DNA of 54,398 nucleotides. Origin: Methanoculleus methanifontis (GTDB taxonomy: Archaea > Halobacteriota > Methanomicrobia > Methanomicrobiales > Methanoculleaceae). Both the position numbers and the translations under genes were made by a program. Shown here one piece after another: positions 1-54,398 of the stretch. Under the pieces are notes generated by a model. That model was given only the letters and a program-made list of their open reading frames with translations. It ran no database searches and was not told where the DNA came from. Location of the stretch: the NCBI RefSeq assembly GCF_030464365.1, contig NZ_VCYI01000017.1, positions 1 through 54,398 on the forward strand, given 5' to 3'. The stretch's first letter is position 1; the number at the start of each line of letters is the position of its first letter.

Positions 1-180
1 CGAAGGTGCGAGTCGCGACGGGCCGAAGGGCCGGAGCGTGAGCACCGAAGGTGCGAGTCGCGACGGGCCGAAGGGCCGGAGCGTGAGCACCGAAGGTGCG
101 AGTCGCGACGGGCCGAAGGGCCGGAGCGTGAGCACCGAAGGTGCGAGTCGCGACGGGCCGAAGGGCCGGAGCATGAGAAG
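1..180. repeat. Four tandem 45-bp repeats
   Basis: Four head-to-tail copies of a 45-bp unit fill positions 1-45, 46-90, 91-135 and 136-180. The first three are identical and the last diverges only in its final bases. The unit length is a multiple of three, and forward frame 1 is open through all copies, encoding the 15-residue period RRCESRRAEGPEREH, until a TGA at 196-198. The array is cut by the window edge, so the copy number is a minimum. A 16-bp piece of the unit recurs inverted at 23068-23083. Confidence 0.95.
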
Positions 181-198
181 CCGTCAGGCTTCGAGTGA
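1..198 (+). CDS. Possible 3' end of a repeat-containing ORF (partial)
   Basis: Frame 1 stays open from the window edge across the 45-bp repeats and ends at the TGA at 196-198, giving a charged Arg/Glu-rich tail that finishes GPEHEKPSGFE. It could be the C-terminus of a real protein with 15-residue repeats. It could equally be an open frame that exists only because a GC-rich 45-bp unit without stops was amplified. No start or upstream domain is visible, so the coding call is weak. Confidence 0.25.
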   Translation, partial: RRCESRRAEGPEREHRRCESRRAEGPEREHRRCESRRAEGPEREHRRCESRRAEGPEHEKPSGFE

Positions 199-219
199 CG
201 TAGTTCTTCCGTGAGCCCA

Positions 220-417
220 TCAGGACTCACCAGAAAAGAGCGAAAGAAGCCTTCTCCGGAACGGGAGGGCGCCGCCGGTAAGGCCGTTCTCATCCCGCTC
301 CACGAAGTCATTCCAGTTCGCCTCAAACTCGGCGGCGATCTCCATAAGGCCTTCATGCAGATCCGGGGCAACTGCAAGCAGGCGGTGTGAGTGGAGTCCG
401 GTCACCCTGCGCGCCAC
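220..417 (-). CDS. Small hypothetical protein (65 aa)
   Basis: Not recognised. The product is 65 residues, soluble and mildly acidic in the middle (a stretch rich in Glu, Asp and Trp near residues 27-45), with a basic C-terminal patch. Codon use resembles the neighbouring genes (GC-rich third positions). It lies between the tandem repeats and the operator-like repeats of the fic locus, and its start codon is only 8 bp from the first of those repeats. It may be the remnant of a longer gene disrupted when the fic cassette arrived. Confidence 0.35.
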   Translation of the reverse strand: MARRVTGLHSHRLLAVAPDLHEGLMEIAAEFEANWNDFVERDENGLTGGALPFRRRLLSLFSGES

Positions 418-425
418 AACCCCCG

Positions 426-490
426 CTAAGTAAAGAAAACTTAACGTAGATGACGATCCACCTCTCTAAGTAAACAAAAGTCAACTTAGA
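426..490. promoter_or_regulatory. Paired palindromic sites upstream of fic
   Basis: Two related 25-bp sites occupy 426-450 and 466-490, starting exactly 40 bp apart. Each is an imperfect inverted repeat: CTAAGT...ACGTAG in the first and CTAAGT...ACTTAG in the second, around an A-rich centre. They end 24 bp before the fic ATG, so they overlap the expected promoter and transcription start. The same pair recurs downstream of the gene at 1826-1890. Proposed role (inference): operator for the fic gene or for a regulator encoded elsewhere. Confidence 0.6.
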
Positions 491-514
491 AAACACTCAT
501 CTCACAGGTGCACC

Positions 515-1681
515 ATGCAAGAGAGTCGATCCGGGAATTTCGTCCACCAAAAAGGCGGCTACAACGCATTTATACCAAAGAGCCTCCCACCCGACCCACC
601 GATCGTGTACGATGAAACACTACAATACCTCCTCTCAGAAGCCGACCGGGCGCTTGCAAGGCTCGACGGCATAGCGGTGACGCTCCCCAACCCCGACCTG
701 TTCATCGCCATGTACATGAAGAAAGAGGCGCTGCTGAGCTCACAGATTGAGGGGACGGAGGCCTCGCTCAAAGGGGTCCTGGAGTTCGAGGCGAACCTGA
801 AGCCGACGGAGAACATCAACGATCTCCGGGAGGTCGTCAACTACCTGCGGGCCATGGACAGCGGGCTGGAACAACTCAAAAATGCTCCGATATCCCTGGA
901 CCTCATCAGGGACATCCACTGCATCCTGATCAGGGGGACGCGGGGTTCGGATCGGGAGCCGGGCAACTTCCGGACCGTCCAGAATTACATAGCCCGATCA
1001 GGGGCAACCTCGATCCGGGATGCCGTCTTCGTGCCGCCACCCCCAGAACGCATTGAAGCCCTGATGCAGGACCTCGAAGCCTTCATCCTCGAAAAAGGCT
1101 CTATACCGCCGCTCATCAAGATCGCTCTCATTCACGCCCAGTTCGAGACCATTCACCCGTTCCTGGACGGAAACGGCCGTATGGGGCGGCTGCTCATAAC
1201 GTTTTACCTTCGCTGGAAAGGGATCCTTGCAAAACCGCTCCTGTACCTCAGTATCTACCTCAAAAGGCACCGGGAGGAGTACTACCGGACCTTGAACGAG
1301 ATCCGGACAGACGGAGCATGGGAGGCATGGCTCCGGTTTTTCCTGCAGGGAATCATCGAGGTCTCAAACGAGTCGATCGCGTCGACACGGGAGATCATCC
1401 GCCTGAAAGATAGTGTCGTCGATACGCTCCTCCAGCACGACATCGGTGGGGCGAACGCCGTAAAACTGGTGTACGCACTCTTCGATGAACCGATCATCAC
1501 CACGCGGGAAGCAGCGGAGGTGCTCGGGGTGAGCGGGCCTACGGCATACCAGTTGATCGGGAAACTGGAGGAGATCGGCATCTTAAAGGAGATCACCGGG
1601 AAGCAGCGGTACAAAAAGTACATGTTCACGGATTGCGTCTCGATCATCGAGCAGGGGACTCGACCGCGCCCTGGAAGTTGA
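515..1681 (+). CDS. Fic family protein (predicted AMPylase) with C-terminal winged helix
   Basis: Predicted Fic-type nucleotidyl transferase, 388 aa, which would move AMP or another nucleotide onto a target hydroxyl. The catalytic loop HPFLDGNGRMGR begins at His214 and matches HxFx(D/E)GNGRxxR. An N-terminal inhibitory motif of the (S/T)xxxE(G/N) form is seen as SSQIEG at residues 75-80, placing it in class II, with the inhibitory helix in the same chain. Residues about 310-380 look like a winged helix (TTREAAEVLGVSGPTAYQLI), so it may bind DNA. Start ATG at 515 follows CAGGTG. Paired palindromes sit on both sides, suggesting autoregulation or a mobile cassette. No separate antitoxin gene is seen. 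Confidence 0.9.
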   Translation: MQESRSGNFVHQKGGYNAFIPKSLPPDPPIVYDETLQYLLSEADRALARLDGIAVTLPNPDLFIAMYMKKEALLSSQIEGTEASLKGVLEFEANLKPTENINDLREVVNYLRAMDSGLEQLKNAPISLDLIRDIHCILIRGTRGSDREPGNFRTVQNYIARSGATSIRDAVFVPPPPERIEALMQDLEAFILEKGSIPPLIKIALIHAQFETIHPFLDGNGRMGRLLITFYLRWKGILAKPLLYLSIYLKRHREEYYRTLNEIRTDGAWEAWLRFFLQGIIEVSNESIASTREIIRLKDSVVDTLLQHDIGGANAVKLVYALFDEPIITTREAAEVLGVSGPTAYQLIGKLEEIGILKEITGKQRYKKYMFTDCVSIIEQGTRPRPGS

Positions 1682-1825
1682 GATCCCACCAGAGTGCCGG
1701 ATCTTTCGGGAGGGATACCCTGCCCGATAGCGATGCCAGCCGGATTCCATACTGGTGAGCGCGATGCTGATACAGAGCCGGCAGATAGCCTCCTGCTCCC
1801 GGGAATCTTCACGAGTAAACTCCCA

Positions 1826-1890
1826 CCAAGTAAAGAAAACTTAACGTAGACGGGGGAAGCCCACTCTACGTAAACAAAGCTTAACGTAGA
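1826..1890. promoter_or_regulatory. Second pair of palindromic sites, downstream of fic
   Basis: Sites at 1826-1850 and 1866-1890 repeat the arrangement at 426-490: same 25-bp size, same 40-bp offset, and exactly 1400 bp further on. The fourth site is the most symmetrical (CTACGT...ACGTAG). The 360-bp stretch 1682-2041 around them holds no gene that I can support. It also contains the promoter of the following operon. The pair could be operators for that operon, or the second boundary repeat of a fic cassette. Confidence 0.6.
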
Positions 1891-2041
1891 GGAACCCCGG
1901 AGGGTGGCCCGGGCATCCCGTGGGGACCCTCCAGATCAAGACCACCGCCCCACGAAACCGCCCGATTCCCCCCACCCCTCCGGAAGGGGAATACCACAGT
2001 TTCAATAGCATTATCACCCGTAGAGCCGAAAAATAATCAGG

Positions 2042-2308
2042 ATGGCGGGTGCGAAGAAATACTATGCGGCGGCCGTACTCGCGGTCTGGCTTATCATCGT
2101 CACGTTCTTCATGGTCCTGAACCGCACGCTCGACCTCGAGGTCTTCTTCGTCCTCTCGCTGATCGGCCTCCTCGTCGTCGCCGTCCTGATCGACGGGGCG
2201 TTCTCCCGGCCGCGCTACATGCGCTACATCGGCTACCTCATCGCCGCGGGAGTCGCCCTCTTCGCCTACATCGTCGTAGAAAAAATCCTGGAGATCCTTG
2301 CCGCATGA
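2042..2308 (+). CDS. Small membrane protein, first gene of MoxR operon (88 aa)
   Basis: Three hydrophobic segments (about residues 7-25, 33-51 and 63-84) suggest a small integral membrane protein with no soluble domain. The family is not recognised. Its stop overlaps the ATG of the next gene (TGA at 2306-2308, ATG at 2305), which indicates translational coupling. As the first cistron of a MoxR / DUF58 / DUF4129 cluster it is probably an accessory membrane subunit of that assembly. Confidence 0.75.
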   Translation: MAGAKKYYAAAVLAVWLIIVTFFMVLNRTLDLEVFFVLSLIGLLVVAVLIDGAFSRPRYMRYIGYLIAAGVALFAYIVVEKILEILAA

Positions 2309-3885
2309 ACCGCCTGGCCTCGCACGCCATCCTCGCGGCGGCAGCCGCCCTTGTCCTCGCCCTCCTCGGAGCCCAGGCAGCCTCCCCGCTCCTCTACACA
2401 GCGGAAAACACATCGACCGGCGCCCACGCCGACCCCGCGACGATCGAGAAGCGCTCCCCGGGGGACGCCGACGCCCTGGTGCCCCTGATGGACGACCTCC
2501 TGGGAGAGACCGGGACACTGGCCCTCACGATCAAACTCAAGGACTACGAGAGCGCCGAGCGCGACCTCGCCCGCTACAACGAACTCTCGCAGCAGTTCGA
2601 CCGGCTGGTCGTCAAACTGGACGTCAGCGGGACCGACATCGGCGAGTTCCAGCAGAACAACAGGCAGAACCAGGAAGCCCTCGAGACGCTCCTGAATGAC
2701 AGCCGGCGGCTCGAAAACCTAAAACGGCTCGAGATAGAGGTCCAGGACGGCGAGCAGCGGATGGCCATCGCCTACGAGGGCGAGGCCCTCCGGCAGAAGA
2801 TGCGGGAGGGGTTCTCCGCCTACGCCGGAAGAGAGCCCGCAACGACCCGGATCGCCGGGCACTACGACCTCAATGCCACCCCCTACCAGCAGAGCGTCGA
2901 GGACTTCGCCGAGGTCGCCGACGCCGCGGACGACCGGCAGACCGGCGGCACCACTGTAAAATCCCCGCTCAACGTCACGGTCACCCCACCCGAGGGGCGC
3001 TACGGGGACACCCTCCGGATCGCCGGCCGGTACGCCGGCGGTATCCCGGATACCCGGATCGAGGTCTACGTCGACAGCCGGGTCGCAGGTGCCGCCACGC
3101 TCGATGCAGACGCCGCCTACAACCACCCCTACCGGATCGGCCGGATCGCCGCCGGACCGCACCTCGCCTACGTCGTCGCGGGCAGGATCTACTCCGAGGT
3201 CGCAACGTTTGAGGTCCTCACCCAGAACACCACCCTCACCCTCGCACTCGCGGAGGTGAACCGGACGGCCGTCGCCTGCACCGGGAACCTCACGACCGAA
3301 GACGACCGACCGGTCGCGGGCGCCCCGGTCCTCATCAGGCGCGACGACGGCACCCTCGCCGCCGCAGAGACCGACGAGAACGGCACCTACAGGACAGTGC
3401 TCGTCCTCCCCGGCGGCGAGCACACCCTCCAGGCGAAGTTCCACGCCGCGGGCTACCCCCTGAACGCCTCCGAAAGCCCGGCAGAGACCGTCCAGGTCCG
3501 CGGAGAGGGGCTCTCCCCCCTCCCGTTCGTTGCCGCCATCGCGGCCGCCCTCGGGACCGGATGGTACCTCCGGCGGCGCCGGCCCGAGGAGGAGCCCGTC
3601 GCGGCACCAGCCCCGGAACCGGAGAAACCCCGCGAGGCCCCGCCGCAGGTCGAGATCGCCGGCCTCCCGCCCCAGGAAGCCGCGACCGTCCTCTTCCGGG
3701 CGCTGCGTGACCGGCTCGGGATCCCCGGGACGAAGACCCCGCGGGACTGCGCTCTCCTCGCCCCGGCCCACGCCGGGTTCTTCGAGCGCTACGAGCGGAT
3801 CCGCTACGCCGGCGAGACCCCAACAGACGACGAACTCCGGGCGATGGAAGCCGAAGCCCGCGGAGGTGGCGAAGGTGCAGCGTGA
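2305..3885 (+). CDS. Membrane protein with C-terminal DUF4129-like domain
   Basis: 526 aa. An N-terminal hydrophobic segment (residues about 7-27) acts as signal or anchor. It is followed by a helical, charged extracytoplasmic region (60-200), then a region with Ig/carboxypeptidase-regulatory-like features (about 220-395, including a segment like VAGAPVLIRRDDGTLAAAET). A transmembrane helix lies near 403-422, then a Pro/Glu linker and a cytoplasmic helical domain containing LRDRLGIPGTKTPRDC. The last part resembles DUF4129, which accompanies MoxR and DUF58 genes in archaea and bacteria. It overlaps its upstream neighbour, and its 3' end carries the ribosome binding site of the next gene. Confidence 0.75.
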   Translation: MNRLASHAILAAAAALVLALLGAQAASPLLYTAENTSTGAHADPATIEKRSPGDADALVPLMDDLLGETGTLALTIKLKDYESAERDLARYNELSQQFDRLVVKLDVSGTDIGEFQQNNRQNQEALETLLNDSRRLENLKRLEIEVQDGEQRMAIAYEGEALRQKMREGFSAYAGREPATTRIAGHYDLNATPYQQSVEDFAEVADAADDRQTGGTTVKSPLNVTVTPPEGRYGDTLRIAGRYAGGIPDTRIEVYVDSRVAGAATLDADAAYNHPYRIGRIAAGPHLAYVVAGRIYSEVATFEVLTQNTTLTLALAEVNRTAVACTGNLTTEDDRPVAGAPVLIRRDDGTLAAAETDENGTYRTVLVLPGGEHTLQAKFHAAGYPLNASESPAETVQVRGEGLSPLPFVAAIAAALGTGWYLRRRRPEEEPVAAPAPEPEKPREAPPQVEIAGLPPQEAATVLFRALRDRLGIPGTKTPRDCALLAPAHAGFFERYERIRYAGETPTDDELRAMEAEARGGGEGAA

Positions 3886-4687
3886 GGCCTGGGCGGTCCT
3901 CCTCATCCTCCTCCTCGCCGGCGGCGCGGTGTACGCCCACGCCACCACCACCACCGAGGAGTTCAGCCGCTACAACGTCGGGTGGAACGGCACCTCGAAC
4001 CTCGCCGCGGAGGAGGTCCGCGATCCGGGGAACCTTCCCCCCGGCGCAACCCTCCTCATCCTCGCGCCGGACGCAGCCTTCACCGCCGACGAGACCGGCT
4101 ACCTCCGGGCGTTCCTCGACGGCGGCGGCCGGGTCCTCATCGCCGACGAAGAGGGCAACGCCAACCGGCTCCTCGCCGACCTCGGGAGCACGATGAGAGT
4201 CCGGCCGGGGAATCTCGCGAGCCTGGAACGGGGCCACGCCGACCCCGGGCTGTTCACCGGCTACCCCGTCGGGAACGCCACGATCTTTGCCGGGGTCGAG
4301 ACCGTGCTCCTCAACCGCCCGGCGGCGGTCACCGGTGGCGAGCCCCTCCTCGAGACCTCGATCCTCACCTGGGACGATGGCGACCGCGACGGACGCGTCA
4401 GCGGCGACGAAACCTTTGCGCGACGGACGGTCTGCGCGCGGGAGGGGAACCTCACGGTGCTCGGCGACGCCAGCCTCTTCGTCAACGCCATGCTCGCCGA
4501 GAACCCGAAGTTCATCAACAATCTCCAGCCGGTCCTGATCGACGCCGCCCACAGCAGGACCGGCACCACAAACCCGATCATCAACGCCATAGCCCGGGCC
4601 CGGGAGACGCCGGCGGCCGCGGCCGCCTTCGCCGCCCTGGTCGTCCTGCCGGTGGCCTGGCACTTTGGGAGGAAGAGAGATGACTGA
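3875..4687 (+). CDS. DUF4350-like membrane protein
   Basis: 270 aa. I place the start at the GTG at 3875, inside the end of the previous gene, because GGAGGTG at 3862-3868 lies 6 nt upstream; the GTG at 3866 is the alternative. A signal-anchor helix follows at once. The region TLLILAPDAAFTADETGYL...GGGRVLIADEEGNAN looks like the DUF4350 fold (glutamine-amidotransferase-like without a visible catalytic Cys). A C-terminal helix (AAAAAFAALVVLPVAWHF) ends in RKRDD. Members of this family sit beside MoxR genes and are thought to form part of the membrane complex serviced by the ATPase. The final 8 bp overlap moxR. Confidence 0.7.
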   Translation: MQREAWAVLLILLLAGGAVYAHATTTTEEFSRYNVGWNGTSNLAAEEVRDPGNLPPGATLLILAPDAAFTADETGYLRAFLDGGGRVLIADEEGNANRLLADLGSTMRVRPGNLASLERGHADPGLFTGYPVGNATIFAGVETVLLNRPAAVTGGEPLLETSILTWDDGDRDGRVSGDETFARRTVCAREGNLTVLGDASLFVNAMLAENPKFINNLQPVLIDAAHSRTGTTNPIINAIARARETPAAAAAFAALVVLPVAWHFGRKRDD

Positions 4688-5651
4688 CGATCTGACCACA
4701 CGCATAGAAGAGATCAAGAACGCCTACGAAGATATCCGGGTGACCACCCACCAGATGGTCGTCTCGAACCAGCCTCTCATCGAGGAGATCTTCATCAGCA
4801 TGATCGGCGGCGGCCACCTCCTCATCGAAGGGGTCCCCGGAACCGCAAAGACCACCGTCTGCAAGATCATCGCCCGGCTCATCGGCTACGAGTTCCGGCG
4901 GGTCCAGGGGGCCGTGGACATCCAGCCCGCCGACATCATCGGCGTCCGGATCTACGACCGGAACAGAAGCGAGTTCGTCCTCCAGAAAGGCCCGATCTTC
5001 ACGAACTTCCTGATGATCGACGAGATGAACCGCCTGACCCCCAAGACCCAGAGCGCACTCCTGGAGGCAATGAGCGAGCGCCAGGCGACGATCGACGGGA
5101 CGACCTACCCGCTCCCGGACTCCTACTTCGTCATCGCCACCCAGAACCCCCACGAGATCGAGGGGACCTTCCCGCTCATCGAGGCCCAGCGCGACCGGTT
5201 CATGTTCAGCTCGGTCCTCACCCACCTCGACGGCGAAAACGAGCTCGAGATCCTCCGCCGGGAGCGCGACGGAGAGCTGGACTGGAAGATCTACCAGAAC
5301 CGGATCACCCCCGTCCTCAGCCCCGCGAAGGTCCAGGCCATGGCCCGGACCGTCCAGGAGGTCCGGGTCGACGAGACCGTCCTCGCCTACATGCGCGACC
5401 TCGTCTCCGCCACCCGGTCCCACGGCGACATCCGGCTCGGCGCGAGTTCCCGTGCCTCGATCGCCTTCGTCCGGGGCTCGAGGGTCCGGGCGGCCCTGAA
5501 CGGCCGGAACTACGTCATCCCCGACGACGTCCGGGCCATGGCCCTCCCGGTGCTGCGCCACCGCATCCTCCTCTCCCGCGAGGCCGCGATCACCGGGATC
5601 ACGGCCGAGGCAGTCATCGCCGGGATCACCGAGAGCGTCGAGGTGTCGTAG
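4680..5651 (+). CDS. MoxR family AAA+ ATPase
   Basis: 323 aa, cytoplasmic AAA+ chaperone-like ATPase. Walker A GVPGTAKTT is at residues 51-59 and Walker B LMIDEMNR at 111-118, followed by the typical sensor region with IATQNP. Length matches the family (about 310-340 aa). The ATG at 4680 was chosen over upstream in-frame codons because GGGAGG at 4667-4672 sits 7 nt before it. MoxR proteins act with DUF58 partners, which often carry metal-binding or vWA-like folds, in maturation or assembly of other proteins. The target here is unknown. Confidence 0.93.
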   Translation: MTDDLTTRIEEIKNAYEDIRVTTHQMVVSNQPLIEEIFISMIGGGHLLIEGVPGTAKTTVCKIIARLIGYEFRRVQGAVDIQPADIIGVRIYDRNRSEFVLQKGPIFTNFLMIDEMNRLTPKTQSALLEAMSERQATIDGTTYPLPDSYFVIATQNPHEIEGTFPLIEAQRDRFMFSSVLTHLDGENELEILRRERDGELDWKIYQNRITPVLSPAKVQAMARTVQEVRVDETVLAYMRDLVSATRSHGDIRLGASSRASIAFVRGSRVRAALNGRNYVIPDDVRAMALPVLRHRILLSREAAITGITAEAVIAGITESVEVS

Positions 5652-5653
5652 GG

Positions 5654-6871
5654 ATGATCCGGCCGACCCGGATGAGCGGGGGCGTCGCCGCCCTCGCCCT
5701 CGCCCTCACCGTCACGGCGCTCCTCCTCGCAAACCCCGCCGCGGCCCTCGCCGCCGGCTCCCTCGCCCTCTTCCTCCTCTGGCGGGGCTGGCGGTTCGAG
5801 CAGGACCTCGCGGCCGCGGCCGCTTCCCTCACCGTGGCCCGCGAGGTCGACCGGACGATCCTCCGGCAGGGGACGACCGCGACCGTCCGGGTAAGGGCCG
5901 ATCTCGCCGTCCCGGCCGGGATGGAGATCCGGGTGCGCGACCTCCCGCCGGCGGTCGCGACCGGCGACGCCCCCCGCTCCCCGCCGGGGAAGGCGGCAGC
6001 CTACACCCTCCGGTTCATGGCGCCGGGGGAGACCGCGTTCGGTGGAGTCGTCATCACGGCGAGCGACGCCTTCTTCTCCCGTAACCTCGTCTGCCGCCGG
6101 TTCGATGCCCCGCAGATCCGGGTCTTCCCCGCCGGAACCGCCGAGAACGGAAAGGGAACGGGCGCCGGCAGCGGCGACGCCGAGGTCGACCGGCGGGCCG
6201 CGCTCGCCGGCCAGGGCATCCGCGGGTTCCGGCCCTACCTGCCGGGCGACGACCCCGGCCGGATCGACTGGAAGGTCACCGCCCGGCACGACGCCTACTA
6301 CGTCCGGGAGCCGGCCGGGCTCGAGGGGGGCTCGCCCCTCATCGCCGTCGACCTCCCGGCCCGGGCCGGGGACCCGGAGACATTCGCACGGTTCTCGATG
6401 GCCGTCTCGGGCGCCGTCGAGGGGGCGATCAACGCACGCGACGGCTGCTCGCTCCTGGTCGTCGCCGGGGGCGAGGTCGTCCGGTTCCTCCCCCGGACAC
6501 AGGATATCCGTGAAGCGTTCTCGGCCCTCGGCGGGCTCGCGCCGCTCGAACCCCGCGCCCCCCTCTACCGGGCGCCGGGACCCGCCGTCCTCGCGGCCAG
6601 GGCCCGGGTAGCCGGCCGCGGGGAGCGGCTCGGCACCATCCTCGCCGCGTTTGCGAAAGAGAGCCCCGCGCCTTTCGCCGCGGCGGTGCGGGCGGCGCTC
6701 GGCCGGGCCGATGCCGCAGAGGTCCGGGTCTTCTCCCTCCTCCCCGCGGGCGACAAGAGCCACCTCCTCCAGATCGTCCACGAGGCGAAGGTCCGGGGGA
6801 TGCGGGTCGTCCTGAGGGCGCCCGACGGCGCCGGGGCCCTCCCCGGGATCGACGCCGTGGAGGTGCTCTGA
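5654..6871 (+). CDS. DUF58 domain-containing protein
   Basis: 405 aa. Two N-terminal hydrophobic segments (residues about 9-45) precede a beta-rich region and then the DUF58 core, marked by RPYLPGDDPGRIDWKVTAR near residue 193 and the following YYVREP. Begins 2 nt after moxR and ends in a TGATG overlap with the next gene. DUF58 proteins are standard partners of MoxR ATPases. The C-terminal third continues with a Rossmann-like pattern (EVRVFSLLPAGDKSHL...GMRVVLRAP), consistent with a degenerate vWA fold. Confidence 0.88.
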   Translation: MIRPTRMSGGVAALALALTVTALLLANPAAALAAGSLALFLLWRGWRFEQDLAAAAASLTVAREVDRTILRQGTTATVRVRADLAVPAGMEIRVRDLPPAVATGDAPRSPPGKAAAYTLRFMAPGETAFGGVVITASDAFFSRNLVCRRFDAPQIRVFPAGTAENGKGTGAGSGDAEVDRRAALAGQGIRGFRPYLPGDDPGRIDWKVTARHDAYYVREPAGLEGGSPLIAVDLPARAGDPETFARFSMAVSGAVEGAINARDGCSLLVVAGGEVVRFLPRTQDIREAFSALGGLAPLEPRAPLYRAPGPAVLAARARVAGRGERLGTILAAFAKESPAPFAAAVRAALGRADAAEVRVFSLLPAGDKSHLLQIVHEAKVRGMRVVLRAPDGAGALPGIDAVEVL

Positions 6872-7158
6872 TGGAGCTCGACCGAACATTCCTCCTCCTC
6901 TGCGGGGGCGAAATTCTGGTCGTCGCCGCAGGCAACCTCGCAGTCGCCCTCGTCCTCCAGGTGACCGTCCTTGCGGCGTTCCTCGGCGACCGCCGGGGCT
7001 ACCCGGTCTTTGCAGCCGGAGCGGCCGCCTTCGCCGCGGTCCTCTACGCTGCCAGTATGATCGCCCTCCTCGGCCTCGCCGTCGCCCTCGGCTGCGGCTA
7101 TCTCGCCCTCACCCTCAAGGACTACCGGCTCACGCTCCGGGCAGGAGGGCGGGCATGA
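6871..7158 (+). CDS. Small membrane protein in MoxR operon (95 aa)
   Basis: Almost entirely hydrophobic, with three likely transmembrane segments and a short charged C-terminus (KDYRLTLRAGGRA). Family not recognised. It overlaps DUF58 upstream by 1 nt and the next gene downstream by 4 nt (ATGA at 7155-7158), so it is translated as part of the same operon. Confidence 0.75.
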   Translation: MELDRTFLLLCGGEILVVAAGNLAVALVLQVTVLAAFLGDRRGYPVFAAGAAAFAAVLYAASMIALLGLAVALGCGYLALTLKDYRLTLRAGGRA

Positions 7159-7943
7159 CCAGGAACAACCCCTACCGGGGAGCCTTCCTCCTCATCCTCG
7201 CCGCCGCCGGCCTCCTCACCCTCGCGGCCGTCACCGGGCGGGGGGACATCACCACCGCGACGGTCATCCTCGCCGGCACCGGGTGTTTCATCGCCGGGGT
7301 CTTCCTCCTCGCGCTCCACAAGGGCGAGCCCATCGACCCGGAGATCGCCGCCCTCCTCCCGGTACAGGGGACGGTCACCATCGCCACCCTCTGCGCCGAC
7401 CTCGGCGTCCAGGGCGACGCCTGGTTCGTCCCGGACGAAGGGACGGTCATCGAGATCATCCCGGTCGCAGGGACCCTCCCGGAGAATATCGGGGACGACT
7501 ACTCCTACATCACCGAGGACGGGCAGTCCGCCGTCAGGATCGCGCCGACCTGCGCCCCCCTCCTCGCACGGTTGAGAGAGAAGCACGCCCTCGAGATCCC
7601 CGAAGAAGAGGACGCCCTCCTCGCGTGCATCGTCGAGGTCTGCGACGACCTCCTCGAGATTGCAAACACAAGCGCCGTAAAGGACGGCGAGAACATCGTC
7701 GTCACCCTTGCGGACTACCGGCTCCTCCCCGGCTGCCGGGCCGTCCGGGCGGCCTCGCCGAAGTGCTGCACCATGGTCGGCTGCCCGGTCTGCAGCCTCC
7801 TCGCCGCGATCGCCGCCCTCGGGACAGGACAGCCGACGAAGATCGAGCACGCCGGCGTCGACGAAAAAAGAAAGACTCTTAGAGTTATCCTCAGGCCGGC
7901 CGGACCCGCACCCAGAGGTGCAGGTCCCGGTAACTCGCGTTGA
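7155..7943 (+). CDS. Hypothetical membrane protein with Cys-rich motif, last gene of MoxR operon
   Basis: 262 aa. Two N-terminal transmembrane helices (about residues 9-25 and 32-52) precede a soluble domain. Near residue 200 there is a cysteine cluster KCCTMVGCPVCS, which could bind metal or form a disulphide; I do not recognise the domain. The gene ends at 7943 and runs 53 bp into the convergent DUF1616 gene. The last 15 or so residues (Pro/Gly/Arg-rich) are probably a fortuitous extension. Confidence 0.7.
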   Translation: MTRNNPYRGAFLLILAAAGLLTLAAVTGRGDITTATVILAGTGCFIAGVFLLALHKGEPIDPEIAALLPVQGTVTIATLCADLGVQGDAWFVPDEGTVIEIIPVAGTLPENIGDDYSYITEDGQSAVRIAPTCAPLLARLREKHALEIPEEEDALLACIVEVCDDLLEIANTSAVKDGENIVVTLADYRLLPGCRAVRAASPKCCTMVGCPVCSLLAAIAALGTGQPTKIEHAGVDEKRKTLRVILRPAGPAPRGAGPGNSR

Positions 7944-8865
7944 TCCGGTCCTCGCCCGTGACCGCAGGGCCCGGGACCGTCTCGTTGAAGAGCAAGAACT
8001 CGATCCGGTTGTAGTCGGCCGACGGGACCGAGAACTCCCAGGGCAGTTCGGAGGTCTCGTTGTGGGGGACCGTCAGGGTGAACCGGTCGAGCCGCTCGGC
8101 CGCGTGGACGGTCGAGGTGTTCGTCGCGGGATCGAAGGTCTGGTTGAGGGCGAAGGCCTCGACCGTGTAGGGGACCTCCCGGTACTCGTGGTTCCCGACC
8201 CCGATGATGAGCGACTGCGTCGAGCCGGCCGCAAAATCGGCCGGGTAATCCGCGGCCTTTCCCCCGGGGCCGAGGATGTAGAACTCGGTGAAGTGCTCGC
8301 CTTCTTTTGGCACCGCGATGACGTAGGCGGTCGTCGCGATCGCCACGACGATCGAGAGCACGAGGACGACGGAGAGCGCCCGGTCGAGCCGGGGGGCCCC
8401 GGGGTCGTAGAGCTCGGCCCACGCCGCACCGAGCATCGCCCGGGCCGGGACCGTGAAGCGGTCGCCGGCCGGGAGGAGGAGACGCCGGTACCAGGCGATC
8501 AGGGTCATCGCGAGGGTGAAGACCGTCAATGACGCAAGGATCGGGTCGAGCCGGATACCCCAGGGGGTGTAGTTCAGCGCAAGCCCGATGAGGGGGACGA
8601 CGGCGATCGAGAGCCCAAACGAGAGGGCGACCCGCTCGATCCCGTCGAGATCCCCCCGGGAAGGGAAGAGCGCCGCGATCAGGGCGTAGCCGGGGATGAA
8701 GAGGACCATCGCCACGCCGAGGAGGATCCGGAGAAAACTCTCGTTCAAGACCGGGACGTAGACGCAGGCGAGGGTCGCGACCGTGAAGGCGGCGACGGCA
8801 ACGAGGTCGCCGGGGATATCCCCGGCAGCCTCGAGGATCAGGGGCTGGTGATCTTCGGTCGTCAT
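7891..8865 (-). CDS. DUF1616 domain membrane protein
   Basis: 324 aa. Four transmembrane helices in the N-terminal half with the family signature LLGVAMVLFIPGYALIAALFP, a fifth near the middle (VVLVLSIVVAIATTAYVIAVP), then an extracytoplasmic beta-rich domain containing FTEFYILGPGGKAADYP. This arrangement matches DUF1616 proteins of methanogens and haloarchaea, often linked to surface glycoprotein or polysaccharide loci. Transcribed convergently to the MoxR operon with a 53-bp overlap. The next gene upstream on this strand encodes a surface protein. Confidence 0.85.
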   Translation of the reverse strand: MTTEDHQPLILEAAGDIPGDLVAVAAFTVATLACVYVPVLNESFLRILLGVAMVLFIPGYALIAALFPSRGDLDGIERVALSFGLSIAVVPLIGLALNYTPWGIRLDPILASLTVFTLAMTLIAWYRRLLLPAGDRFTVPARAMLGAAWAELYDPGAPRLDRALSVVLVLSIVVAIATTAYVIAVPKEGEHFTEFYILGPGGKAADYPADFAAGSTQSLIIGVGNHEYREVPYTVEAFALNQTFDPATNTSTVHAAERLDRFTLTVPHNETSELPWEFSVPSADYNRIEFLLFNETVPGPAVTGEDRINASYRDLHLWVRVRPA

Positions 8866-8876
8866 GAGTCGGTCTG

Positions 8877-10046
8877 TTAGACCTTTCTCTTCCTCCCAAG
8901 CATCATCAAGATTGCGAGAGCGGCGAGGGGGAGGAGAGGGGCGACCGGCGCGGCGGTCGGGGTCGTCGTCGCGGAGGTTGCCTGAGTCGCCGTCTGGGTG
9001 GGCGAGGCGGCGGTAACGGTCGCCGTCGCGGTCGGCTCCACCGCAGGTGTGGCGACGAGGAGGACGTAAGACCCTGAACGGGAGACCGGGGCCGTGATCC
9101 GGTCGCCCTCGACCTTCGACGGTACCGGCGTCCAGGCGCCGTTCTCGTAGCGGGCAAGGGTTGCCGTCGCGTTCACCGAGGGGAGGCGGAAAGAGAGGAC
9201 CGCAGCGGGGCTGAACTCCCGGCCCTCCGGTGTCACGGCGTAGGCCTTCCCGTCCGGGGACCAGCCGGTGGGAACGGTGCCCTGCGTGGCGACGGCGAGA
9301 AGCCCGGCGCCCTCGAGATCGGTCCCGGTGAGGGATGCCTTCCCGTCGGCCGAGGTCACCGTCGCGGAGCCGGGGGTGGGATTAGTCGAGCCGCCGTTAC
9401 CACCGCTGCTGCCCGGGGAGGAGGTGGCGGTCGCCGTTGCCGTCGGTGTCGGGGAGGAGGACCCGATGGTGACCGCCCGGGAGAGGGCCTCTCTTCCGTC
9501 GACATAGACGGTGACCGTCGCGGTGCCGTGCGTGATGCCGTCAATAGCAAAGGAGATCCGGCCGTCGTCGGGCCCCGTCTTGACGCCCTGCATCGTCACC
9601 TCGGTGACGACGCGCTCGGTCGCGGGCGCGGCCCTCCCATCGAGGGTGATCGCCGAGTAGGTGCCGCTCGAGATGTTGTAGTTCTGGGTGGTGCGGAACT
9701 CGCCGTTCGCGTCGGCGCTGTTGCTCAGGCTCGCCGAAGCCCCGTCCGGCATCTGCACGGACAGCCCGGTCCACTCCGTGCCGCGGCTGTAGGCGCTCAC
9801 CTCACCCGAACCGAGGGAGAAGGGAAGGACGAGGTCGCGAGCCGTAAAGGCAAACGTGTCGCCGGGGTTCACGTCGAACTCCCCGCGGATGGCGAACGAG
9901 AACGCAGCGCCGTCGGGAAGGCTGTTTATATCCACGTTGACTGTGTCCCCGGGGTCGATCCTCTCGGGGGAGATGCTGATCGTCGCCGCCGATGCGGCCG
10001 GGATCAGGAGAAGCAGCAGAAGTAAGAGTGCGCCGGGTCTGGACAT
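8877..10046 (-). CDS. Secreted/anchored surface protein with PDGAAF module
   Basis: 389 aa from the ATG at 10046, chosen because GGAG (10054-10057) sits 7 nt upstream; the in-frame start at 10073 would precede this site. It has a signal peptide (Leu-rich, ending SAA), then a domain beginning ISISPERIDPGDTVNVDINS with LPDGAAFSFAIRGEF. Next come a Thr/Ser/Pro linker, a second domain (VTSADGKASLTGTDLEGAG), a long TAT/ATP-rich stalk and a C-terminal membrane helix PLLPLAALAILMML followed by GRKRKV. The first domain is clearly homologous to a segment of the 1145-aa protein at 35074-38511. Probably S-layer or cell-surface associated. Confidence 0.82.
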   Translation of the reverse strand: MSRPGALLLLLLLLIPAASAATISISPERIDPGDTVNVDINSLPDGAAFSFAIRGEFDVNPGDTFAFTARDLVLPFSLGSGEVSAYSRGTEWTGLSVQMPDGASASLSNSADANGEFRTTQNYNISSGTYSAITLDGRAAPATERVVTEVTMQGVKTGPDDGRISFAIDGITHGTATVTVYVDGREALSRAVTIGSSSPTPTATATATSSPGSSGGNGGSTNPTPGSATVTSADGKASLTGTDLEGAGLLAVATQGTVPTGWSPDGKAYAVTPEGREFSPAAVLSFRLPSVNATATLARYENGAWTPVPSKVEGDRITAPVSRSGSYVLLVATPAVEPTATATVTAASPTQTATQATSATTTPTAAPVAPLLPLAALAILMMLGRKRKV

Positions 10047-10132
10047 AAGAGATCTCCTTTTTTTATTAAGCAAAGTATAGGTGGCCGTTTGAAATAAAAA
10101 GACTTATCCCGCGACAATAGAGAGTGAATCGT
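10047..10132. promoter_or_regulatory. Divergent promoter between two surface-protein genes
   Basis: The 86-bp gap separates divergent genes. Reading right, an A-rich element near 10091-10100 (GAAATAAAAA) is a plausible TATA box about 35-40 bp before the next gene. Reading left, an A/T-rich run at 10055-10077 includes both the Shine-Dalgarno of the leftward gene and a TATA-like stretch. No palindromic operator is obvious. Confidence 0.45.
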
Positions 10133-12073
10133 ATGACCCATAAGAGGAGCGTTCTACTCCCGGGTATCATCATCGCCCTCCTCCTCCTCATCCCTGCGGC
10201 GGCCGCTGCCGGAGGCGGGGAGATCTACATTACGGGAACGATGGATGACGCCAGGGAGTACAAACAACTGTGCATCCGCACTGTCGATGCCCTTGACCCG
10301 CTGGACGTGGACTGCACTCTGGTGACTCTCGGGAGCACCGAGACGGGCGACCTTGGCGAATTCGAGTACCCGCTCTTCGGGAACATCGTCCGTGAGTTCG
10401 ATCCGGCGAGCGGCACCTACCACGGGGTGCACGTGACCGTGATACAGGAGAAGACCGTCGACGGGCGCACCATCCCGTGCGAGTACCGGTTTTACATCAA
10501 ACGGACGATCCCGAGCTTCACCGTGGACGTCCCCGGAGAGACCGGCAACGTCCTCCTGATCAAGGCCCCGGAGAACCTTCCCGAAGGCGCCAATTTCACC
10601 GAACTCTTCAAGGCCGCGACGAAAGAGGGCTACCTCTTCAAGAACGACGCCATCATCTACATGAACGAGACGGGGTTCACGGCCTACGGCTCCATCTCCA
10701 GTTCGGACTACTATGAGAACGATCTCGCCTACACGCTGAACCACAACGAAGTCGGCCTCACCGGCTTCACCACGGACAGCAGCCTTGCGCGGAACATGAT
10801 GGACGCGAGGGCCTACACGCGGCCCGAGGCCGGGGAGTACCTCATCGCGGCGGTGCAGTACGACGGCGCCGCGGAGACGATGCACGTCCTTGCCGCCACG
10901 CCGGTCCTCATCCTCGACGGGAACCAGGCCGTCGCCTGGGACGGCGGCGACCCCTACTACCAGGACCAGAACAAGGACGTGAACGTCTCGTTCAGCGGAG
11001 GCGTGGACAAGGTCGCCTACGCCCTGGTCAAGAAGGATACGCGGTACGGCCTCGATATGGAGGTCGATACCATAGAACTCGCCAAACAGCCTATTCCGAC
11101 CTCGGCGGCCGATCTGGTCTCGATCTTAAAGACGATCAGCGGCGAGGCGGGCCCGGTCACCTACGCCCTGACCGTGGATGGTGTCCCGACTGAAATCAGC
11201 AGTGGCTCCGGATTCGCCATCGCCGAGGGCTACGGCTGCTCCGGGGATGCGGATGCGTCGAAGGTAACGATCCCGGCCGCGACCCTCAAGAACCTCGAGC
11301 CCGGCACCTACGACCTTTACGCCATGGGTATGCAGGGTGAGAAGGTCGTTGCGCTCGACCAGACGGACGTCTGCATCGCCGCTGTGGCCCCGACCCCGAC
11401 ACCCACACGCCGCCCCGGCGGCGGCGGCGGTGGCACCCCCACGGATACCTACACCGGGAGCGGCACCCTGAAGATCAACAGCGCGGGCACGGTCCTCAAG
11501 TCCGTCAAGATTAACGCCGAGGACGGCATCGGAAGCCTGCTCATCCCGATCGGCACGGAGGCCCTCGACGCAGGCGGCAACCCGCTCACCGAGATCTCCC
11601 TCATCCCCGTCAGCAACGACACGGCACCCGCATTCCCGAGCGGAGCAGCGTTCCAGTTCGCCGGCTACGTCTACGAGGGAAGCCCCGGCGGCGCCACGTT
11701 CGCCCCGGCGATCACCCTGACGCTGGAGATCCCCGAAGAAGACTGGAATGCGCTCGACCCCACCACCCAGAGTCTCACAGTGAAGTGGTACAACACGGAG
11801 ACCGGCGAGTGGGAGGATGTCCCGACGACCGTCAACCCGAGCACCCGGACCGTGAGAGCGACCATAAGCCACTTCAGCACCTTCGCGCTCTTCACCGAGC
11901 CGGTGACGACGGCCACGCCGACGGATACAGCAACCCCGGCAACCCCGGCAACCCCGACGACGCCTGGCGACGAGACACCCGATGAAGGACTGCCCTTTAC
12001 GACGATCCTCGTCATCGTCATCGCCGTCGTCATCATCGCAGCGGCTGGCTACTACTTCATGACGAAGAAGTAA
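10133..12073 (+). CDS. Large surface protein with C-terminal membrane anchor
   Basis: 646 aa from ATG 10133; an in-frame GTG at 10124 would add three residues. A signal peptide ends in AAAAAGG. It is followed by a large domain (about residues 35-265) starting EIYITGTMDDAREYKQLC, a second domain with a duplicated beta pattern, and a GGGGG linker near residue 430. After the linker comes a domain starting YTGSGTLKINSAGTVLK, containing EIPEEDWNALDPTTQSLTVKW, homologous to the C-terminal half of the protein at 33995-35074. A Thr/Pro stalk and a membrane helix (TTILVIVIAVVIIAAAGYYF) end the chain. Function unknown; probably cell envelope. Confidence 0.8.
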   Translation: MTHKRSVLLPGIIIALLLLIPAAAAAGGGEIYITGTMDDAREYKQLCIRTVDALDPLDVDCTLVTLGSTETGDLGEFEYPLFGNIVREFDPASGTYHGVHVTVIQEKTVDGRTIPCEYRFYIKRTIPSFTVDVPGETGNVLLIKAPENLPEGANFTELFKAATKEGYLFKNDAIIYMNETGFTAYGSISSSDYYENDLAYTLNHNEVGLTGFTTDSSLARNMMDARAYTRPEAGEYLIAAVQYDGAAETMHVLAATPVLILDGNQAVAWDGGDPYYQDQNKDVNVSFSGGVDKVAYALVKKDTRYGLDMEVDTIELAKQPIPTSAADLVSILKTISGEAGPVTYALTVDGVPTEISSGSGFAIAEGYGCSGDADASKVTIPAATLKNLEPGTYDLYAMGMQGEKVVALDQTDVCIAAVAPTPTPTRRPGGGGGGTPTDTYTGSGTLKINSAGTVLKSVKINAEDGIGSLLIPIGTEALDAGGNPLTEISLIPVSNDTAPAFPSGAAFQFAGYVYEGSPGGATFAPAITLTLEIPEEDWNALDPTTQSLTVKWYNTETGEWEDVPTTVNPSTRTVRATISHFSTFALFTEPVTTATPTDTATPATPATPTTPGDETPDEGLPFTTILVIVIAVVIIAAAGYYFMTKK

Positions 12074-12083
12074 AGCGCCCCAC

Positions 12084-12095
12084 TCTTTTTTTTCG
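12084..12095. terminator. T-tract between convergent genes
   Basis: A run of eight T (12086-12093) lies between the stop of the rightward surface-protein gene and the stop of the leftward UbiA gene. Archaeal termination commonly uses such T-runs, so this fits a terminator for the rightward gene. There is no long stem before it. Confidence 0.55.
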
Positions 12096-13019
12096 TCAGG
12101 CCGAAACGGCCGCGTAGATGAAATAGATTACAACAAGCGCCTGGAAGGCGAAGTAACCCTTGATATTCGCGACAGCGTAGGGAAGAGCACACGCCCGTTC
12201 CGCACACCGGTGCGAGAACCCCCAAAGAGCAATCCCGAGCGGGATGAGAGATATGAGCGCCACCGGCCAGAAATCCACGGGTGCGAAGAAACCGGTGAGG
12301 GCGAAGACGGTGAGCGCCGCGGTCGCGAGGGATGCCGCAAGAGCAATGAGCGAAAAACCGAAGACGCGGCCCCTCCGGACGACGAGCGTCCGCTTCCCCC
12401 CGGCGATATCGCCTTCCCGGTCCGGGATCTCGACGCTCGTGATGAAGACGAGCCCGTAGAGGCAGAGCGGGACGGCGAAGACGAAGAAGGCAGCATCCAG
12501 CGTTCCTGCCGCGACGAAGTAGCCCGCCCCCGGCATCAGGAGGCCGAACGTGATCATGTTCGTGACCTCGCCGAGGTTACGGTAGGCAAGCGCAATCGGC
12601 GGCGCCGTATAGAACCAGCCGAGCAGGTTGCCCGCGATGCCGAAGCCGAGGAAGACGATAGGGTAGGCGTAGACGGTCACGAAGAAGTAGCCGATCAGAA
12701 CCGAGACCGCCATCAGGGCGACGGCCACCCGGAGCGCGGCAGGTTTCAGGCCCGGGTTGGCGGCGAGGACACCGCTCCCCCCGGATATCGGCGTCGTCTC
12801 CACGAACCGGTCGGCGTCGGCGTCGAAGTAGTCGTTGCTATAGTTGACGGAGAGGTGCGCCGCCGCCATGGCCGCGTAGCCGACGAGAAACTGGGCCGGG
12901 GTGAACCGCGCCCCGAGGAGAAACGCAAGGAGCGCCCCGGCGGTGAACGGGATAAAGCCCGAGAGGAGGAAAGGGTACCGGCCGAGCCGGATGAAGTCGC
13001 GGAGGGCACGGGTATCCAT
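12096..13019 (-). CDS. UbiA family prenyltransferase (MenA-like)
   Basis: 307 aa from ATG 13019 (GGGAG 8 nt upstream); longer upstream frames lack a good start. About eight transmembrane helices. The first Asp-rich motif NDYFDADAD is at residues 62-70 and the second, EIPDREGD, near 214, the Mg-diphosphate binding pair of UbiA enzymes. It resembles 1,4-dihydroxy-2-naphthoate prenyltransferases, but Methanomicrobiales generally lack menaquinone, so the acceptor could be another aromatic or a lipid head group. No pathway partner is adjacent. Confidence 0.85.
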   Translation of the reverse strand: MDTRALRDFIRLGRYPFLLSGFIPFTAGALLAFLLGARFTPAQFLVGYAAMAAAHLSVNYSNDYFDADADRFVETTPISGGSGVLAANPGLKPAALRVAVALMAVSVLIGYFFVTVYAYPIVFLGFGIAGNLLGWFYTAPPIALAYRNLGEVTNMITFGLLMPGAGYFVAAGTLDAAFFVFAVPLCLYGLVFITSVEIPDREGDIAGGKRTLVVRRGRVFGFSLIALAASLATAALTVFALTGFFAPVDFWPVALISLIPLGIALWGFSHRCAERACALPYAVANIKGYFAFQALVVIYFIYAAVSA

Positions 13020-13080
13020 GGACGAGTCTCCCGCCGCGGGATAGGGGGAACGGCTATGTATACTTTCCGGGACCGGTCTT

Positions 13081-13740
13081 CTACCTCTCCTGGTTGCACG
13101 CGAGGAGCGGCGCTGCACGCCCGAGCGCTTCGGTGCCCCCCTCGATGTAGATGAGGCCGAGGACCGCCCGGGCAAGGGTCTCCTTCTCCCGGGCGGAGGT
13201 CCCCGCGGCCCGGCGGGGATTGCCGCGAAGGGTTATCCGGCTCTCGTGGAGTCTCCACCGGTCACAGAGGGCCGCGACATCTTCTCGCGGAACGTGCAGG
13301 CCGGAGAGAACCTTCAACCGCAGGGTGACGTCGGCGATGAGGCCGAGTGCTCGGGCGTCGTCGGAGAGATTCCCGAGCAGAGCCAGATCCACCGCCGGGA
13401 CAGGGAGCGCTTCCTCCGGGAACCCGGCAAGCACACCCGAAAAGAGCCGTTTTGTGGAGGGATCCATCAGGATCCGGGCGACCCCGTCCGGGCCGCGGAA
13501 GGTGTGCCCGGTCTCCTGCTCAATGCGGGGGATGGTCTGCCGCGCCACCCGGTCGATCTGCACGACCAGATGATCGGTCTCCCGGATCCATCCCCGAATC
13601 CGCCGGAGCCGCCGCGATCGGCGGGCCGAACGCCGGTGGGTGAGGAGGAACTCCAGGCGGTACTCCTGCGTGAGCCCTTCCTGCAGCGCCGCCAGGGTCT
13701 CCTTGAGCGGGCGGGAGAGCGGCCCGTACTCATACGCCAT
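13081..13740 (-). CDS. Hypothetical protein with RNase III-like C-terminal segment
   Basis: 219 aa. The first 75 residues are basic and helical (HRRSARRSRRLRRIRGWIRE), suitable for nucleic acid binding. Later the chain shows two segments that resemble RNase III signature helices: ALLGNLSDDARALGLIADV and REKETLARAVLGLIYIEGG. The second is close to the EA(L/V)xGAIYxDGG motif, but the catalytic Glu is Arg/Ala here and the first acidic cluster is only partly present. The fold may therefore be kept without classic activity. I am unsure of this assignment. It starts 340 bp upstream of DUF1294 on the same strand. Confidence 0.6.
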   Translation of the reverse strand: MAYEYGPLSRPLKETLAALQEGLTQEYRLEFLLTHRRSARRSRRLRRIRGWIRETDHLVVQIDRVARQTIPRIEQETGHTFRGPDGVARILMDPSTKRLFSGVLAGFPEEALPVPAVDLALLGNLSDDARALGLIADVTLRLKVLSGLHVPREDVAALCDRWRLHESRITLRGNPRRAAGTSAREKETLARAVLGLIYIEGGTEALGRAAPLLACNQER

Positions 13741-13809
13741 ACGATATGGTGAGACAACTGAGAGATTATACCTTTGTCTTCATGTAAACCCTTAGTCGTT
13801 GATTAGGGG

Positions 13810-14088
13810 TCATACAAGACCCGTAACAAGCGCGGCGGCGAGCACGAGGTGCAGGCAGAGGAAGACGGGAACGAGCCAGAAGAGCGGCTTCTGGGTCTTG
13901 TGCCGGAAGGCACGCATCGCGGCAAAGGCGCCGAACGGCCCGAAGAGCGCGATACTAAGAAGCGTCTTCTCCGGCGTCCTCCGTGCATTCTTCTTTGCAA
14001 ACGTTTTGTCGCGGTAATACGCGATGAACGAAACCGCGTTCACCAGAGCATAGATTGCCAGAGCAGCGCCCGGCAGTATGGTATCCAT
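13810..14088 (-). CDS. DUF1294 family membrane protein
   Basis: 92 aa with three predicted helices and the family core FIAYYRDKTFAKKNARRTPE followed by LLSIALFGPFGAFAAM. Length and pattern match DUF1294. Start ATG at 14088 with GGGAG 8 nt upstream. Function of the family is unknown. Confidence 0.85.
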   Translation of the reverse strand: MDTILPGAALAIYALVNAVSFIAYYRDKTFAKKNARRTPEKTLLSIALFGPFGAFAAMRAFRHKTQKPLFWLVPVFLCLHLVLAAALVTGLV

Positions 14089-14204
14089 CGTTGAGAACTC
14101 CCGCTGATTGCCCCGGTTCCCGGGGCTATAGCAGGGTACTCTACGCTCCCGGCCTTTTTATGCGGTTTTTTCCGGTTGTGCTTCTGCCCCGGGCCCGGGA
14201 CGGT

Positions 14205-14384
14205 TCAGAGCCCGAGCCGCGCGAGAGGGGAGGCGAAGACGGAAAACCTGCTCTTCTCCGCAAGGCAGACCGGGCAGCGCCAGTCTTTCGGGAGGGCTTC
14301 AAACGCGGTTCCCGGCGGGGCGTCCACATCACCGGTCTTCTCGTCGTAGATATGCCCGCATATCGAGCAGCGGTAGGTCGTCAT
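14205..14384 (-). CDS. Rubredoxin (59 aa)
   Basis: Small one-iron electron carrier. Translation from ATG 14384 gives MTTYRCSICGHIYDEKTGD, then DWRCPVCLAEKSRFS, so the two Cys-x2-Cys pairs (Cys6/Cys9 and Cys37/Cys40) that ligate Fe are both present with rubredoxin spacing. The last 12 residues (after FSVF) are extra to the usual 52-residue protein. There is no Shine-Dalgarno, but TTAACC at 14411-14416 is a TATA-like box about 26 nt upstream, implying a leaderless mRNA. In methanogens rubredoxins serve oxygen and peroxide detoxification; no partner enzyme is adjacent. Confidence 0.93.
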   Translation of the reverse strand: MTTYRCSICGHIYDEKTGDVDAPPGTAFEALPKDWRCPVCLAEKSRFSVFASPLARLGL

Positions 14385-14474
14385 GGTTGTGGGATGAACC
14401 GGCTGCAGGCTTAACCCTGTCGCCGGGCCTGCAATGCTTCTTGAACCAGGACAGAGAACTCATGAAGTACCACC

Positions 14475-15416
14475 ATGAGAGAGACGCTCGCGGCGCTCGC
14501 CGACCTGACCCGGGCTCATTTCTTCTTCGTCTGGCCCCTGCTCTTCTGCTCGGGACTGATGCTGGCGTTTCAGAACTACGGCGGGTTCTCGTGGGAACTC
14601 CTCGGCCGGGCGGCGCTGATCGGCCTCCTGGGGTTTGAAGCCGGGTTCGTCCTGAACGATTACGTCGACCGGGAGTATGACAGAAGAGACGTCAACGACT
14701 CGCTCACCCGCTACTGGCGGCCGTTCGGCGAACGGCCGATCCCGGCAGGGAAACTCTCCCCCCGGACGGCATTCGCCCTCTTCCTCCTCCTCGCCGGCCT
14801 CGCGGCCGCGCTCGCCGCAACCCTGCCTTCGCCGCACAACCTCTACGTCCTCGGGATCATGGGCTACTCCTACCTGGTCGAGTACTTCTACCAGACAAAG
14901 AAGCGGGATCAGAAGATCCCCATCGCCCAGATCGTCGGGCGGACGGACTTCGCGCTCTTCCCCGTCGCCGGCTACCTGGTCTACGGGAACCCGGACGCAA
15001 CCGCTCTCCTCTTCTTCCTCTTCTTCTACCCCTGGACGCTCGCGCACCTCGGGGCCAACGACATCGCCGATATCGAAAACGACCGCGCCCGGGGGATGGC
15101 GACGATCCCGAATCTGACCTTCGGTCTGACCGGGTCGGCTCCGGAGGACCCGACGCCGGTCCTCTACGGGATGAAAGGCGCGGCCGCCTGGGTTCTCGGC
15201 TTCTCGGCCATTCACGCCGTCACGGCGCTCGCCTTCGGCCTCACGATCGGGCCGGTAACCCTGGCCGGGTTCGCGGCGGGGATCATGCTCCTCGGGGCCG
15301 CAAACTACCTCATCCTCCGGGGGAAGAGCGCGGACGCGGCGATGCGGGCGCTCCCGCTCATGCACGCATCGCTGCTCGTCTACGCCGCGGCGATCATCGC
15401 GGGTGCCGTGCTTTAG
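14475..15416 (+). CDS. UbiA family prenyltransferase (second copy)
   Basis: 313 aa, eight or nine transmembrane helices. Asp-rich motif 1 is NDYVDREYD from residue 61 and motif 2 is NDIADIENDR near residue 195, both intact. Diverged from the copy at 12096-13019, so likely a different substrate. Acceptor unknown; archaeal UbiA members include geranylgeranylglyceryl phosphate prenyltransferases and heme- or quinone-type enzymes. The 3' end is convergent with the cupredoxin ORF, 37 bp away. Confidence 0.85.
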   Translation: MRETLAALADLTRAHFFFVWPLLFCSGLMLAFQNYGGFSWELLGRAALIGLLGFEAGFVLNDYVDREYDRRDVNDSLTRYWRPFGERPIPAGKLSPRTAFALFLLLAGLAAALAATLPSPHNLYVLGIMGYSYLVEYFYQTKKRDQKIPIAQIVGRTDFALFPVAGYLVYGNPDATALLFFLFFYPWTLAHLGANDIADIENDRARGMATIPNLTFGLTGSAPEDPTPVLYGMKGAAAWVLGFSAIHAVTALAFGLTIGPVTLAGFAAGIMLLGAANYLILRGKSADAAMRALPLMHASLLVYAAAIIAGAVL

Positions 15417-15453
15417 ACCCGCTCCGCTTCCTGACGCTCACCGGCGGTCCCTC

Positions 15454-15876
15454 CTACGCCACGATGAACGCCCCGTGCATCGCAGGATGGACGTCGCACC
15501 GGAAGAAGTAGTTTCCCGGGGTCTCGGGCGCCGTGAGGACGTAGGTGGCGCGGGTGGGGCCCGTGACGATCTCGCCGACGAAGACCGCTTCGGACACGGA
15601 AGAGTCCGTGTAGATCGCGACGTTGTGCGGAACCCCATCGTCCCGGTTGTCGAACTCGATCGTCACCTCCGCGCCTGCGGGAACCGTTATCGTCTCCGTG
15701 CTGAAACCGAAGTTCTCGGCCGCGATTGCGACGGTCACCCTCGCGACGGCGCGGGCCGCTTCCGGGGTCACGCCCGCACCCCCGCGACCGATACCATGCC
15801 TGCGGTCATCTGTACCATGGGCCCCACCGGGCGGCCGGGAGGCATAAAGGTTGTCCCGGCCGGCACCGGGGGGCAC
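15454..15876 (-). CDS. Cupredoxin domain, separated from its dehydrogenase by an in-frame TAG
   Basis: Residues about 45-140 form a plastocyanin-like type 1 copper domain: VPAGAEVTIEFDN, then PHNVAIY (His ligand), and FRCDVHPAMHG (Cys, His and Met ligands). The ORF has no signal peptide. It is in the same frame as the sugar dehydrogenase just upstream, and only one TAG (complement of 15886-15888) separates them. In the paralogue at 17450-19600 the same two domains form one chain. It is therefore probably the detached C-terminal domain of a broken or read-through fusion rather than an independent gene. Confidence 0.7.
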   Translation of the reverse strand: MPPGAGRDNLYASRPPGGAHGTDDRRHGIGRGGAGVTPEAARAVARVTVAIAAENFGFSTETITVPAGAEVTIEFDNRDDGVPHNVAIYTDSSVSEAVFVGEIVTGPTRATYVLTAPETPGNYFFRCDVHPAMHGAFIVA

Positions 15877-15885
15877 AAAGCCCCG

Positions 15886-17388
15886 CTACGCCCGAAAAGG
15901 CGCGGCTGCATTCCCCGGGACGACCTTCCAGACCCTCCCGGTCGCGGTGGACGGATCCGGCCCGGCAACGCCGGTCGTGAGGACGTAGAGTTCCGACTCT
16001 TCATCCTCACCGAACCCCAGGAGGAAGGCCTCTCCCGTGGGCGTCACGTTGAGCCTCTGCACGCTCCACATCGCAACGTCCCCGGCCGTGAGGTTCGCCG
16101 CAGAGTCCGGGAACGCCGATGCGTTCCACCCGGGCGGGGGCGTCGCGGCGAGCAGGATGACGTCACCGGGGATGAAACCGTCGCTCCAGTAGCCGAAGAC
16201 GTAGCGTCCAGAAAGCTCCGGGAGCGCCGTGCCGTTGTAGACCCGGCCGCCGACGATGACGTCACCCAGGTCACGCCCGCCCTCGATGATCGGGCCGACC
16301 AGAGGCTCTCCGAGATGGCCGACGGCCTCGCAGGCCATCGGGGGCGTCTGGAAGTCAAAGAGGTCGAAGCAGTGGGTTCCCTCCCGGAGGCGCCACCCGT
16401 AGTTGCCGCCGCTCACCACAAGCGAGACCTCCTCAAAGAGGTTCTGGCCGGCGTCCGCCACAAAGAGGTTACCGGCGTCGTCAAACGAGATGAAGGCCGG
16501 GTTTCGGAAGCCGTAGGCGTAGACCTCAGGCGGGACGCTCGTGTTCTCGACGAACGGGTTGTCCGACGGGATACCGTAGAGGGTGCCCGCCGCCGTCCGG
16601 GTAGCGTTCTCCACGTCAATCCGGAGCACGCTGCCGTAGATGTTTGTGAGATCCTGGGCGTTCCCGATCTCCGGGGTGTGGCCGGTGCCGCTGTCGCCCG
16701 CTCCGCCGCCGTCCCCGAGCGGCACGTAGAGGTAACCGTCACGGGGGTTGAAACCGATGCTCCCGCCGTTATGGGTGGGCTGCGGTTTGTCGATCTCGAT
16801 CAGAATCTCCTCGGAGGTCATGTTGACCCGGTCGGGGTTCGTGGGGTCGACCCGGAACGCAGAGAGGCAGTTCGTGCTGTCCCAGCCATCAGGCGCCTCC
16901 TCGCGGAGGGGCGCGGTGTAGAACACAAAGACCCGCCCGTTCTCCCCAAACTCGGGGTGGAAGGCGATCGAGAGGAGACCGCGCTCGTCGAACGTCGGGT
17001 TGAGGTCGGCCATGCGGTCGCGGACGTCCAGGAACGGTTCCTCGACGAGGGTGCCGTTCGGAGCGATGATCGAGACCGTCCCGACCTGGTCGACGACAAA
17101 GAGCCTGCCCGAATCGTCGCCGGCATCCGTCAGCATCAACGGCGCGACGAGACCTTCGACCACGGGCTCGAGGCTCACGTTGAACGTCTCCCCGGCAAGC
17201 GGGGTGGTCGAAGTGCCGTTTTGGTACTCCGCCGCGTAGGGTGACCCGGCGTTCGTCAGGTCAGCGGCCGGGACGGTCGCGTTCTCTGTGAGATCGGTTC
17301 CACCGCCCGGGTGCACCCCGGCCCCGGCAACGCCTGCCAGGGCGAGGAGCACGAGAGCGGATACCAGGATTGCGGTTATTCGTGCCAT
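15886..17388 (-). CDS. Secreted glucose/sorbosone dehydrogenase-like protein
   Basis: 500 aa. A signal peptide (ALVLLALAGVAGAG) precedes a six-bladed beta-propeller of the soluble sugar dehydrogenase type. Hallmarks include LFVVDQVGTVSI, the His-containing LLSIAFHPEFGENGRVFVFY, HNGGSIGFNPRDGYLYVPLGDGG (two chunks of the conserved blade), AYGFRNPAFISFD and GGNYGWRLREG. PQQ is the usual cofactor, but whether it is available here is unknown. It is a tandem paralogue of the gene at 17450-19600 (61-bp gap). It ends at TAG just before an in-frame cupredoxin domain that is fused in the paralogue. Confidence 0.88.
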   Translation of the reverse strand: MARITAILVSALVLLALAGVAGAGVHPGGGTDLTENATVPAADLTNAGSPYAAEYQNGTSTTPLAGETFNVSLEPVVEGLVAPLMLTDAGDDSGRLFVVDQVGTVSIIAPNGTLVEEPFLDVRDRMADLNPTFDERGLLSIAFHPEFGENGRVFVFYTAPLREEAPDGWDSTNCLSAFRVDPTNPDRVNMTSEEILIEIDKPQPTHNGGSIGFNPRDGYLYVPLGDGGGAGDSGTGHTPEIGNAQDLTNIYGSVLRIDVENATRTAAGTLYGIPSDNPFVENTSVPPEVYAYGFRNPAFISFDDAGNLFVADAGQNLFEEVSLVVSGGNYGWRLREGTHCFDLFDFQTPPMACEAVGHLGEPLVGPIIEGGRDLGDVIVGGRVYNGTALPELSGRYVFGYWSDGFIPGDVILLAATPPPGWNASAFPDSAANLTAGDVAMWSVQRLNVTPTGEAFLLGFGEDEESELYVLTTGVAGPDPSTATGRVWKVVPGNAAAPFRA

Positions 17389-17449
17389 AACGGTTACTCC
17401 GCCTGCGCCAGAGCAATCCCCCGGTGCGCTCTAAAAAGGGAGGGGATCT

Positions 17450-19600
17450 CTACTCAACAACGAAGTCGCCGTCCATCGAGGGGTGGACGTCGCACCGGAA
17501 GTAGTAGGTGCCGGGCTCCTCCGGCGCCGTGAAGGTGTAGGTCACCTCCGCCGGGCCGTCGATGATCTCGCCGACGAAGATCTCCTCGGCAGCGGTTGAG
17601 TCGGTGTAGACCGCAACGTTGTGCGGGATACCGGTATCCTGGTTATCAAAGACCATCGTCACGTCCGCCCCCGCCGGGACGGTGATGGTGGATGTGTTGA
17701 AGGCGATGGCTTCGGCCGCGATCCCCATCGTCACGTTCTGGGTTCCGGGGGCGGGGGTGGTCGTCACGTTCGCTGTTGCGGCCGGGGTTGTGGTCACATT
17801 CTCGGTCGCGGCCGGGGTGGTCGTCACGTTCGCTGTTGCGGCCGGGGTTGTGGTCACGTTCGCTGTCGCGGCCGGGGTGGTCGTCACGTTCGCTGTCGCG
17901 GCCGGGGTGGTCGTCACGTTCGCTGTTGCGGCCGGGGTGGTCGTCACGTTCGCTGTTGCGGCCGGGGTGGTCGTCACGTTCGCTGTTGCGGCCGGGGTTG
18001 TGGTCACACCCGCACCCGGAACCACCGTCACGTTCTCGGCCGGCGTCTCCGTCACGTTCGCCGGGACAATCTTCCAGACCGCCCCGGTCGCGTTCCCGGT
18101 GTCCGGGCCCGCGTCTTCGGACGTGAGCGCGTAGAGTTCCGCGTCCGCGTCCTCACCGAATCCCAGGAGGTAGGCGTCCAGGGTTCCCGTGGGCGTCACG
18201 TTGAGCCTCTGCAGGCTCCACATCGCAACGTCTTCGGGAGTGAGGTTCTCCGCGGAGTCCGGGAACGCCGACGCATTCCACTCCGCCGGGGGTGTCGCGA
18301 CGAGCAGGGTGGCGTTCGCGACGTCAAAGCCAGTGCTCCAGTAGCCAAAAACATAACGTCCAGAAAGGTCCGGGAGCGCCGTGCCGTTGTAGACCCGGCC
18401 GCCGACGAAGACGACGCCCAGGTCGCGGCCGCCCTCGATGACGGGGCCGATCAGGGGATCGCCGGAAGAGCCGTTTGCCGGGCAGGTCGCCGGGGGCGTT
18501 TCGGGATTCTCCGGGTCGAAGCAGTGGGTTCCCTCCATAAGCCGCCACCCGTAGTTGCCGCCCTTCGTGACGATCGAGACCTCCTCAAAGAGATCCTGGC
18601 CGGCATCCGCCGCAAAGAGGTTGCCCTCCGCGTCGAACGAGATATAGGCCGGGTTCCGGAGACCGTAGGCGTAGATCTCAGGCGGGACGCTCGCGTTCCC
18701 GGCGAAGGGGTTATCCGCCGGGATCCCGTAGAGCGATCCCGCCGCCGTCGTCCAGGTGGCGTTCTCCGGCGGCTCCGTCACGTTCTCCGCGGTGACGTTG
18801 TCCACGTCGATCCGGAGCACGCTGCCGTAGATGTTTGTCAGATCCTGGGCGTTCCCGATCTCCGGGGTGTGGCCGGTACCGTTGTCGTTCGCCGCGCCGC
18901 CGTCGCCGAGCGGCACGTAGAGGTAGCCGTCACGGGGACCAAACGCGATGCTCCCGCCGTTGTGGTTGGACTGCGGGTTGTCGATCTCCATTAAGATCTC
19001 CTCCGTGGTCGCGTCGACCCGGTCGGGGTTCGTGGAGTCGACCCGGAACGCAGAGAGGCGGTTCGTGCTGTCCCAGCCATCAGGCGCCCCCTCGCGGAGG
19101 GGCACGGTGTAGAACGCAAAGACCCGCCCGTTCTCCCCGAAGTCGGGATGGAAGGCGATCGAGAGGAGCCCGCGCTCATCATACGACGGGTTGAGATCGA
19201 CCATGCGGTCGCGGACGTCCAGGAACGGCTCCTCGACGAGGGTGCCGTTCTCGTCGATGATCGAGACCGTGCCGACCTGGTCGACGACAAAGAGCCTGCC
19301 CGAATCGTCGCCGGCGTCCGTCAGCATCAGCGGCGCGACGAGGTCTTCGACCACGGGCTCGAGGCTCACGTTGAGCGTCTCCCCGGTAAGCGGGGTGGTC
19401 GAGGTGTTGTCCTGGAACTCCGCCGCGTACGGCGACCCGGCGTTCGTCAGGTTCGCGGCGGTGGCCGTTACATTCGCCGCATCTGGAGCGGGCGTCTGCG
19501 TGAGATCGGTTCCGCCGTTCGGGTACACCCCGGCCCCGGCAACACCTGCCAGGGCGAGGAGCACGAGGACGGATATCATGACTACGGCTGTTCGCGTCAT
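17450..19600 (-). CDS. Secreted sugar dehydrogenase fused to cupredoxin
   Basis: 716 aa. Signal peptide (VLVLLALAGVAGAG), then a beta-propeller dehydrogenase domain (about residues 55-515) with the same hallmarks as its downstream paralogue. A linker (about 515-615) is dominated by eight copies of a 10-residue VTTTPAATAN-type repeat. The C-terminal type 1 copper domain has PHNVAVY and FRCDVHPSMDG; the final ligand position Met is followed by Asp where the paralogue has His. A dehydrogenase joined to a copper protein suggests extracellular electron transfer. There is no membrane anchor. Confidence 0.88.
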   Translation of the reverse strand: MTRTAVVMISVLVLLALAGVAGAGVYPNGGTDLTQTPAPDAANVTATAANLTNAGSPYAAEFQDNTSTTPLTGETLNVSLEPVVEDLVAPLMLTDAGDDSGRLFVVDQVGTVSIIDENGTLVEEPFLDVRDRMVDLNPSYDERGLLSIAFHPDFGENGRVFAFYTVPLREGAPDGWDSTNRLSAFRVDSTNPDRVDATTEEILMEIDNPQSNHNGGSIAFGPRDGYLYVPLGDGGAANDNGTGHTPEIGNAQDLTNIYGSVLRIDVDNVTAENVTEPPENATWTTAAGSLYGIPADNPFAGNASVPPEIYAYGLRNPAYISFDAEGNLFAADAGQDLFEEVSIVTKGGNYGWRLMEGTHCFDPENPETPPATCPANGSSGDPLIGPVIEGGRDLGVVFVGGRVYNGTALPDLSGRYVFGYWSTGFDVANATLLVATPPAEWNASAFPDSAENLTPEDVAMWSLQRLNVTPTGTLDAYLLGFGEDADAELYALTSEDAGPDTGNATGAVWKIVPANVTETPAENVTVVPGAGVTTTPAATANVTTTPAATANVTTTPAATANVTTTPAATANVTTTPAATANVTTTPAATANVTTTPAATENVTTTPAATANVTTTPAPGTQNVTMGIAAEAIAFNTSTITVPAGADVTMVFDNQDTGIPHNVAVYTDSTAAEEIFVGEIIDGPAEVTYTFTAPEEPGTYYFRCDVHPSMDGDFVVE
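17761..18000. repeat. Eight tandem 30-bp repeats encoding a Thr/Pro/Asn linker
   Basis: A 30-bp unit is repeated exactly eight times inside the dehydrogenase-cupredoxin gene, differing at a few third-codon positions. Each unit encodes ten residues carrying one Asn-Val-Thr N-glycosylation sequon. In-frame amplification of a sequon-bearing linker suggests a heavily glycosylated stalk whose length can change by slippage. Confidence 0.93.
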
Positions 19601-19633
19601 GGGCCCCTCCTGTCGGGGACGAGCATATAAACG

Positions 19634-21640
19634 TTACCCTACCCGTTCGTAGATCCTGACACCCCCCTCGTCGTAGATGAGACGGAGCCCCTGGTCCGGC
19701 AACCGGACGTCGTAGCGTTCGTGCTCGGGCTCGCCGACGTAGAGGAGGGTTGCGTTGTACTTCTCCATGAGCGCAAGAGATCTCCCGGGATCCTCGTAGA
19801 TCGCCCGGATCTCCGCCGGGCGCTCCGTGTACCAGGCCCCGTTCCCGCGCCACGTCAGTTCGTGGCCGATCTGCCCGAGGATCGTCGGGATGCCGGTAAA
19901 CGACGAGACCCTCGAGTAGTAACCGTAATCCCCGTTCTCCGCCTCGACGATCCGGTGGTCGCCCGGAAGCGTCCGGAGGAAACTGATCGCCGCGGCCTCC
20001 CCGGGCCGCGTGGCCTCGAGGTAGGCAAGCCCGTCCAGGGTGTGGTAGCCCGCCGGAGGATACTCGATCCCGAGAAGCCCCCGGCCGATATCGATCTCGA
20101 GAGCGACCGGGGCGGCGACGAGAGCGATGGCTGCGGCGAGCGCCAACCACCGGGTCGCTGGTACCGATCGGCGGCCCGCAAGCCAGCCGGCGGCGAGGAG
20201 GAGGGCGCCGGTGCCGAGCAGGATCCAGGCGTCGAAGTAGAACTTGAAGATGGTGTTGAACCGGCTGTAGTCGCCCCCGAGCATCTCCTCAAAGTAGAAG
20301 ACCTCGCAGAAGGCGAGCACCGCAAGACCGGCAACGCAGAGGAGGGTCGGGAACGAGCGCTCCCGGCGGAGAAGAAGGAAGGTGAGCGGCACCAGGAGGA
20401 TGGCGAGTGTGGCGTAGCCGGCGGCGAGGGGTGGGAGGGCGACGGCGAGCGCCACCGGGACCCGCCGGATATCGGGGGCGACGGCGGCGTAGATGATCGC
20501 GAGGAACCCGCCCCAGACCGCGAGGAAGGCAAGCGGGTCGGTGGGAGGGAGGCCCCACCCGATCCCGCCGATACCCGCGGGCTCGAGGTGCAGGTAGTAG
20601 GGGAGGTAGACGAGGAACGCGATCGCGGGGACCGCAACGGCGGCGGCAAGGGTGGAGCGGTCCCGCTCGGAGAGGATGAGCACGAGGAGGAAGGCGGCGA
20701 CGATGGGGCCGTAGACAAGCGCGTCCCAGGAGGAGAGGAGCGGCATCGAGCCGATGGAGAGGGCCAGGAGGAGGGCGAGGGCCCCACGCGCCCGGAGCTC
20801 GAGCCCGCCCCACCGGCACCATGCAACCCCGAGGAGGAAGATGAGGAAGACCTGGTTGAAGACGGCCATCTCAAAGGCATGGACGTTGCCGAGGAAGAGG
20901 GAGAAGACCGGGAACTCGACCCGGCCGCCGGGGATGATCCAGTTGGTGTCCTGGAAGGCCGAATAGATGTCGCTGCCCGCGGCGAGGAACCAGGGGATTG
21001 ACGGCGGGACGAGGAGGAGGGCCGTGAGGGGGAGCCACCGCCACCGCGAGAGAAAGAGGTGGCCGAGGGCGTAGAGCATGACAAACGCCGTCCCGTAGAC
21101 CGTGGCCGGGATCAGGTTGAAGGCCACCTCCGACGGGATGGCGGTGACGATGGCGAGCGAACCCATCAGCCAGTGGCCGAGGTAGTAGTAGACCGTGAGG
21201 CGCCCGCCCGCAAACCAGGGATCGAGCGGCGGCACCACGGGCTCGCGGATGATGCTCGCGATGAAGGCGTGGTTCATGTACTGCTCGCTGAAGTAGCCGA
21301 TGGGCGGGTTTGTGAACCGGACGGCAAGCGCAAATAAAAAGCCGACGAGAAAGACCACGTCCCAGAAAAGGAGGCTCTTGATCTCCTTCAGCCGGTAGTC
21401 GCCCCGCCGGATGCCGTATACGGCAAGGCCGGCGAAAATGAGGAGGGCGAGGGCGACCGGGACGCGGAGAAGGCCGCAGTACCAGGTCGCGAGGGCGAAG
21501 AGGAGGAGCGAGGCCGGGTAGGCCGCCGGGTAGGCAAAGTCCCCGAGTGCCGGGCGGAGCCGGGGCCAGAGAGCCATCTGCAGTCCTTTGAGGAGCCCGG
21601 CCCAGAAGAGGACGTCGGACGCCTGCAGGATGAGGTCCAC
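19634..21640 (-). CDS. DUF2298 multi-spanning membrane protein
   Basis: 668 aa with roughly 14 transmembrane helices. Diagnostic features are PPIGYFSEQYMNHAFIASI, then YYYLGHWLMGSLA, and YSRFNTIFKFYFDAW, the aromatic-rich motifs of DUF2298 (YYY) proteins, which resemble GT-C glycosyltransferases. A C-terminal soluble domain contains RIVEAENGDYGYYSRVSSFT and a final nucleotide-free alpha/beta segment. The start is a GTG at 21640. A TATA-like GTATATGCG at 21656-21668 is about 25 nt upstream, consistent with a leaderless mRNA. Possible role in surface glycosylation. Confidence 0.85.
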   Translation of the reverse strand: MDLILQASDVLFWAGLLKGLQMALWPRLRPALGDFAYPAAYPASLLLFALATWYCGLLRVPVALALLIFAGLAVYGIRRGDYRLKEIKSLLFWDVVFLVGFLFALAVRFTNPPIGYFSEQYMNHAFIASIIREPVVPPLDPWFAGGRLTVYYYLGHWLMGSLAIVTAIPSEVAFNLIPATVYGTAFVMLYALGHLFLSRWRWLPLTALLLVPPSIPWFLAAGSDIYSAFQDTNWIIPGGRVEFPVFSLFLGNVHAFEMAVFNQVFLIFLLGVAWCRWGGLELRARGALALLLALSIGSMPLLSSWDALVYGPIVAAFLLVLILSERDRSTLAAAVAVPAIAFLVYLPYYLHLEPAGIGGIGWGLPPTDPLAFLAVWGGFLAIIYAAVAPDIRRVPVALAVALPPLAAGYATLAILLVPLTFLLLRRERSFPTLLCVAGLAVLAFCEVFYFEEMLGGDYSRFNTIFKFYFDAWILLGTGALLLAAGWLAGRRSVPATRWLALAAAIALVAAPVALEIDIGRGLLGIEYPPAGYHTLDGLAYLEATRPGEAAAISFLRTLPGDHRIVEAENGDYGYYSRVSSFTGIPTILGQIGHELTWRGNGAWYTERPAEIRAIYEDPGRSLALMEKYNATLLYVGEPEHERYDVRLPDQGLRLIYDEGGVRIYERVG

Positions 21641-21730
21641 GGCCTGTTATCGGGGGCCCGGGTATATGCGGTTTGTGTCTCCCACAGGGATGATTTAACC
21701 AGGGGTCCCGCCATACCACTCAGCCAGGAT

Positions 21731-22582
21731 ATGACCGAGAGAACGAAGGCCAGGAAGCAGGGGATCATCCGCCTCCGGGAGAAGGGAAACGTCGCCGTCC
21801 GGGGAAAGGTTCGCGCCGGCGTGATGACTGCACCGCAGATGGCCGCGGTATCCCGGATCGCAGAGGAGTTCGGAGACGGTACGGTCGGGCTGACGGCCCG
21901 GCTCAACGTGGAACTCCCCGGCATCGACCGGCGGGACGCGGGAGTGGTTGCAGAGCGGCTCCGGGAGGCAGGGATAGAACCGGGGAGCACCGGGGCGACC
22001 CTCCGGTCGGTCGTCGCCTGCAAGGGCACCGTCTGCCGGCACGGGTGTTACAACACCCAGGGGCTCGCCCGCGCGATCGAAGAGCGATACGGGGGATGCG
22101 ACCTCCCCCGGAAACTGAAGATCTCCGTTGCGGGGTGCCCGAACAACTGCGCAAGGGTTCAGCTCAACGATATCGGGATCATGGGGAGGCGGTTTCCCCT
22201 CTTTGCCGATGAATGCGAAGGGTGCGGGGCGTGCGAGAAGGTCTGCCGGGAGGGAGCCGTCCAGGTCGTGGACGGCAAGGTCCTCTTCTCGGAGGAAGCC
22301 TGCATCGGCTGCGGCGACTGTATCACAATCTGTCCGGCAGATGCGATCGGTGTCGCTTCGGAGGGACTGCGCTTCTTCCTCGGCGGGAGATCGGGCAGGG
22401 TGCTCCGGGTCGGCACCGAGGCCGACGGCCTCATCACCGAAGAAGAGGCGGTCGCGATCGTCGGAAGGCTGCTCGGCTGTTTCCGGGAGAACGCACTGCC
22501 GGGCGAGCGGTTCGGGGAGATGATGGAGCGCGTGGGAAGAGAGACCGTCTTTGCAGCCGCCGGGATGAGGCCGCGGGAGTGA
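21731..22582 (+). CDS. Small siroheme sulfite/nitrite reductase-like protein with two 4Fe-4S clusters
   Basis: 283 aa. The N-terminal half is a single ferredoxin-like/siroheme repeat (GLTARLNVELPGI). Cys97, Cys102, Cys106 and Cys136, Cys140 (CKGTVCRHGC and CPNNC) occupy the siroheme-4Fe4S region. Residues 162-172 (CEGCGACEKVC) and 191-201 (CIGCGDCITIC) are two ferredoxin clusters. It is half the size of canonical subunits, like the dissimilatory-sulfite-reductase-like proteins of methanogens. The Cys97-x4-Cys102 spacing is one shorter than the usual CX5C. No F420-binding domain is present. Substrate unknown. Confidence 0.82.
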   Translation: MTERTKARKQGIIRLREKGNVAVRGKVRAGVMTAPQMAAVSRIAEEFGDGTVGLTARLNVELPGIDRRDAGVVAERLREAGIEPGSTGATLRSVVACKGTVCRHGCYNTQGLARAIEERYGGCDLPRKLKISVAGCPNNCARVQLNDIGIMGRRFPLFADECEGCGACEKVCREGAVQVVDGKVLFSEEACIGCGDCITICPADAIGVASEGLRFFLGGRSGRVLRVGTEADGLITEEEAVAIVGRLLGCFRENALPGERFGEMMERVGRETVFAAAGMRPRE

Positions 22583-22594
22583 GCGGGATTCCGC

Positions 22595-22846
22595 TCACTG
22601 CGGTGCCTTTGTGCTCCGCACACCGTAAGACTCTCTCCCATCCCCGCCCCAGTCCCCGCACTCGGTGACGACCATCCATGTCTCCCGGATCCCCTCCTCC
22701 AGCCGCATGATCCGGGCGGTTCCCCCGAGGCTCTCCTCGACCTCGAAGAACTCCCGCGCCTTCTGCTCGTTGAACGGGCCGTAGCGTTCGATGCCGCCGC
22801 GGTCGCCAAGAACCTCGACCCGGTACTTCAGTCGGGAACCATTCAT
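22595..22846 (-). CDS. Small hypothetical protein (83 aa)
   Basis: Not recognised. Start chosen at the ATG at 22846, with GGTGA (22853-22857) 6 nt upstream; the alternative ATG at 22852 lies against the Shine-Dalgarno. The product has a compact alpha/beta pattern (LKYRVEVLGDRGGIERYGPF, then EGIRETWMVVTE) and a Gly-rich tail. Codon use is typical for the window. It is convergent with the sulfite reductase-like gene, 12 bp away. Confidence 0.6.
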   Translation of the reverse strand: MNGSRLKYRVEVLGDRGGIERYGPFNEQKAREFFEVEESLGGTARIMRLEEGIRETWMVVTECGDWGGDGRESYGVRSTKAPQ

Positions 22847-22857
22847 CGTCATTCACC

Positions 22858-23740
22858 AGATGGGAGAATCGCCTGCAACTGCATAAACCTTGGGGGCACC
22901 GGCCGGAGAAACGGTGAACAGTCCCTTCACCTATACCTCTCAAGGAGGGGCGGATAAATGCCGCAGAGACCGGAGGATACCCCCCTATCCTCATGCAGTG
23001 GACCGTGGTGACCTGCGCACCTGACGATTTTCTTTGGTTGCATCTGGCACGGATTTCATGGGGACTGCGCACCTTCGGTGCTCGTGCTCCTGCCCCCGCA
23101 CCGAACGGTGCTCCAGCTCCGTTCCAGAGGAACGTCGCACCTTCGGCCAGTCGCATATCGCCATGGGGGCGGGGCTGACGGGGAGGGGGTCTCCCCCTCC
23201 CCTGTCTCCACCATACAGGGATCAGCCTACAACCCCACCCCACCCGGCCTCCGGCCTTCCTCCCCCGCCCCGGGGGGGCGGGGGCAGTCATGGCGGTTGC
23301 GATGCCCCTACGGGACATCGCTGGAGAAGACCGAAGATCCTGGACGTGCGATGGACACAACATCCGGAGCACGAGCATCGCCAGATGCGCAACCCGGTGG
23401 AAAGCCGTGCCTCTGAGTTCCCCCTGACTGCAGCCATCTGGAGCACGCGGGTTTCAACAAGGCCGTTATCCACCATTATTTCGGCGTCGACCTTGAGACC
23501 ATCTGGTTCACCATTAAGCGGCAAATTCTCAAACTCCAGGCTCTCCTTGCGGCAACGGCCGGCGAGATATCCTCTGGAGACCACCCACGCATGCCCGTTC
23601 CAACACCCACACAGCGCGGGACTTCCCGTATGAAGGAGAAGCAACCCGGCAACCTTGCTCTCCGGGCCCGGATTGCATCTCATGCGGGCAGGCCGGCAGA
23701 TCGCCGGGGTAAGATCTCGATCACCCCCCAGAGGCCGATG
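22858..23740. other. Gene-free, repeat-bearing stretch
   Basis: About 880 bp with no gene I can support. It contains a copy of part of the window-start repeat (inverted, 23068-23083), a perfect 10-bp G/C hairpin at 23180-23202, and an open but start-less forward frame (23417-23815) encoding a helical segment (AVIHHYFGVDLETIWFTIKR) that might be a gene remnant. Overall composition (runs of C and G, no codon bias) argues against coding. Confidence 0.6.
23180..23202. repeat. Perfect G/C hairpin, copy 1
   Basis: Ten-base arms GGGGAGGGGG and CCCCCTCCCC around a TCT loop. A nearly identical hairpin (same nine-base core, ACA loop) lies at 40750-40772. It is not followed by a T-run on either strand, so a terminator is unlikely. 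It is probably a dispersed repeat. Confidence 0.8.
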
Positions 23741-23744
23741 AGCT

Positions 23745-23760
23745 ACAATATATACTATCC
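23745..23760 (+). promoter_or_regulatory. TATA box of the CxxC-x17-CxxC gene
   Basis: ACAATATATACTATCC contains a strong archaeal TATA element centred near 23752. It predicts transcription start near 23778, about 15 nt before the ATG at 23793. Confidence 0.6.
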
Positions 23761-23792
23761 AGTCATATCTCTACAAGCAGTGTTCTATCTGC

Positions 23793-23987
23793 ATGAGCAA
23801 TCCAATGGATTATAACAGAGGAAACAGAAATTTCGGTGGACCGAGGAACTTCGGCGGCCCCCGTGAAATGACGAAGACCGTTTGTTCAGACTGTGGGAAA
23901 GAGTGCGAAGTCCCCTTCAAGCCGACCGAAGGCAGACCCGTGTATTGCCAGGACTGCCTCCCGAAGCACAGAAAACCCCGGTTCTAA
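23793..23987 (+). CDS. CxxC-x17-CxxC zinc-binding protein (64 aa)
   Basis: The N-terminus is Asn/Gly/Arg/Phe-rich (NRGNRNFGGPRNFGG), an RGG-like tail that could bind RNA. The C-terminus has Cys-Ser-Asp-Cys, exactly 17 residues, then Cys-Gln-Asp-Cys and a basic end (LPKHRKPRF). This is the CxxC-x17-CxxC domain common in archaea and Chloroflexi, a predicted zinc knuckle of unknown role. A preceding TATA box and a following T-rich stretch (23999-24009) suggest monocistronic transcription. Confidence 0.85.
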   Translation: MSNPMDYNRGNRNFGGPRNFGGPREMTKTVCSDCGKECEVPFKPTEGRPVYCQDCLPKHRKPRF

Positions 23988-24138
23988 ACCAATACATTCT
24001 TCTTTTTCGAGAATCGTTAGAGTGAGTCTCCGATTGAGATCGGAGAGCCACGAGACAGTCTTGCCGGATCACCGGCAACACCCAATTCCTCCGGAGCGGA
24101 GCGTCCCGGGGTACCGTGACAACCCCGGGAGAACGGGC

Positions 24139-25008
24139 TCACCGGAGCCCGAGTTCAGAGAAGAGATTGTCCCGGAGCGCCCGGAGAGCATCCGTCGCCG
24201 CCGAGTCGCTCCGGGTCACGGGGCGGCCGTTCCGGACGGCGTCGACCACCGACGAATCGAACGGGATCTTCCCCGCCACCACGATGCCTTCCTTCTCGCA
24301 GTAATCCTCGATCCTCTTGCAGATATCCTCCGCCAGATCGAACCGGTTGATCGCGACAAAGATCTGGACGTCGAACCGGCGGCAGACCGTCACCAGCCGC
24401 TCAAGATCGTGGAGCGCCGAGACCCCCGGCTCCGTGACGATGAGGACTGCGTCCACACCGCTGATCGTCGCGATCAGCGGGCAACCTATCCCCGGCGGGC
24501 CGTCGGCGAGCAACAGATCGGCGCCGTCCGCAAGGCCCGTCGCCCGTTTCCTCACCTCGGAGACGAGCAGTCCCGAGTTCCCCGAGCCCGGGAAGAGCCG
24601 GGCATGGGCGAGGTTGCCCCGGTCGGTCACCGAGGTGTAGATCTCGCCGCAGACACGCTGTTCCATCCGGGCCGACCCCGTGGGGCAGACATAGGTGCAG
24701 ACGCCGCAGCCCTCGCAGTGCAGGGGATCCACTTCCCAGGCATCGTTTCGGCGCACGATCGCCCCGAACCGGCAGTGGTCCGCGCATATGCCGCAGTCGC
24801 GGCACTGTTCCAGGTCGATCCGGGCCACCTCGAGCCCCCGGAACTCTTCCGTCGTGAGCCGCCGGGTATCGAAGAGGAGTTCCAGGTTCGCGGCGTCCAC
24901 GTCGCAGTCGGCGAGAACCTGCGGCACAGTACTGATATCCGCAAGCGCCGCCGCCACCATCGTCTTCCCGGTGCCGCCCTTGCCGCTCACGATCGCAAGC
25001 CGGATCAT
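24139..25008 (-). CDS. MinD-superfamily P-loop ATPase with inserted ferredoxin domain (second)
   Basis: 289 aa. Deviant Walker A SGKGGTGKT starts near residue 9, marking the SIMIBI MinD/Mrp class. Two 4Fe-4S motifs are inserted at about 65-105 (CRDCGICADHC and CEGCGVCTYVC). DGPPGIGCP is the switch II/Walker B-like motif. Its ATG overlaps the stop of the upstream homologue (ATGA at 25005-25008). Paired MinD-Fd ATPases with NifX-like proteins occur in many anaerobes and may transfer Fe-S clusters or electrons; the client is unknown. Confidence 0.88.
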   Translation of the reverse strand: MIRLAIVSGKGGTGKTMVAAALADISTVPQVLADCDVDAANLELLFDTRRLTTEEFRGLEVARIDLEQCRDCGICADHCRFGAIVRRNDAWEVDPLHCEGCGVCTYVCPTGSARMEQRVCGEIYTSVTDRGNLAHARLFPGSGNSGLLVSEVRKRATGLADGADLLLADGPPGIGCPLIATISGVDAVLIVTEPGVSALHDLERLVTVCRRFDVQIFVAINRFDLAEDICKRIEDYCEKEGIVVAGKIPFDSSVVDAVRNGRPVTRSDSAATDALRALRDNLFSELGLR

Positions 25009-25856
25009 GGGCTCACCCCCACAACCTTCACGACCGCTTCAAAGAGATCGGCGAACCGCTCCTCCCACCCGGGAAGATCGCGGCAGATAAGCCCTCCCCG
25101 GTTCTGGACGGCGGCAATCTCCCGCGAGAACGGGATAGTCATAAGAATGGGAAGCCCACGCTCCCGGCAGAACTCAAGGGTCTCCTCGTCCCGGCCGTCG
25201 CTACGGTTGATCACAACACCAGCCGGGATGCCGGTACTCTCCACAACCTCGGCCGCGAGGCGGAGATCGTGCAGCCCGAACGGCGTCGACTCCGTCACCA
25301 GGATGCAGGCATCGACCCCCTCCAGCGTCTCGATCACCGGGCAGGCGATCCCCGGGGAGGCGTCGTAGAGGATGAGCGGGTGCCCCTCCGCGAGCAGTTT
25401 TGCCACCCGTATGACCGTCGGGGCCATCACCTCCCCCTCGTTCAAGACGCCGCTCACCAGGGTGAGGGACGGGAGAGGGCAGGAGCACGCCACCCGGCCG
25501 ATGGTGCGCGGGACTTCCTTGATCGCCCCCTGCGGGCAGACCAGGGAGCAGCCCCCGCAGGAGTGGCAGAGCTCAGGGAAGAGGATAACGCGGTCTTTGA
25601 GGACCGAAAGCGCCCCGAATCGGCAGAACTTCCCGCACTCACCGCAGAAATTACAGCGGGCGGGATCGATCTCCGGGACCGGGGTCGTCACCGGCACATC
25701 CTCGGCAGAGCCCGGGAAGAAGAGGTGGAGGTTCGGTTCCTCGACATCGCAGTCGACGAGCACCACCTCGCGGGACCGGGAGAGCGTGCAGGCGAGGTTC
25801 GCCGCCACCGTGCTCTTCCCGGTGCCGCCCTTCCCGCTTGCAATCGCGATTTTCAT
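25005..25856 (-). CDS. MinD-superfamily P-loop ATPase with inserted ferredoxin domain (first)
   Basis: 283 aa from ATG 25856. The Walker A motif is at the very start (MKIAIASGKGGTGKST), so longer upstream frames are rejected. Ferredoxin motifs CNFCGECGKFC and CHSCGGCSLVC follow near 75-125, and YDASPGIACP corresponds to the switch II region. A homologue of the next gene, forming a likely heterodimer. It lies 13 bp downstream of the NifX-like gene on the same strand. Confidence 0.88.
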   Translation of the reverse strand: MKIAIASGKGGTGKSTVAANLACTLSRSREVVLVDCDVEEPNLHLFFPGSAEDVPVTTPVPEIDPARCNFCGECGKFCRFGALSVLKDRVILFPELCHSCGGCSLVCPQGAIKEVPRTIGRVACSCPLPSLTLVSGVLNEGEVMAPTVIRVAKLLAEGHPLILYDASPGIACPVIETLEGVDACILVTESTPFGLHDLRLAAEVVESTGIPAGVVINRSDGRDEETLEFCRERGLPILMTIPFSREIAAVQNRGGLICRDLPGWEERFADLFEAVVKVVGVSP

Positions 25857-25869
25857 GCTGAATCCCGGT

Positions 25870-26211
25870 TCAGGCGAGAGGGAGCAGCTGCAGGTTCCCG
25901 GCGGTATACTCCGCGAGGGCATCGGCCACGCTGCCGCTTCCACGGTAGGCGTAGGCCTTGATTCCACCCATCTCAAGGGCCCGGGCGGCATTCCCGCCGA
26001 CCTGACCGGTGATGACCACCGTCGCGCCGTGCTCCGAAAACATCTGGACCGCCCGGGGTCCGACCCCACCGGCAGCGTCGACGAGAGGGTTTTCGATCGA
26101 TTCCGCTTTCCCCGTCTCCGTGTCGACGAAGACGAAGTAAGGTGCCCGGCCGAACCGCTGCTCGACCGGGGCATCCGTGCCTGCTGCACGTGCCGTTATA
26201 CCGACTATCAT
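25870..26211 (-). CDS. NifX/NifB-like dinitrogenase iron-molybdenum cofactor family protein (1)
   Basis: 113 aa. RNase H-like fold signature: VEQRFGRAPYFVFVDTETG, NPLVDAAGGVGPRAVQMF and VVITGQVGGNAARAL. Proteins of this family bind Fe-S or Fe-Mo precursors, and many stand-alone copies accompany MinD-Fd ATPases in organisms regardless of nitrogen fixation. A Shine-Dalgarno GGAG precedes the ATG at 26211. A 14-bp palindrome at 26237-26250 occupies its promoter. Confidence 0.85.
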   Translation of the reverse strand: MIVGITARAAGTDAPVEQRFGRAPYFVFVDTETGKAESIENPLVDAAGGVGPRAVQMFSEHGATVVITGQVGGNAARALEMGGIKAYAYRGSGSVADALAEYTAGNLQLLPLA

Positions 26212-26236
26212 CCTGATACACTCCTCTGGTGACTTT

Positions 26237-26250
26237 TGCTCATATGAGCA
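26237..26250. promoter_or_regulatory. CATATG-centred palindrome upstream of NifX-like gene 1
   Basis: TGCTCATATGAGCA is a perfect 14-bp palindrome 26 bp before the ATG of the NifX-like gene at 25870-26211, close to the expected transcription start. It shares the CATATG core and A/T-rich setting with the sites at 26691 and 33877. Proposed operator (inference). Confidence 0.6.
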
Positions 26251-26274
26251 TAATACTATGGGTGGTACACCTTC

Positions 26275-26634
26275 TCAGTGGTGCCCGTCGCACTCGCCGC
26301 CGTCTTCGTGGTGGCAGGAACTCTTCCCCGGAGAAAGGCGACCGGCAATATAATCCTGTGCAACGTAATCAACGTTTCCACTGACGCCGAGGAGAACCTG
26401 AATACCGTTTTCGTTGAAAAGTTCGACGGCTCGCGGCCCCATTCCGCCCGCGATGATCAGGTTGACCCCGTGCTCCGCGAGAAAGACCGGGAGCCGCCCG
26501 GGTTCGTGGCCGGGGCTCGGAAGATCGTCTCTTCTGTAGATGATCGAATCCTCGACATCGAATATTGCGTAACCCTGGCAGTGCCCGAAGTGTTCGGACA
26601 CCTGGTTTTCGTCCTGTGCAATTGCTATTCTCAT
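26275..26634 (-). CDS. NifX/NifB-like protein (2) with His/Cys tail
   Basis: 119 aa from ATG 26634 (AGGAG 6 nt upstream). The family fold is evident in VSEHFGHCQGYAIFDVED, LIIAGGMGPRAVELFNENG and GNVDYVAQDYIAG. The tail is SCHHEDGGECDGHH, a metal-binding stretch with two Cys and four His. It is likely the first gene of the NifX-NifX-MinD-MinD unit, although the palindrome at 26237 suggests a second promoter inside. Confidence 0.85.
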   Translation of the reverse strand: MRIAIAQDENQVSEHFGHCQGYAIFDVEDSIIYRRDDLPSPGHEPGRLPVFLAEHGVNLIIAGGMGPRAVELFNENGIQVLLGVSGNVDYVAQDYIAGRLSPGKSSCHHEDGGECDGHH

Positions 26635-26690
26635 AATATCTCCTGTTCCTTGCGACTTCGTGCATACCGCCGGCCGCATACAAACGTACT

Positions 26691-26702
26691 ACACATATGC
26701 GC
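26691..26702. promoter_or_regulatory. Imperfect CATATG palindrome between NifX-like gene 2 and lon-like gene
   Basis: ACACATATGCGC is a two-mismatch version of the perfect site at 33877 and shares its left half ACACATATG. It lies 57 bp before the NifX-like gene 2 start and 108 bp before the divergent Lon-like gene, so it could act on either promoter. Confidence 0.45.
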
Positions 26703-26809
26703 GAAAGAAAGTAAAACCACCTATTGGCACCATCCGGTGCCGGGCCGGGGAACCTTTTTTAAGGCGAGCGACATCCTCCCGTGCAGTTGCAGCAGTTATG
26801 GTGAGACTG

Positions 26810-29206
26810 ATGATTCAGCCCTTGGATATCGGAGAGTACCGGAACGTCTACGAACCGGGAAAGGTGGAGTGCGCCAGCACTGAGGAGATGCGGCCGCTCG
26901 AGGAGATCATCGGCCAGGAACGGGCGCTTCGGGCGCTGCAGTTCGGCCTTGAGATCCGGGAGGCCGGGTTCAACGTCTACGCCGCGGGCGCCCAGGGAAC
27001 CGGCAGGATGAGAGCCGTTCGGAGTTTCCTCGACGAACTCGCAAAGGCCAAGCCCCGGGCGCGTGACTGGGTCTACGTGCATAACTTCGAGAACCAGTAC
27101 GAACCCAACGCCGTCGCCCTCCCCGCCGGGAAAGGGACGGAGTTCCGGGAGGAGATGAAACGGTTCATCGAGGAAGCGCGGCAGGCGCTTCCCCGGGCGT
27201 TCCAGAGCGAGGAGTACGCCAAACGGCGAGACGAAACGCTTCAGGCGCTCCAGGGAAACAGGACGGATCTCATCGCCCGGATCAACCAGAAAGCCCAGGA
27301 GGCAGGGTTCGTCATCCAGATGAGCCCCATCGGCCTCCTGACCATCCCGGTCATCAACGGAAAACCGGTCCCCGAGGAGGAGTTCATCACCCTTCCCGAC
27401 GACGTGCGGGCGGAGGTCCAGCGGCGGCGTGACGCCCTGAACACCGACCTCCGGAGCACGCTCCGGGAGGTGCAGGATATCGAGCGGCAGGGGGCCGAGG
27501 CGGTCAAGGACTTAAACCACGATATCGCCCTCTACGCGATAGGGGACCTCGTCGCCGAGCTCAAGGAGAAGTATGCCGACATCCCGGAAGTCCCCGAGTA
27601 TATCGACGCCGTTCAGAACGACATCCTCGAGAACACTCAGTTATTCCTCGGTGTCCCCGAACAGCAGGGCGTTCCGCCCCAGTTCCAGGCCTTCATGCGC
27701 GAGATTCCGTTCCGGAAGTACGAGGTGAACGTTGTCGTCGACAACGCCGGTACAGAGGGCGCACCGGTGGTCTTCGAGCAGAACCCCACCTACCAGAACC
27801 TCCTTGGAAAGATCGAGAAGGAGGTGCAGTTCGGCATCTTCACGACCGACTTCACGATGATCCGGCCGGGTTCGCTGCATAAGGCCAACGGCGGCTACCT
27901 CGTCCTCGACGTCGAAGACCTCCTGCGTGCCCCGCTCTCCTGGGACGGGCTCAAGACAGCACTGAAGACCGGGGAGGCCGTCATCGAGGAGCCGGGAGAA
28001 CGGATGGGGTTCATCACGGCAAAGACGATCAAGCCCGAACCCATCCCCCTCGACATCAAGGTGGCCCTCATCGGGACGCCGATGATCTACCAGCTCCTCT
28101 ACCGGATGGACACCGACTTCAAGGAGCTCTTCAAGGTCAAGGCCGACTTCGACATTGTGATGGATCGAGACGACGAGAACGCCGGGAAGTACGCCGACTT
28201 CATCTGCAACCTCGTCCGGGAGGAGGAACTCCGGCACCTCGAACGGGAGGCGATCGCCCGGGTGATCGAATACGGGTCGAGACTCGCTGCAGATAAGGAG
28301 AAACTCTCGACCCGGTTCGCGGTGGTCGCCGACCTCATCCGGGAGGCGAACTTCTACGCCGCAGAGGACGGGGCCGAGCAGATCGAGAGAAGACACGTCA
28401 CGAAGGCGATCGAGGAGAAGATCTACCGCTCGAACCTGATCCAGAAAAAGATCGAAGAGGCAATCCGGCGGGGGACCTTCCTCATCGATACCGAGGGCGA
28501 GAAGGTCGGCCAGGTGAACGGCCTCTCGGTCATCGGGCTCGGGGACTTCGCGTTCGGCCGGCCGTCGAAGGTGACCGCGAGCATCGGGGTCGGCCGCGAG
28601 GGGATCATGGACATCGAGCGCGAGGCTGCACTCGGCGGGCCGATCCACACCAAAGGCGTCCTGATCATCAACGGTTACCTCAACAACAACTATGCACACG
28701 ACAAGCCCCTCTCCCTCTCCGCCCGGCTGGTCTTCGAGCAGAGTTACGAAGGGATCGAGGGCGACTCCGCGTCGAGCACCGAGCTCTACGCCCTCCTCTC
28801 GGCGCTCTCGGGGCTTCCGCTGAAGCAGTACCTCGCCATCACAGGCTCGGTGAACCAGAGGGGTGAGGTTCAGGCGATCGGCGGCGTGAACGAGAAACTG
28901 GAGGGATTCTTCGAGGTCTGCAAGGCCAAAGGGCTCGACGGGAGCCAGGGGGCGCTTATCCCGGCGAGCAACGTCCAGAACCTGATGCTGAAAGAGGAGA
29001 TCGTCGAGGCCGCGAAGGCCGGGAAGTTCCGGATCTACCCGGTACGGACGATCGACGAAGGCATCGAGGTCCTCACGGGTGTTCCGGCGGGCGTGCGCCA
29101 AAAAGACGGCACCTACGAGGAGGGAACCGTAAACTACCTGGTGGACCGGCGCCTGAGGGAGATGGCCGAGACGATGCGCGGGTTCCAGCCGACGATGGCG
29201 AAGTGA
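26810..29206 (+). CDS. Lon-like protease (AAA_32/Lon_C type)
   Basis: 798 aa. The start at ATG 26810 follows GGTGAG at 26800-26805; an ATG at 26798 is the alternative. The N-terminal ATPase-like region has GAQGTGRM at residues 60-67 in place of Walker A, with Arg instead of Lys. A coiled, charged insertion spans about 120-260. The C-terminal Lon protease domain has Ser653 in GDSASS and Lys696 in GGVNEKLEG, 43 residues apart as in true Lon Ser-Lys dyads. Predicted cytoplasmic protease; it may be poorly ATP-dependent. Ends 4 bp into the nifS reading region. Confidence 0.88.
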   Translation: MIQPLDIGEYRNVYEPGKVECASTEEMRPLEEIIGQERALRALQFGLEIREAGFNVYAAGAQGTGRMRAVRSFLDELAKAKPRARDWVYVHNFENQYEPNAVALPAGKGTEFREEMKRFIEEARQALPRAFQSEEYAKRRDETLQALQGNRTDLIARINQKAQEAGFVIQMSPIGLLTIPVINGKPVPEEEFITLPDDVRAEVQRRRDALNTDLRSTLREVQDIERQGAEAVKDLNHDIALYAIGDLVAELKEKYADIPEVPEYIDAVQNDILENTQLFLGVPEQQGVPPQFQAFMREIPFRKYEVNVVVDNAGTEGAPVVFEQNPTYQNLLGKIEKEVQFGIFTTDFTMIRPGSLHKANGGYLVLDVEDLLRAPLSWDGLKTALKTGEAVIEEPGERMGFITAKTIKPEPIPLDIKVALIGTPMIYQLLYRMDTDFKELFKVKADFDIVMDRDDENAGKYADFICNLVREEELRHLEREAIARVIEYGSRLAADKEKLSTRFAVVADLIREANFYAAEDGAEQIERRHVTKAIEEKIYRSNLIQKKIEEAIRRGTFLIDTEGEKVGQVNGLSVIGLGDFAFGRPSKVTASIGVGREGIMDIEREAALGGPIHTKGVLIINGYLNNNYAHDKPLSLSARLVFEQSYEGIEGDSASSTELYALLSALSGLPLKQYLAITGSVNQRGEVQAIGGVNEKLEGFFEVCKAKGLDGSQGALIPASNVQNLMLKEEIVEAAKAGKFRIYPVRTIDEGIEVLTGVPAGVRQKDGTYEEGTVNYLVDRRLREMAETMRGFQPTMAK

Positions 29207-29211
29207 CCGGT

Positions 29212-30378
29212 ATGGAGCGGAAACGGTCGGTCTACATGGACCATGCGGCGACGACGCCGGTGCGGCCGGAAGCCCTCGAGGCGATGCTCCCCTACTTCTC
29301 GGAGCGGTTCGGGAACCCCTCTTCGCTCTACTCCCTCGCCCGCGAGGCGAAGGAGGCGGTCGAGGAAGCGCGGGGGCGGGTGGCGGCGGCGATCGGCGCG
29401 ACCCCCGAGGAGGTCTTCTTCACGTCGGGCGGGACGGAGGCCGACAACTGGGCGATCAAGGGGACGGCCCTCCGGGGAAAGGGCGACCATATCGTCACCT
29501 CCGCGATCGAGCACCACGCCGTCCTCCACACCTGCCGGAGCCTGGAGAAGCAGGGCTACCGGGTCACCTACCTCCCGGTCGACGAGTTTGGGCGGGTGGA
29601 GCCGGCGGCGGTCGAGGAGGCGATCACCGATGCGACGATCCTCGTCTCGGTGATGGCCGCGAACAACGAGATCGGGACGATTCAGCCAATCAGAGCGATC
29701 GCGGAAGTCGCGCACGACCACAAAATCCCGTTCCATACCGACGCCGTCCAGGCGATCGGGGCCTTCCCGGTGGACGTGGACGAGATGGGTGCCGACCTCC
29801 TCGCCCTCTCCGCCCACAAGTTCGGCGGCCCGAAGGGGACGGGAGCGCTCTATGTCAGGAAAAGAACACGGATCGGGACGTTCATAGACGGCGGGGCGCA
29901 GGAGTGGGGGAAGCGAGCCGGAACCGAGAACGTTCCCGGGATCGTGGGGCTCGGGCGGGCGATCGAACTCGCGGTCGCCGGGATGCCCCAGAATGCTCCC
30001 CGGCTTGCCGCGATGCGGGATCGGCTGATCCGGGGGATCCTGGACACAATCCCGGACACCCGGTTGAACGGCCACCCGACCGAGCGGCTGGCAAACAACG
30101 TGAACGTCGCGTTCCGCTACGTCGAGGGAGAGTCGATCCTTCTCATGCTCGATGCCCTCGGGATAGCCGCCTCGACGGGGAGCGCCTGCACCTCCGCGTC
30201 GCTCGAACCCTCGCACGTTCTGACCTCGTGCGGTCTACCGCCGGAGCATGCCCACGGCTCGCTCCGGCTCACCCTCGGGTACGCGAACACCGAGGAAGAC
30301 GTCGACTATGTCCTTGAAGTGCTCCCCGGGATCATCGAGCGGCTGCGGGAGATCTCGCCGCTCCGGGGGGAGGCGTGA
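29212..30378 (+). CDS. Cysteine desulfurase (NifS/IscS family)
   Basis: 388 aa from ATG 29212; a GTG at 29203 is possible. PLP enzyme that releases sulfur from cysteine for Fe-S clusters or tRNA thiolation. MDHAATTPVRPEA opens the fold, Lys203 in SAHKFGGPKG is the PLP lysine, and Cys326 in GSACTSAS is the persulfide-carrying cysteine. The longer loop around it suggests the group I (NifS/IscS) type. No scaffold gene (nifU/iscU) is adjacent, unlike in many methanogens. It overlaps or abuts the Lon-like gene and the next gene (stop and ATG adjacent), so it is operonic. Confidence 0.93.
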   Translation: MERKRSVYMDHAATTPVRPEALEAMLPYFSERFGNPSSLYSLAREAKEAVEEARGRVAAAIGATPEEVFFTSGGTEADNWAIKGTALRGKGDHIVTSAIEHHAVLHTCRSLEKQGYRVTYLPVDEFGRVEPAAVEEAITDATILVSVMAANNEIGTIQPIRAIAEVAHDHKIPFHTDAVQAIGAFPVDVDEMGADLLALSAHKFGGPKGTGALYVRKRTRIGTFIDGGAQEWGKRAGTENVPGIVGLGRAIELAVAGMPQNAPRLAAMRDRLIRGILDTIPDTRLNGHPTERLANNVNVAFRYVEGESILLMLDALGIAASTGSACTSASLEPSHVLTSCGLPPEHAHGSLRLTLGYANTEEDVDYVLEVLPGIIERLREISPLRGEA

Positions 30379-31713
30379 ATGGCCGGGATCTTCCGGGCCT
30401 ACGACATCCGGGGGCGCTACCCGGACGAACTCGATGAGGCGACGGCGAAGAAGATCGGGAACGCATTTGTAGCCCTTCTTGCGGCGGAGCGGATCGTCGT
30501 CGGCCGGGACATGCGTCTCTCGTCGGAACCGCTCTCCCGGGCGTTCATCAGGGGTGCGGTCGAGGCCGGGGCGGAGGTCGCCGATATCGGTATGGCGAGC
30601 ACGCCCCTCCTCAACTACGCGATCATCGCCGGGGGGTTCGACGGCGGGGCGATGGTGACGGCCTCCCACCTTCCCGGGGAGATGAACGGGTTCAAACTCG
30701 CCCGCGAAAACGCCGTCCCCCTCTCCGGCGACCGCGACCTGCCGCTCCTGGAGACCCGGGTCGGGGAGGAGGAGGTCGCCCGCGCCGGGGGGTCGTCCCG
30801 CGAGACCGGGATGCTGGATGCCTACGTCGGGGCGGCGGCCGGGTTCGTCCGGACGCCCAAACCCCTCACGGTCGTCGTGGATGCCGGGAACGGGATGGCC
30901 GGGCCGGAGATCCCCCGGCTCTTTGAGCGGGTTCCAGCATGGCGGCTCGTGCCGCTGTATCTTGAGCCCGACGGCCGGTTCCCCCACCACCACGCAAACC
31001 CGCTCGACCCGGAGACCACCCGGGAACTGCAGGAACGGGTCGTGGCCGAGGGCGCGGATATGGGGGTGGCGTTCGACGGCGACGGCGACCGGTGCGGGCT
31101 CGTCGACGAGCGGGGCGAGCGCGTCCGGGAAGACCTGGTGACCGGGCTGATTGCGGAGTTCCTGCTCGAGGAGAACCCGGGGGCAACGATCCTCTACGAC
31201 CTCCGGTCGAGCCGGGCGGTCCGCGAGGCGATTGAGAAGGCCGGGGGAAGGGGCGTCCGCTCGAGGGTCGGCCACGCCTTCATCAAGGCCGCGATGCGGG
31301 AGGAGGACGCCCTCTTTGCCGGGGAACTCTCCGGGCACTACTACTACCGGGACATGGGGTTTACCGACAACGGGCTCCTCACGCTGGTCATGGTTGCAAA
31401 CATCCTCGCCGCGAGCGGCCGGACGCTCTCCGAGCTCATCAGACCCCTCGACCGCTACCCCTCGACCGGGGAGATCAACCTGGCGGTGAGCGAGCCCGCG
31501 GTGGTGCTCGCGGTGCTTGCGGCGCGTTACCGGGACGCGGAGCTCGACCGGCTCGACGGGCTGACGGCGGCCTATCCCGACTGGTGGTTCAACATCCGCC
31601 GCTCCCACACCGAGCCGGTGGTGCGGCTGAACATCGAGGCGGATACGGCGGAACTCCTCGACAAGAGGAGAGAGGAGGTGCTCTCGGCCATCCGGGACGC
31701 CGAGGGTGCGTAA
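30379..31713 (+). CDS. Phosphomannomutase/phosphoglucomutase
   Basis: 444 aa, alpha-D-phosphohexomutase superfamily. The catalytic serine is Ser96 in TASHLPGEMNG (usual TASHNP, Leu replacing Asn). The metal-binding loop DGDGDR is at 233-238, the sugar-binding GELSGHYYYRD appears near 315, and the phosphate-binding SHTEPVVRLNIEA is at the C-terminus. Likely supplies mannose-1-P or glucose-1-P for surface glycans. The ATG abuts the stop of nifS. Confidence 0.93.
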   Translation: MAGIFRAYDIRGRYPDELDEATAKKIGNAFVALLAAERIVVGRDMRLSSEPLSRAFIRGAVEAGAEVADIGMASTPLLNYAIIAGGFDGGAMVTASHLPGEMNGFKLARENAVPLSGDRDLPLLETRVGEEEVARAGGSSRETGMLDAYVGAAAGFVRTPKPLTVVVDAGNGMAGPEIPRLFERVPAWRLVPLYLEPDGRFPHHHANPLDPETTRELQERVVAEGADMGVAFDGDGDRCGLVDERGERVREDLVTGLIAEFLLEENPGATILYDLRSSRAVREAIEKAGGRGVRSRVGHAFIKAAMREEDALFAGELSGHYYYRDMGFTDNGLLTLVMVANILAASGRTLSELIRPLDRYPSTGEINLAVSEPAVVLAVLAARYRDAELDRLDGLTAAYPDWWFNIRRSHTEPVVRLNIEADTAELLDKRREEVLSAIRDAEGA

Positions 31714-32108
31714 GGGTCGGCCCGGCACGGAACGAGGGGCGGCGCGAACTGCCTACTCACGCGAAGGCGCGAAGGCGCGAACCCCGGGGTTTCTTGAGCC
31801 GGGGCGCCGCGCTTCGCGTTCTTCGCGGTTTCGCGTGTGGTCGAAGAAATGTAAAGCAGGAAGCCCCCCTTCATGGTGGGGTGGTTCACCAGCGCTGTCA
31901 TTCCCAGATTCTGTGGATCGGGACGTTTGTTCCCGGGCGGTCGCGGATCGGGATCGCAGCGCCGCCACCCACCACCGGACGCCCCCTCCTCTGCACCGGC
32001 GCCGCCGGCATGCCCCACGAAAAAGGGCCGTTCGATTCTTCATCGCCAAAGAAGGCGCCGTTAATCCATTGCTTCGACGGGAAGAAGACGATTGCCGGCG
32101 GCCGCAAC
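31714..32108. other. Gene-free stretch with REP-like element
   Basis: About 395 bp without a supportable gene; the open frames here lack codon bias. It contains the palindromic REP-like element (31758-31837) and, at its end, the promoter of the ATP-cone gene. Confidence 0.55.
31758..31837. repeat. REP-like palindromic element, copy 1
   Basis: An 80-bp element starting CACGCGAAGGCGCGAAGG and ending CTTCGCGGTTTCGCGTG, so its two ends are inverted copies of each other. A 69-bp relative with the same ends lies at 46490-46558. Elements of this CACGCGAAGG type occur in intergenic regions of many prokaryotes. Confidence 0.85.
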
Positions 32109-32262
32109 TTATAAGTATCCGATGTCCCACTGTTGCCCGGCAGGCTGCAGCTTGCAACCGAATCGGGGCCGGGTGAAGCCCCCGGAAACCGTAATCCGGG
32201 GTGCAACAGGCACCCGGGCCTCAAGCGGAAAGAAAGAACAGATAATTGATGTGGTGATGAGA
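32109..32262 (+). promoter_or_regulatory. TATA box and GC-rich leader of ATP-cone gene
   Basis: TTATAAGTA at 32109-32117 is a clear TATA box, giving a transcription start near 32137 and a leader of about 125 nt, long for this genome where many genes look leaderless. The leader holds consecutive hairpins: CCGGG/CCCGG (32169-32173 with 32181-32185) and GGGTGC/GCACCC (32199-32204 with 32210-32215). It ends with a GGTGATGAG ribosome binding site. A regulatory RNA is possible; I do not recognise a known riboswitch class. Confidence 0.5.
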
Positions 32263-32550
32263 ATGGCAGGACAGCAGATGGAGTCCCGGCCCTGGCAGCA
32301 GACCATGGTCCGGAAGACCAACAACCAGGAGGAGCAGTTCAACCCTGACAAGATCAGGAGGTCGGTGCAGAACGCCGGAGCAAACCAGCAACTGGCGGAC
32401 GAGATAACCCAGCAGATCCAGGGGAGCACGCACAGCGGGATGACGACCACCGAGATCGACAACAGTGTCCAGGAGGTACTCAAGCAGAAGGATATGGACG
32501 CCTACAACAACTGGATGCGGTGGAAAGAGCAGCACCAGAGCTCACGGTAA
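32263..32550 (+). CDS. Stand-alone ATP-cone domain protein (95 aa)
   Basis: Start at ATG 32263 after GGTGATG. Residues about 15-85 match the ATP-cone fold used for nucleotide sensing in ribonucleotide reductases and NrdR: MVRKTNNQEEQFNPDKIRRS, then a helical region and TTTEIDNSVQEVLKQKD. It has neither the NrdR zinc ribbon nor a reductase domain. It may sense dATP/ATP for a partner, or be a transcription-linked regulator. It is followed by tRNA(CAU) 238 bp downstream on the same strand. Confidence 0.8.
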   Translation: MAGQQMESRPWQQTMVRKTNNQEEQFNPDKIRRSVQNAGANQQLADEITQQIQGSTHSGMTTTEIDNSVQEVLKQKDMDAYNNWMRWKEQHQSSR

Positions 32551-32788
32551 GAACGTCCCAGGACTTCCCGCAGGCGGTCTTTTATACCAGGCGCCGGACG
32601 TCCGTCGGCAGTTCTGCACGGCGGATCTCCGGGCGCTGCGCCTGCCGGGTATGCGGGGGCCTGCAGGACGCGCACAATGTTTTTATGATCAAAGAACAAT
32701 ATTTATATGCAGTGAGATTCCGGGAAAACCCGGAGATCTGAACTGAATGCGCTGTTTCCGAATTCAGGTCGGCTGCATCACAATTCTC

Positions 32789-32863
32789 GGGCCCGTAGCT
32801 TAGTCCGGTCAGAGCGCCCGGCTCATAACCGGGCGGTCGTGGGTTCGAATCCCTCCGGGCCCA
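32789..32863 (+). tRNA. tRNA with CAU anticodon (Ile2 or elongator Met)
   Basis: Complete cloverleaf: 7-bp acceptor GGGCCCG/CGGGCCC with discriminator A, D-arm GCUU...GAGC, anticodon stem CCCGG/CCGGG with loop CUCAUAA, T-loop UUCGAAU. The CCA end is not encoded and there is no intron. The T-stem (GUGGG/CCCUC) has one U-U mismatch. The GGGCCCG acceptor is more like archaeal tRNA-Ile2 (CAU modified to agmatidine-C) than elongator Met, but I cannot decide. Confidence 0.93.
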
Positions 32864-32886
32864 TGCGTTTTACAAGTACTCCGTGA

Positions 32887-33141
32887 GGGAACCCGGTAGG
32901 TGGAGAGGATGCACGGTTTTTGGGGACGCCGGTCGATCTCATCGTCTTCGACGGGTTGTCCGACGCCGATGAGGTGCAGAAGGTGGTCTTCGTCGAGATC
33001 AAAACGGGCAAAGCCGCCAACCTGAGCAAACGGGAGCGTGCCGTCAGGGAATGCATCAAAGCCGGGCGGGTGCAGTATTCCACCATCCACCAGTCGTTTG
33101 ACGAAGAGACCAACCGGTTGCGTGATATGGGGATGAACTAG
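32887..33141 (+). pseudogene. Truncated Holliday-junction-resolvase-like endonuclease fragment
   Basis: An open frame from just after a TGA at 32884-32886 to 33141 encodes DARFLGTPVDLIVFDGLS, then VVFVEIKTGKAANLSKRERAVREC and IKAGRVQYSTI. These are the C-terminal motifs (PVDFIVFDG, EVKTG) of archaeal Holliday-junction-resolvase-related endonucleases. The N-terminal half of the family, including its membrane/coiled part, is missing, and no credible start codon exists. It begins 24 bp after the tRNA 3' end, suggesting truncation by recombination at the tRNA gene. Confidence 0.75.
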
Positions 33142-33225
33142 CCGTACACGGCCGGATCGGGTTTTGAACCGTCTCCGGGTCAACGCTCTTCGCAAAAAAG
33201 TTCGGAACGGATGCCCTCAGATCAA

Positions 33226-33603
33226 TCACCGGGGCGACGGCTCAAAGGAGGCATCCTCATCCTCCGGGCACCCTTCCTCCCGCTCGCGGCCGCACCCGAC
33301 GATCCGGATCGTCTTCCCGTGCACCAGGGCGTCGGCGACCTTCGTCCGCGCCCCGTGGAGGTCGCGCCAGAGGGTCTTTCGGGAGACGCCGAGGGCGGCG
33401 GCGGCCTCCTCCTGCTCGAGCCCCTGGAGGTCGACGAGCCGCAGGGCCTCCACCTCCTCGGGGAGGACGACGACGAACTCGTCGGGTCCCCCGCAGAGCG
33501 GGCCGAAACACCGGAACGCCCCCTGGTCCCCGATCATCCGCCGAACCCGGGGCCTGCCCCGCTGGCGGCGGCCGCGCCCCTCGCCGGGTTCTCTCTCGTT
33601 CAT
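33226..33603 (-). CDS. DUF134 family HTH protein
   Basis: 125 aa from ATG 33603 (GGAGATC 7-8 nt upstream). The N-terminus is very basic (RGRRQRGRPRVRRMIG). The family core is FRCFGPLCGGPDEFVVVLPE, followed by a sigma-like HTH LEQEEAAAALGVSRKTLWRD. DUF134 proteins are predicted DNA-binding regulators that accompany NifX, MinD-Fd and DUF5320 genes in anaerobes. An inverted repeat overlaps its own Shine-Dalgarno. Confidence 0.9.
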   Translation of the reverse strand: MNEREPGEGRGRRQRGRPRVRRMIGDQGAFRCFGPLCGGPDEFVVVLPEEVEALRLVDLQGLEQEEAAAALGVSRKTLWRDLHGARTKVADALVHGKTIRIVGCGREREEGCPEDEDASFEPSPR

Positions 33604-33607
33604 GTTA

Positions 33608-33630
33608 CCGATCTCCTGGGTAGAGATCGG
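33608..33630 (-). promoter_or_regulatory. Inverted repeat overlapping the DUF134 ribosome binding site
   Basis: CCGATCTC (33608-33615) and GAGATCGG (33623-33630) form a perfect 8-bp inverted repeat with a 7-nt loop. On the transcript the Shine-Dalgarno GGAGATC lies in the stem, so the hairpin could hide it. As DNA it could also be an operator for autoregulation. Confidence 0.6.
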
Positions 33631-33672
33631 TCTCCGGTACAGATAGTGCCTTCGCTCCGGCACCGGCCGCTA

Positions 33673-33858
33673 TCACCGGCCGCCGCGACGAAAACCGCGG
33701 CCGCACCCCCACGGGATGCCGCCCCGGCCGATACCGCGAAGCACCGGCGTGGAAGATTCGCCTTCCGCCACAGACGTCCCGGGCAGGACGCACCGCCCCC
33801 GCCGACCACCCGTCATCGGGCCACGGCCGGCCGGGCCGGTTCCATCAAATCCTGGCAT
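33673..33858 (-). CDS. DUF5320 domain protein (61 aa)
   Basis: Opens with MPGFDGTGPAGRGPMTGGRR, the invariant start of DUF5320 proteins, and has a Cys (RGRC) next. The rest is Gly/Arg-rich and ends GRGFRRGGR. The Shine-Dalgarno GAGGTGA is 6 nt before the ATG. It is co-oriented with DUF134 (43 bp gap after the longest DUF134 frame, 69 bp to its chosen start). A 16-bp palindrome sits directly upstream. Confidence 0.85.
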   Translation of the reverse strand: MPGFDGTGPAGRGPMTGGRRGRCVLPGTSVAEGESSTPVLRGIGRGGIPWGCGRGFRRGGR

Positions 33859-33876
33859 GGTGTATCACCTCGATTA

Positions 33877-33892
33877 TTACACATATGTGTAA
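33877..33892. promoter_or_regulatory. Perfect CATATG-centred palindrome at the DUF5320 promoter
   Basis: TTACACATATGTGTAA is a perfect 16-bp palindrome 18 bp before the ATG of DUF5320 and directly downstream of an A/T-rich TATA element (33893-33900 read on the minus strand). This is where a repressor would block transcription. Related sites precede the two NifX-like genes at 26.2-26.7 kb. Confidence 0.7.
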
Positions 33893-33994
33893 AAATATAT
33901 TAAAGTATCTTATTGAGCAGGACAGGATGGAGCCAGGGTCAGGGGGTTGTTTTCGCATGCAGGGAGGGGGATGGGTCCCCCGTGGAGAAGAGGG

Positions 33995-35074
33995 TCAGCC
34001 ACGCTTCCGTATACCGACGAGCAGGGTTGCTCCGGCCAGGGCCGCAAGACCGGTAAGCCACGAGAACGGCAGCCCGGCCCGCTGCACGGCGGTCGCCGAC
34101 GCCACGGGGTCGGGCGTCAGGGAGGGCTCGGTGAGGGGGGCAGTCGTCGCCGCGGTCTCCTCCACCGACGCGGTCTCGATAAAGACGGCAACCAGGGTGA
34201 AGTGCGGGATCGCGCCGACGACCGTGCGGGTCGAGGGACGAACCGTCGTTGCGAGGGGTTCCCATGCGCTGGTTTCGCTGTTGTACCAGCAGACGACGAA
34301 GCGCTCCCCAGCCCCCGACTGCTCCCACTCCTCCGGGGTGAGGGTGAACGAGACCTCGATCGGCGGGTCGAAGGTTGCACCGTCAGGACCGCACCGGAGT
34401 GCCCGGCCGATTGGTTCTCCTCCCTCACCTAGCGTGGGGAGGTCGGCGGGAGGGACACTCCTGACGCTCACCGTACTGAGCGGCCTCCCGAAACGGCCCT
34501 CTGCCCGGACACCCGGAGCGATGGAGAGGGTGGCATCCCCCTCCGTGGTGGTGACGACGGTCGCAAACTGAACCGCACCTTCAGCATCGGTCTGCAGAGA
34601 ACCGCTCCCGGTGTACTCCATCACCGGTGCTGCAGGCATGAATGAGCCAAATGAACCACCACCGCCGCCGCCACCAGACGACCCGGAAGAGCCGCCGGAA
34701 GAACCACCGGATCCGCTACCCTTCGTCACCGCGAGAGCAAGGCTTGAGGAGGTGCCAGGGGTGTAGACCGCGGTCTTGGAGGCTTTAACCCCGTCGACAA
34801 GGAAAGTGATGGTCTTCCCGGCATCACCCTCCTCTCCGCTGACGACCAAGCGCTCGTCAAAAAGGGCATCCCCGCCGTAGACACCAGCAGTGGTGAGGGT
34901 GAGCGAGCCACAGTCGCGATCTCCAATCCGGGCGGTGATGACGGTCCCGGCCGGCGCGGAGTTCCCGTCGATCGTGACAGAGCCCGAGAACTCTGCCGGG
35001 AGGGCGGGAAACGCGGATGCAGGCGCCGCGAGGGCGAGGAGGATGAGGAGCCAGAGCATTCGTCTCATCCGCAT
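33995..35074 (-). CDS. Membrane-anchored surface protein with Gly/Ser linker
   Basis: 359 aa from ATG 35074 (AGGAG 4-5 nt upstream); the ATG overlaps the stop of the previous gene, so translation is coupled. Signal peptide (LWLLILLALAAPASAF), an Ig-like domain to about residue 115, then a Ser/Gly linker of about 25 residues. The next domain (YTGSGSLQTDAEGAVQFATV) is homologous to the C-terminal domain of the protein at 10133-12073. A membrane helix (WLTGLAALAGATLLVGI) ends in RKRG. It may tether the preceding 1145-aa secreted protein. Confidence 0.82.
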   Translation of the reverse strand: MRMRRMLWLLILLALAAPASAFPALPAEFSGSVTIDGNSAPAGTVITARIGDRDCGSLTLTTAGVYGGDALFDERLVVSGEEGDAGKTITFLVDGVKASKTAVYTPGTSSSLALAVTKGSGSGGSSGGSSGSSGGGGGGGSFGSFMPAAPVMEYTGSGSLQTDAEGAVQFATVVTTTEGDATLSIAPGVRAEGRFGRPLSTVSVRSVPPADLPTLGEGGEPIGRALRCGPDGATFDPPIEVSFTLTPEEWEQSGAGERFVVCWYNSETSAWEPLATTVRPSTRTVVGAIPHFTLVAVFIETASVEETAATTAPLTEPSLTPDPVASATAVQRAGLPFSWLTGLAALAGATLLVGIRKRG

Positions 35075-38000
35075 CACGCTCCTATGGCGCCGAGGGTGCC
35101 CGGCTCGGTCATGTGGAGCCAGTAGCCCCGGCCCTGGTATACCAGTCTATCATCGGCGTATTCCCCGCTCCCGCCGTTGACGATCCCTGCCTCGAAGGTC
35201 TGTGTCGTGGCATCATGCCCGATCAGGTTCGACCACTGCCCCTTGACCGAGTGGAAGGCGTCCCGTGCCGTGGCCGGAGTGCTGCCGGTGATTCCGACGG
35301 CGTTCCAGCCGGCCGCGAGGGCGCGCTCCGCCGGCGAAATGAGGGGATCGGTCGAGAAGTTGAGCGGGACTGTCGCGGGCCCGGCCGAGTAGATCCAGTA
35401 TCCTTCGAGGGGGGCGAGGCGGTCGGTCAGCTTGAGGTTTATCCAGCTCCTGTTGGCGGTGTCGTAGCGGAGGGCCGAGTGGCCGTCAACGTCGACGCCG
35501 GCAAAGATCGCCGTGGTGTCGTTGCCAGCCGCGAGGGGCCGGGGGATTGAGACGAAGTTCCAGCCCGGCGAGAGGGTGAGGTTGTCGCCGGGGAGCGGGG
35601 CCGGGTCGCCCACGACGGCGATCGCACGGGAGAGGGCCTGGCTCCCGTCGACGAAGACAGTGACCGTCGCGGTGCCCTGGTCGACCCCCTCGATGGCAAA
35701 GGAGATCGTGCCGTCATTGGGTCCCTGCTTCGTGCCGAGAACCGTCAGGTCGGCGATGATGCTCGTGGCCGCGGCCTCCCCGCGGAGGGTGACGAGACTG
35801 AGGGTCCCACTTGGAATGTTGCGGGGCTGGCTGATCCGGACCTCACCGTTCGGGCCGGCGTTGTAGCGCATAATGACGGAGTCCCCATCCGGGAGCTCTG
35901 CCGTAAGCTCGGTCCAGTCCGTGCCTTTCGTGTAGGCGTTCACCTCTCCCGAGGTGAGGGCGAAGGGGAGGGTGAGGTCTCGAATCGTAAAAGCGAATGT
36001 CTCTTCCGGATTCGCGGCGAAGTCGCCGCGGATGCCGAGCGAGAAGGCAGCACCGTCGGGAAGGTCGCTAAAGTCAACAGTGATAGTTTCTCCGGGCGTG
36101 ATCGCGTCAGGGCTGATGTTGAACGTCGCCTCTCCAACAATAAAGGTGAAATTCGCATAGATGTCATCGATGTTCGGAGAGTCGAGGGCGTTGATCAGCG
36201 CACTTGCCGCGTCGGCAGCCCCCAGGTTGCCAAGAACCACTGGAATTATACCGTTACCCGAGATTGTAAGCGGATCCAGATGCGAAACCCAGATATCGAA
36301 GCCATTACATCCTGGGTTCTGAACGATCACGTAATACCGGCCTTCCGTGAGATCACTGGTGTCAGCGCCTGCAAGAACGTACTCGAAGGTGCCGTCACTC
36401 TCCACCGTCGCGGCTCCAGAATGGTAATAATCCGGGCCGAGGATCCAGACCTGGACGGCGTACGGGTAGCCCGTTGCAATCCCGCTAACCCGATAGTCGT
36501 CACCCGGGGTAAGGGTGGCCCCGGATGGCTGTATAGTGAGAGAGGGAGCCCTCAGCACGATGGATGTCGTGGCGAGCCTGACGCCGGTGAGGTTTCCCTT
36601 GCCTTGAGGTTGTGCAGCGGCGTAAATCGTGTAGCCGCTGGCATTAAGACGCCTGCCGACGTCGGCAGTGTTCCACTTGTAGGACCAGGTGTCGTCGGCC
36701 TCGACGTACACGCGGGTGAAGGTCGCCGGGTCGCCGTTCTCCACCGGGGTGGTCACGTCCAGGAGCCTGACGCCGTTGGTCGGGAGGTTCGGACCGGTCA
36801 GGAAGAGGTAGGTGGTGTCGCTGTCGCTGTTGGTTCCGGAGAGGGTGATCTCCTCGCCGATGTAGTAGACACCGGTGCCGGAGGCGGTGATGGTGACCGA
36901 GCCGGTCTCGACCCTCACACGGACCTCGTCGTACCTGCTTGCGTCACGGGAGTCGGTAACGCGGAGGGTGTAACTTGCCTCTCTCGTGGCCGTGTTGGTG
37001 AGCAGTTCGACAGACCGGGTGCCGGCTGCAGTGATTCTGACGGTGACGTTGTTCACATCAGCCGTGGGGGTCACACCGAGCTGGTTCGCGCGGAACGTCG
37101 GGGGCTGTGCACCGGGGTTCTCGATAGTCAGGAAGTAGTCCTGCCCGGATTCGCCGGTGATGGTCACGGTGAACGGGTTGCCACGAACAACCGTGTCCTT
37201 GTTCGACGTGATGCCTACCGCTCCGGAGGTAACCTGGAAGATCACAGTGTTGGAATCAAGACCCTTACCGTAGAAATCAGAGGTGCTGGGCCACTTCGCT
37301 TGGGCGGTGTAGGTCCCGGCCTCGACACCAGTCAGGTTGATAGGGGCCATATGTACAGTCGTGCCGTTCATCGGGATGGCCGTGAGGTCAACACCGCCGA
37401 ATAGGTTTGTCACGCCGCCGCCAGGCAGGGTGACGTCGATCTTCATGGCGGGTGGGGCAGCGACATCTAGGTTGCTGAACCCATTCAGGTTGTTCGTCAA
37501 CTTAAATGCCAGGGCAGTGTTCCGGGATATGGATCTGCCGTTCACGGAGTCCAGTCGCGAATTGTTCAGTACAACATCGAGCACTACGTTCGGGGTAGGT
37601 GTTGGTACCTGGGATCGTTCAAAAACTCGGACACAATGATCATCTGAGTTTGCCACATAGACAGTGCCGTCGGCATCAACTGCTATCCCGTTACAAACGT
37701 AGAACGGATCGGTAGATATTGCAAGCAGATTCCCGGAACTGTCAAACTTCTGGATAGGCCGATTCCATTGCGTTACATAAACATTACCATCGGTATCAGT
37801 CGTTAATCCCTCCGGGTACCGGAACTGCCCATCGCCAGAACCCTCTGTGCCCCATTTCAGGAGGAACGTGCCCGTGCCATCAAACTTCTGAATGCGGTTA
37901 TTGTAGCAGTCCGCGACATAGACGTTGCCGGCACCATCGACCGCGACATCCGTCGGGTTGTTGAACTCCCCATCATAGGTGCCAAGTGCTCCCCATGCGG

Positions 38001-38511
38001 TAAGGAAGTTCCCATCGCTACCGAACTTCTTAATCCCGCCTCCTGCGATGACATAGGCGTTGCCGTCGGTATCAAAAGCGATGCTCCGGGGAGATTGGAG
38101 TTGCTCTTCGCCGCTGCCATAGGATCCCCACTTCTTAATGAACGTCCCGTTACCAGCGAACACCTGTATGCGGGAACCATCTACCACATACACCATTCCA
38201 TCAGCATCCAAAGCGATATTCCGCGGAGAGTAAAACTCGCCGTCACCAGAACCCCTTGTCCCCCATTTCAGGAGAAACGCACCGGTATTGTCGAATTTCT
38301 GGATTCGGTCATTACCAGTATCCGCCACATAGACATTCCCCTCACCATCGACCGCAATCCCGGTCGGATTATTGAACCGCCCGTCATCCGCGCCGAGCGA
38401 TCCCCACGTGGCGACGAGTTCGTACTCGCCGACCTCAGACGCCAACGCAGGCGGGCAGGCGAGAACCGCCAGCAGAGAAATTACGACAAATAGACCATAT
38501 TTTCCGATCAT
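35074..38511 (-). CDS. Large NHL-propeller surface protein (1145 aa)
   Basis: Signal peptide (FVVISLLAVLACPPALA). Residues about 30-310 carry six NHL repeats (for example FNNPTGIAVDGEGNVYVADTGNDRIQKF in two halves), forming a beta-propeller. A DUF3821-like region follows at about 310-700 (LTGVEAGTYTAQAKW, VVRGNPFTVTITGESGQDY), with a repeat of the same fold. About 790-960 is the module with LPDGAAFSLGIRGDF, homologous to the protein at 8877-10046. The C-terminal domain (NLTLSPGWNFVSIPRPL, LAPLEGYWIYSAG) resembles anchored methanogen surface modules. No C-terminal helix; the coupled downstream gene has one. Confidence 0.85.
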   Translation of the reverse strand: MIGKYGLFVVISLLAVLACPPALASEVGEYELVATWGSLGADDGRFNNPTGIAVDGEGNVYVADTGNDRIQKFDNTGAFLLKWGTRGSGDGEFYSPRNIALDADGMVYVVDGSRIQVFAGNGTFIKKWGSYGSGEEQLQSPRSIAFDTDGNAYVIAGGGIKKFGSDGNFLTAWGALGTYDGEFNNPTDVAVDGAGNVYVADCYNNRIQKFDGTGTFLLKWGTEGSGDGQFRYPEGLTTDTDGNVYVTQWNRPIQKFDSSGNLLAISTDPFYVCNGIAVDADGTVYVANSDDHCVRVFERSQVPTPTPNVVLDVVLNNSRLDSVNGRSISRNTALAFKLTNNLNGFSNLDVAAPPAMKIDVTLPGGGVTNLFGGVDLTAIPMNGTTVHMAPINLTGVEAGTYTAQAKWPSTSDFYGKGLDSNTVIFQVTSGAVGITSNKDTVVRGNPFTVTITGESGQDYFLTIENPGAQPPTFRANQLGVTPTADVNNVTVRITAAGTRSVELLTNTATREASYTLRVTDSRDASRYDEVRVRVETGSVTITASGTGVYYIGEEITLSGTNSDSDTTYLFLTGPNLPTNGVRLLDVTTPVENGDPATFTRVYVEADDTWSYKWNTADVGRRLNASGYTIYAAAQPQGKGNLTGVRLATTSIVLRAPSLTIQPSGATLTPGDDYRVSGIATGYPYAVQVWILGPDYYHSGAATVESDGTFEYVLAGADTSDLTEGRYYVIVQNPGCNGFDIWVSHLDPLTISGNGIIPVVLGNLGAADAASALINALDSPNIDDIYANFTFIVGEATFNISPDAITPGETITVDFSDLPDGAAFSLGIRGDFAANPEETFAFTIRDLTLPFALTSGEVNAYTKGTDWTELTAELPDGDSVIMRYNAGPNGEVRISQPRNIPSGTLSLVTLRGEAAATSIIADLTVLGTKQGPNDGTISFAIEGVDQGTATVTVFVDGSQALSRAIAVVGDPAPLPGDNLTLSPGWNFVSIPRPLAAGNDTTAIFAGVDVDGHSALRYDTANRSWINLKLTDRLAPLEGYWIYSAGPATVPLNFSTDPLISPAERALAAGWNAVGITGSTPATARDAFHSVKGQWSNLIGHDATTQTFEAGIVNGGSGEYADDRLVYQGRGYWLHMTEPGTLGAIGA

Positions 38512-38851
38512 ACCTCTCCCTCCGGGCTCCCCGTGCCAGCATCCGCCCGGAGAGGCCTGCGGGAACCGTGATCAGAGATCGTATGCGGAACAATGGCATT
38601 AAAGGGGGGATAAGCCTTCCGATTGTTTCTCGGGACTGTCTGAAGCCCCTGTTTCATTATGCAAAATGATTTTGAAGCGATAGACAAACCACGATTACCA
38701 GGCCGGGTCCCGGGTCCGGGGGGGAAGCGGTTCTGCGGGTGGTCGTGCCCGCCGGCAGGGCTAAAGAACCGCCAACCAATCCGCGCGCTGATGGTGTTCC
38801 CCTCCAGACACTCCTCCTTGGGGTTCATCAACCTGGTTTCGCTGGCAGGTA
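38512..38851. other. Gene-free 340-bp stretch
   Basis: No gene I can support. It should contain the promoter of the large surface protein gene (an A/T-rich patch near 38590-38610) and the 3' flank of the accessory gene. The open frames on both strands lack codon bias. Confidence 0.5.
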
Positions 38852-40660
38852 TCAGGGAGAATTCGGGTATATAAGGTCAATGATCTCGTTAATTGTTGGC
38901 ACAATCTTTCTTCGCTCTTCCATCCCTTTTTCGAACGATATTACGTTCGGGTGAACTGCTTTGTTCCGTATCCCAGCTACCAAACCGCATTTCTCTGCCA
39001 CCCCAATAAACCTGCCCGATGAGCCCTGATCAAGCAGCCAGTGCAATTCAATCACGAAAGAACTCTCAGGAAATTTGATCAGATCATTTGGTAATCGGGC
39101 CCATTGACCCAGCGTAATCTGTTTTCCAGAAGGTTGATCCGAATACCAAAAGGACTTCAAAAGTCTACCCTCATCCTTGGACTGATACTGAACGCTCTGA
39201 GGGATACTTTTTCCATGTGCTCCTCGTAGTTGGTCACCGATCCTTCGTGTAATCTCCTGATGCAACAATTTCTCCAATCCTTTTCCATACTGCCATATAA
39301 GAGACGAACCCGCATCTGGAGGATTGTTTGGGTTCCGATAAGAATGGACTGTTGCCCGATCCGCACTTGCAAGGATCTTCTTTGCATCTGGATCGATGAT
39401 CTTTTCGAGCGCGATCATAGGTTGATCGGCCGGGAAATCGCTCGCCATACCCGCGCGAGCCCCGTGGATGGCCCGGAAGTACACATTCCCAATTGAATCC
39501 TCCGGGTTGATTGAGCACAACTGATCTTCGGTATAGTGAATAAGTTGCTGAGCGATACTCTCTCCAAACGCAGACAGAGCATTATCGCCCGCACCAACCG
39601 GGGAAAAGACGTGCAAGACGTCACACTCCACTCCACTCTCTGCAACCATCCCCTTGAAACTCTGCCAGTTTATGAGATCCCGATAGTAGTAGATACCTGT
39701 AAAATCGAAAATTCGCCGGATGCCTCGGGATCTGACATAGTCGAAGAGGACCTTCGTCAGGAAATCACTATCCAGCCATATCCATTGAACCGGATCATCG
39801 TCGTAGAGCGGTATCGAGTAGAGCTGCACCGGGTCGACAGGTGTTATGACCCCATACAGGCCGGATAGAATCAGGAAGTGGTGCCCGGAGTTCATCACAG
39901 CCCTTTTGCCGCGAACCTTAAGGCTCTGGTAAAATCGCCCCTCATATCTCCAGAGCGCAGGGAGATAGAAACCCTCCTCAGAACCACCAAAATCTCGGCC
40001 GCTTACCAGGTACTGGTTATAGGGATGATCTTTCTGGTCTGCCTTGTCAAAAAGGATCTTCCCCTGAGACAGAGCCCTAAAAACCTCCTTCCTTCTGGAT
40101 ACGATTTCATCATGGTAATCCGGGAGGTATCTCGCGTAGATCGTGTCACCCTCATTGTAATACGGAAACCCCTCTTCCGCCTTCCGGAACGAACAGATTG
40201 TAAGGAATAGCACCCCACTCCGGGGATTGTAGATCCCATCATTCTCGTGAGCCAGAGAAGCGATACTGCCGAGATCACTGAAGAGCGTGATCTTGAGCCC
40301 GGCGTCTTTGAGTCTCTCTATGAGGTCTCGATACAACGGGTGGAACTTCGAGTCGTTCGGATCCCCATAGAAGAATATCTCATATTTCTCCAGGCTCTTT
40401 TCGGCCCTGGAGACAAGCTGCTCAAACTCCGCAGGAGTGACCGTATCGGGCGGTTTGTCGTACCATTTCTTACACTCTCCCGGAAACCATACTCCATACT
40501 CATCTGAAAAGATCGCCCAGAACGCATCGGCCGCCTTGCATGCCTGGATAAATATCTGGATTCGCTCGCTGGTATACAGTCTGTCAGGGGTCACTGCCTC
40601 GCTGGTTTTTTTGAATGAGTCATCCTTCTGCCAACTGCAGTACGTGAGGAATATCTTCAT
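38852..40660 (-). CDS. Unusual protein: tandem YaaA/DUF6884-like segments plus HEPN-like C-terminus
   Basis: 602 aa from ATG 40660; a GTG at 40699 is possible. The A/T-rich TATACATTTAT just upstream would make the ATG leaderless. Segment 1 (1-130: IFLTYCSWQKDD, RLYTSERIQIFI, WAIFSDEYGVWFPG) resembles DUF6884/YaaA. Segment 2 (about 150-370: SGVLFLTICSFRKA, LSGLYGVITPVDPVQLYSI) looks like a second YaaA-type unit. The C-terminus (about 455-602) has LGQW, SSFVIELHWLL and RNKAVHP, where Arg565-x4-His570 fits the HEPN RNase motif. The gene is clearly more A/T-rich than its neighbours, suggesting transfer. Function not established; a defence role is inferred. Confidence 0.7.
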   Translation of the reverse strand: MKIFLTYCSWQKDDSFKKTSEAVTPDRLYTSERIQIFIQACKAADAFWAIFSDEYGVWFPGECKKWYDKPPDTVTPAEFEQLVSRAEKSLEKYEIFFYGDPNDSKFHPLYRDLIERLKDAGLKITLFSDLGSIASLAHENDGIYNPRSGVLFLTICSFRKAEEGFPYYNEGDTIYARYLPDYHDEIVSRRKEVFRALSQGKILFDKADQKDHPYNQYLVSGRDFGGSEEGFYLPALWRYEGRFYQSLKVRGKRAVMNSGHHFLILSGLYGVITPVDPVQLYSIPLYDDDPVQWIWLDSDFLTKVLFDYVRSRGIRRIFDFTGIYYYRDLINWQSFKGMVAESGVECDVLHVFSPVGAGDNALSAFGESIAQQLIHYTEDQLCSINPEDSIGNVYFRAIHGARAGMASDFPADQPMIALEKIIDPDAKKILASADRATVHSYRNPNNPPDAGSSLIWQYGKGLEKLLHQEITRRIGDQLRGAHGKSIPQSVQYQSKDEGRLLKSFWYSDQPSGKQITLGQWARLPNDLIKFPESSFVIELHWLLDQGSSGRFIGVAEKCGLVAGIRNKAVHPNVISFEKGMEERRKIVPTINEIIDLIYPNSP

Positions 40661-40749
40661 GCATGAGGCATCAACCCATTTTGGGATAAATGTATACACC
40701 TTGCTTTCCGGGATTACTACACTCAGAGATTGTCCCGAAATGCCTCTGC

Positions 40750-40772
40750 CGGGAGGGGGACACCCCCTCCCG
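40750..40772. repeat. Perfect G/C hairpin, copy 2
   Basis: Ten-base arms CGGGAGGGGG and CCCCCTCCCG around ACA, sharing the nine-base core of the hairpin at 23180-23202. It lies 90 bp upstream of the accessory gene start, with no T-run following. Confidence 0.8.
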
Positions 40773-40928
40773 TTCCCTCCCTCGCGGGGCGATATCCAAT
40801 GGGAAGCCGTGTCAGTAACTTTGACTCAATATACTGTTCAATTGTCTAAAAACGTGTGTAAGAGCGCTCTGAATCATGTTAATATTTGATTATTACATGC
40901 TTTTGGGATGTGCTCTCAATCAACCGGT

Positions 40929-41138
40929 CTACAGTGAATCCTCCCTCCTCCGGCACCCCAGAACCCCTGCAACGGCCGCACCGAGATCCCTCTCAACCGA
41001 GACCCTGCGCTCCCGGGTATAGTCGCCGCTCCCGCGGGAGTAACTCCGGACGAACCGTATCGCACCGGCAGGCCCGAGGCTCTTCACCAGCGCCTCAAAC
41101 CCCCGGGTCCGGATCTCGTCAAGCGTCTTCGCTCCCAT
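40929..41138 (-). CDS. Small antitoxin-like protein (69 aa)
   Basis: Start ATG 41138 with GGAGGTG 8 nt upstream. The N-terminal half, MGAKTLDEIRTRGFEALVKS then LGPAGAIRFVRSYSRGSGDYTRERR, resembles small proteins of archaea and cyanobacteria often found beside toxins. After ERR the sequence becomes unlike that family, and a shifted frame gives RLRGISV, so a frameshift is possible. No toxin gene is adjacent apart from the large gene 268 bp downstream on the same strand. Confidence 0.6.
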   Translation of the reverse strand: MGAKTLDEIRTRGFEALVKSLGPAGAIRFVRSYSRGSGDYTRERRVSVERDLGAAVAGVLGCRRREDSL

Positions 41139-41301
41139 CGGCAATCCACCTCCATGAGCCGCTGCGCAGGATTGTATACCCAGATAGGGATCTATCCGAT
41201 AATAACCCTGATGAGAACATCATCCGTCGTGAGCAGTACAGCACCGGCACTCTCAGCAGGTGCAAGGTGCAGAACATCTTCTCCCGAACCGGCACCTGCC
41301 C

Positions 41302-41364
41302 CTTATGGTCTAGTGGGACGACTTCGCCTACCCACGGCGACGTCATAACCAGCTAGACCATAAG
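41302..41364. repeat. Long cruciform with 12-bp perfect arms
   Basis: CTTATGGTCTAG (41302-41313) and CTAGACCATAAG (41353-41364) are perfect inverted copies. Inside, TGG/CCA, GAC/GTC and CGCC/GGCG can also pair, so the whole 63 nt could fold on either strand. The right half contains the 25-bp direct repeat shared with the tRNA-like element at 41456-41499. Confidence 0.85.
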
Positions 41365-41455
41365 CTCACGCCAGAAGTCGGCTGCATACAAGGCCCAACA
41401 GTCGTTCCACGCAAGTTTGACCGGGCTCTCGACCCACGGCCCACTCCATCTGTCC

Positions 41456-41499
41456 TCGCCTTGCCAGGGCGACGTCATAACCAGCTAGACCACGAGCCC
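41456..41499 (-). other. tRNA 5'-half-like sequence (Val-like)
   Basis: On the minus strand, GGGCUCG then GUGGUCUAGCUGGUUAUGAC resembles the acceptor strand and D-arm of archaeal tRNA-Val. It is followed by an anticodon-like stem UCGCC-CUGGCAA-GGCGA with anticodon position GGC. No T-arm or 3' acceptor strand follows, so it is not a functional tRNA. Bases 41468-41492 are an exact copy of 41336-41360. Confidence 0.65.
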
Positions 41500-41630
41500 A
41501 TTATGCCCCCACCGGGGGAATCCGCCTCATCCCGTTGAACTATCCGGAGATCCCGGATAGTTGCCCGGCACCTCACCCGAAGACCGACCGGGGGGCAACC
41601 TATATCCCGCACCCCGCACCCTCACCGAGC

Positions 41631-43280
41631 ATGTCTGCCGGCGGACCGGACTGGAAGAAGAGCCTCCCGGCCGACCTCGTCGCCGGGACGACCACCGCGC
41701 TCGTCGGCATCCCGCAGGGGATGGGGTTCGCCCTCGTCGCTGGGGTCAACCCCATCTACGGCCTCTACACCGCCGCGTTCTCGACCGCGATCGGGGCGTA
41801 CCTCACCGGCTCCACCTACCTCAAGGTGATGCTCTCAAACGTCCTCGCGGTCTCGATCTACTCCGTCCTCGCGCCGGTGCCGCAAACCGACGTCCCGGCC
41901 ACCCTCTTTGTCCTGACGCTCCTCGTCGGAATCTTCCAGCTTGGGTTCGGGCTCGTCAAAGCAGGCAGCCTGACCCGGTTCGTCTCGAACGCCGTCCTCA
42001 CCGGGTTCGTCACCGGTGCGGCGCTCCTCATCATCCTCGGCCAGCTCGGCAACCTTACCGGCTACCAGCTCCCGCGGGAAGCCATCCAGATCCTCGCCAT
42101 CCCCGGCCTCCTCCTCCACGCGGGAGAGATCCAGCCGCAGGCGCTCTTCGTCGGCCTCCTCACCATCGCCCTCGCCCTCGCCTTCCAGCGGGTGCCGCGC
42201 CTCAACTCCGTCTCGCTCCTCCTCCCGGTCATCATCGCAGCCCTCCTCGCCTGGATCGCGTTCCCGGAAGTCGCGCTCGTCGGTGATATCGCCGCCATCT
42301 CCGCCGGCCTCCCGGCGCCCCTCATCCCCGACATCGCTCTCGTGCCCGGTCTCCTCGTCCCGGCACTCGCCCTCGCCATCATCGGGCTCGTGATGGCCGT
42401 CGGGGTCACGGAGACCACCCCCGAGCCGGACGGCAGCATCGCCGACGTGAACCGGGACTTTTCCGGACAGGGAATTACAAACATCCTTACGAGTTTCCTC
42501 CAGTGCGCCCCATCAGCCGGCTCCCTCTCCGCGACAGCCTTGAACGTCGCCGCGGGGGCAGAGACCCGGGCGGCAAACCTCATCTCGGGCGTCCTCGTCG
42601 GAGCGGTCATCGTCGTCGCCGGACCGCTCGCGGAACTGATCCCGCTCCCGGCCCTCGCCGGGATCCTGATCCTCATCGGCGCTGAACTCATCTACCAGCC
42701 CCGCGAGATCACCTGCATCTGGAAGTACTCCCGGCCCGGGCGCTGGGCGATGCTCGCCACCTTCATCTCAACCCAGATCCTCCCGCTCCAGTACAGCATC
42801 TACGTCGGCGTCCTCCTCTCGCTTGGCATCTACCTCATCACCTCCACCCGGGAGGCAACCGTGGTCCGCCTCGTCCCGGTCGAGGGAGGGATGTTCCGGG
42901 AAGAACCGGCGTCAGAACGGCTCACAGACCACACCCTCACCATCCTCTCCGTCTCCGGGAGCGTCTACTTCGCCACCCTCCGTGCCATCGAGCGGTCGCT
43001 CCCGTCCCCGGAAGGGGCTGAGGGTGCCGTCGTCATCCTCGTTCTCCCCCGAAGGATCGAGGCCGGCACCGGGCTCTTTAGGACGCTGGGGCGCTACGCC
43101 CGGAAGGTCACGGCCGGGGGGAACCGGTTTATCCTCGCCGAGGTCGATCCCCGGCTCCTTGCGGGACTTGAAGAAGGGGGCGTAGCCGGGGCCATCGGCC
43201 CCGGGAACATCTTCCCCGCGACACCGGTCATCGGCGAGTCGCTCCGGGCGGCCATCCGGGCGGTGGAGGCCGGAGCGTGA
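41631..43280 (+). CDS. SulP family anion transporter with STAS-like tail
   Basis: 549 aa from ATG 41631. TATATCCC near 41600 is about 27 nt upstream, implying a leaderless mRNA; the longer frame has no good start. About 12 transmembrane helices with the family signature TTTALVGIPQGMGFALVAGVNPIYGLY near residues 19-45 (in two parts). The C-terminal ~110 residues (LTILSVSGSVYFATLRAIE) form a STAS-like domain. Substrate could be sulfate, bicarbonate or molybdate. Followed by an AI-2E-type permease 48 bp downstream. Confidence 0.9.
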   Translation: MSAGGPDWKKSLPADLVAGTTTALVGIPQGMGFALVAGVNPIYGLYTAAFSTAIGAYLTGSTYLKVMLSNVLAVSIYSVLAPVPQTDVPATLFVLTLLVGIFQLGFGLVKAGSLTRFVSNAVLTGFVTGAALLIILGQLGNLTGYQLPREAIQILAIPGLLLHAGEIQPQALFVGLLTIALALAFQRVPRLNSVSLLLPVIIAALLAWIAFPEVALVGDIAAISAGLPAPLIPDIALVPGLLVPALALAIIGLVMAVGVTETTPEPDGSIADVNRDFSGQGITNILTSFLQCAPSAGSLSATALNVAAGAETRAANLISGVLVGAVIVVAGPLAELIPLPALAGILILIGAELIYQPREITCIWKYSRPGRWAMLATFISTQILPLQYSIYVGVLLSLGIYLITSTREATVVRLVPVEGGMFREEPASERLTDHTLTILSVSGSVYFATLRAIERSLPSPEGAEGAVVILVLPRRIEAGTGLFRTLGRYARKVTAGGNRFILAEVDPRLLAGLEEGGVAGAIGPGNIFPATPVIGESLRAAIRAVEAGA

Positions 43281-43328
43281 GAAGCCGGCCGGAAAACTCT
43301 TTCTCTGTGGAGCACCCATACCAATCCT

Positions 43329-44342
43329 GTGAACATCGCCGGAAACCTTCCTCCCCCTGCCCGCATCGCGATCGTCGGGGCGGCGGTCGTCATCGTGCTC
43401 GCGGGGATACGAGTGGCCACACCGATCCTCAGCCCGCTCCTCGTCGCCGTCTTCTTCGCCATGATCACCGCCCCCGCCATGAGATGGCTGACCCGCCGGC
43501 GAGTGCCCCCGCTCCTCGCCGCCGCAACGGTGGTCGCGGGGCTCATCGGGATCTTCGCCGGGATGATCATCTTCCTCGGTGCGGCCTTTACCGGGTTCAT
43601 CCGAACTCTCCCGCAGTATCGGGCAAGCCTCGAGGCCCAGGCGGCCGTCCTCACCGACTACGGCATCGATGTCGGCAGCTTCACGGTATGGGACTACATC
43701 GACCAGGGCTTCGTCGTCCAGCAGGCGACCGGACTTGTCCGGCAGGTCGGGACCATCGGCATCGACGCCTTCCTCGTCTTCGTCGGGATCGGGTTCCTTC
43801 TCCTGGAAGGTCCCCGTCTTGCAGCCGTTCTCTCGCGCAGCCTGGGACCGGAGAGCACCCCCTACCGGCACCTCTCGCAGTCGGGCAAGATCCTCATCGA
43901 CTACGTGGTGGTCAGGACGAAGGTGAACCTGATCACCGGCGCCGGAACCGGGATCTTCCTCGCCGTCCTCGGGGTCGACTTCGCGGTGCTCTGGGGGTTC
44001 ATCGCTTTCGTCCTGAGTTACGTCCCCTACATCGGCCTCGTCGTGGCCGCGATCCCGCCCATCTTCCTCGCGTTCATCGAGTTCGGGCCGGCCGGGGCGA
44101 TTGCCGTCATCGCCGCCATCGCCCTCATCGACGCCGCTGCAGAAAACCTCGTCCTCCCCCGGATGGCCGGGCGGGAACTCGACCTCTCCCCGTTCGTCAT
44201 CCTCTTCTCCGTCATCTTCTGGGGATTCATCCTCGGTGCGGTCGGGATCTTCCTCGCCATACCGCTGACGATCGCGGTGAAACTCTTCGTCGAGAGTTGG
44301 GACGAAACCCGGTGGATCGGGGAGATCATGGGGCAACAATGA
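43329..44342 (+). CDS. AI-2E family transporter (YdiK/PerM-like)
   Basis: 337 aa from GTG 43329. Eight predicted helices. Family features: LLVAVFFAMITAPAMRWLTRR near residue 40, LSQSGKILIDYVVVRTKVNL in the middle, GVDFAVLWGFIAFVLSYVPYIG, and the last-helix segment GAVGIFLAIPLTIAVKLF. The AI-2E name is historical; many members are Na+/H+ antiporters, so the substrate is open. Confidence 0.9.
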   Translation: MNIAGNLPPPARIAIVGAAVVIVLAGIRVATPILSPLLVAVFFAMITAPAMRWLTRRRVPPLLAAATVVAGLIGIFAGMIIFLGAAFTGFIRTLPQYRASLEAQAAVLTDYGIDVGSFTVWDYIDQGFVVQQATGLVRQVGTIGIDAFLVFVGIGFLLLEGPRLAAVLSRSLGPESTPYRHLSQSGKILIDYVVVRTKVNLITGAGTGIFLAVLGVDFAVLWGFIAFVLSYVPYIGLVVAAIPPIFLAFIEFGPAGAIAVIAAIALIDAAAENLVLPRMAGRELDLSPFVILFSVIFWGFILGAVGIFLAIPLTIAVKLFVESWDETRWIGEIMGQQ

Positions 44343-44400
44343 CCGGCCGGGGTAGGCGGCGGCACAAGATGCTTACGAACCGCCGCCCAACCCGTGATCC

Positions 44401-45015
44401 ATGAAGAGACCGATCGGCCTCTACCTCGCCTACCTCTTCCAGTTCCTCATCGGCGCAAACATCCTCCTCGCGCTCTCGCTCGGCGAATACTCGCAGGTAT
44501 TTACCGGCGTCATCGCGCTCGGCTTAACCCTGGTCCCCGCCGTCGCCACCCGCCGGTGGAGCATCACGCTCCCCTGGCAGGTCAACCTCCTCATCGTTCT
44601 CTCGCTCTACCTCCACATCGCCGGCGAGACCCGGGGATTCTACATGCTCTACTACCCCTACTACGACAAGGTCGCCCACCTCATCTCCGGGATAACCGTC
44701 TCGGTGCTCGCCTTCGTCATCGTCCTGCTGCTCGACCGGTTCAGCAGACTGAACCTCTCGAAGTGGATGATCGTCGGCTTTATCATCATCGCCGCGATGG
44801 CGATGGAAGGGTTCTGGGAGATCTACGAGTGGCTCTTCGACACCTTCCTCGGCACGAACCTCCAGCACGGGCTCGACGACACCATGCTTGATATGATCTT
44901 CGTCCTCATCGGGTCGGTCATCGTCGCGCTTGTCGGGAACCGCTACCTCTCACGGTTCTCAAAGGAGGAGATTACCGATAAATTGGTGGTCCCGGAAGAA
45001 CCCCCGGCCGAATGA
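44401..45015 (+). CDS. DUF2238-like membrane protein
   Basis: 204 aa, six predicted helices. The motifs YYDKVAHLISG, GFWEIYEWLFDTFLGTN and LQHGLDDTMLDMIFVLIGS contain the conserved Asp/His/Glu residues of the DUF2238 (YjdF) family. A charged cytoplasmic tail ends PEEPPAE. Function unknown. Confidence 0.8.
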   Translation: MKRPIGLYLAYLFQFLIGANILLALSLGEYSQVFTGVIALGLTLVPAVATRRWSITLPWQVNLLIVLSLYLHIAGETRGFYMLYYPYYDKVAHLISGITVSVLAFVIVLLLDRFSRLNLSKWMIVGFIIIAAMAMEGFWEIYEWLFDTFLGTNLQHGLDDTMLDMIFVLIGSVIVALVGNRYLSRFSKEEITDKLVVPEEPPAE

Positions 45016-45057
45016 CGGCCGGAACCTTTTTTTAATCCGCCCCGGAGAGGGGGCGCC

Positions 45058-45450
45058 ATGCTCGAAGGGATGGCAACAGGTGCGGGGAACGTCGTCGGGT
45101 TCCGGTTCGACGGCGAGATGACGGCAGGAGATTACGACGGGACGCTGATCCCGGCGCTCGAGGACGCAAAGAGAAGCCAGCCGGTGCTCCGGATACTTTT
45201 TCACATCGTGAACTTTCACGGCTGGAAGTCGCACGGCCACTGGGAGAGGCTCAAGGACTGGCCGGGAATGGAGAAGGTCGATCGGATCGCGATCGTCGGC
45301 GGGGAGAAGTGGGAAGAGTGGATGAACCACCTGCCGGGGCTCTTCGTGGGTTTTAGAGGTATCGATGTGCGCTATTTCACCGAAGGTCACCTGGACGCCG
45401 CCATCGACTGGCTCCGGGAGCCGATACCGGTCGAACCGGAGGCGGGATAG
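45058..45450 (+). CDS. SpoIIAA-like (STAS fold) protein 1
   Basis: 130 aa. GFRFDGEMTAGDYDGTLIPAL near the N-terminus and HLPGLFVGFRGIDVRYF near residue 98 match the SpoIIAA-like (DUF3478) family, whose fold resembles STAS and SEC14 proteins. It has about 50% visible identity with the paralogue at 48151-48546. CTTTTTTTAAT centred near 45032 is a TATA box about 26 nt before the ATG, so leaderless transcription is likely. Confidence 0.85.
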   Translation: MLEGMATGAGNVVGFRFDGEMTAGDYDGTLIPALEDAKRSQPVLRILFHIVNFHGWKSHGHWERLKDWPGMEKVDRIAIVGGEKWEEWMNHLPGLFVGFRGIDVRYFTEGHLDAAIDWLREPIPVEPEAG

Positions 45451-45530
45451 GTGCCGGTTCCGCCCGTTCCCGGAGAACAGGCAACCCTTTTTCACCCCAC
45501 GACACCCATTGGTTATCAGACAGAAACCCC

Positions 45531-46397
45531 ATGCAATATTATAAAGACATCGTATTCCAGAAACCCCTGCCCGAAGAGATCCGGCGTCTCGGGCTGCTCC
45601 CGGCGGACCTTCACTTCCATACCCGGCACTCCGACTCCCCCACCCGCGTGCGCGATGCATTGAAACTCGCGGCACAGCGAGGGATCGGACTTGCGATCAC
45701 CGACCACAACCAGGTCGGCGGCGTGGCCGAGGCACAGCGGCAGGGGATCCGGGTCCCCCTCGTCCCCGGGATCGAGGTCAGCGCCAACGACGGCCCGCAT
45801 ATCCTGCTCTACTTCTACTCGGCGTCCGACCTGCGGGACTTCTACCGGCGCCACGTCGAGAGAAACCGGAGGGACGGCCCGTTCACCGCGATACGCCTCG
45901 ACACCTCCGAGATCCTCGACCGCCGGGAAGGCTACGCCTGCATCGCCGCCGAGGCGCACCCCTGCGGCTACGTTTTCCTGAACCGGGGGGTTGAGCGGTG
46001 CGTCGCCGGTGAGTGCATCGGCGAAGAGGTCTTCTCGCGCCTCGACGCCCTCGAGGTAATCTGCGGCGGGATGGCCCGGAGCCACAACCTGAAGGCGGCC
46101 GGGCTCGCCGTCGCCCACGATCTCGGGCGGACCGGCGGAACCGACGGCCACCTCCTTCACGAACTCGGGGGGGTCGTCACCTGCGCCGAGGCCGATACCG
46201 TGGAAGAGTTCCTGGACGCCATCCAGGCAGAGAAGACCGTCGTCATCGGGCGCGAGCGGCCGCTCTACGAAAAGGCCGTGATGGGGACCGCGGTCCTCCC
46301 GCACCACCTCCCCTACACCGTCCCCATCCTCCAGGCCCGGTGGGAGCAGGGCCTCCCCCGGATCAGGAAGTTCGTCGAGGGCCGGCTGAACCGCTGA
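45531..46397 (+). CDS. PHP domain metal-dependent phosphoesterase
   Basis: 288 aa. PHP motifs: DLHFHTRHSDSP (residue 26 on), AITDHNQVGG near 55, GIEVSANDG near 78, HPCGYVF in the middle and GGTDGHLLHELG near 203, supplying His and Asp ligands for a trinuclear metal site. Stand-alone PHP proteins of this size hydrolyse phosphoesters such as histidinol-P or small nucleotides; the substrate is unknown. Confidence 0.88.
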   Translation: MQYYKDIVFQKPLPEEIRRLGLLPADLHFHTRHSDSPTRVRDALKLAAQRGIGLAITDHNQVGGVAEAQRQGIRVPLVPGIEVSANDGPHILLYFYSASDLRDFYRRHVERNRRDGPFTAIRLDTSEILDRREGYACIAAEAHPCGYVFLNRGVERCVAGECIGEEVFSRLDALEVICGGMARSHNLKAAGLAVAHDLGRTGGTDGHLLHELGGVVTCAEADTVEEFLDAIQAEKTVVIGRERPLYEKAVMGTAVLPHHLPYTVPILQARWEQGLPRIRKFVEGRLNR

Positions 46398-46489
46398 GAA
46401 GGCCGGCACTTCGCGGGGTTTTTTGAGGCGCCGGAGCGCGAGAGGCTTTAGGCTTCGTGTGAGTTAATGGGGTGTGGTGGAAAAGGCCT

Positions 46490-46558
46490 CACGCGAAGGC
46501 GCGAAGGAGACTGTCACCAACAGTCGACCGGACTTCGCGTTCTTCGCGGCTTCGCGTG
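46490..46558. repeat. REP-like palindromic element, copy 2
   Basis: Starts CACGCGAAGGCGCGAAGG and ends CTTCGCGGCTTCGCGTG, as in the element at 31758-31837, but with a shorter and unrelated middle (69 bp). It lies between the PHP gene and the convergent cardiolipin synthase gene. Confidence 0.85.
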
Positions 46559-46588
46559 AGAATATCAGGAAGTGGTAGTGATACGGTC

Positions 46589-48022
46589 TCACCCGAGCGG
46601 CGAGAAGAGGCGCGAGACCGACTCCTTCACCCGAACATCAAGCGGCCGCGCCAGGTAGTCCTCCGGCGTGATCTCGGTGCAGAAAACGAGATCCTCCTCG
46701 AACGCCCGCACAAGATCGGCCCCGACGGCCGCGTCGTAGAAGAAGGCGTTCGCCTCGAAATTCAGCCGGAAACTCCGGACGTCCCAGTTCGCGCTCCCGA
46801 CCGAACCCGCTTTCTTGTCGACGACGATCGTCTTCGCGTGGAGGAACCCGTCATCGTAGGTGTAGGCACGCACCCCGGCATCCAGCAGGTCGCCGATGAA
46901 CGAAAGGGTCGCCCAGTAGACGAACGGGTGATCGGGCTTGCAGGGGATCATGATCCGGACGTCGACCCCGGAGAGTGCCGCGAGCCGCAGGGCGTCGGCG
47001 ACGCTCTCGTCCGGTATGAAGTAAGGCGTCTGGATGCAGATCGACTCCCGGGCGGAGTTGATCAGTTTGAGATACCCCTCCTTTATCGGGTTCCACCGGG
47101 TATCCGGGCCGCCGGAGACGATCTGGACTGGCGTCGTGCCGGGAGCGCCCTCCTCGGGGGAGCAGCAGTCCTCGAGGCCCGGATACTCGCCGGTCACGTA
47201 GTGCCAGTCAAGGAAGAACCGGAGCTGGAGCATCCGGGCGGCTTCTCCCGTGATCCGGACGGCGGTATCGCGCCAGCGGCCGAGCGGCCCCTTCCCGAGA
47301 TATTCGTCTCCGATGTTGAACCCGCCGATGAACCCTACCGTCCCGTCGATGACGGCGATCTTGCGGTGATTGCGGTAGTTTATCCGGTACACCGAAGGGA
47401 AGAAGACGCCAAGCTTCCCGCCCGCGTCCTCCAGTTCAAAGAACGCCTTCCGCGACCCGCCCCCGGCACGGGATCCCATTGCATCGAAGAGGAGACGGAC
47501 CTCGACACCCTCCCTTGCCTTCTCTGCAAGGGCGCGGACGACCGCCTGCCCGAGATCGTCGTCGTTGATGACGAAGTACTCCAGGTGGATGCTATGGCGT
47601 GCTCCCCGTATTGCGGCAAAGAGTGCGTCGAACTTATCCTCGCCCCGGGTGTAGACGTCAACCCGGTTCCCCTCGGTCAGGTAGGCCCGGTTGTTCCGGA
47701 GGAGGAGGAAGATTGCGTCGCGGAACTCCTCCGCCGCCGGGGTGCTGAACCGGTGATGGTTGCCGGCGAGCGCCCGGTGCTGTTCCTCAAAGGTCTCCTG
47801 GAGAAAACACCGGTCCTCATGCTCCTTGACAACAAACATCCTCTGCCGGGTGTAGTTCTGTCCGAAGAACAGGTAGAGGGCGAACCCGACCGGGGGCAGC
47901 AGGAAGAGAACGATCAGCCAGGCCGTCGTCGCTGTCGGGTTCCTCCGCTCGAAGAAGACTATCGTAATGGCGAATATGACGTTGAGCACCAGGATAAACC
48001 CTATCGAGAGCAGCAGTTCCAC
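46589..48022 (-). CDS. Cardiolipin synthase (phospholipase D family)
   Basis: 477 aa from GTG 48022. Two N-terminal membrane helices, the PLDc_N motif ATTAWLIVLFLLPPVGFALY, then two HKD motifs: HRKIAVIDGTVGFIGG and HAKTIVVDKKAGSVGSANWD. Makes cardiolipin-type lipids at the membrane; archaeal versions join archaetidylglycerol. A TATA-like TGTATATACC at 48072-48083 serves it on the minus strand. Confidence 0.93.
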   Translation of the reverse strand: MELLLSIGFILVLNVIFAITIVFFERRNPTATTAWLIVLFLLPPVGFALYLFFGQNYTRQRMFVVKEHEDRCFLQETFEEQHRALAGNHHRFSTPAAEEFRDAIFLLLRNNRAYLTEGNRVDVYTRGEDKFDALFAAIRGARHSIHLEYFVINDDDLGQAVVRALAEKAREGVEVRLLFDAMGSRAGGGSRKAFFELEDAGGKLGVFFPSVYRINYRNHRKIAVIDGTVGFIGGFNIGDEYLGKGPLGRWRDTAVRITGEAARMLQLRFFLDWHYVTGEYPGLEDCCSPEEGAPGTTPVQIVSGGPDTRWNPIKEGYLKLINSARESICIQTPYFIPDESVADALRLAALSGVDVRIMIPCKPDHPFVYWATLSFIGDLLDAGVRAYTYDDGFLHAKTIVVDKKAGSVGSANWDVRSFRLNFEANAFFYDAAVGADLVRAFEEDLVFCTEITPEDYLARPLDVRVKESVSRLFSPLG

Positions 48023-48150
48023 TCAAGAGACCCCCCCGCCGGAACAGGGCGTTCCCGTCTATCTCCCCACAGGGGTATATACATACCCGCGGGGGAGATC
48101 ACTGCAGGTCAGCCATACCTTTTTTTCTTCAGAGGGCTATAGGGGCACCC

Positions 48151-48546
48151 ATGCTTGACCGGATGAAGGAAAGTTCGGAAAGTGTTCTCGGGTTCCGGTT
48201 CGACGGAAAGTTGAGCGAGAGCGATTACGCTACCATTCTTATCCCGGAGCTGGAACGAGCAATGGGAGAAAACCGGAACGTCAGGCTTTTGTTAAAGATC
48301 GAAGGATTCCGCAGCTGGAGGCCGGGGGAGGGGTGGGAAGCCTTCAGGCAGTGGCCCGGGCTGGAGCGGGTCGATCGGATTGCCGTCGTCGGCGGAGAGC
48401 GGTGGCGGGAATGGATGAACCACCTGCCGGGGCTCTTTGTCGGCTTTAACGGGGTCGACGTGCGCTACTTCCCGGAAACCCGCCTCCGGGACGCCTGGGG
48501 ATGGCTTCGCGAAGGGCTTGTGGTCGCGACGCCGCGGCCGGCGTGA
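48151..48546 (+). CDS. SpoIIAA-like (STAS fold) protein 2
   Basis: 131 aa. GFRFDGKLSESDYATILIPEL and HLPGLFVGFNGVDVRYF mark it as a paralogue of the gene at 45058-45450. The fold may bind lipids or act as a scaffold. Divergent from cardiolipin synthase, which together with the family's SEC14-like fold hints at a membrane-lipid link (inference). Confidence 0.85.
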   Translation: MLDRMKESSESVLGFRFDGKLSESDYATILIPELERAMGENRNVRLLLKIEGFRSWRPGEGWEAFRQWPGLERVDRIAVVGGERWREWMNHLPGLFVGFNGVDVRYFPETRLRDAWGWLREGLVVATPRPA

Positions 48547-48580
48547 AACGCCTATATACCGCGGGCTCCAACGCATCGAC

Positions 48581-49606
48581 ATGCACTGCCCGGTCTGCGG
48601 GCACGACTGCGTCACGGACGCCCGCACACTCTTCGCGGAACTCCCCGGCCGTTTCGCCCCGTGCCCCGACTGCATGGGACTCGTCTACGATAAGAGGAGC
48701 CCTCCGCCCGATATCGATACGGCAGAACCCTGCCCCTCCTGCGGAAAACGGTTCATCGACGAGGTCTTCGCCCACGTATACCGGGTGATGGCCGCTGAAG
48801 GAGACCTTGCCGGGAACGAACCCCTCGCCGCCGCCGGAACACCGCTCGTCCATCCCGGGTTCGCCATGCGCTCCGCCCCCTACCTCCCGCCCGATTCACT
48901 CGTCCTCCTCTCCCGGTCGGCAGGGGAGCGTGCCGCCGCCTGCCTGGTCGCCGAGGTCCCGGAGGTCCGGGGCGTCGTCAGGACGGGTGCCGGAGCACCG
49001 GGGATCAGCGATACCGATGCCGAACCCGCCGGCCACACCCTCCTTGCCGGGTGCGACGTCCGGGCCGACATCTTCCCGACCCGCGCGGGACCGATCGCCG
49101 TCTACAAACAGCAGTCCGCCCTGCACGTCGAGTTCCCCCGGGGCCGCGACGAGAAGATCCTCTCGCTCGAGCGTGAGATTGATCGGTACCGTCCCCGGAC
49201 GTTCGTCGACGCCTGCTCCGGCGCCGGGACACTCGGCCTCGCCGCCGCGCGGGCGGGAGTGACCCGCGTGATCGCGAACGACGCCTGGTACGCGGCTGCA
49301 TTCTGGACCGCCTGCAACTTCGAAATGAACCGGGAAATTCTCGGAATCGGGGAGGTGGCGATGCACCAGTCATACGACGACCTCCGCCGCCGGCCGGTCG
49401 CGCGGGACCCCGTTCTGGTCGCTACCGCCGCCGGCGCGCGGGAGATCGAGGTCTACCAGGGCGACCTGCGACTGCTTTTGGCCGTCCTGCCGCCGGACAT
49501 CGATCTTACCGCCCTCGACCTCTTCGAGAAGGCGGACGCCGGGAAGGTCGAAGAGATCACCGGGGCCTGGCGGGCTCAGGTGGGCGGAGCTATTTTTATC
49601 CCATAG
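48581..49606 (+). CDS. Predicted SAM-dependent methyltransferase with N-terminal zinc ribbons
   Basis: 341 aa from ATG 48581; TATATACC at 48553-48560 is about 25 nt before it, so leaderless. N-terminal Cys pairs CPVCGHDC, CPDC and CPSC form one or two zinc-binding knuckles (residues 3-65). The middle and C-terminal part has TFVDACSGAGTLGLAAARAG near 215, a SAM-binding motif I, with ANDAW as the acidic end of the next strand. The target is unknown; the zinc ribbons suggest RNA or protein. Confidence 0.72.
   Translation: MHCPVCGHDCVTDARTLFAELPGRFAPCPDCMGLVYDKRSPPPDIDTAEPCPSCGKRFIDEVFAHVYRVMAAEGDLAGNEPLAAAGTPLVHPGFAMRSAPYLPPDSLVLLSRSAGERAAACLVAEVPEVRGVVRTGAGAPGISDTDAEPAGHTLLAGCDVRADIFPTRAGPIAVYKQQSALHVEFPRGRDEKILSLEREIDRYRPRTFVDACSGAGTLGLAAARAGVTRVIANDAWYAAAFWTACNFEMNREILGIGEVAMHQSYDDLRRRPVARDPVLVATAAGAREIEVYQGDLRLLLAVLPPDIDLTALDLFEKADAGKVEEITGAWRAQVGGAIFIP
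49591..49600 (+). promoter_or_regulatory. TATA box of the SRP RNA
   Basis: TATTTTTATC, inside the last codons of the preceding gene, is centred about 26 nt before the 5' end of the SRP RNA at 49621. A second A/T patch (GTATATAC, 49613-49620) is too close to serve this start. Confidence 0.6.
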
Positions 49607-49620
49607 ACTCCAGTATATAC

Positions 49621-49926
49621 GGGGACTAGCCTGGGTGGCTCGGCGTCACCTGTTACCCGAAACCGTCGTCGGCGGGGGGCGAAGTCTGAGGAAGGCCGCA
49701 GCGGCTTGCAGGAGCCGTTGCGTCCCGACGGAGAAGCCTCGTCCCATGAGGTCGGCGGAAAGGTATCAAAGTCCCGGAGGGGGCGGCGACCTTTTGCCGC
49801 GGGTACCGGTTCAGGCCCGGAAGGGAGCAGACTTACCGTGGACGTTCGGCGCCCATGGGGTTGCGGGGTGGAGGAGGGATGCTGCGGTGAATGCTTGTGC
49901 GCACGGTCGACCAAGGACGTGTCCCC
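49621..49926 (+). ncRNA. Signal recognition particle 7S RNA
   Basis: About 306 nt. The 5' GGGGAC (49621-49626) pairs with the 3' GTCCCC (49921-49926), closing helix 1. The helix 8 signature occurs near 49822-49842 (CAGGCCCGGAAGGGAGCAG), the SRP54-binding asymmetric loop and GGAA tetraloop. Functions with SRP19/SRP54 in co-translational protein targeting, fitting the many secreted proteins here. The end lies 13 nt before the malate dehydrogenase start. Confidence 0.92.
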
Positions 49927-49939
49927 AACGGCGATTTCC

Positions 49940-50893
49940 ATGGCAAAAGTAACAATTCTTGGGGCTACAGGGAACGTCGGCGTATTTGCGGCCCACACCG
50001 TATCCGAGATCCCGTACGTCAGCGACATGCTGCTCGTCGGGAGGCCCGGACGCGAGGATTTTCTCGCAGGCTGCTGCCGTGACCTATCCGACTCGTTCGC
50101 TGCACGAGGTACCGACGTCCGCCTATCCTACAGCACCAGTATTCTCGACGCAAAAGACTCGGATGTCGTCATCTGCACGACAGGGATGCCCCGCCGTCCA
50201 GGACAGGACAGGAACGATCTCGCCTTCGAGAACGCAAAGATTATTGCCGAAACCGCCGAAACGATCGGCCGGTCTTCGCCCGACGCCATTCTCTTTCTCG
50301 TAACGAACCCCGTCGACGTCATGACCGCCGTCGCCCTGAAATACTCGGGGCTCCAGCCGAGACAGATCTTCGGTCTCGGGACGCATCTCGACTCGATGCG
50401 CCTGAAATCCTTGATCGCGCATTACTTCCGGGTCCACGTCAGCGAGGTGCACACCCGTATCATCGGCGAGCACGGCGACAGCATGGTTCCGCTCTGGTCG
50501 GCGACGACGATCGGCGGCATCCGGATCACGAACCTGCCCACCTTCTCGGGGCTGCCCGTGCAGGAGATGATCGAGACCGTCAAAACGAGCGGCGAGACGA
50601 TCATCAGGGATAAGGGTTCCACCGTCCACGGGCCGGGAGAAGCGATTGCAACCCTGGTAAAGGCGATCCTCGGAGACGAGAACCGCATTCTCACCGTCTC
50701 AAGTTACATCAAAAGCGAGATCCACGGGATCGGCGATGTCTGCATCGGCGTGCCCGCCCGCATCAACCGCGACGGCGTCTTTCCGGTTCCGCTCAGCCTC
50801 GAAGAGAACGAAGTCGCCGGGTTCCGCGAGTCGGTCAGGAAGATCCGCAAGGTCACTGCCGACGTGATGGAACGGCTTGAAGAGGCTCGCTAA
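49940..50893 (+). CDS. Malate dehydrogenase (LDH/MDH superfamily)
   Basis: 317 aa from ATG 49940. NAD(P)-binding GATGNVG at residues 8-14, the active-site loop GMPRRPGQDR at 82-91 with Arg where lactate dehydrogenases have Gln (favouring malate or oxaloacetate), TNPVDVMT and the catalytic His178 in GEHGDSMVP. Methanogens use it in the partial TCA cycle. There is no Shine-Dalgarno, and only 13 nt separate the SRP RNA 3' end and the ATG. Confidence 0.92.
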   Translation: MAKVTILGATGNVGVFAAHTVSEIPYVSDMLLVGRPGREDFLAGCCRDLSDSFAARGTDVRLSYSTSILDAKDSDVVICTTGMPRRPGQDRNDLAFENAKIIAETAETIGRSSPDAILFLVTNPVDVMTAVALKYSGLQPRQIFGLGTHLDSMRLKSLIAHYFRVHVSEVHTRIIGEHGDSMVPLWSATTIGGIRITNLPTFSGLPVQEMIETVKTSGETIIRDKGSTVHGPGEAIATLVKAILGDENRILTVSSYIKSEIHGIGDVCIGVPARINRDGVFPVPLSLEENEVAGFRESVRKIRKVTADVMERLEEAR

Positions 50894-50918
50894 TAAAAGT
50901 GGGTATCGGGATTCCCAC

Positions 50919-51173
50919 TTATACAAGAGTGGATTCGACGATCTCGGCGCTTCCGACGCCTTCTATCTTCTGAAGCGCCGCTTCGACCTCATCGGGAGCC
51001 CCGGCGCTGTCGGGAACGACTACGGCGGCTTTCAACGCCACGAGACCGAAGCCGATTGGTTCTTCCTGGATATCCTCGACCGGAACAGCCGCCTTGATCG
51101 CCGCTTTGAGCGCTTCACGGTCGACTTCCGGGGATTCCGGCATGATCTTCACAATAATGGCTACGTTTCCCAT
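50919..51173 (-). CDS. Translation elongation factor aEF-1beta
   Basis: 84 aa. Exchanges GDP for GTP on aEF-1A. The sequence VAIIVKIMPESPEVDREALK, then IGFGLVALKAAVVVPDSAG and EGVGSAEIV, matches the short archaeal EF-1beta, which contains only the exchange domain. Its start is 3 nt after the stop of the Zn-ribbon gene; in archaea these two are commonly paired. Confidence 0.93.
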   Translation of the reverse strand: MGNVAIIVKIMPESPEVDREALKAAIKAAVPVEDIQEEPIGFGLVALKAAVVVPDSAGAPDEVEAALQKIEGVGSAEIVESTLV

Positions 51174-51175
51174 GG

Positions 51176-51340
51176 TTATGGCCCCTGGAACCCGCACACC
51201 GGGCATGTATACCCTATGCTCTGCTCCCTGCACCGGTAACACCGGTTGATCTCGTGCGCGCACACCGGGCACGGGAACCGGGTGGAACCTTCATCAGCCA
51301 GTGTGGCGTTGCAGGAGGTACATCGGTCTCTCGCTATCAT
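51176..51340 (-). CDS. Zinc-ribbon protein (HVO_2753-like, 54 aa)
   Basis: Four Cys pairs (CTSC, CPVC, CYRC and CPVC) give two zinc ribbons in 54 residues. Start ATG 51340 is supported by GAGG 8 nt upstream. This small protein precedes aEF-1beta in most archaea and is thought to act with the translation machinery. Two nt separate it from aEF-1beta. Confidence 0.88.
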   Translation of the reverse strand: MIARDRCTSCNATLADEGSTRFPCPVCAHEINRCYRCREQSIGYTCPVCGFQGP

Positions 51341-51385
51341 CGTTGCTTCCTCGAATGTTAACCTATCATATCGCTGCCGCAGCAA

Positions 51386-51988
51386 TTAAAATCTCGGATC
51401 AACGAGCGTCCCGACGACCGGTTCGTCACGGAGCGCACGGCGGACGCGATCGTCGTGCCTGCCGTTCACCACCCGGGCCCGGAGATTGTGATCGAAGACG
51501 AACCGGATGAACGTGGGATCGACCTCGTCGGAAGTGAGCGTGGGATCCTCGACGCGTGCAAGGAACTTGCGGTGACGATGGATGCCGTCGGCCGATTTCA
51601 AGAGGAGGAGATCGGCCGAGAGTTCGCGAGCGACCCAGGCGGCGATGGTGTCGGAGGTGACGTCCCATGAGTGGGGGAGGGGATCGGCCCTGCGAAGGGC
51701 GCAGTACGGAAGCAGAACCGTCACCTCCACAGGAAGCGCAAGGGTGGAGGTTGCCGGGATCCCATGCGAGGCGATATACCACGCAAACTGCTCCATGCCG
51801 GCGATCGCCATCCAGTGGGCGGCGTCCTCGGAGACGTCGAGCCGCCGGACGAGATCGGCGAACTTCCCACCCCCGGGCACGATCAGCACCGGGCGCCCGG
51901 CCTCCCTGAAGAGGTCGAGCAGGGGGACGACCCGGTCGAAGAGGCTCCCCCCGACCTTGACGACCAGCGGGGATTCTAGCGGTGTCAT
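51386..51988 (-). CDS. Amino acid kinase family protein, probable MfnE (methanofuran biosynthesis)
   Basis: 200 aa. VVKVGGSLF near residue 8, VPGGGKFADLVR near 36 and SWDVTSDTIAAWVA near 113 follow the methanogen MfnE pattern, an amino acid kinase that phosphorylates aminomethylfuranmethanol phosphate to the diphosphate. Aspartokinase or glutamate-5-kinase relatives are the alternative. It shares a 40-bp divergent promoter with the secreted phospholipase-like gene. Confidence 0.8.
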   Translation of the reverse strand: MTPLESPLVVKVGGSLFDRVVPLLDLFREAGRPVLIVPGGGKFADLVRRLDVSEDAAHWMAIAGMEQFAWYIASHGIPATSTLALPVEVTVLLPYCALRRADPLPHSWDVTSDTIAAWVARELSADLLLLKSADGIHRHRKFLARVEDPTLTSDEVDPTFIRFVFDHNLRARVVNGRHDDRVRRALRDEPVVGTLVDPRF

Positions 51989-52028
51989 ATCGCTCTGCTA
52001 TTAAACTCGAAAAGACATAACCCTGCGT
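51989..52028. promoter_or_regulatory. 40-bp divergent promoter
   Basis: Only 40 bp separate two divergent start codons. TATTAAAC near 51998-52005 is about 25 nt before the rightward ATG at 52029, and an opposing A/T-rich box near 52013-52018 is a similar distance from the leftward ATG at 51988. Both transcripts would be leaderless. Confidence 0.5.
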
Positions 52029-53705
52029 ATGCGCCGGATCGCCGCCGTCATCCTGTTCCTCTGCCTCCTTGCCGGCACGGCCGGGGGTATTCAGATCGTG
52101 GAGTTCTGTCCGGACCCCTACCTGTCCGGCGACCCCGACGAGTACCTGGTGATCGAGGGGACGGGGATCCTCGACGGCTACGTCCTCTCGGACGGTGAGG
52201 GCGGCTACCGGTTCCCGCCGGGAACACGGATCGACGGGCGACTGGTGGTAGCGAAAAGCGGGCCGGCGTTCGAGCAGTCGCACGGCTACCTCCCCGACTT
52301 CGAGATCCAGGAGCGGACACCGGCTGTGCCGGACGTGATCCCAAACGGAAACCTCCAGATGGCAAACCGGGCGGACGAGCTCTTCCTCTACCACAAAACA
52401 ACCCTCGTCCAGCAGATCGCCTGGCCCGGCGACGTCTGCGCCCGGGAAGGGCAGATTCACTACTTCAAGGACGGCGTCTGGGACCCGCGCCCGCTCTTTA
52501 TCGGCCAATCCTGTTTCGCGCCCGAAACATTCGAGGGTGTTGCGGTGACCGCGTTTGCCGCCCCGGACTGTTCATACGAGGTCTTCTCGGCGGCCGTCGC
52601 GGAGGCGGAGCGCGAGATCCTGGTGAATGTCTACGAGTTCACCGACGAAAAGATGGCAAAAGACCTCATCTCTGCCCGCGAGCGAGGGATTGCCGTGACC
52701 GTCCTCCTCGAGGGCGGGCCGGTGGGCGGCGTCTCGGCGGAAGGGCGTGCGGTCGCGGGCGCCCTCAACCGGAGCGGTATCCCGGTTCTTTCGATGACGA
52801 CGACAGATGCCGCCCACGCGAAGTACCGCTACGACCACGCCAAGTACCTCATCATCGACGGGAGCACCGTTCTCCTCGGGAGCGAGAACTTCAAGCCCGG
52901 CGGCTACCCGGCAGCGGGGCTGCAGGGCAACCGCGGGTGGGGCGTCCTCCTCGAGGACACGGGACTCGCGGCCTACTTCCGGGAAGTCTTCCTCTTCGAT
53001 GCGGGGGGTGGCGACATCGTCCCGCTCGAAGGGACGGCAGCCGAACTCTACACGCCCTGGGCGCCCGACTACACGGTCGAGTTCACCCCCTGCCGAGCGG
53101 AGGGGGCGCGGGTGACCCCGGTCGTATCCCCGGATACGAGCGTCCTCATCCTCGAACTGATCGAGGGGGCGAAGGAGAGCATCGCGATCGAGCAGGCCTA
53201 CATCACGAACGAGACGGCCTGCGACTTCAACCCCTACCTCGCAGCCGCAATCAACGCCTCCCGGCGCGACGTCTCGGTGCGGGTGCTCCTTGACTCCGTC
53301 TGGTTCAACACCGAGGGCGATGCGGACAACGACGAGATGGTTGAAGTCATCAACCGGCTTGCCGCGGCCGAGGGGCTGCCGCTCGAAGCCCGGCTCGCCG
53401 ACCTCGAAGCGAACAACCTCAACAAGGTCCATAATAAGGGCGTCATCGTCGACGACCGGGCGGTGCTCGTCAGCAGCATCAACTGGAACGCCAACTCACC
53501 GGCGTTCAACCGGGAAGCGGGCGTGATCATCGAGCACCCCGATATCGCCGCGTACTACGCCGCCGTCTTTGAAGACGACTGGAACGCTTCGAACAAGAGT
53601 GAAGCGAGCGGCGCTCCGGGAACCGACAGGCTCAAAATAGCGGCGGCGGCATGTATACTCGCCGCGCTGACAGGACTCTACCTCTACCGGCGGAAGCGCA
53701 CCTGA
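52029..53705 (+). CDS. Secreted, membrane-anchored phospholipase D-like protein with lamin-tail-like N-terminus
   Basis: 558 aa. Signal peptide (VILFLCLLAGTAGG), then a lamin-tail-like domain (IQIVEFCPDPYLSGDPDEYL, about 25-150). Two PLD-type HKD units follow: YDHAKYLIIDGSTVLLGSENF near 273 and KVHNKGVIVDDRAVLVSSINWNANS (in two parts) near 466. A C-terminal helix (IAAAACILAALTGLYLY) ends in RRKRT. Predicted extracellular phosphodiesterase or nuclease; lamin-tail modules often accompany surface nucleases. Confidence 0.87.
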   Translation: MRRIAAVILFLCLLAGTAGGIQIVEFCPDPYLSGDPDEYLVIEGTGILDGYVLSDGEGGYRFPPGTRIDGRLVVAKSGPAFEQSHGYLPDFEIQERTPAVPDVIPNGNLQMANRADELFLYHKTTLVQQIAWPGDVCAREGQIHYFKDGVWDPRPLFIGQSCFAPETFEGVAVTAFAAPDCSYEVFSAAVAEAEREILVNVYEFTDEKMAKDLISARERGIAVTVLLEGGPVGGVSAEGRAVAGALNRSGIPVLSMTTTDAAHAKYRYDHAKYLIIDGSTVLLGSENFKPGGYPAAGLQGNRGWGVLLEDTGLAAYFREVFLFDAGGGDIVPLEGTAAELYTPWAPDYTVEFTPCRAEGARVTPVVSPDTSVLILELIEGAKESIAIEQAYITNETACDFNPYLAAAINASRRDVSVRVLLDSVWFNTEGDADNDEMVEVINRLAAAEGLPLEARLADLEANNLNKVHNKGVIVDDRAVLVSSINWNANSPAFNREAGVIIEHPDIAAYYAAVFEDDWNASNKSEASGAPGTDRLKIAAAACILAALTGLYLYRRKRT

Positions 53706-53709
53706 AACG

Positions 53710-54027
53710 TCACTGTTTGCCGATAAGGTCGGCGGAGCGGCAGACGTCGCAGATGGTTATCGTCCCTTCGCCCGAGGCGACGGCGGAGACCCATCTCTCA
53801 ATGACCGATTCGAGGGTTTCGGGAAACTCTTCCCGGTTGAACCCGCGCTTCCGGCTCATGTACTGCGATATCGCGGCCCTGCTGATCCCGAGGCGTTTCG
53901 AGGCCTCGCTCTGGCTGATCCCGCGCTCGTTCACCAGGCGGTAGACCATCTCGGCACGCATCTGCGGAAGCAGCCTTCGCGCAAGGGTGTCGCACCGCAT
54001 GATGTCGCAGGAGAACGGCTCGGTCAT
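53710..54027 (-). CDS. HTH regulator with C-terminal Cys-x2-Cys
   Basis: 105 aa. The HTH is ISQSEASKRLGISRAAISQY in the middle, followed by MSRKRGFNREEF. The ends carry cysteines (CDIMRC and CDVC), a possible metal or redox sensor. Overlaps the upstream winged-helix gene by 4 bp (ATGA). Similar small Cys-containing HTH proteins are common in Methanomicrobia. Confidence 0.82.
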   Translation of the reverse strand: MTEPFSCDIMRCDTLARRLLPQMRAEMVYRLVNERGISQSEASKRLGISRAAISQYMSRKRGFNREEFPETLESVIERWVSAVASGEGTITICDVCRSADLIGKQ

Positions 54028-54257
54028 TGCACAGACACCATCTGGGAGTCTTTGTACTCGTAGAGGATCTGCCGGGCATCTCTGAAGTTGAACTTCTCCA
54101 CGATCATATCGTTGTCTTTGAGTCGCTTTAAAGCATAGCGGACGGTGCGGGGGGCAAGGCTGCTGAGGCGGACGAGCTCCTTGTGGGTTAGGGCGCCCCC
54201 ACCCTCGAGCAGGAGGAGGATCTTTCTCGAGGACGGGGGAAGGTTCACATCATCCAT
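54024..54257 (-). CDS. Winged-helix transcriptional regulator (MarR-like, 77 aa)
   Basis: Single winged-helix domain: SSRKILLLLEGGGALTHKEL, then SLAPRTVRYALKRLKDNDMI and a wing RQILYEYK. It overlaps the next HTH gene and likely works with it. The GTTAA palindrome in its promoter is a candidate binding site. Confidence 0.82.
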   Translation of the reverse strand: MDDVNLPPSSRKILLLLEGGGALTHKELVRLSSLAPRTVRYALKRLKDNDMIVEKFNFRDARQILYEYKDSQMVSVQ

Positions 54258-54265
54258 GTAGGATA

Positions 54266-54280
54266 GTTAATGCTGTTAAC
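54266..54280. promoter_or_regulatory. GTTAA-N5-TTAAC palindrome
   Basis: Perfect 5-bp arms GTTAA (54266-54270) and TTAAC (54276-54280) lie 8 bp upstream of the winged-helix start, in the gap to a divergent partial gene. Suited to autoregulation by the HTH pair or control of the rightward gene. Confidence 0.55.
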
Positions 54281-54328
54281 ATATCAAACTGACGGAAGTT
54301 ATTAGCCCGGACGTCGATAGGGTTTACC

Positions 54329-54398
54329 ATGCTGGAACGGCAGGAGAAAACGGCACTTGCCGTCCTCGTATGCGTCATCGGGATCGTGCTTGCGGTGC
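54329..54398 (+). CDS. Start of a gene cut by the window edge
   Basis: ATG 54329 opens MLERQEKTALAVLVCVIGIV, a short cytoplasmic start followed by the beginning of a membrane helix. An A/T-rich TTATTAG near 54299 is a possible TATA box. The beginning resembles methanogen membrane proteins that carry an OB-fold after one helix, but too little is visible to call it. Confidence 0.55.
   Translation, partial: MLERQEKTALAVLVCVIGIVLAV

Follow-up and report, generated by a model that had tools for sequence, protein, structure and literature searches.

A three-domain protein of Methanoculleus methanifontis joins two YaaA/DUF6884-like units (D1 and D2) to a C-terminal HEPN-type domain (D3), and its predicted function is probably that of a one-gene antiviral or self-shutdown switch. 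The predicted active site of D3 is conserved, and relatives of the protein exchange their C-terminal modules and lie in defence islands. The YaaA/DUF6884-HEPN arrangement appears to be new, although HEPN effectors equipped with a sensor are already known. YaaA joined with HEPN or Schlafen is described nowhere in the literature searched, which covered few subscription papers, and within that scope the view of the initial annotation that no described system has this arrangement holds. Here, the window is the whole stretch of DNA that was analysed, 54,398 nucleotides in length.

Gene and domain layout

The three-domain gene (38852..40660, reverse strand) runs from an ATG at 40660 to a stop at 38852 and encodes 602 aa; a GTG at 40699, in frame upstream of the ATG, would lengthen the protein by 13 aa. 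D1, which is DUF6884-like, spans residues 1-140 (40241..40660, reverse strand) and carries C8-S-x-x-K12 and F-S-D-E-Y-G. It is followed by the YaaA-like D2, residues 141-405 (39446..40240, reverse strand), with C156-S-F-R-K160 and L265-S-G-L-Y-G270. The HEPN-type D3 occupies about residues 413-602 (38855..39424, reverse strand) and includes R565-N-K-A-V-H570 (38951..38968, reverse strand), the predicted catalytic Rx4H motif. The open reading frame with this motif, first proposed from the letters of the window, is real: there are three intact or near-intact orthologues at 79-83% identity, Ka/Ks between intact orthologues is about 0.15 (below 0.2 in each of D1, D2 and D3), and the gene is under purifying selection.

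A PDB sequence search with the whole protein gave zero matches. The full-length predicted structure is poor (pLDDT 59.6), and neither the D1/D2 pocket nor contacts between D1/D2 and D3 are visible in it. A fold search with this model listed Csm6/Csx1 chains at a probability of 0.15 or less and was set aside because the model is too poor.

A HEPN domain at the C terminus

Chance alone would give 0.78 Rx4H motifs and 0.1 R[NDH]x3H motifs in a protein with this composition, so a lone Rx4H, being near chance expectation, is weak evidence. R565 and H570 are invariant in 20/20 D3 homologues, many of them at only 20-30% identity, as are E463, Y458, K460, L466, L517, W520, C558, N591 and I594; at the level of sequence, this settles that the Rx4H motif of D3 is under selection. 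The residue after the Arg is the polar N566 in the window protein and in 17/20 homologues, and G in three HEAT-type relatives. E463 sits in a long helix (450-482), where the Ex3[KR] form is absent, residue 467 being H.

In HEPN domains, which are helical bundles, Rx4-6H closes helix 3 and precedes helix 4 (PMC3710099); a polar residue (N, D or H) directly follows the Arg, and many families have a conserved acidic residue in helix 2, often as Ex3[KR]. The D3 model (md28c1565ca64, built from five sequences) agrees with this description: it is all-helical (pLDDT 84.9, pTM 0.83), and a long helix holding E463 is followed by an insert, then by a helix that the motif closes, and by a last helix (in model numbering, helix 141-160, motif 156-161 and last helix 167-188). 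Structure comparisons place HepT, a HEPN toxin and Csm6 with the top natural structures, at Z 5.8-6.6, where they tie with helical bundles of no relation, and Foldseek returned 6m6u (prob 0.63); these fold matches are only compatible with HEPN structures. The structure prediction of the three parts that had been suggested as a check thus gave a HEPN-like topology for D3 and little for the full-length protein.

Sequence families give a similar picture. The window D3 matches no HEPN family in Pfam, whereas one relative, L105, attains the cut-off of HEPN_MAE_28990 (26.8 bits) and has further matches to RiboL-PSP and Apea HEPN. A D3 profile searched against the PDB retrieved unrelated chains only, at E 0.1 or worse, and MobL, OSCP and similar weak Pfam matches of D3 relatives were dismissed as noise. 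The missing Pfam HEPN match of the window D3, the poor full-length model and structural matches no better than helical bundles all count against an effector explanation of the protein. We regard D3 as a HEPN domain in which the predicted active site is complete, with a predicted RNase activity; the conserved R, H and E, the model topology and the Pfam match of L105 bear out the HEPN-like motif that the initial annotation had noticed. Like the HEPN RNases HEPN_MAE_28990, RiboL-PSP, Apea, HepT and Csm6/Csx1, D3 is an all-helical bundle with an Rx4H closing the penultimate long helix and a conserved helix-2 acidic residue, and like Csm6 the window protein has a proposed sensor part and HEPN in one chain. 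It differs from these RNases in that D3 forms its own family, the proposed sensor is YaaA-like rather than CARF, and an MNT antitoxin is absent.

Two YaaA/DUF6884-like units

Against Pfam, the whole protein scores 29.4 bits for PF03883 (cut-off 29.6) and 25.3 bits for DUF6884 (cut-off 30). D2 by itself passes the PF03883 (YaaA) cut-off, with 31.0 vs 29.6 bits, and a profile of 13 D2 relatives retrieves 5caj, a crystal structure of E. coli YaaA (E 4.7e-7). D1 stays under the 30-bit cut-off of PF21818 (DUF6884), scoring 19.7 bits in the window and 22.4-23.5 bits in two orthologues, and is therefore labelled DUF6884-like only; the family matches the corresponding D1 stretch in three orthologues, all below the cut-off. 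C8xxxK12 is present in D1, but FSDEYG stands where DUF6884 has LSAxxG, and the order of the motifs is that of the DUF6884 motifs in PMC11701544. Profiles of D1 and D2 match each other weakly, in register at the SxxYG motif. The proposal of two such units is thus upheld for the four Methanoculleus orthologues, to which D1 is confined, and fails as a rule, since the wider family has a single D2.

Exchanged C-termini and defence islands among D2 relatives

D2 was followed through 13 loci, twelve from Methanomicrobiales and one on a viral contig (L055); the genome-contig scan yielded five loci, all Methanomicrobiales, and the viral scans yielded the one contig. The Methanomicrobiales relatives have the same D2 unit at 32-43% identity and a C-terminal nuclease-type domain. 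They differ from the window protein in their other effector domains (Schlafen AlbA_2, Swt1-HEPN, RelE-like), and none has D1. D2 is joined to Schlafen AlbA_2 in L037, L038, L039, L041, L044 and L045 (E to 2.4e-14 where scanned), to a Swt1-like HEPN with RNxxxH in L030 and L036 (in L030, PDC-M34B at E 4.7e-6 and PF18731 at E 0.013), to a RelE/Gp49-like domain in L034 and L040 (E 0.001-0.005), and to a possible GIY-YIG in L055 (E 0.23). A HEAT-tailed variant of the D2 and D3 fusion occurs in G010, G025 and G029. Predicted nucleases are the common theme of these fusion partners. In the D2 tree the HEAT-type D3 fusions group with the Schlafen fusions (support 0.952), apart from the window family; since the two D3-bearing groups lie apart, effector modules appear to have been swapped among D2 relatives.

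PADLOC defence genes are present at 9/13 D2 loci (L030, L031, L034, L035, L036, L037, L041, L044 and L055), a raw count for which the window is the sole comparison. Near D2 are type I RM genes in L034, L037 and L055, DISARM-like DrmD/DrmMI in L030, Druantia DruE in L041, a type IV restriction enzyme in L044, NERD-UvrD in L031, PDC-S01 in L035, and pVip with CARF in L034 and L036. Among the neighbours that were scanned in L038, L039, L040 and L045, no defence genes were identified. On the viral contig (IMGVR_UViG_3300037418_003871) the YaaA-like fusion, L055:7484-9283(+), lies beside an integrase-like gene and a type I RM set, a hint that the YaaA-like unit is also carried by mobile elements in bacteria. 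Neither the whole window protein nor this bacterial-type relative found a match by tblastn in plasmid and phage collections, and matches of the Schlafen relative L044 in such collections were limited to its Schlafen domain.

Sensor or enzyme

Because the D2-type fold is joined in turn to several RNase-type domains, it is most simply read as the sensor or control part and the RNase as the executioner. D1 and D2 would together bind nucleic acid or nucleobases and serve as the sensor and regulatory part, and D3 would be a metal-independent endoribonuclease acting through R565, H570 and probably E463. In a resting cell, the N-terminal units would keep D3 inactive. The trigger would be a nucleic acid or nucleotide that is modified, damaged or foreign and that most likely arises during virus infection; its binding would free the RNase, which would cut cellular or viral RNA and halt growth or virus production. 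RNase activity, autoinhibition, the trigger and an antiviral function are what we infer for the window copy. Such a single-gene RNase effector, in which a D1/D2 sensor releases a HEPN endoribonuclease on a trigger and so acts against viruses or stops growth, has in our judgement an even chance of being the right description.

A different and unlikely reading is that the YaaA/DUF6884 units are themselves an enzyme, performing DpdC-like base modification or hydrolysis on DNA or RNA, with D3 as an RNA-binding, dimerising presenter of substrate; repair or RNA modification would be an example of the setting. YaaA (PF03883) and DUF6884 (PF21818) proteins, including DpdC and YfjM, have the CxxxK and LSxLYG motifs in common with the window protein, and homology is detectable. 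For DUF6884/YaaA proteins, DNA binding with flipping of a base into a pocket has been proposed, and the Pfam authors suggest a base-flipping active site built from CxxxK and LSAxxG (PMC11701544). DpdC, the name given to DUF6884 in PMC11888242, is assigned to the YaaA/DUF6884 fold and hydrolyses dPreQ0 to dADG in DNA (PMC12839542); that this relative of the D1/D2 fold is an enzyme and not a sensor counts against the effector explanation. D2 residues S157, K160, S266, Y269 and G270, unchanged across 13 diverse relatives, would suit an active site as well. The Cys of CxxxK, however, is replaced by Asp in several D2 relatives, and the repeated fusion of D2 to RNase-type domains also speaks against an enzyme. 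The YaaA/DUF6884 proteins described in the literature searched differ from the window protein in having no RNase fusion. D3 retains the whole RNase motif, which substrate-binding HEPN domains tend to lose (PMC3710099). A PADLOC scan of the ten neighbouring genes also found neither dpdA nor dpdB of the Dpd 7-deazaguanine DNA modification system.

A variable cassette among housekeeping genes

The full three-domain gene is present in 4/35 Methanoculleus species, one copy having a split reading frame. The split orthologue (L042:396-2263, from the MAG G025) is interrupted close to where D3 begins and reads as two overlapping frames, through either gene decay or an error of assembly. The site is constant in all four species, with an NHL-repeat gene on one side and SulP where the contig extends there, and the same flanks are joined without the three-domain gene in G033, G005, G010 and G009. 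Nucleotide comparison of occupied (L032, L033, L042) with empty sites (L074, L075, L076, L077), together with composition, delimits an A/T-rich variable cassette at about 37216..40941 (no strand assigned) that holds the three-domain gene and the 5' part of the NHL-repeat gene. The A/T-richness of the gene on a GC-rich background, remarked on at the outset, is confirmed: its GC is 49.6% vs 64% in the window, and its GC3 57% vs 87% in SulP. Patchy presence, empty sites and purifying selection count for the effector explanation.

The NHL beta-propeller gene (35074..38511, reverse strand; 1145 aa; Pfam NHL E 5e-33) has paralogues in 34/35 genomes of the genus. It looks like a mosaic, with an A/T-rich 5' part found only in species holding the three-domain gene and a GC-rich 3' part found genus-wide, and this fits a cassette that may have been swapped by recombination inside a paralogue-rich NHL gene. 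As a functional partner the NHL-repeat gene was judged unlikely, given the large paralogue family and the co-inheritance of the 5' part only. Just upstream of the three-domain gene is an antitoxin-like 71-aa ORF (window 40929-41144, reverse strand); in G027 (L080:2370-3015) a like ORF overlaps an intact PIN-domain gene, and the window seems to hold only a remnant of such a PIN-domain gene. Two degenerate tRNA-like elements (41300-41370 and 41422-41499, reverse strand) lie upstream of SulP. They share an arm resembling tRNA-Val, and the second has a sub-threshold Rfam tRNA match. Repeats and tRNA-like fragments had been offered as signs of mobility, and neither is supported in that role: the tRNA-like elements occur upstream of SulP in several Methanoculleus genomes whether the three-domain gene is present or not; because relatives with no gene at the site have them too, they do not mark an insertion and were rejected as attachment-site remnants.

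A PADLOC scan of the ten neighbours, with LonB, a NifS/IscS-type aminotransferase, phosphomannomutase and an AI-2E transporter among them, found no convincing defence gene, which counts against the effector explanation. The only PADLOC match nearby, a DndA/SspA call, is the IscS/NifS-type aminotransferase. The defence gene context first suggested therefore belongs to the relatives, with D3 in viperin-TPR proteins and D2-RNase fusions in defence islands, and not to the window copy. The solitary position of the window copy amid housekeeping genes would sit well with an internally neutralised toxin serving general stress or dormancy, as under peroxide or DNA damage, rather than virus defence specifically. 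In E. coli, YaaA takes part in the response to oxidative stress, and YfjM (DUF6884) of B. subtilis is among the interactors of abasic and RNA-base lesions (PMC11701544). Against such a stress toxin stand the patchy occurrence of an A/T-rich cassette whose site is empty in sister species and the presence of D2 and D3 relatives in defence islands, and we give this explanation a low probability. The antiviral effector idea of the initial annotation is strengthened by the relatives of D2 and D3 beside defence genes and weakened by the setting of the window copy; the interpretation as a whole is partly supported.

D3 in archaeal viperin-TPR proteins

In PADLOC, D3 matches the C terminus of the TPR protein PDLC02907 (E 4.4e-14), and only the D3 part of the window protein matches. 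Elsewhere D3 is found at or near the C terminus of proteins that are about 1000-1300 aa long. The one TPR protein scanned in full, L036:10998-14024(-), matches PDLC02907 over its whole length (E 4e-209) and adjoins viperin (pVip) and a CARF/Csa3-like gene. At 12 loci (L034, L036, L046-L048 and L099-L105) a pVip gene is found no further than about 10 kb from D3 or from the TPR protein that contains it. D3 is C-terminal in the TPR proteins of these viperin clusters, and internal in the longest ones; another such protein that carries D3 in a viperin cluster is L034:5638-9387(+). Exceptions are G029, whose stretch ended within the TPR gene, and G023, which retains a frame of 239 aa.

PDLC02907 and the window protein thus have D3 in common, with identical invariant residues. 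PDLC02907 otherwise consists of TPR repeats and travels with viperin and a CARF/Csa3-like gene, whereas the window gene has neither. Judged from this shared domain, D3 is a candidate for the RNase effector in viperin-TPR systems. It is very improbable that the window protein is itself a stand-alone branch of the archaeal viperin pathway, with D3 answering viperin products or the associated CARF signalling: the common D3 and the D2 genes near viperin at two loci (L034 and L036) would favour it, but the majority of the D2 genes examined lack a neighbouring viperin, PADLOC found no pVip, TPR or CARF-like gene in the ten genes around the window gene, and the window genome yielded no further D3 gene.

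Implications for archaeal immunity

Taken beyond the single-gene effector, a broader proposal can be made, tentatively and with less confidence: YaaA/DUF6884 units may be an unrecognised class of sensor that responds to viral or modified nucleic acids and is coupled to interchangeable RNases, serving one-gene archaeal defence, and D3 may be the missing executioner of viperin systems. The YaaA-type fold has until now been known from stress response and DNA modification, and the repeated joining of a YaaA-like unit to differing RNases suggests that the fold doubles as a trigger module. If the proposal is true, the effectors placed on YaaA/DUF6884 sensors would comprise two kinds of HEPN, Schlafen AlbA_2, a RelE-like domain and perhaps GIY-YIG. 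The viperin system with a TPR protein is the sole archaea-exclusive system type in a recent survey (PMC12988326), which makes no mention of HEPN in that system, and no effector of this system is described in the literature searched. Little is known of archaeal immunity outside CRISPR and restriction (PMC12988326), and a HEPN domain common to both proteins would give the viperin-TPR protein a testable RNase activity.
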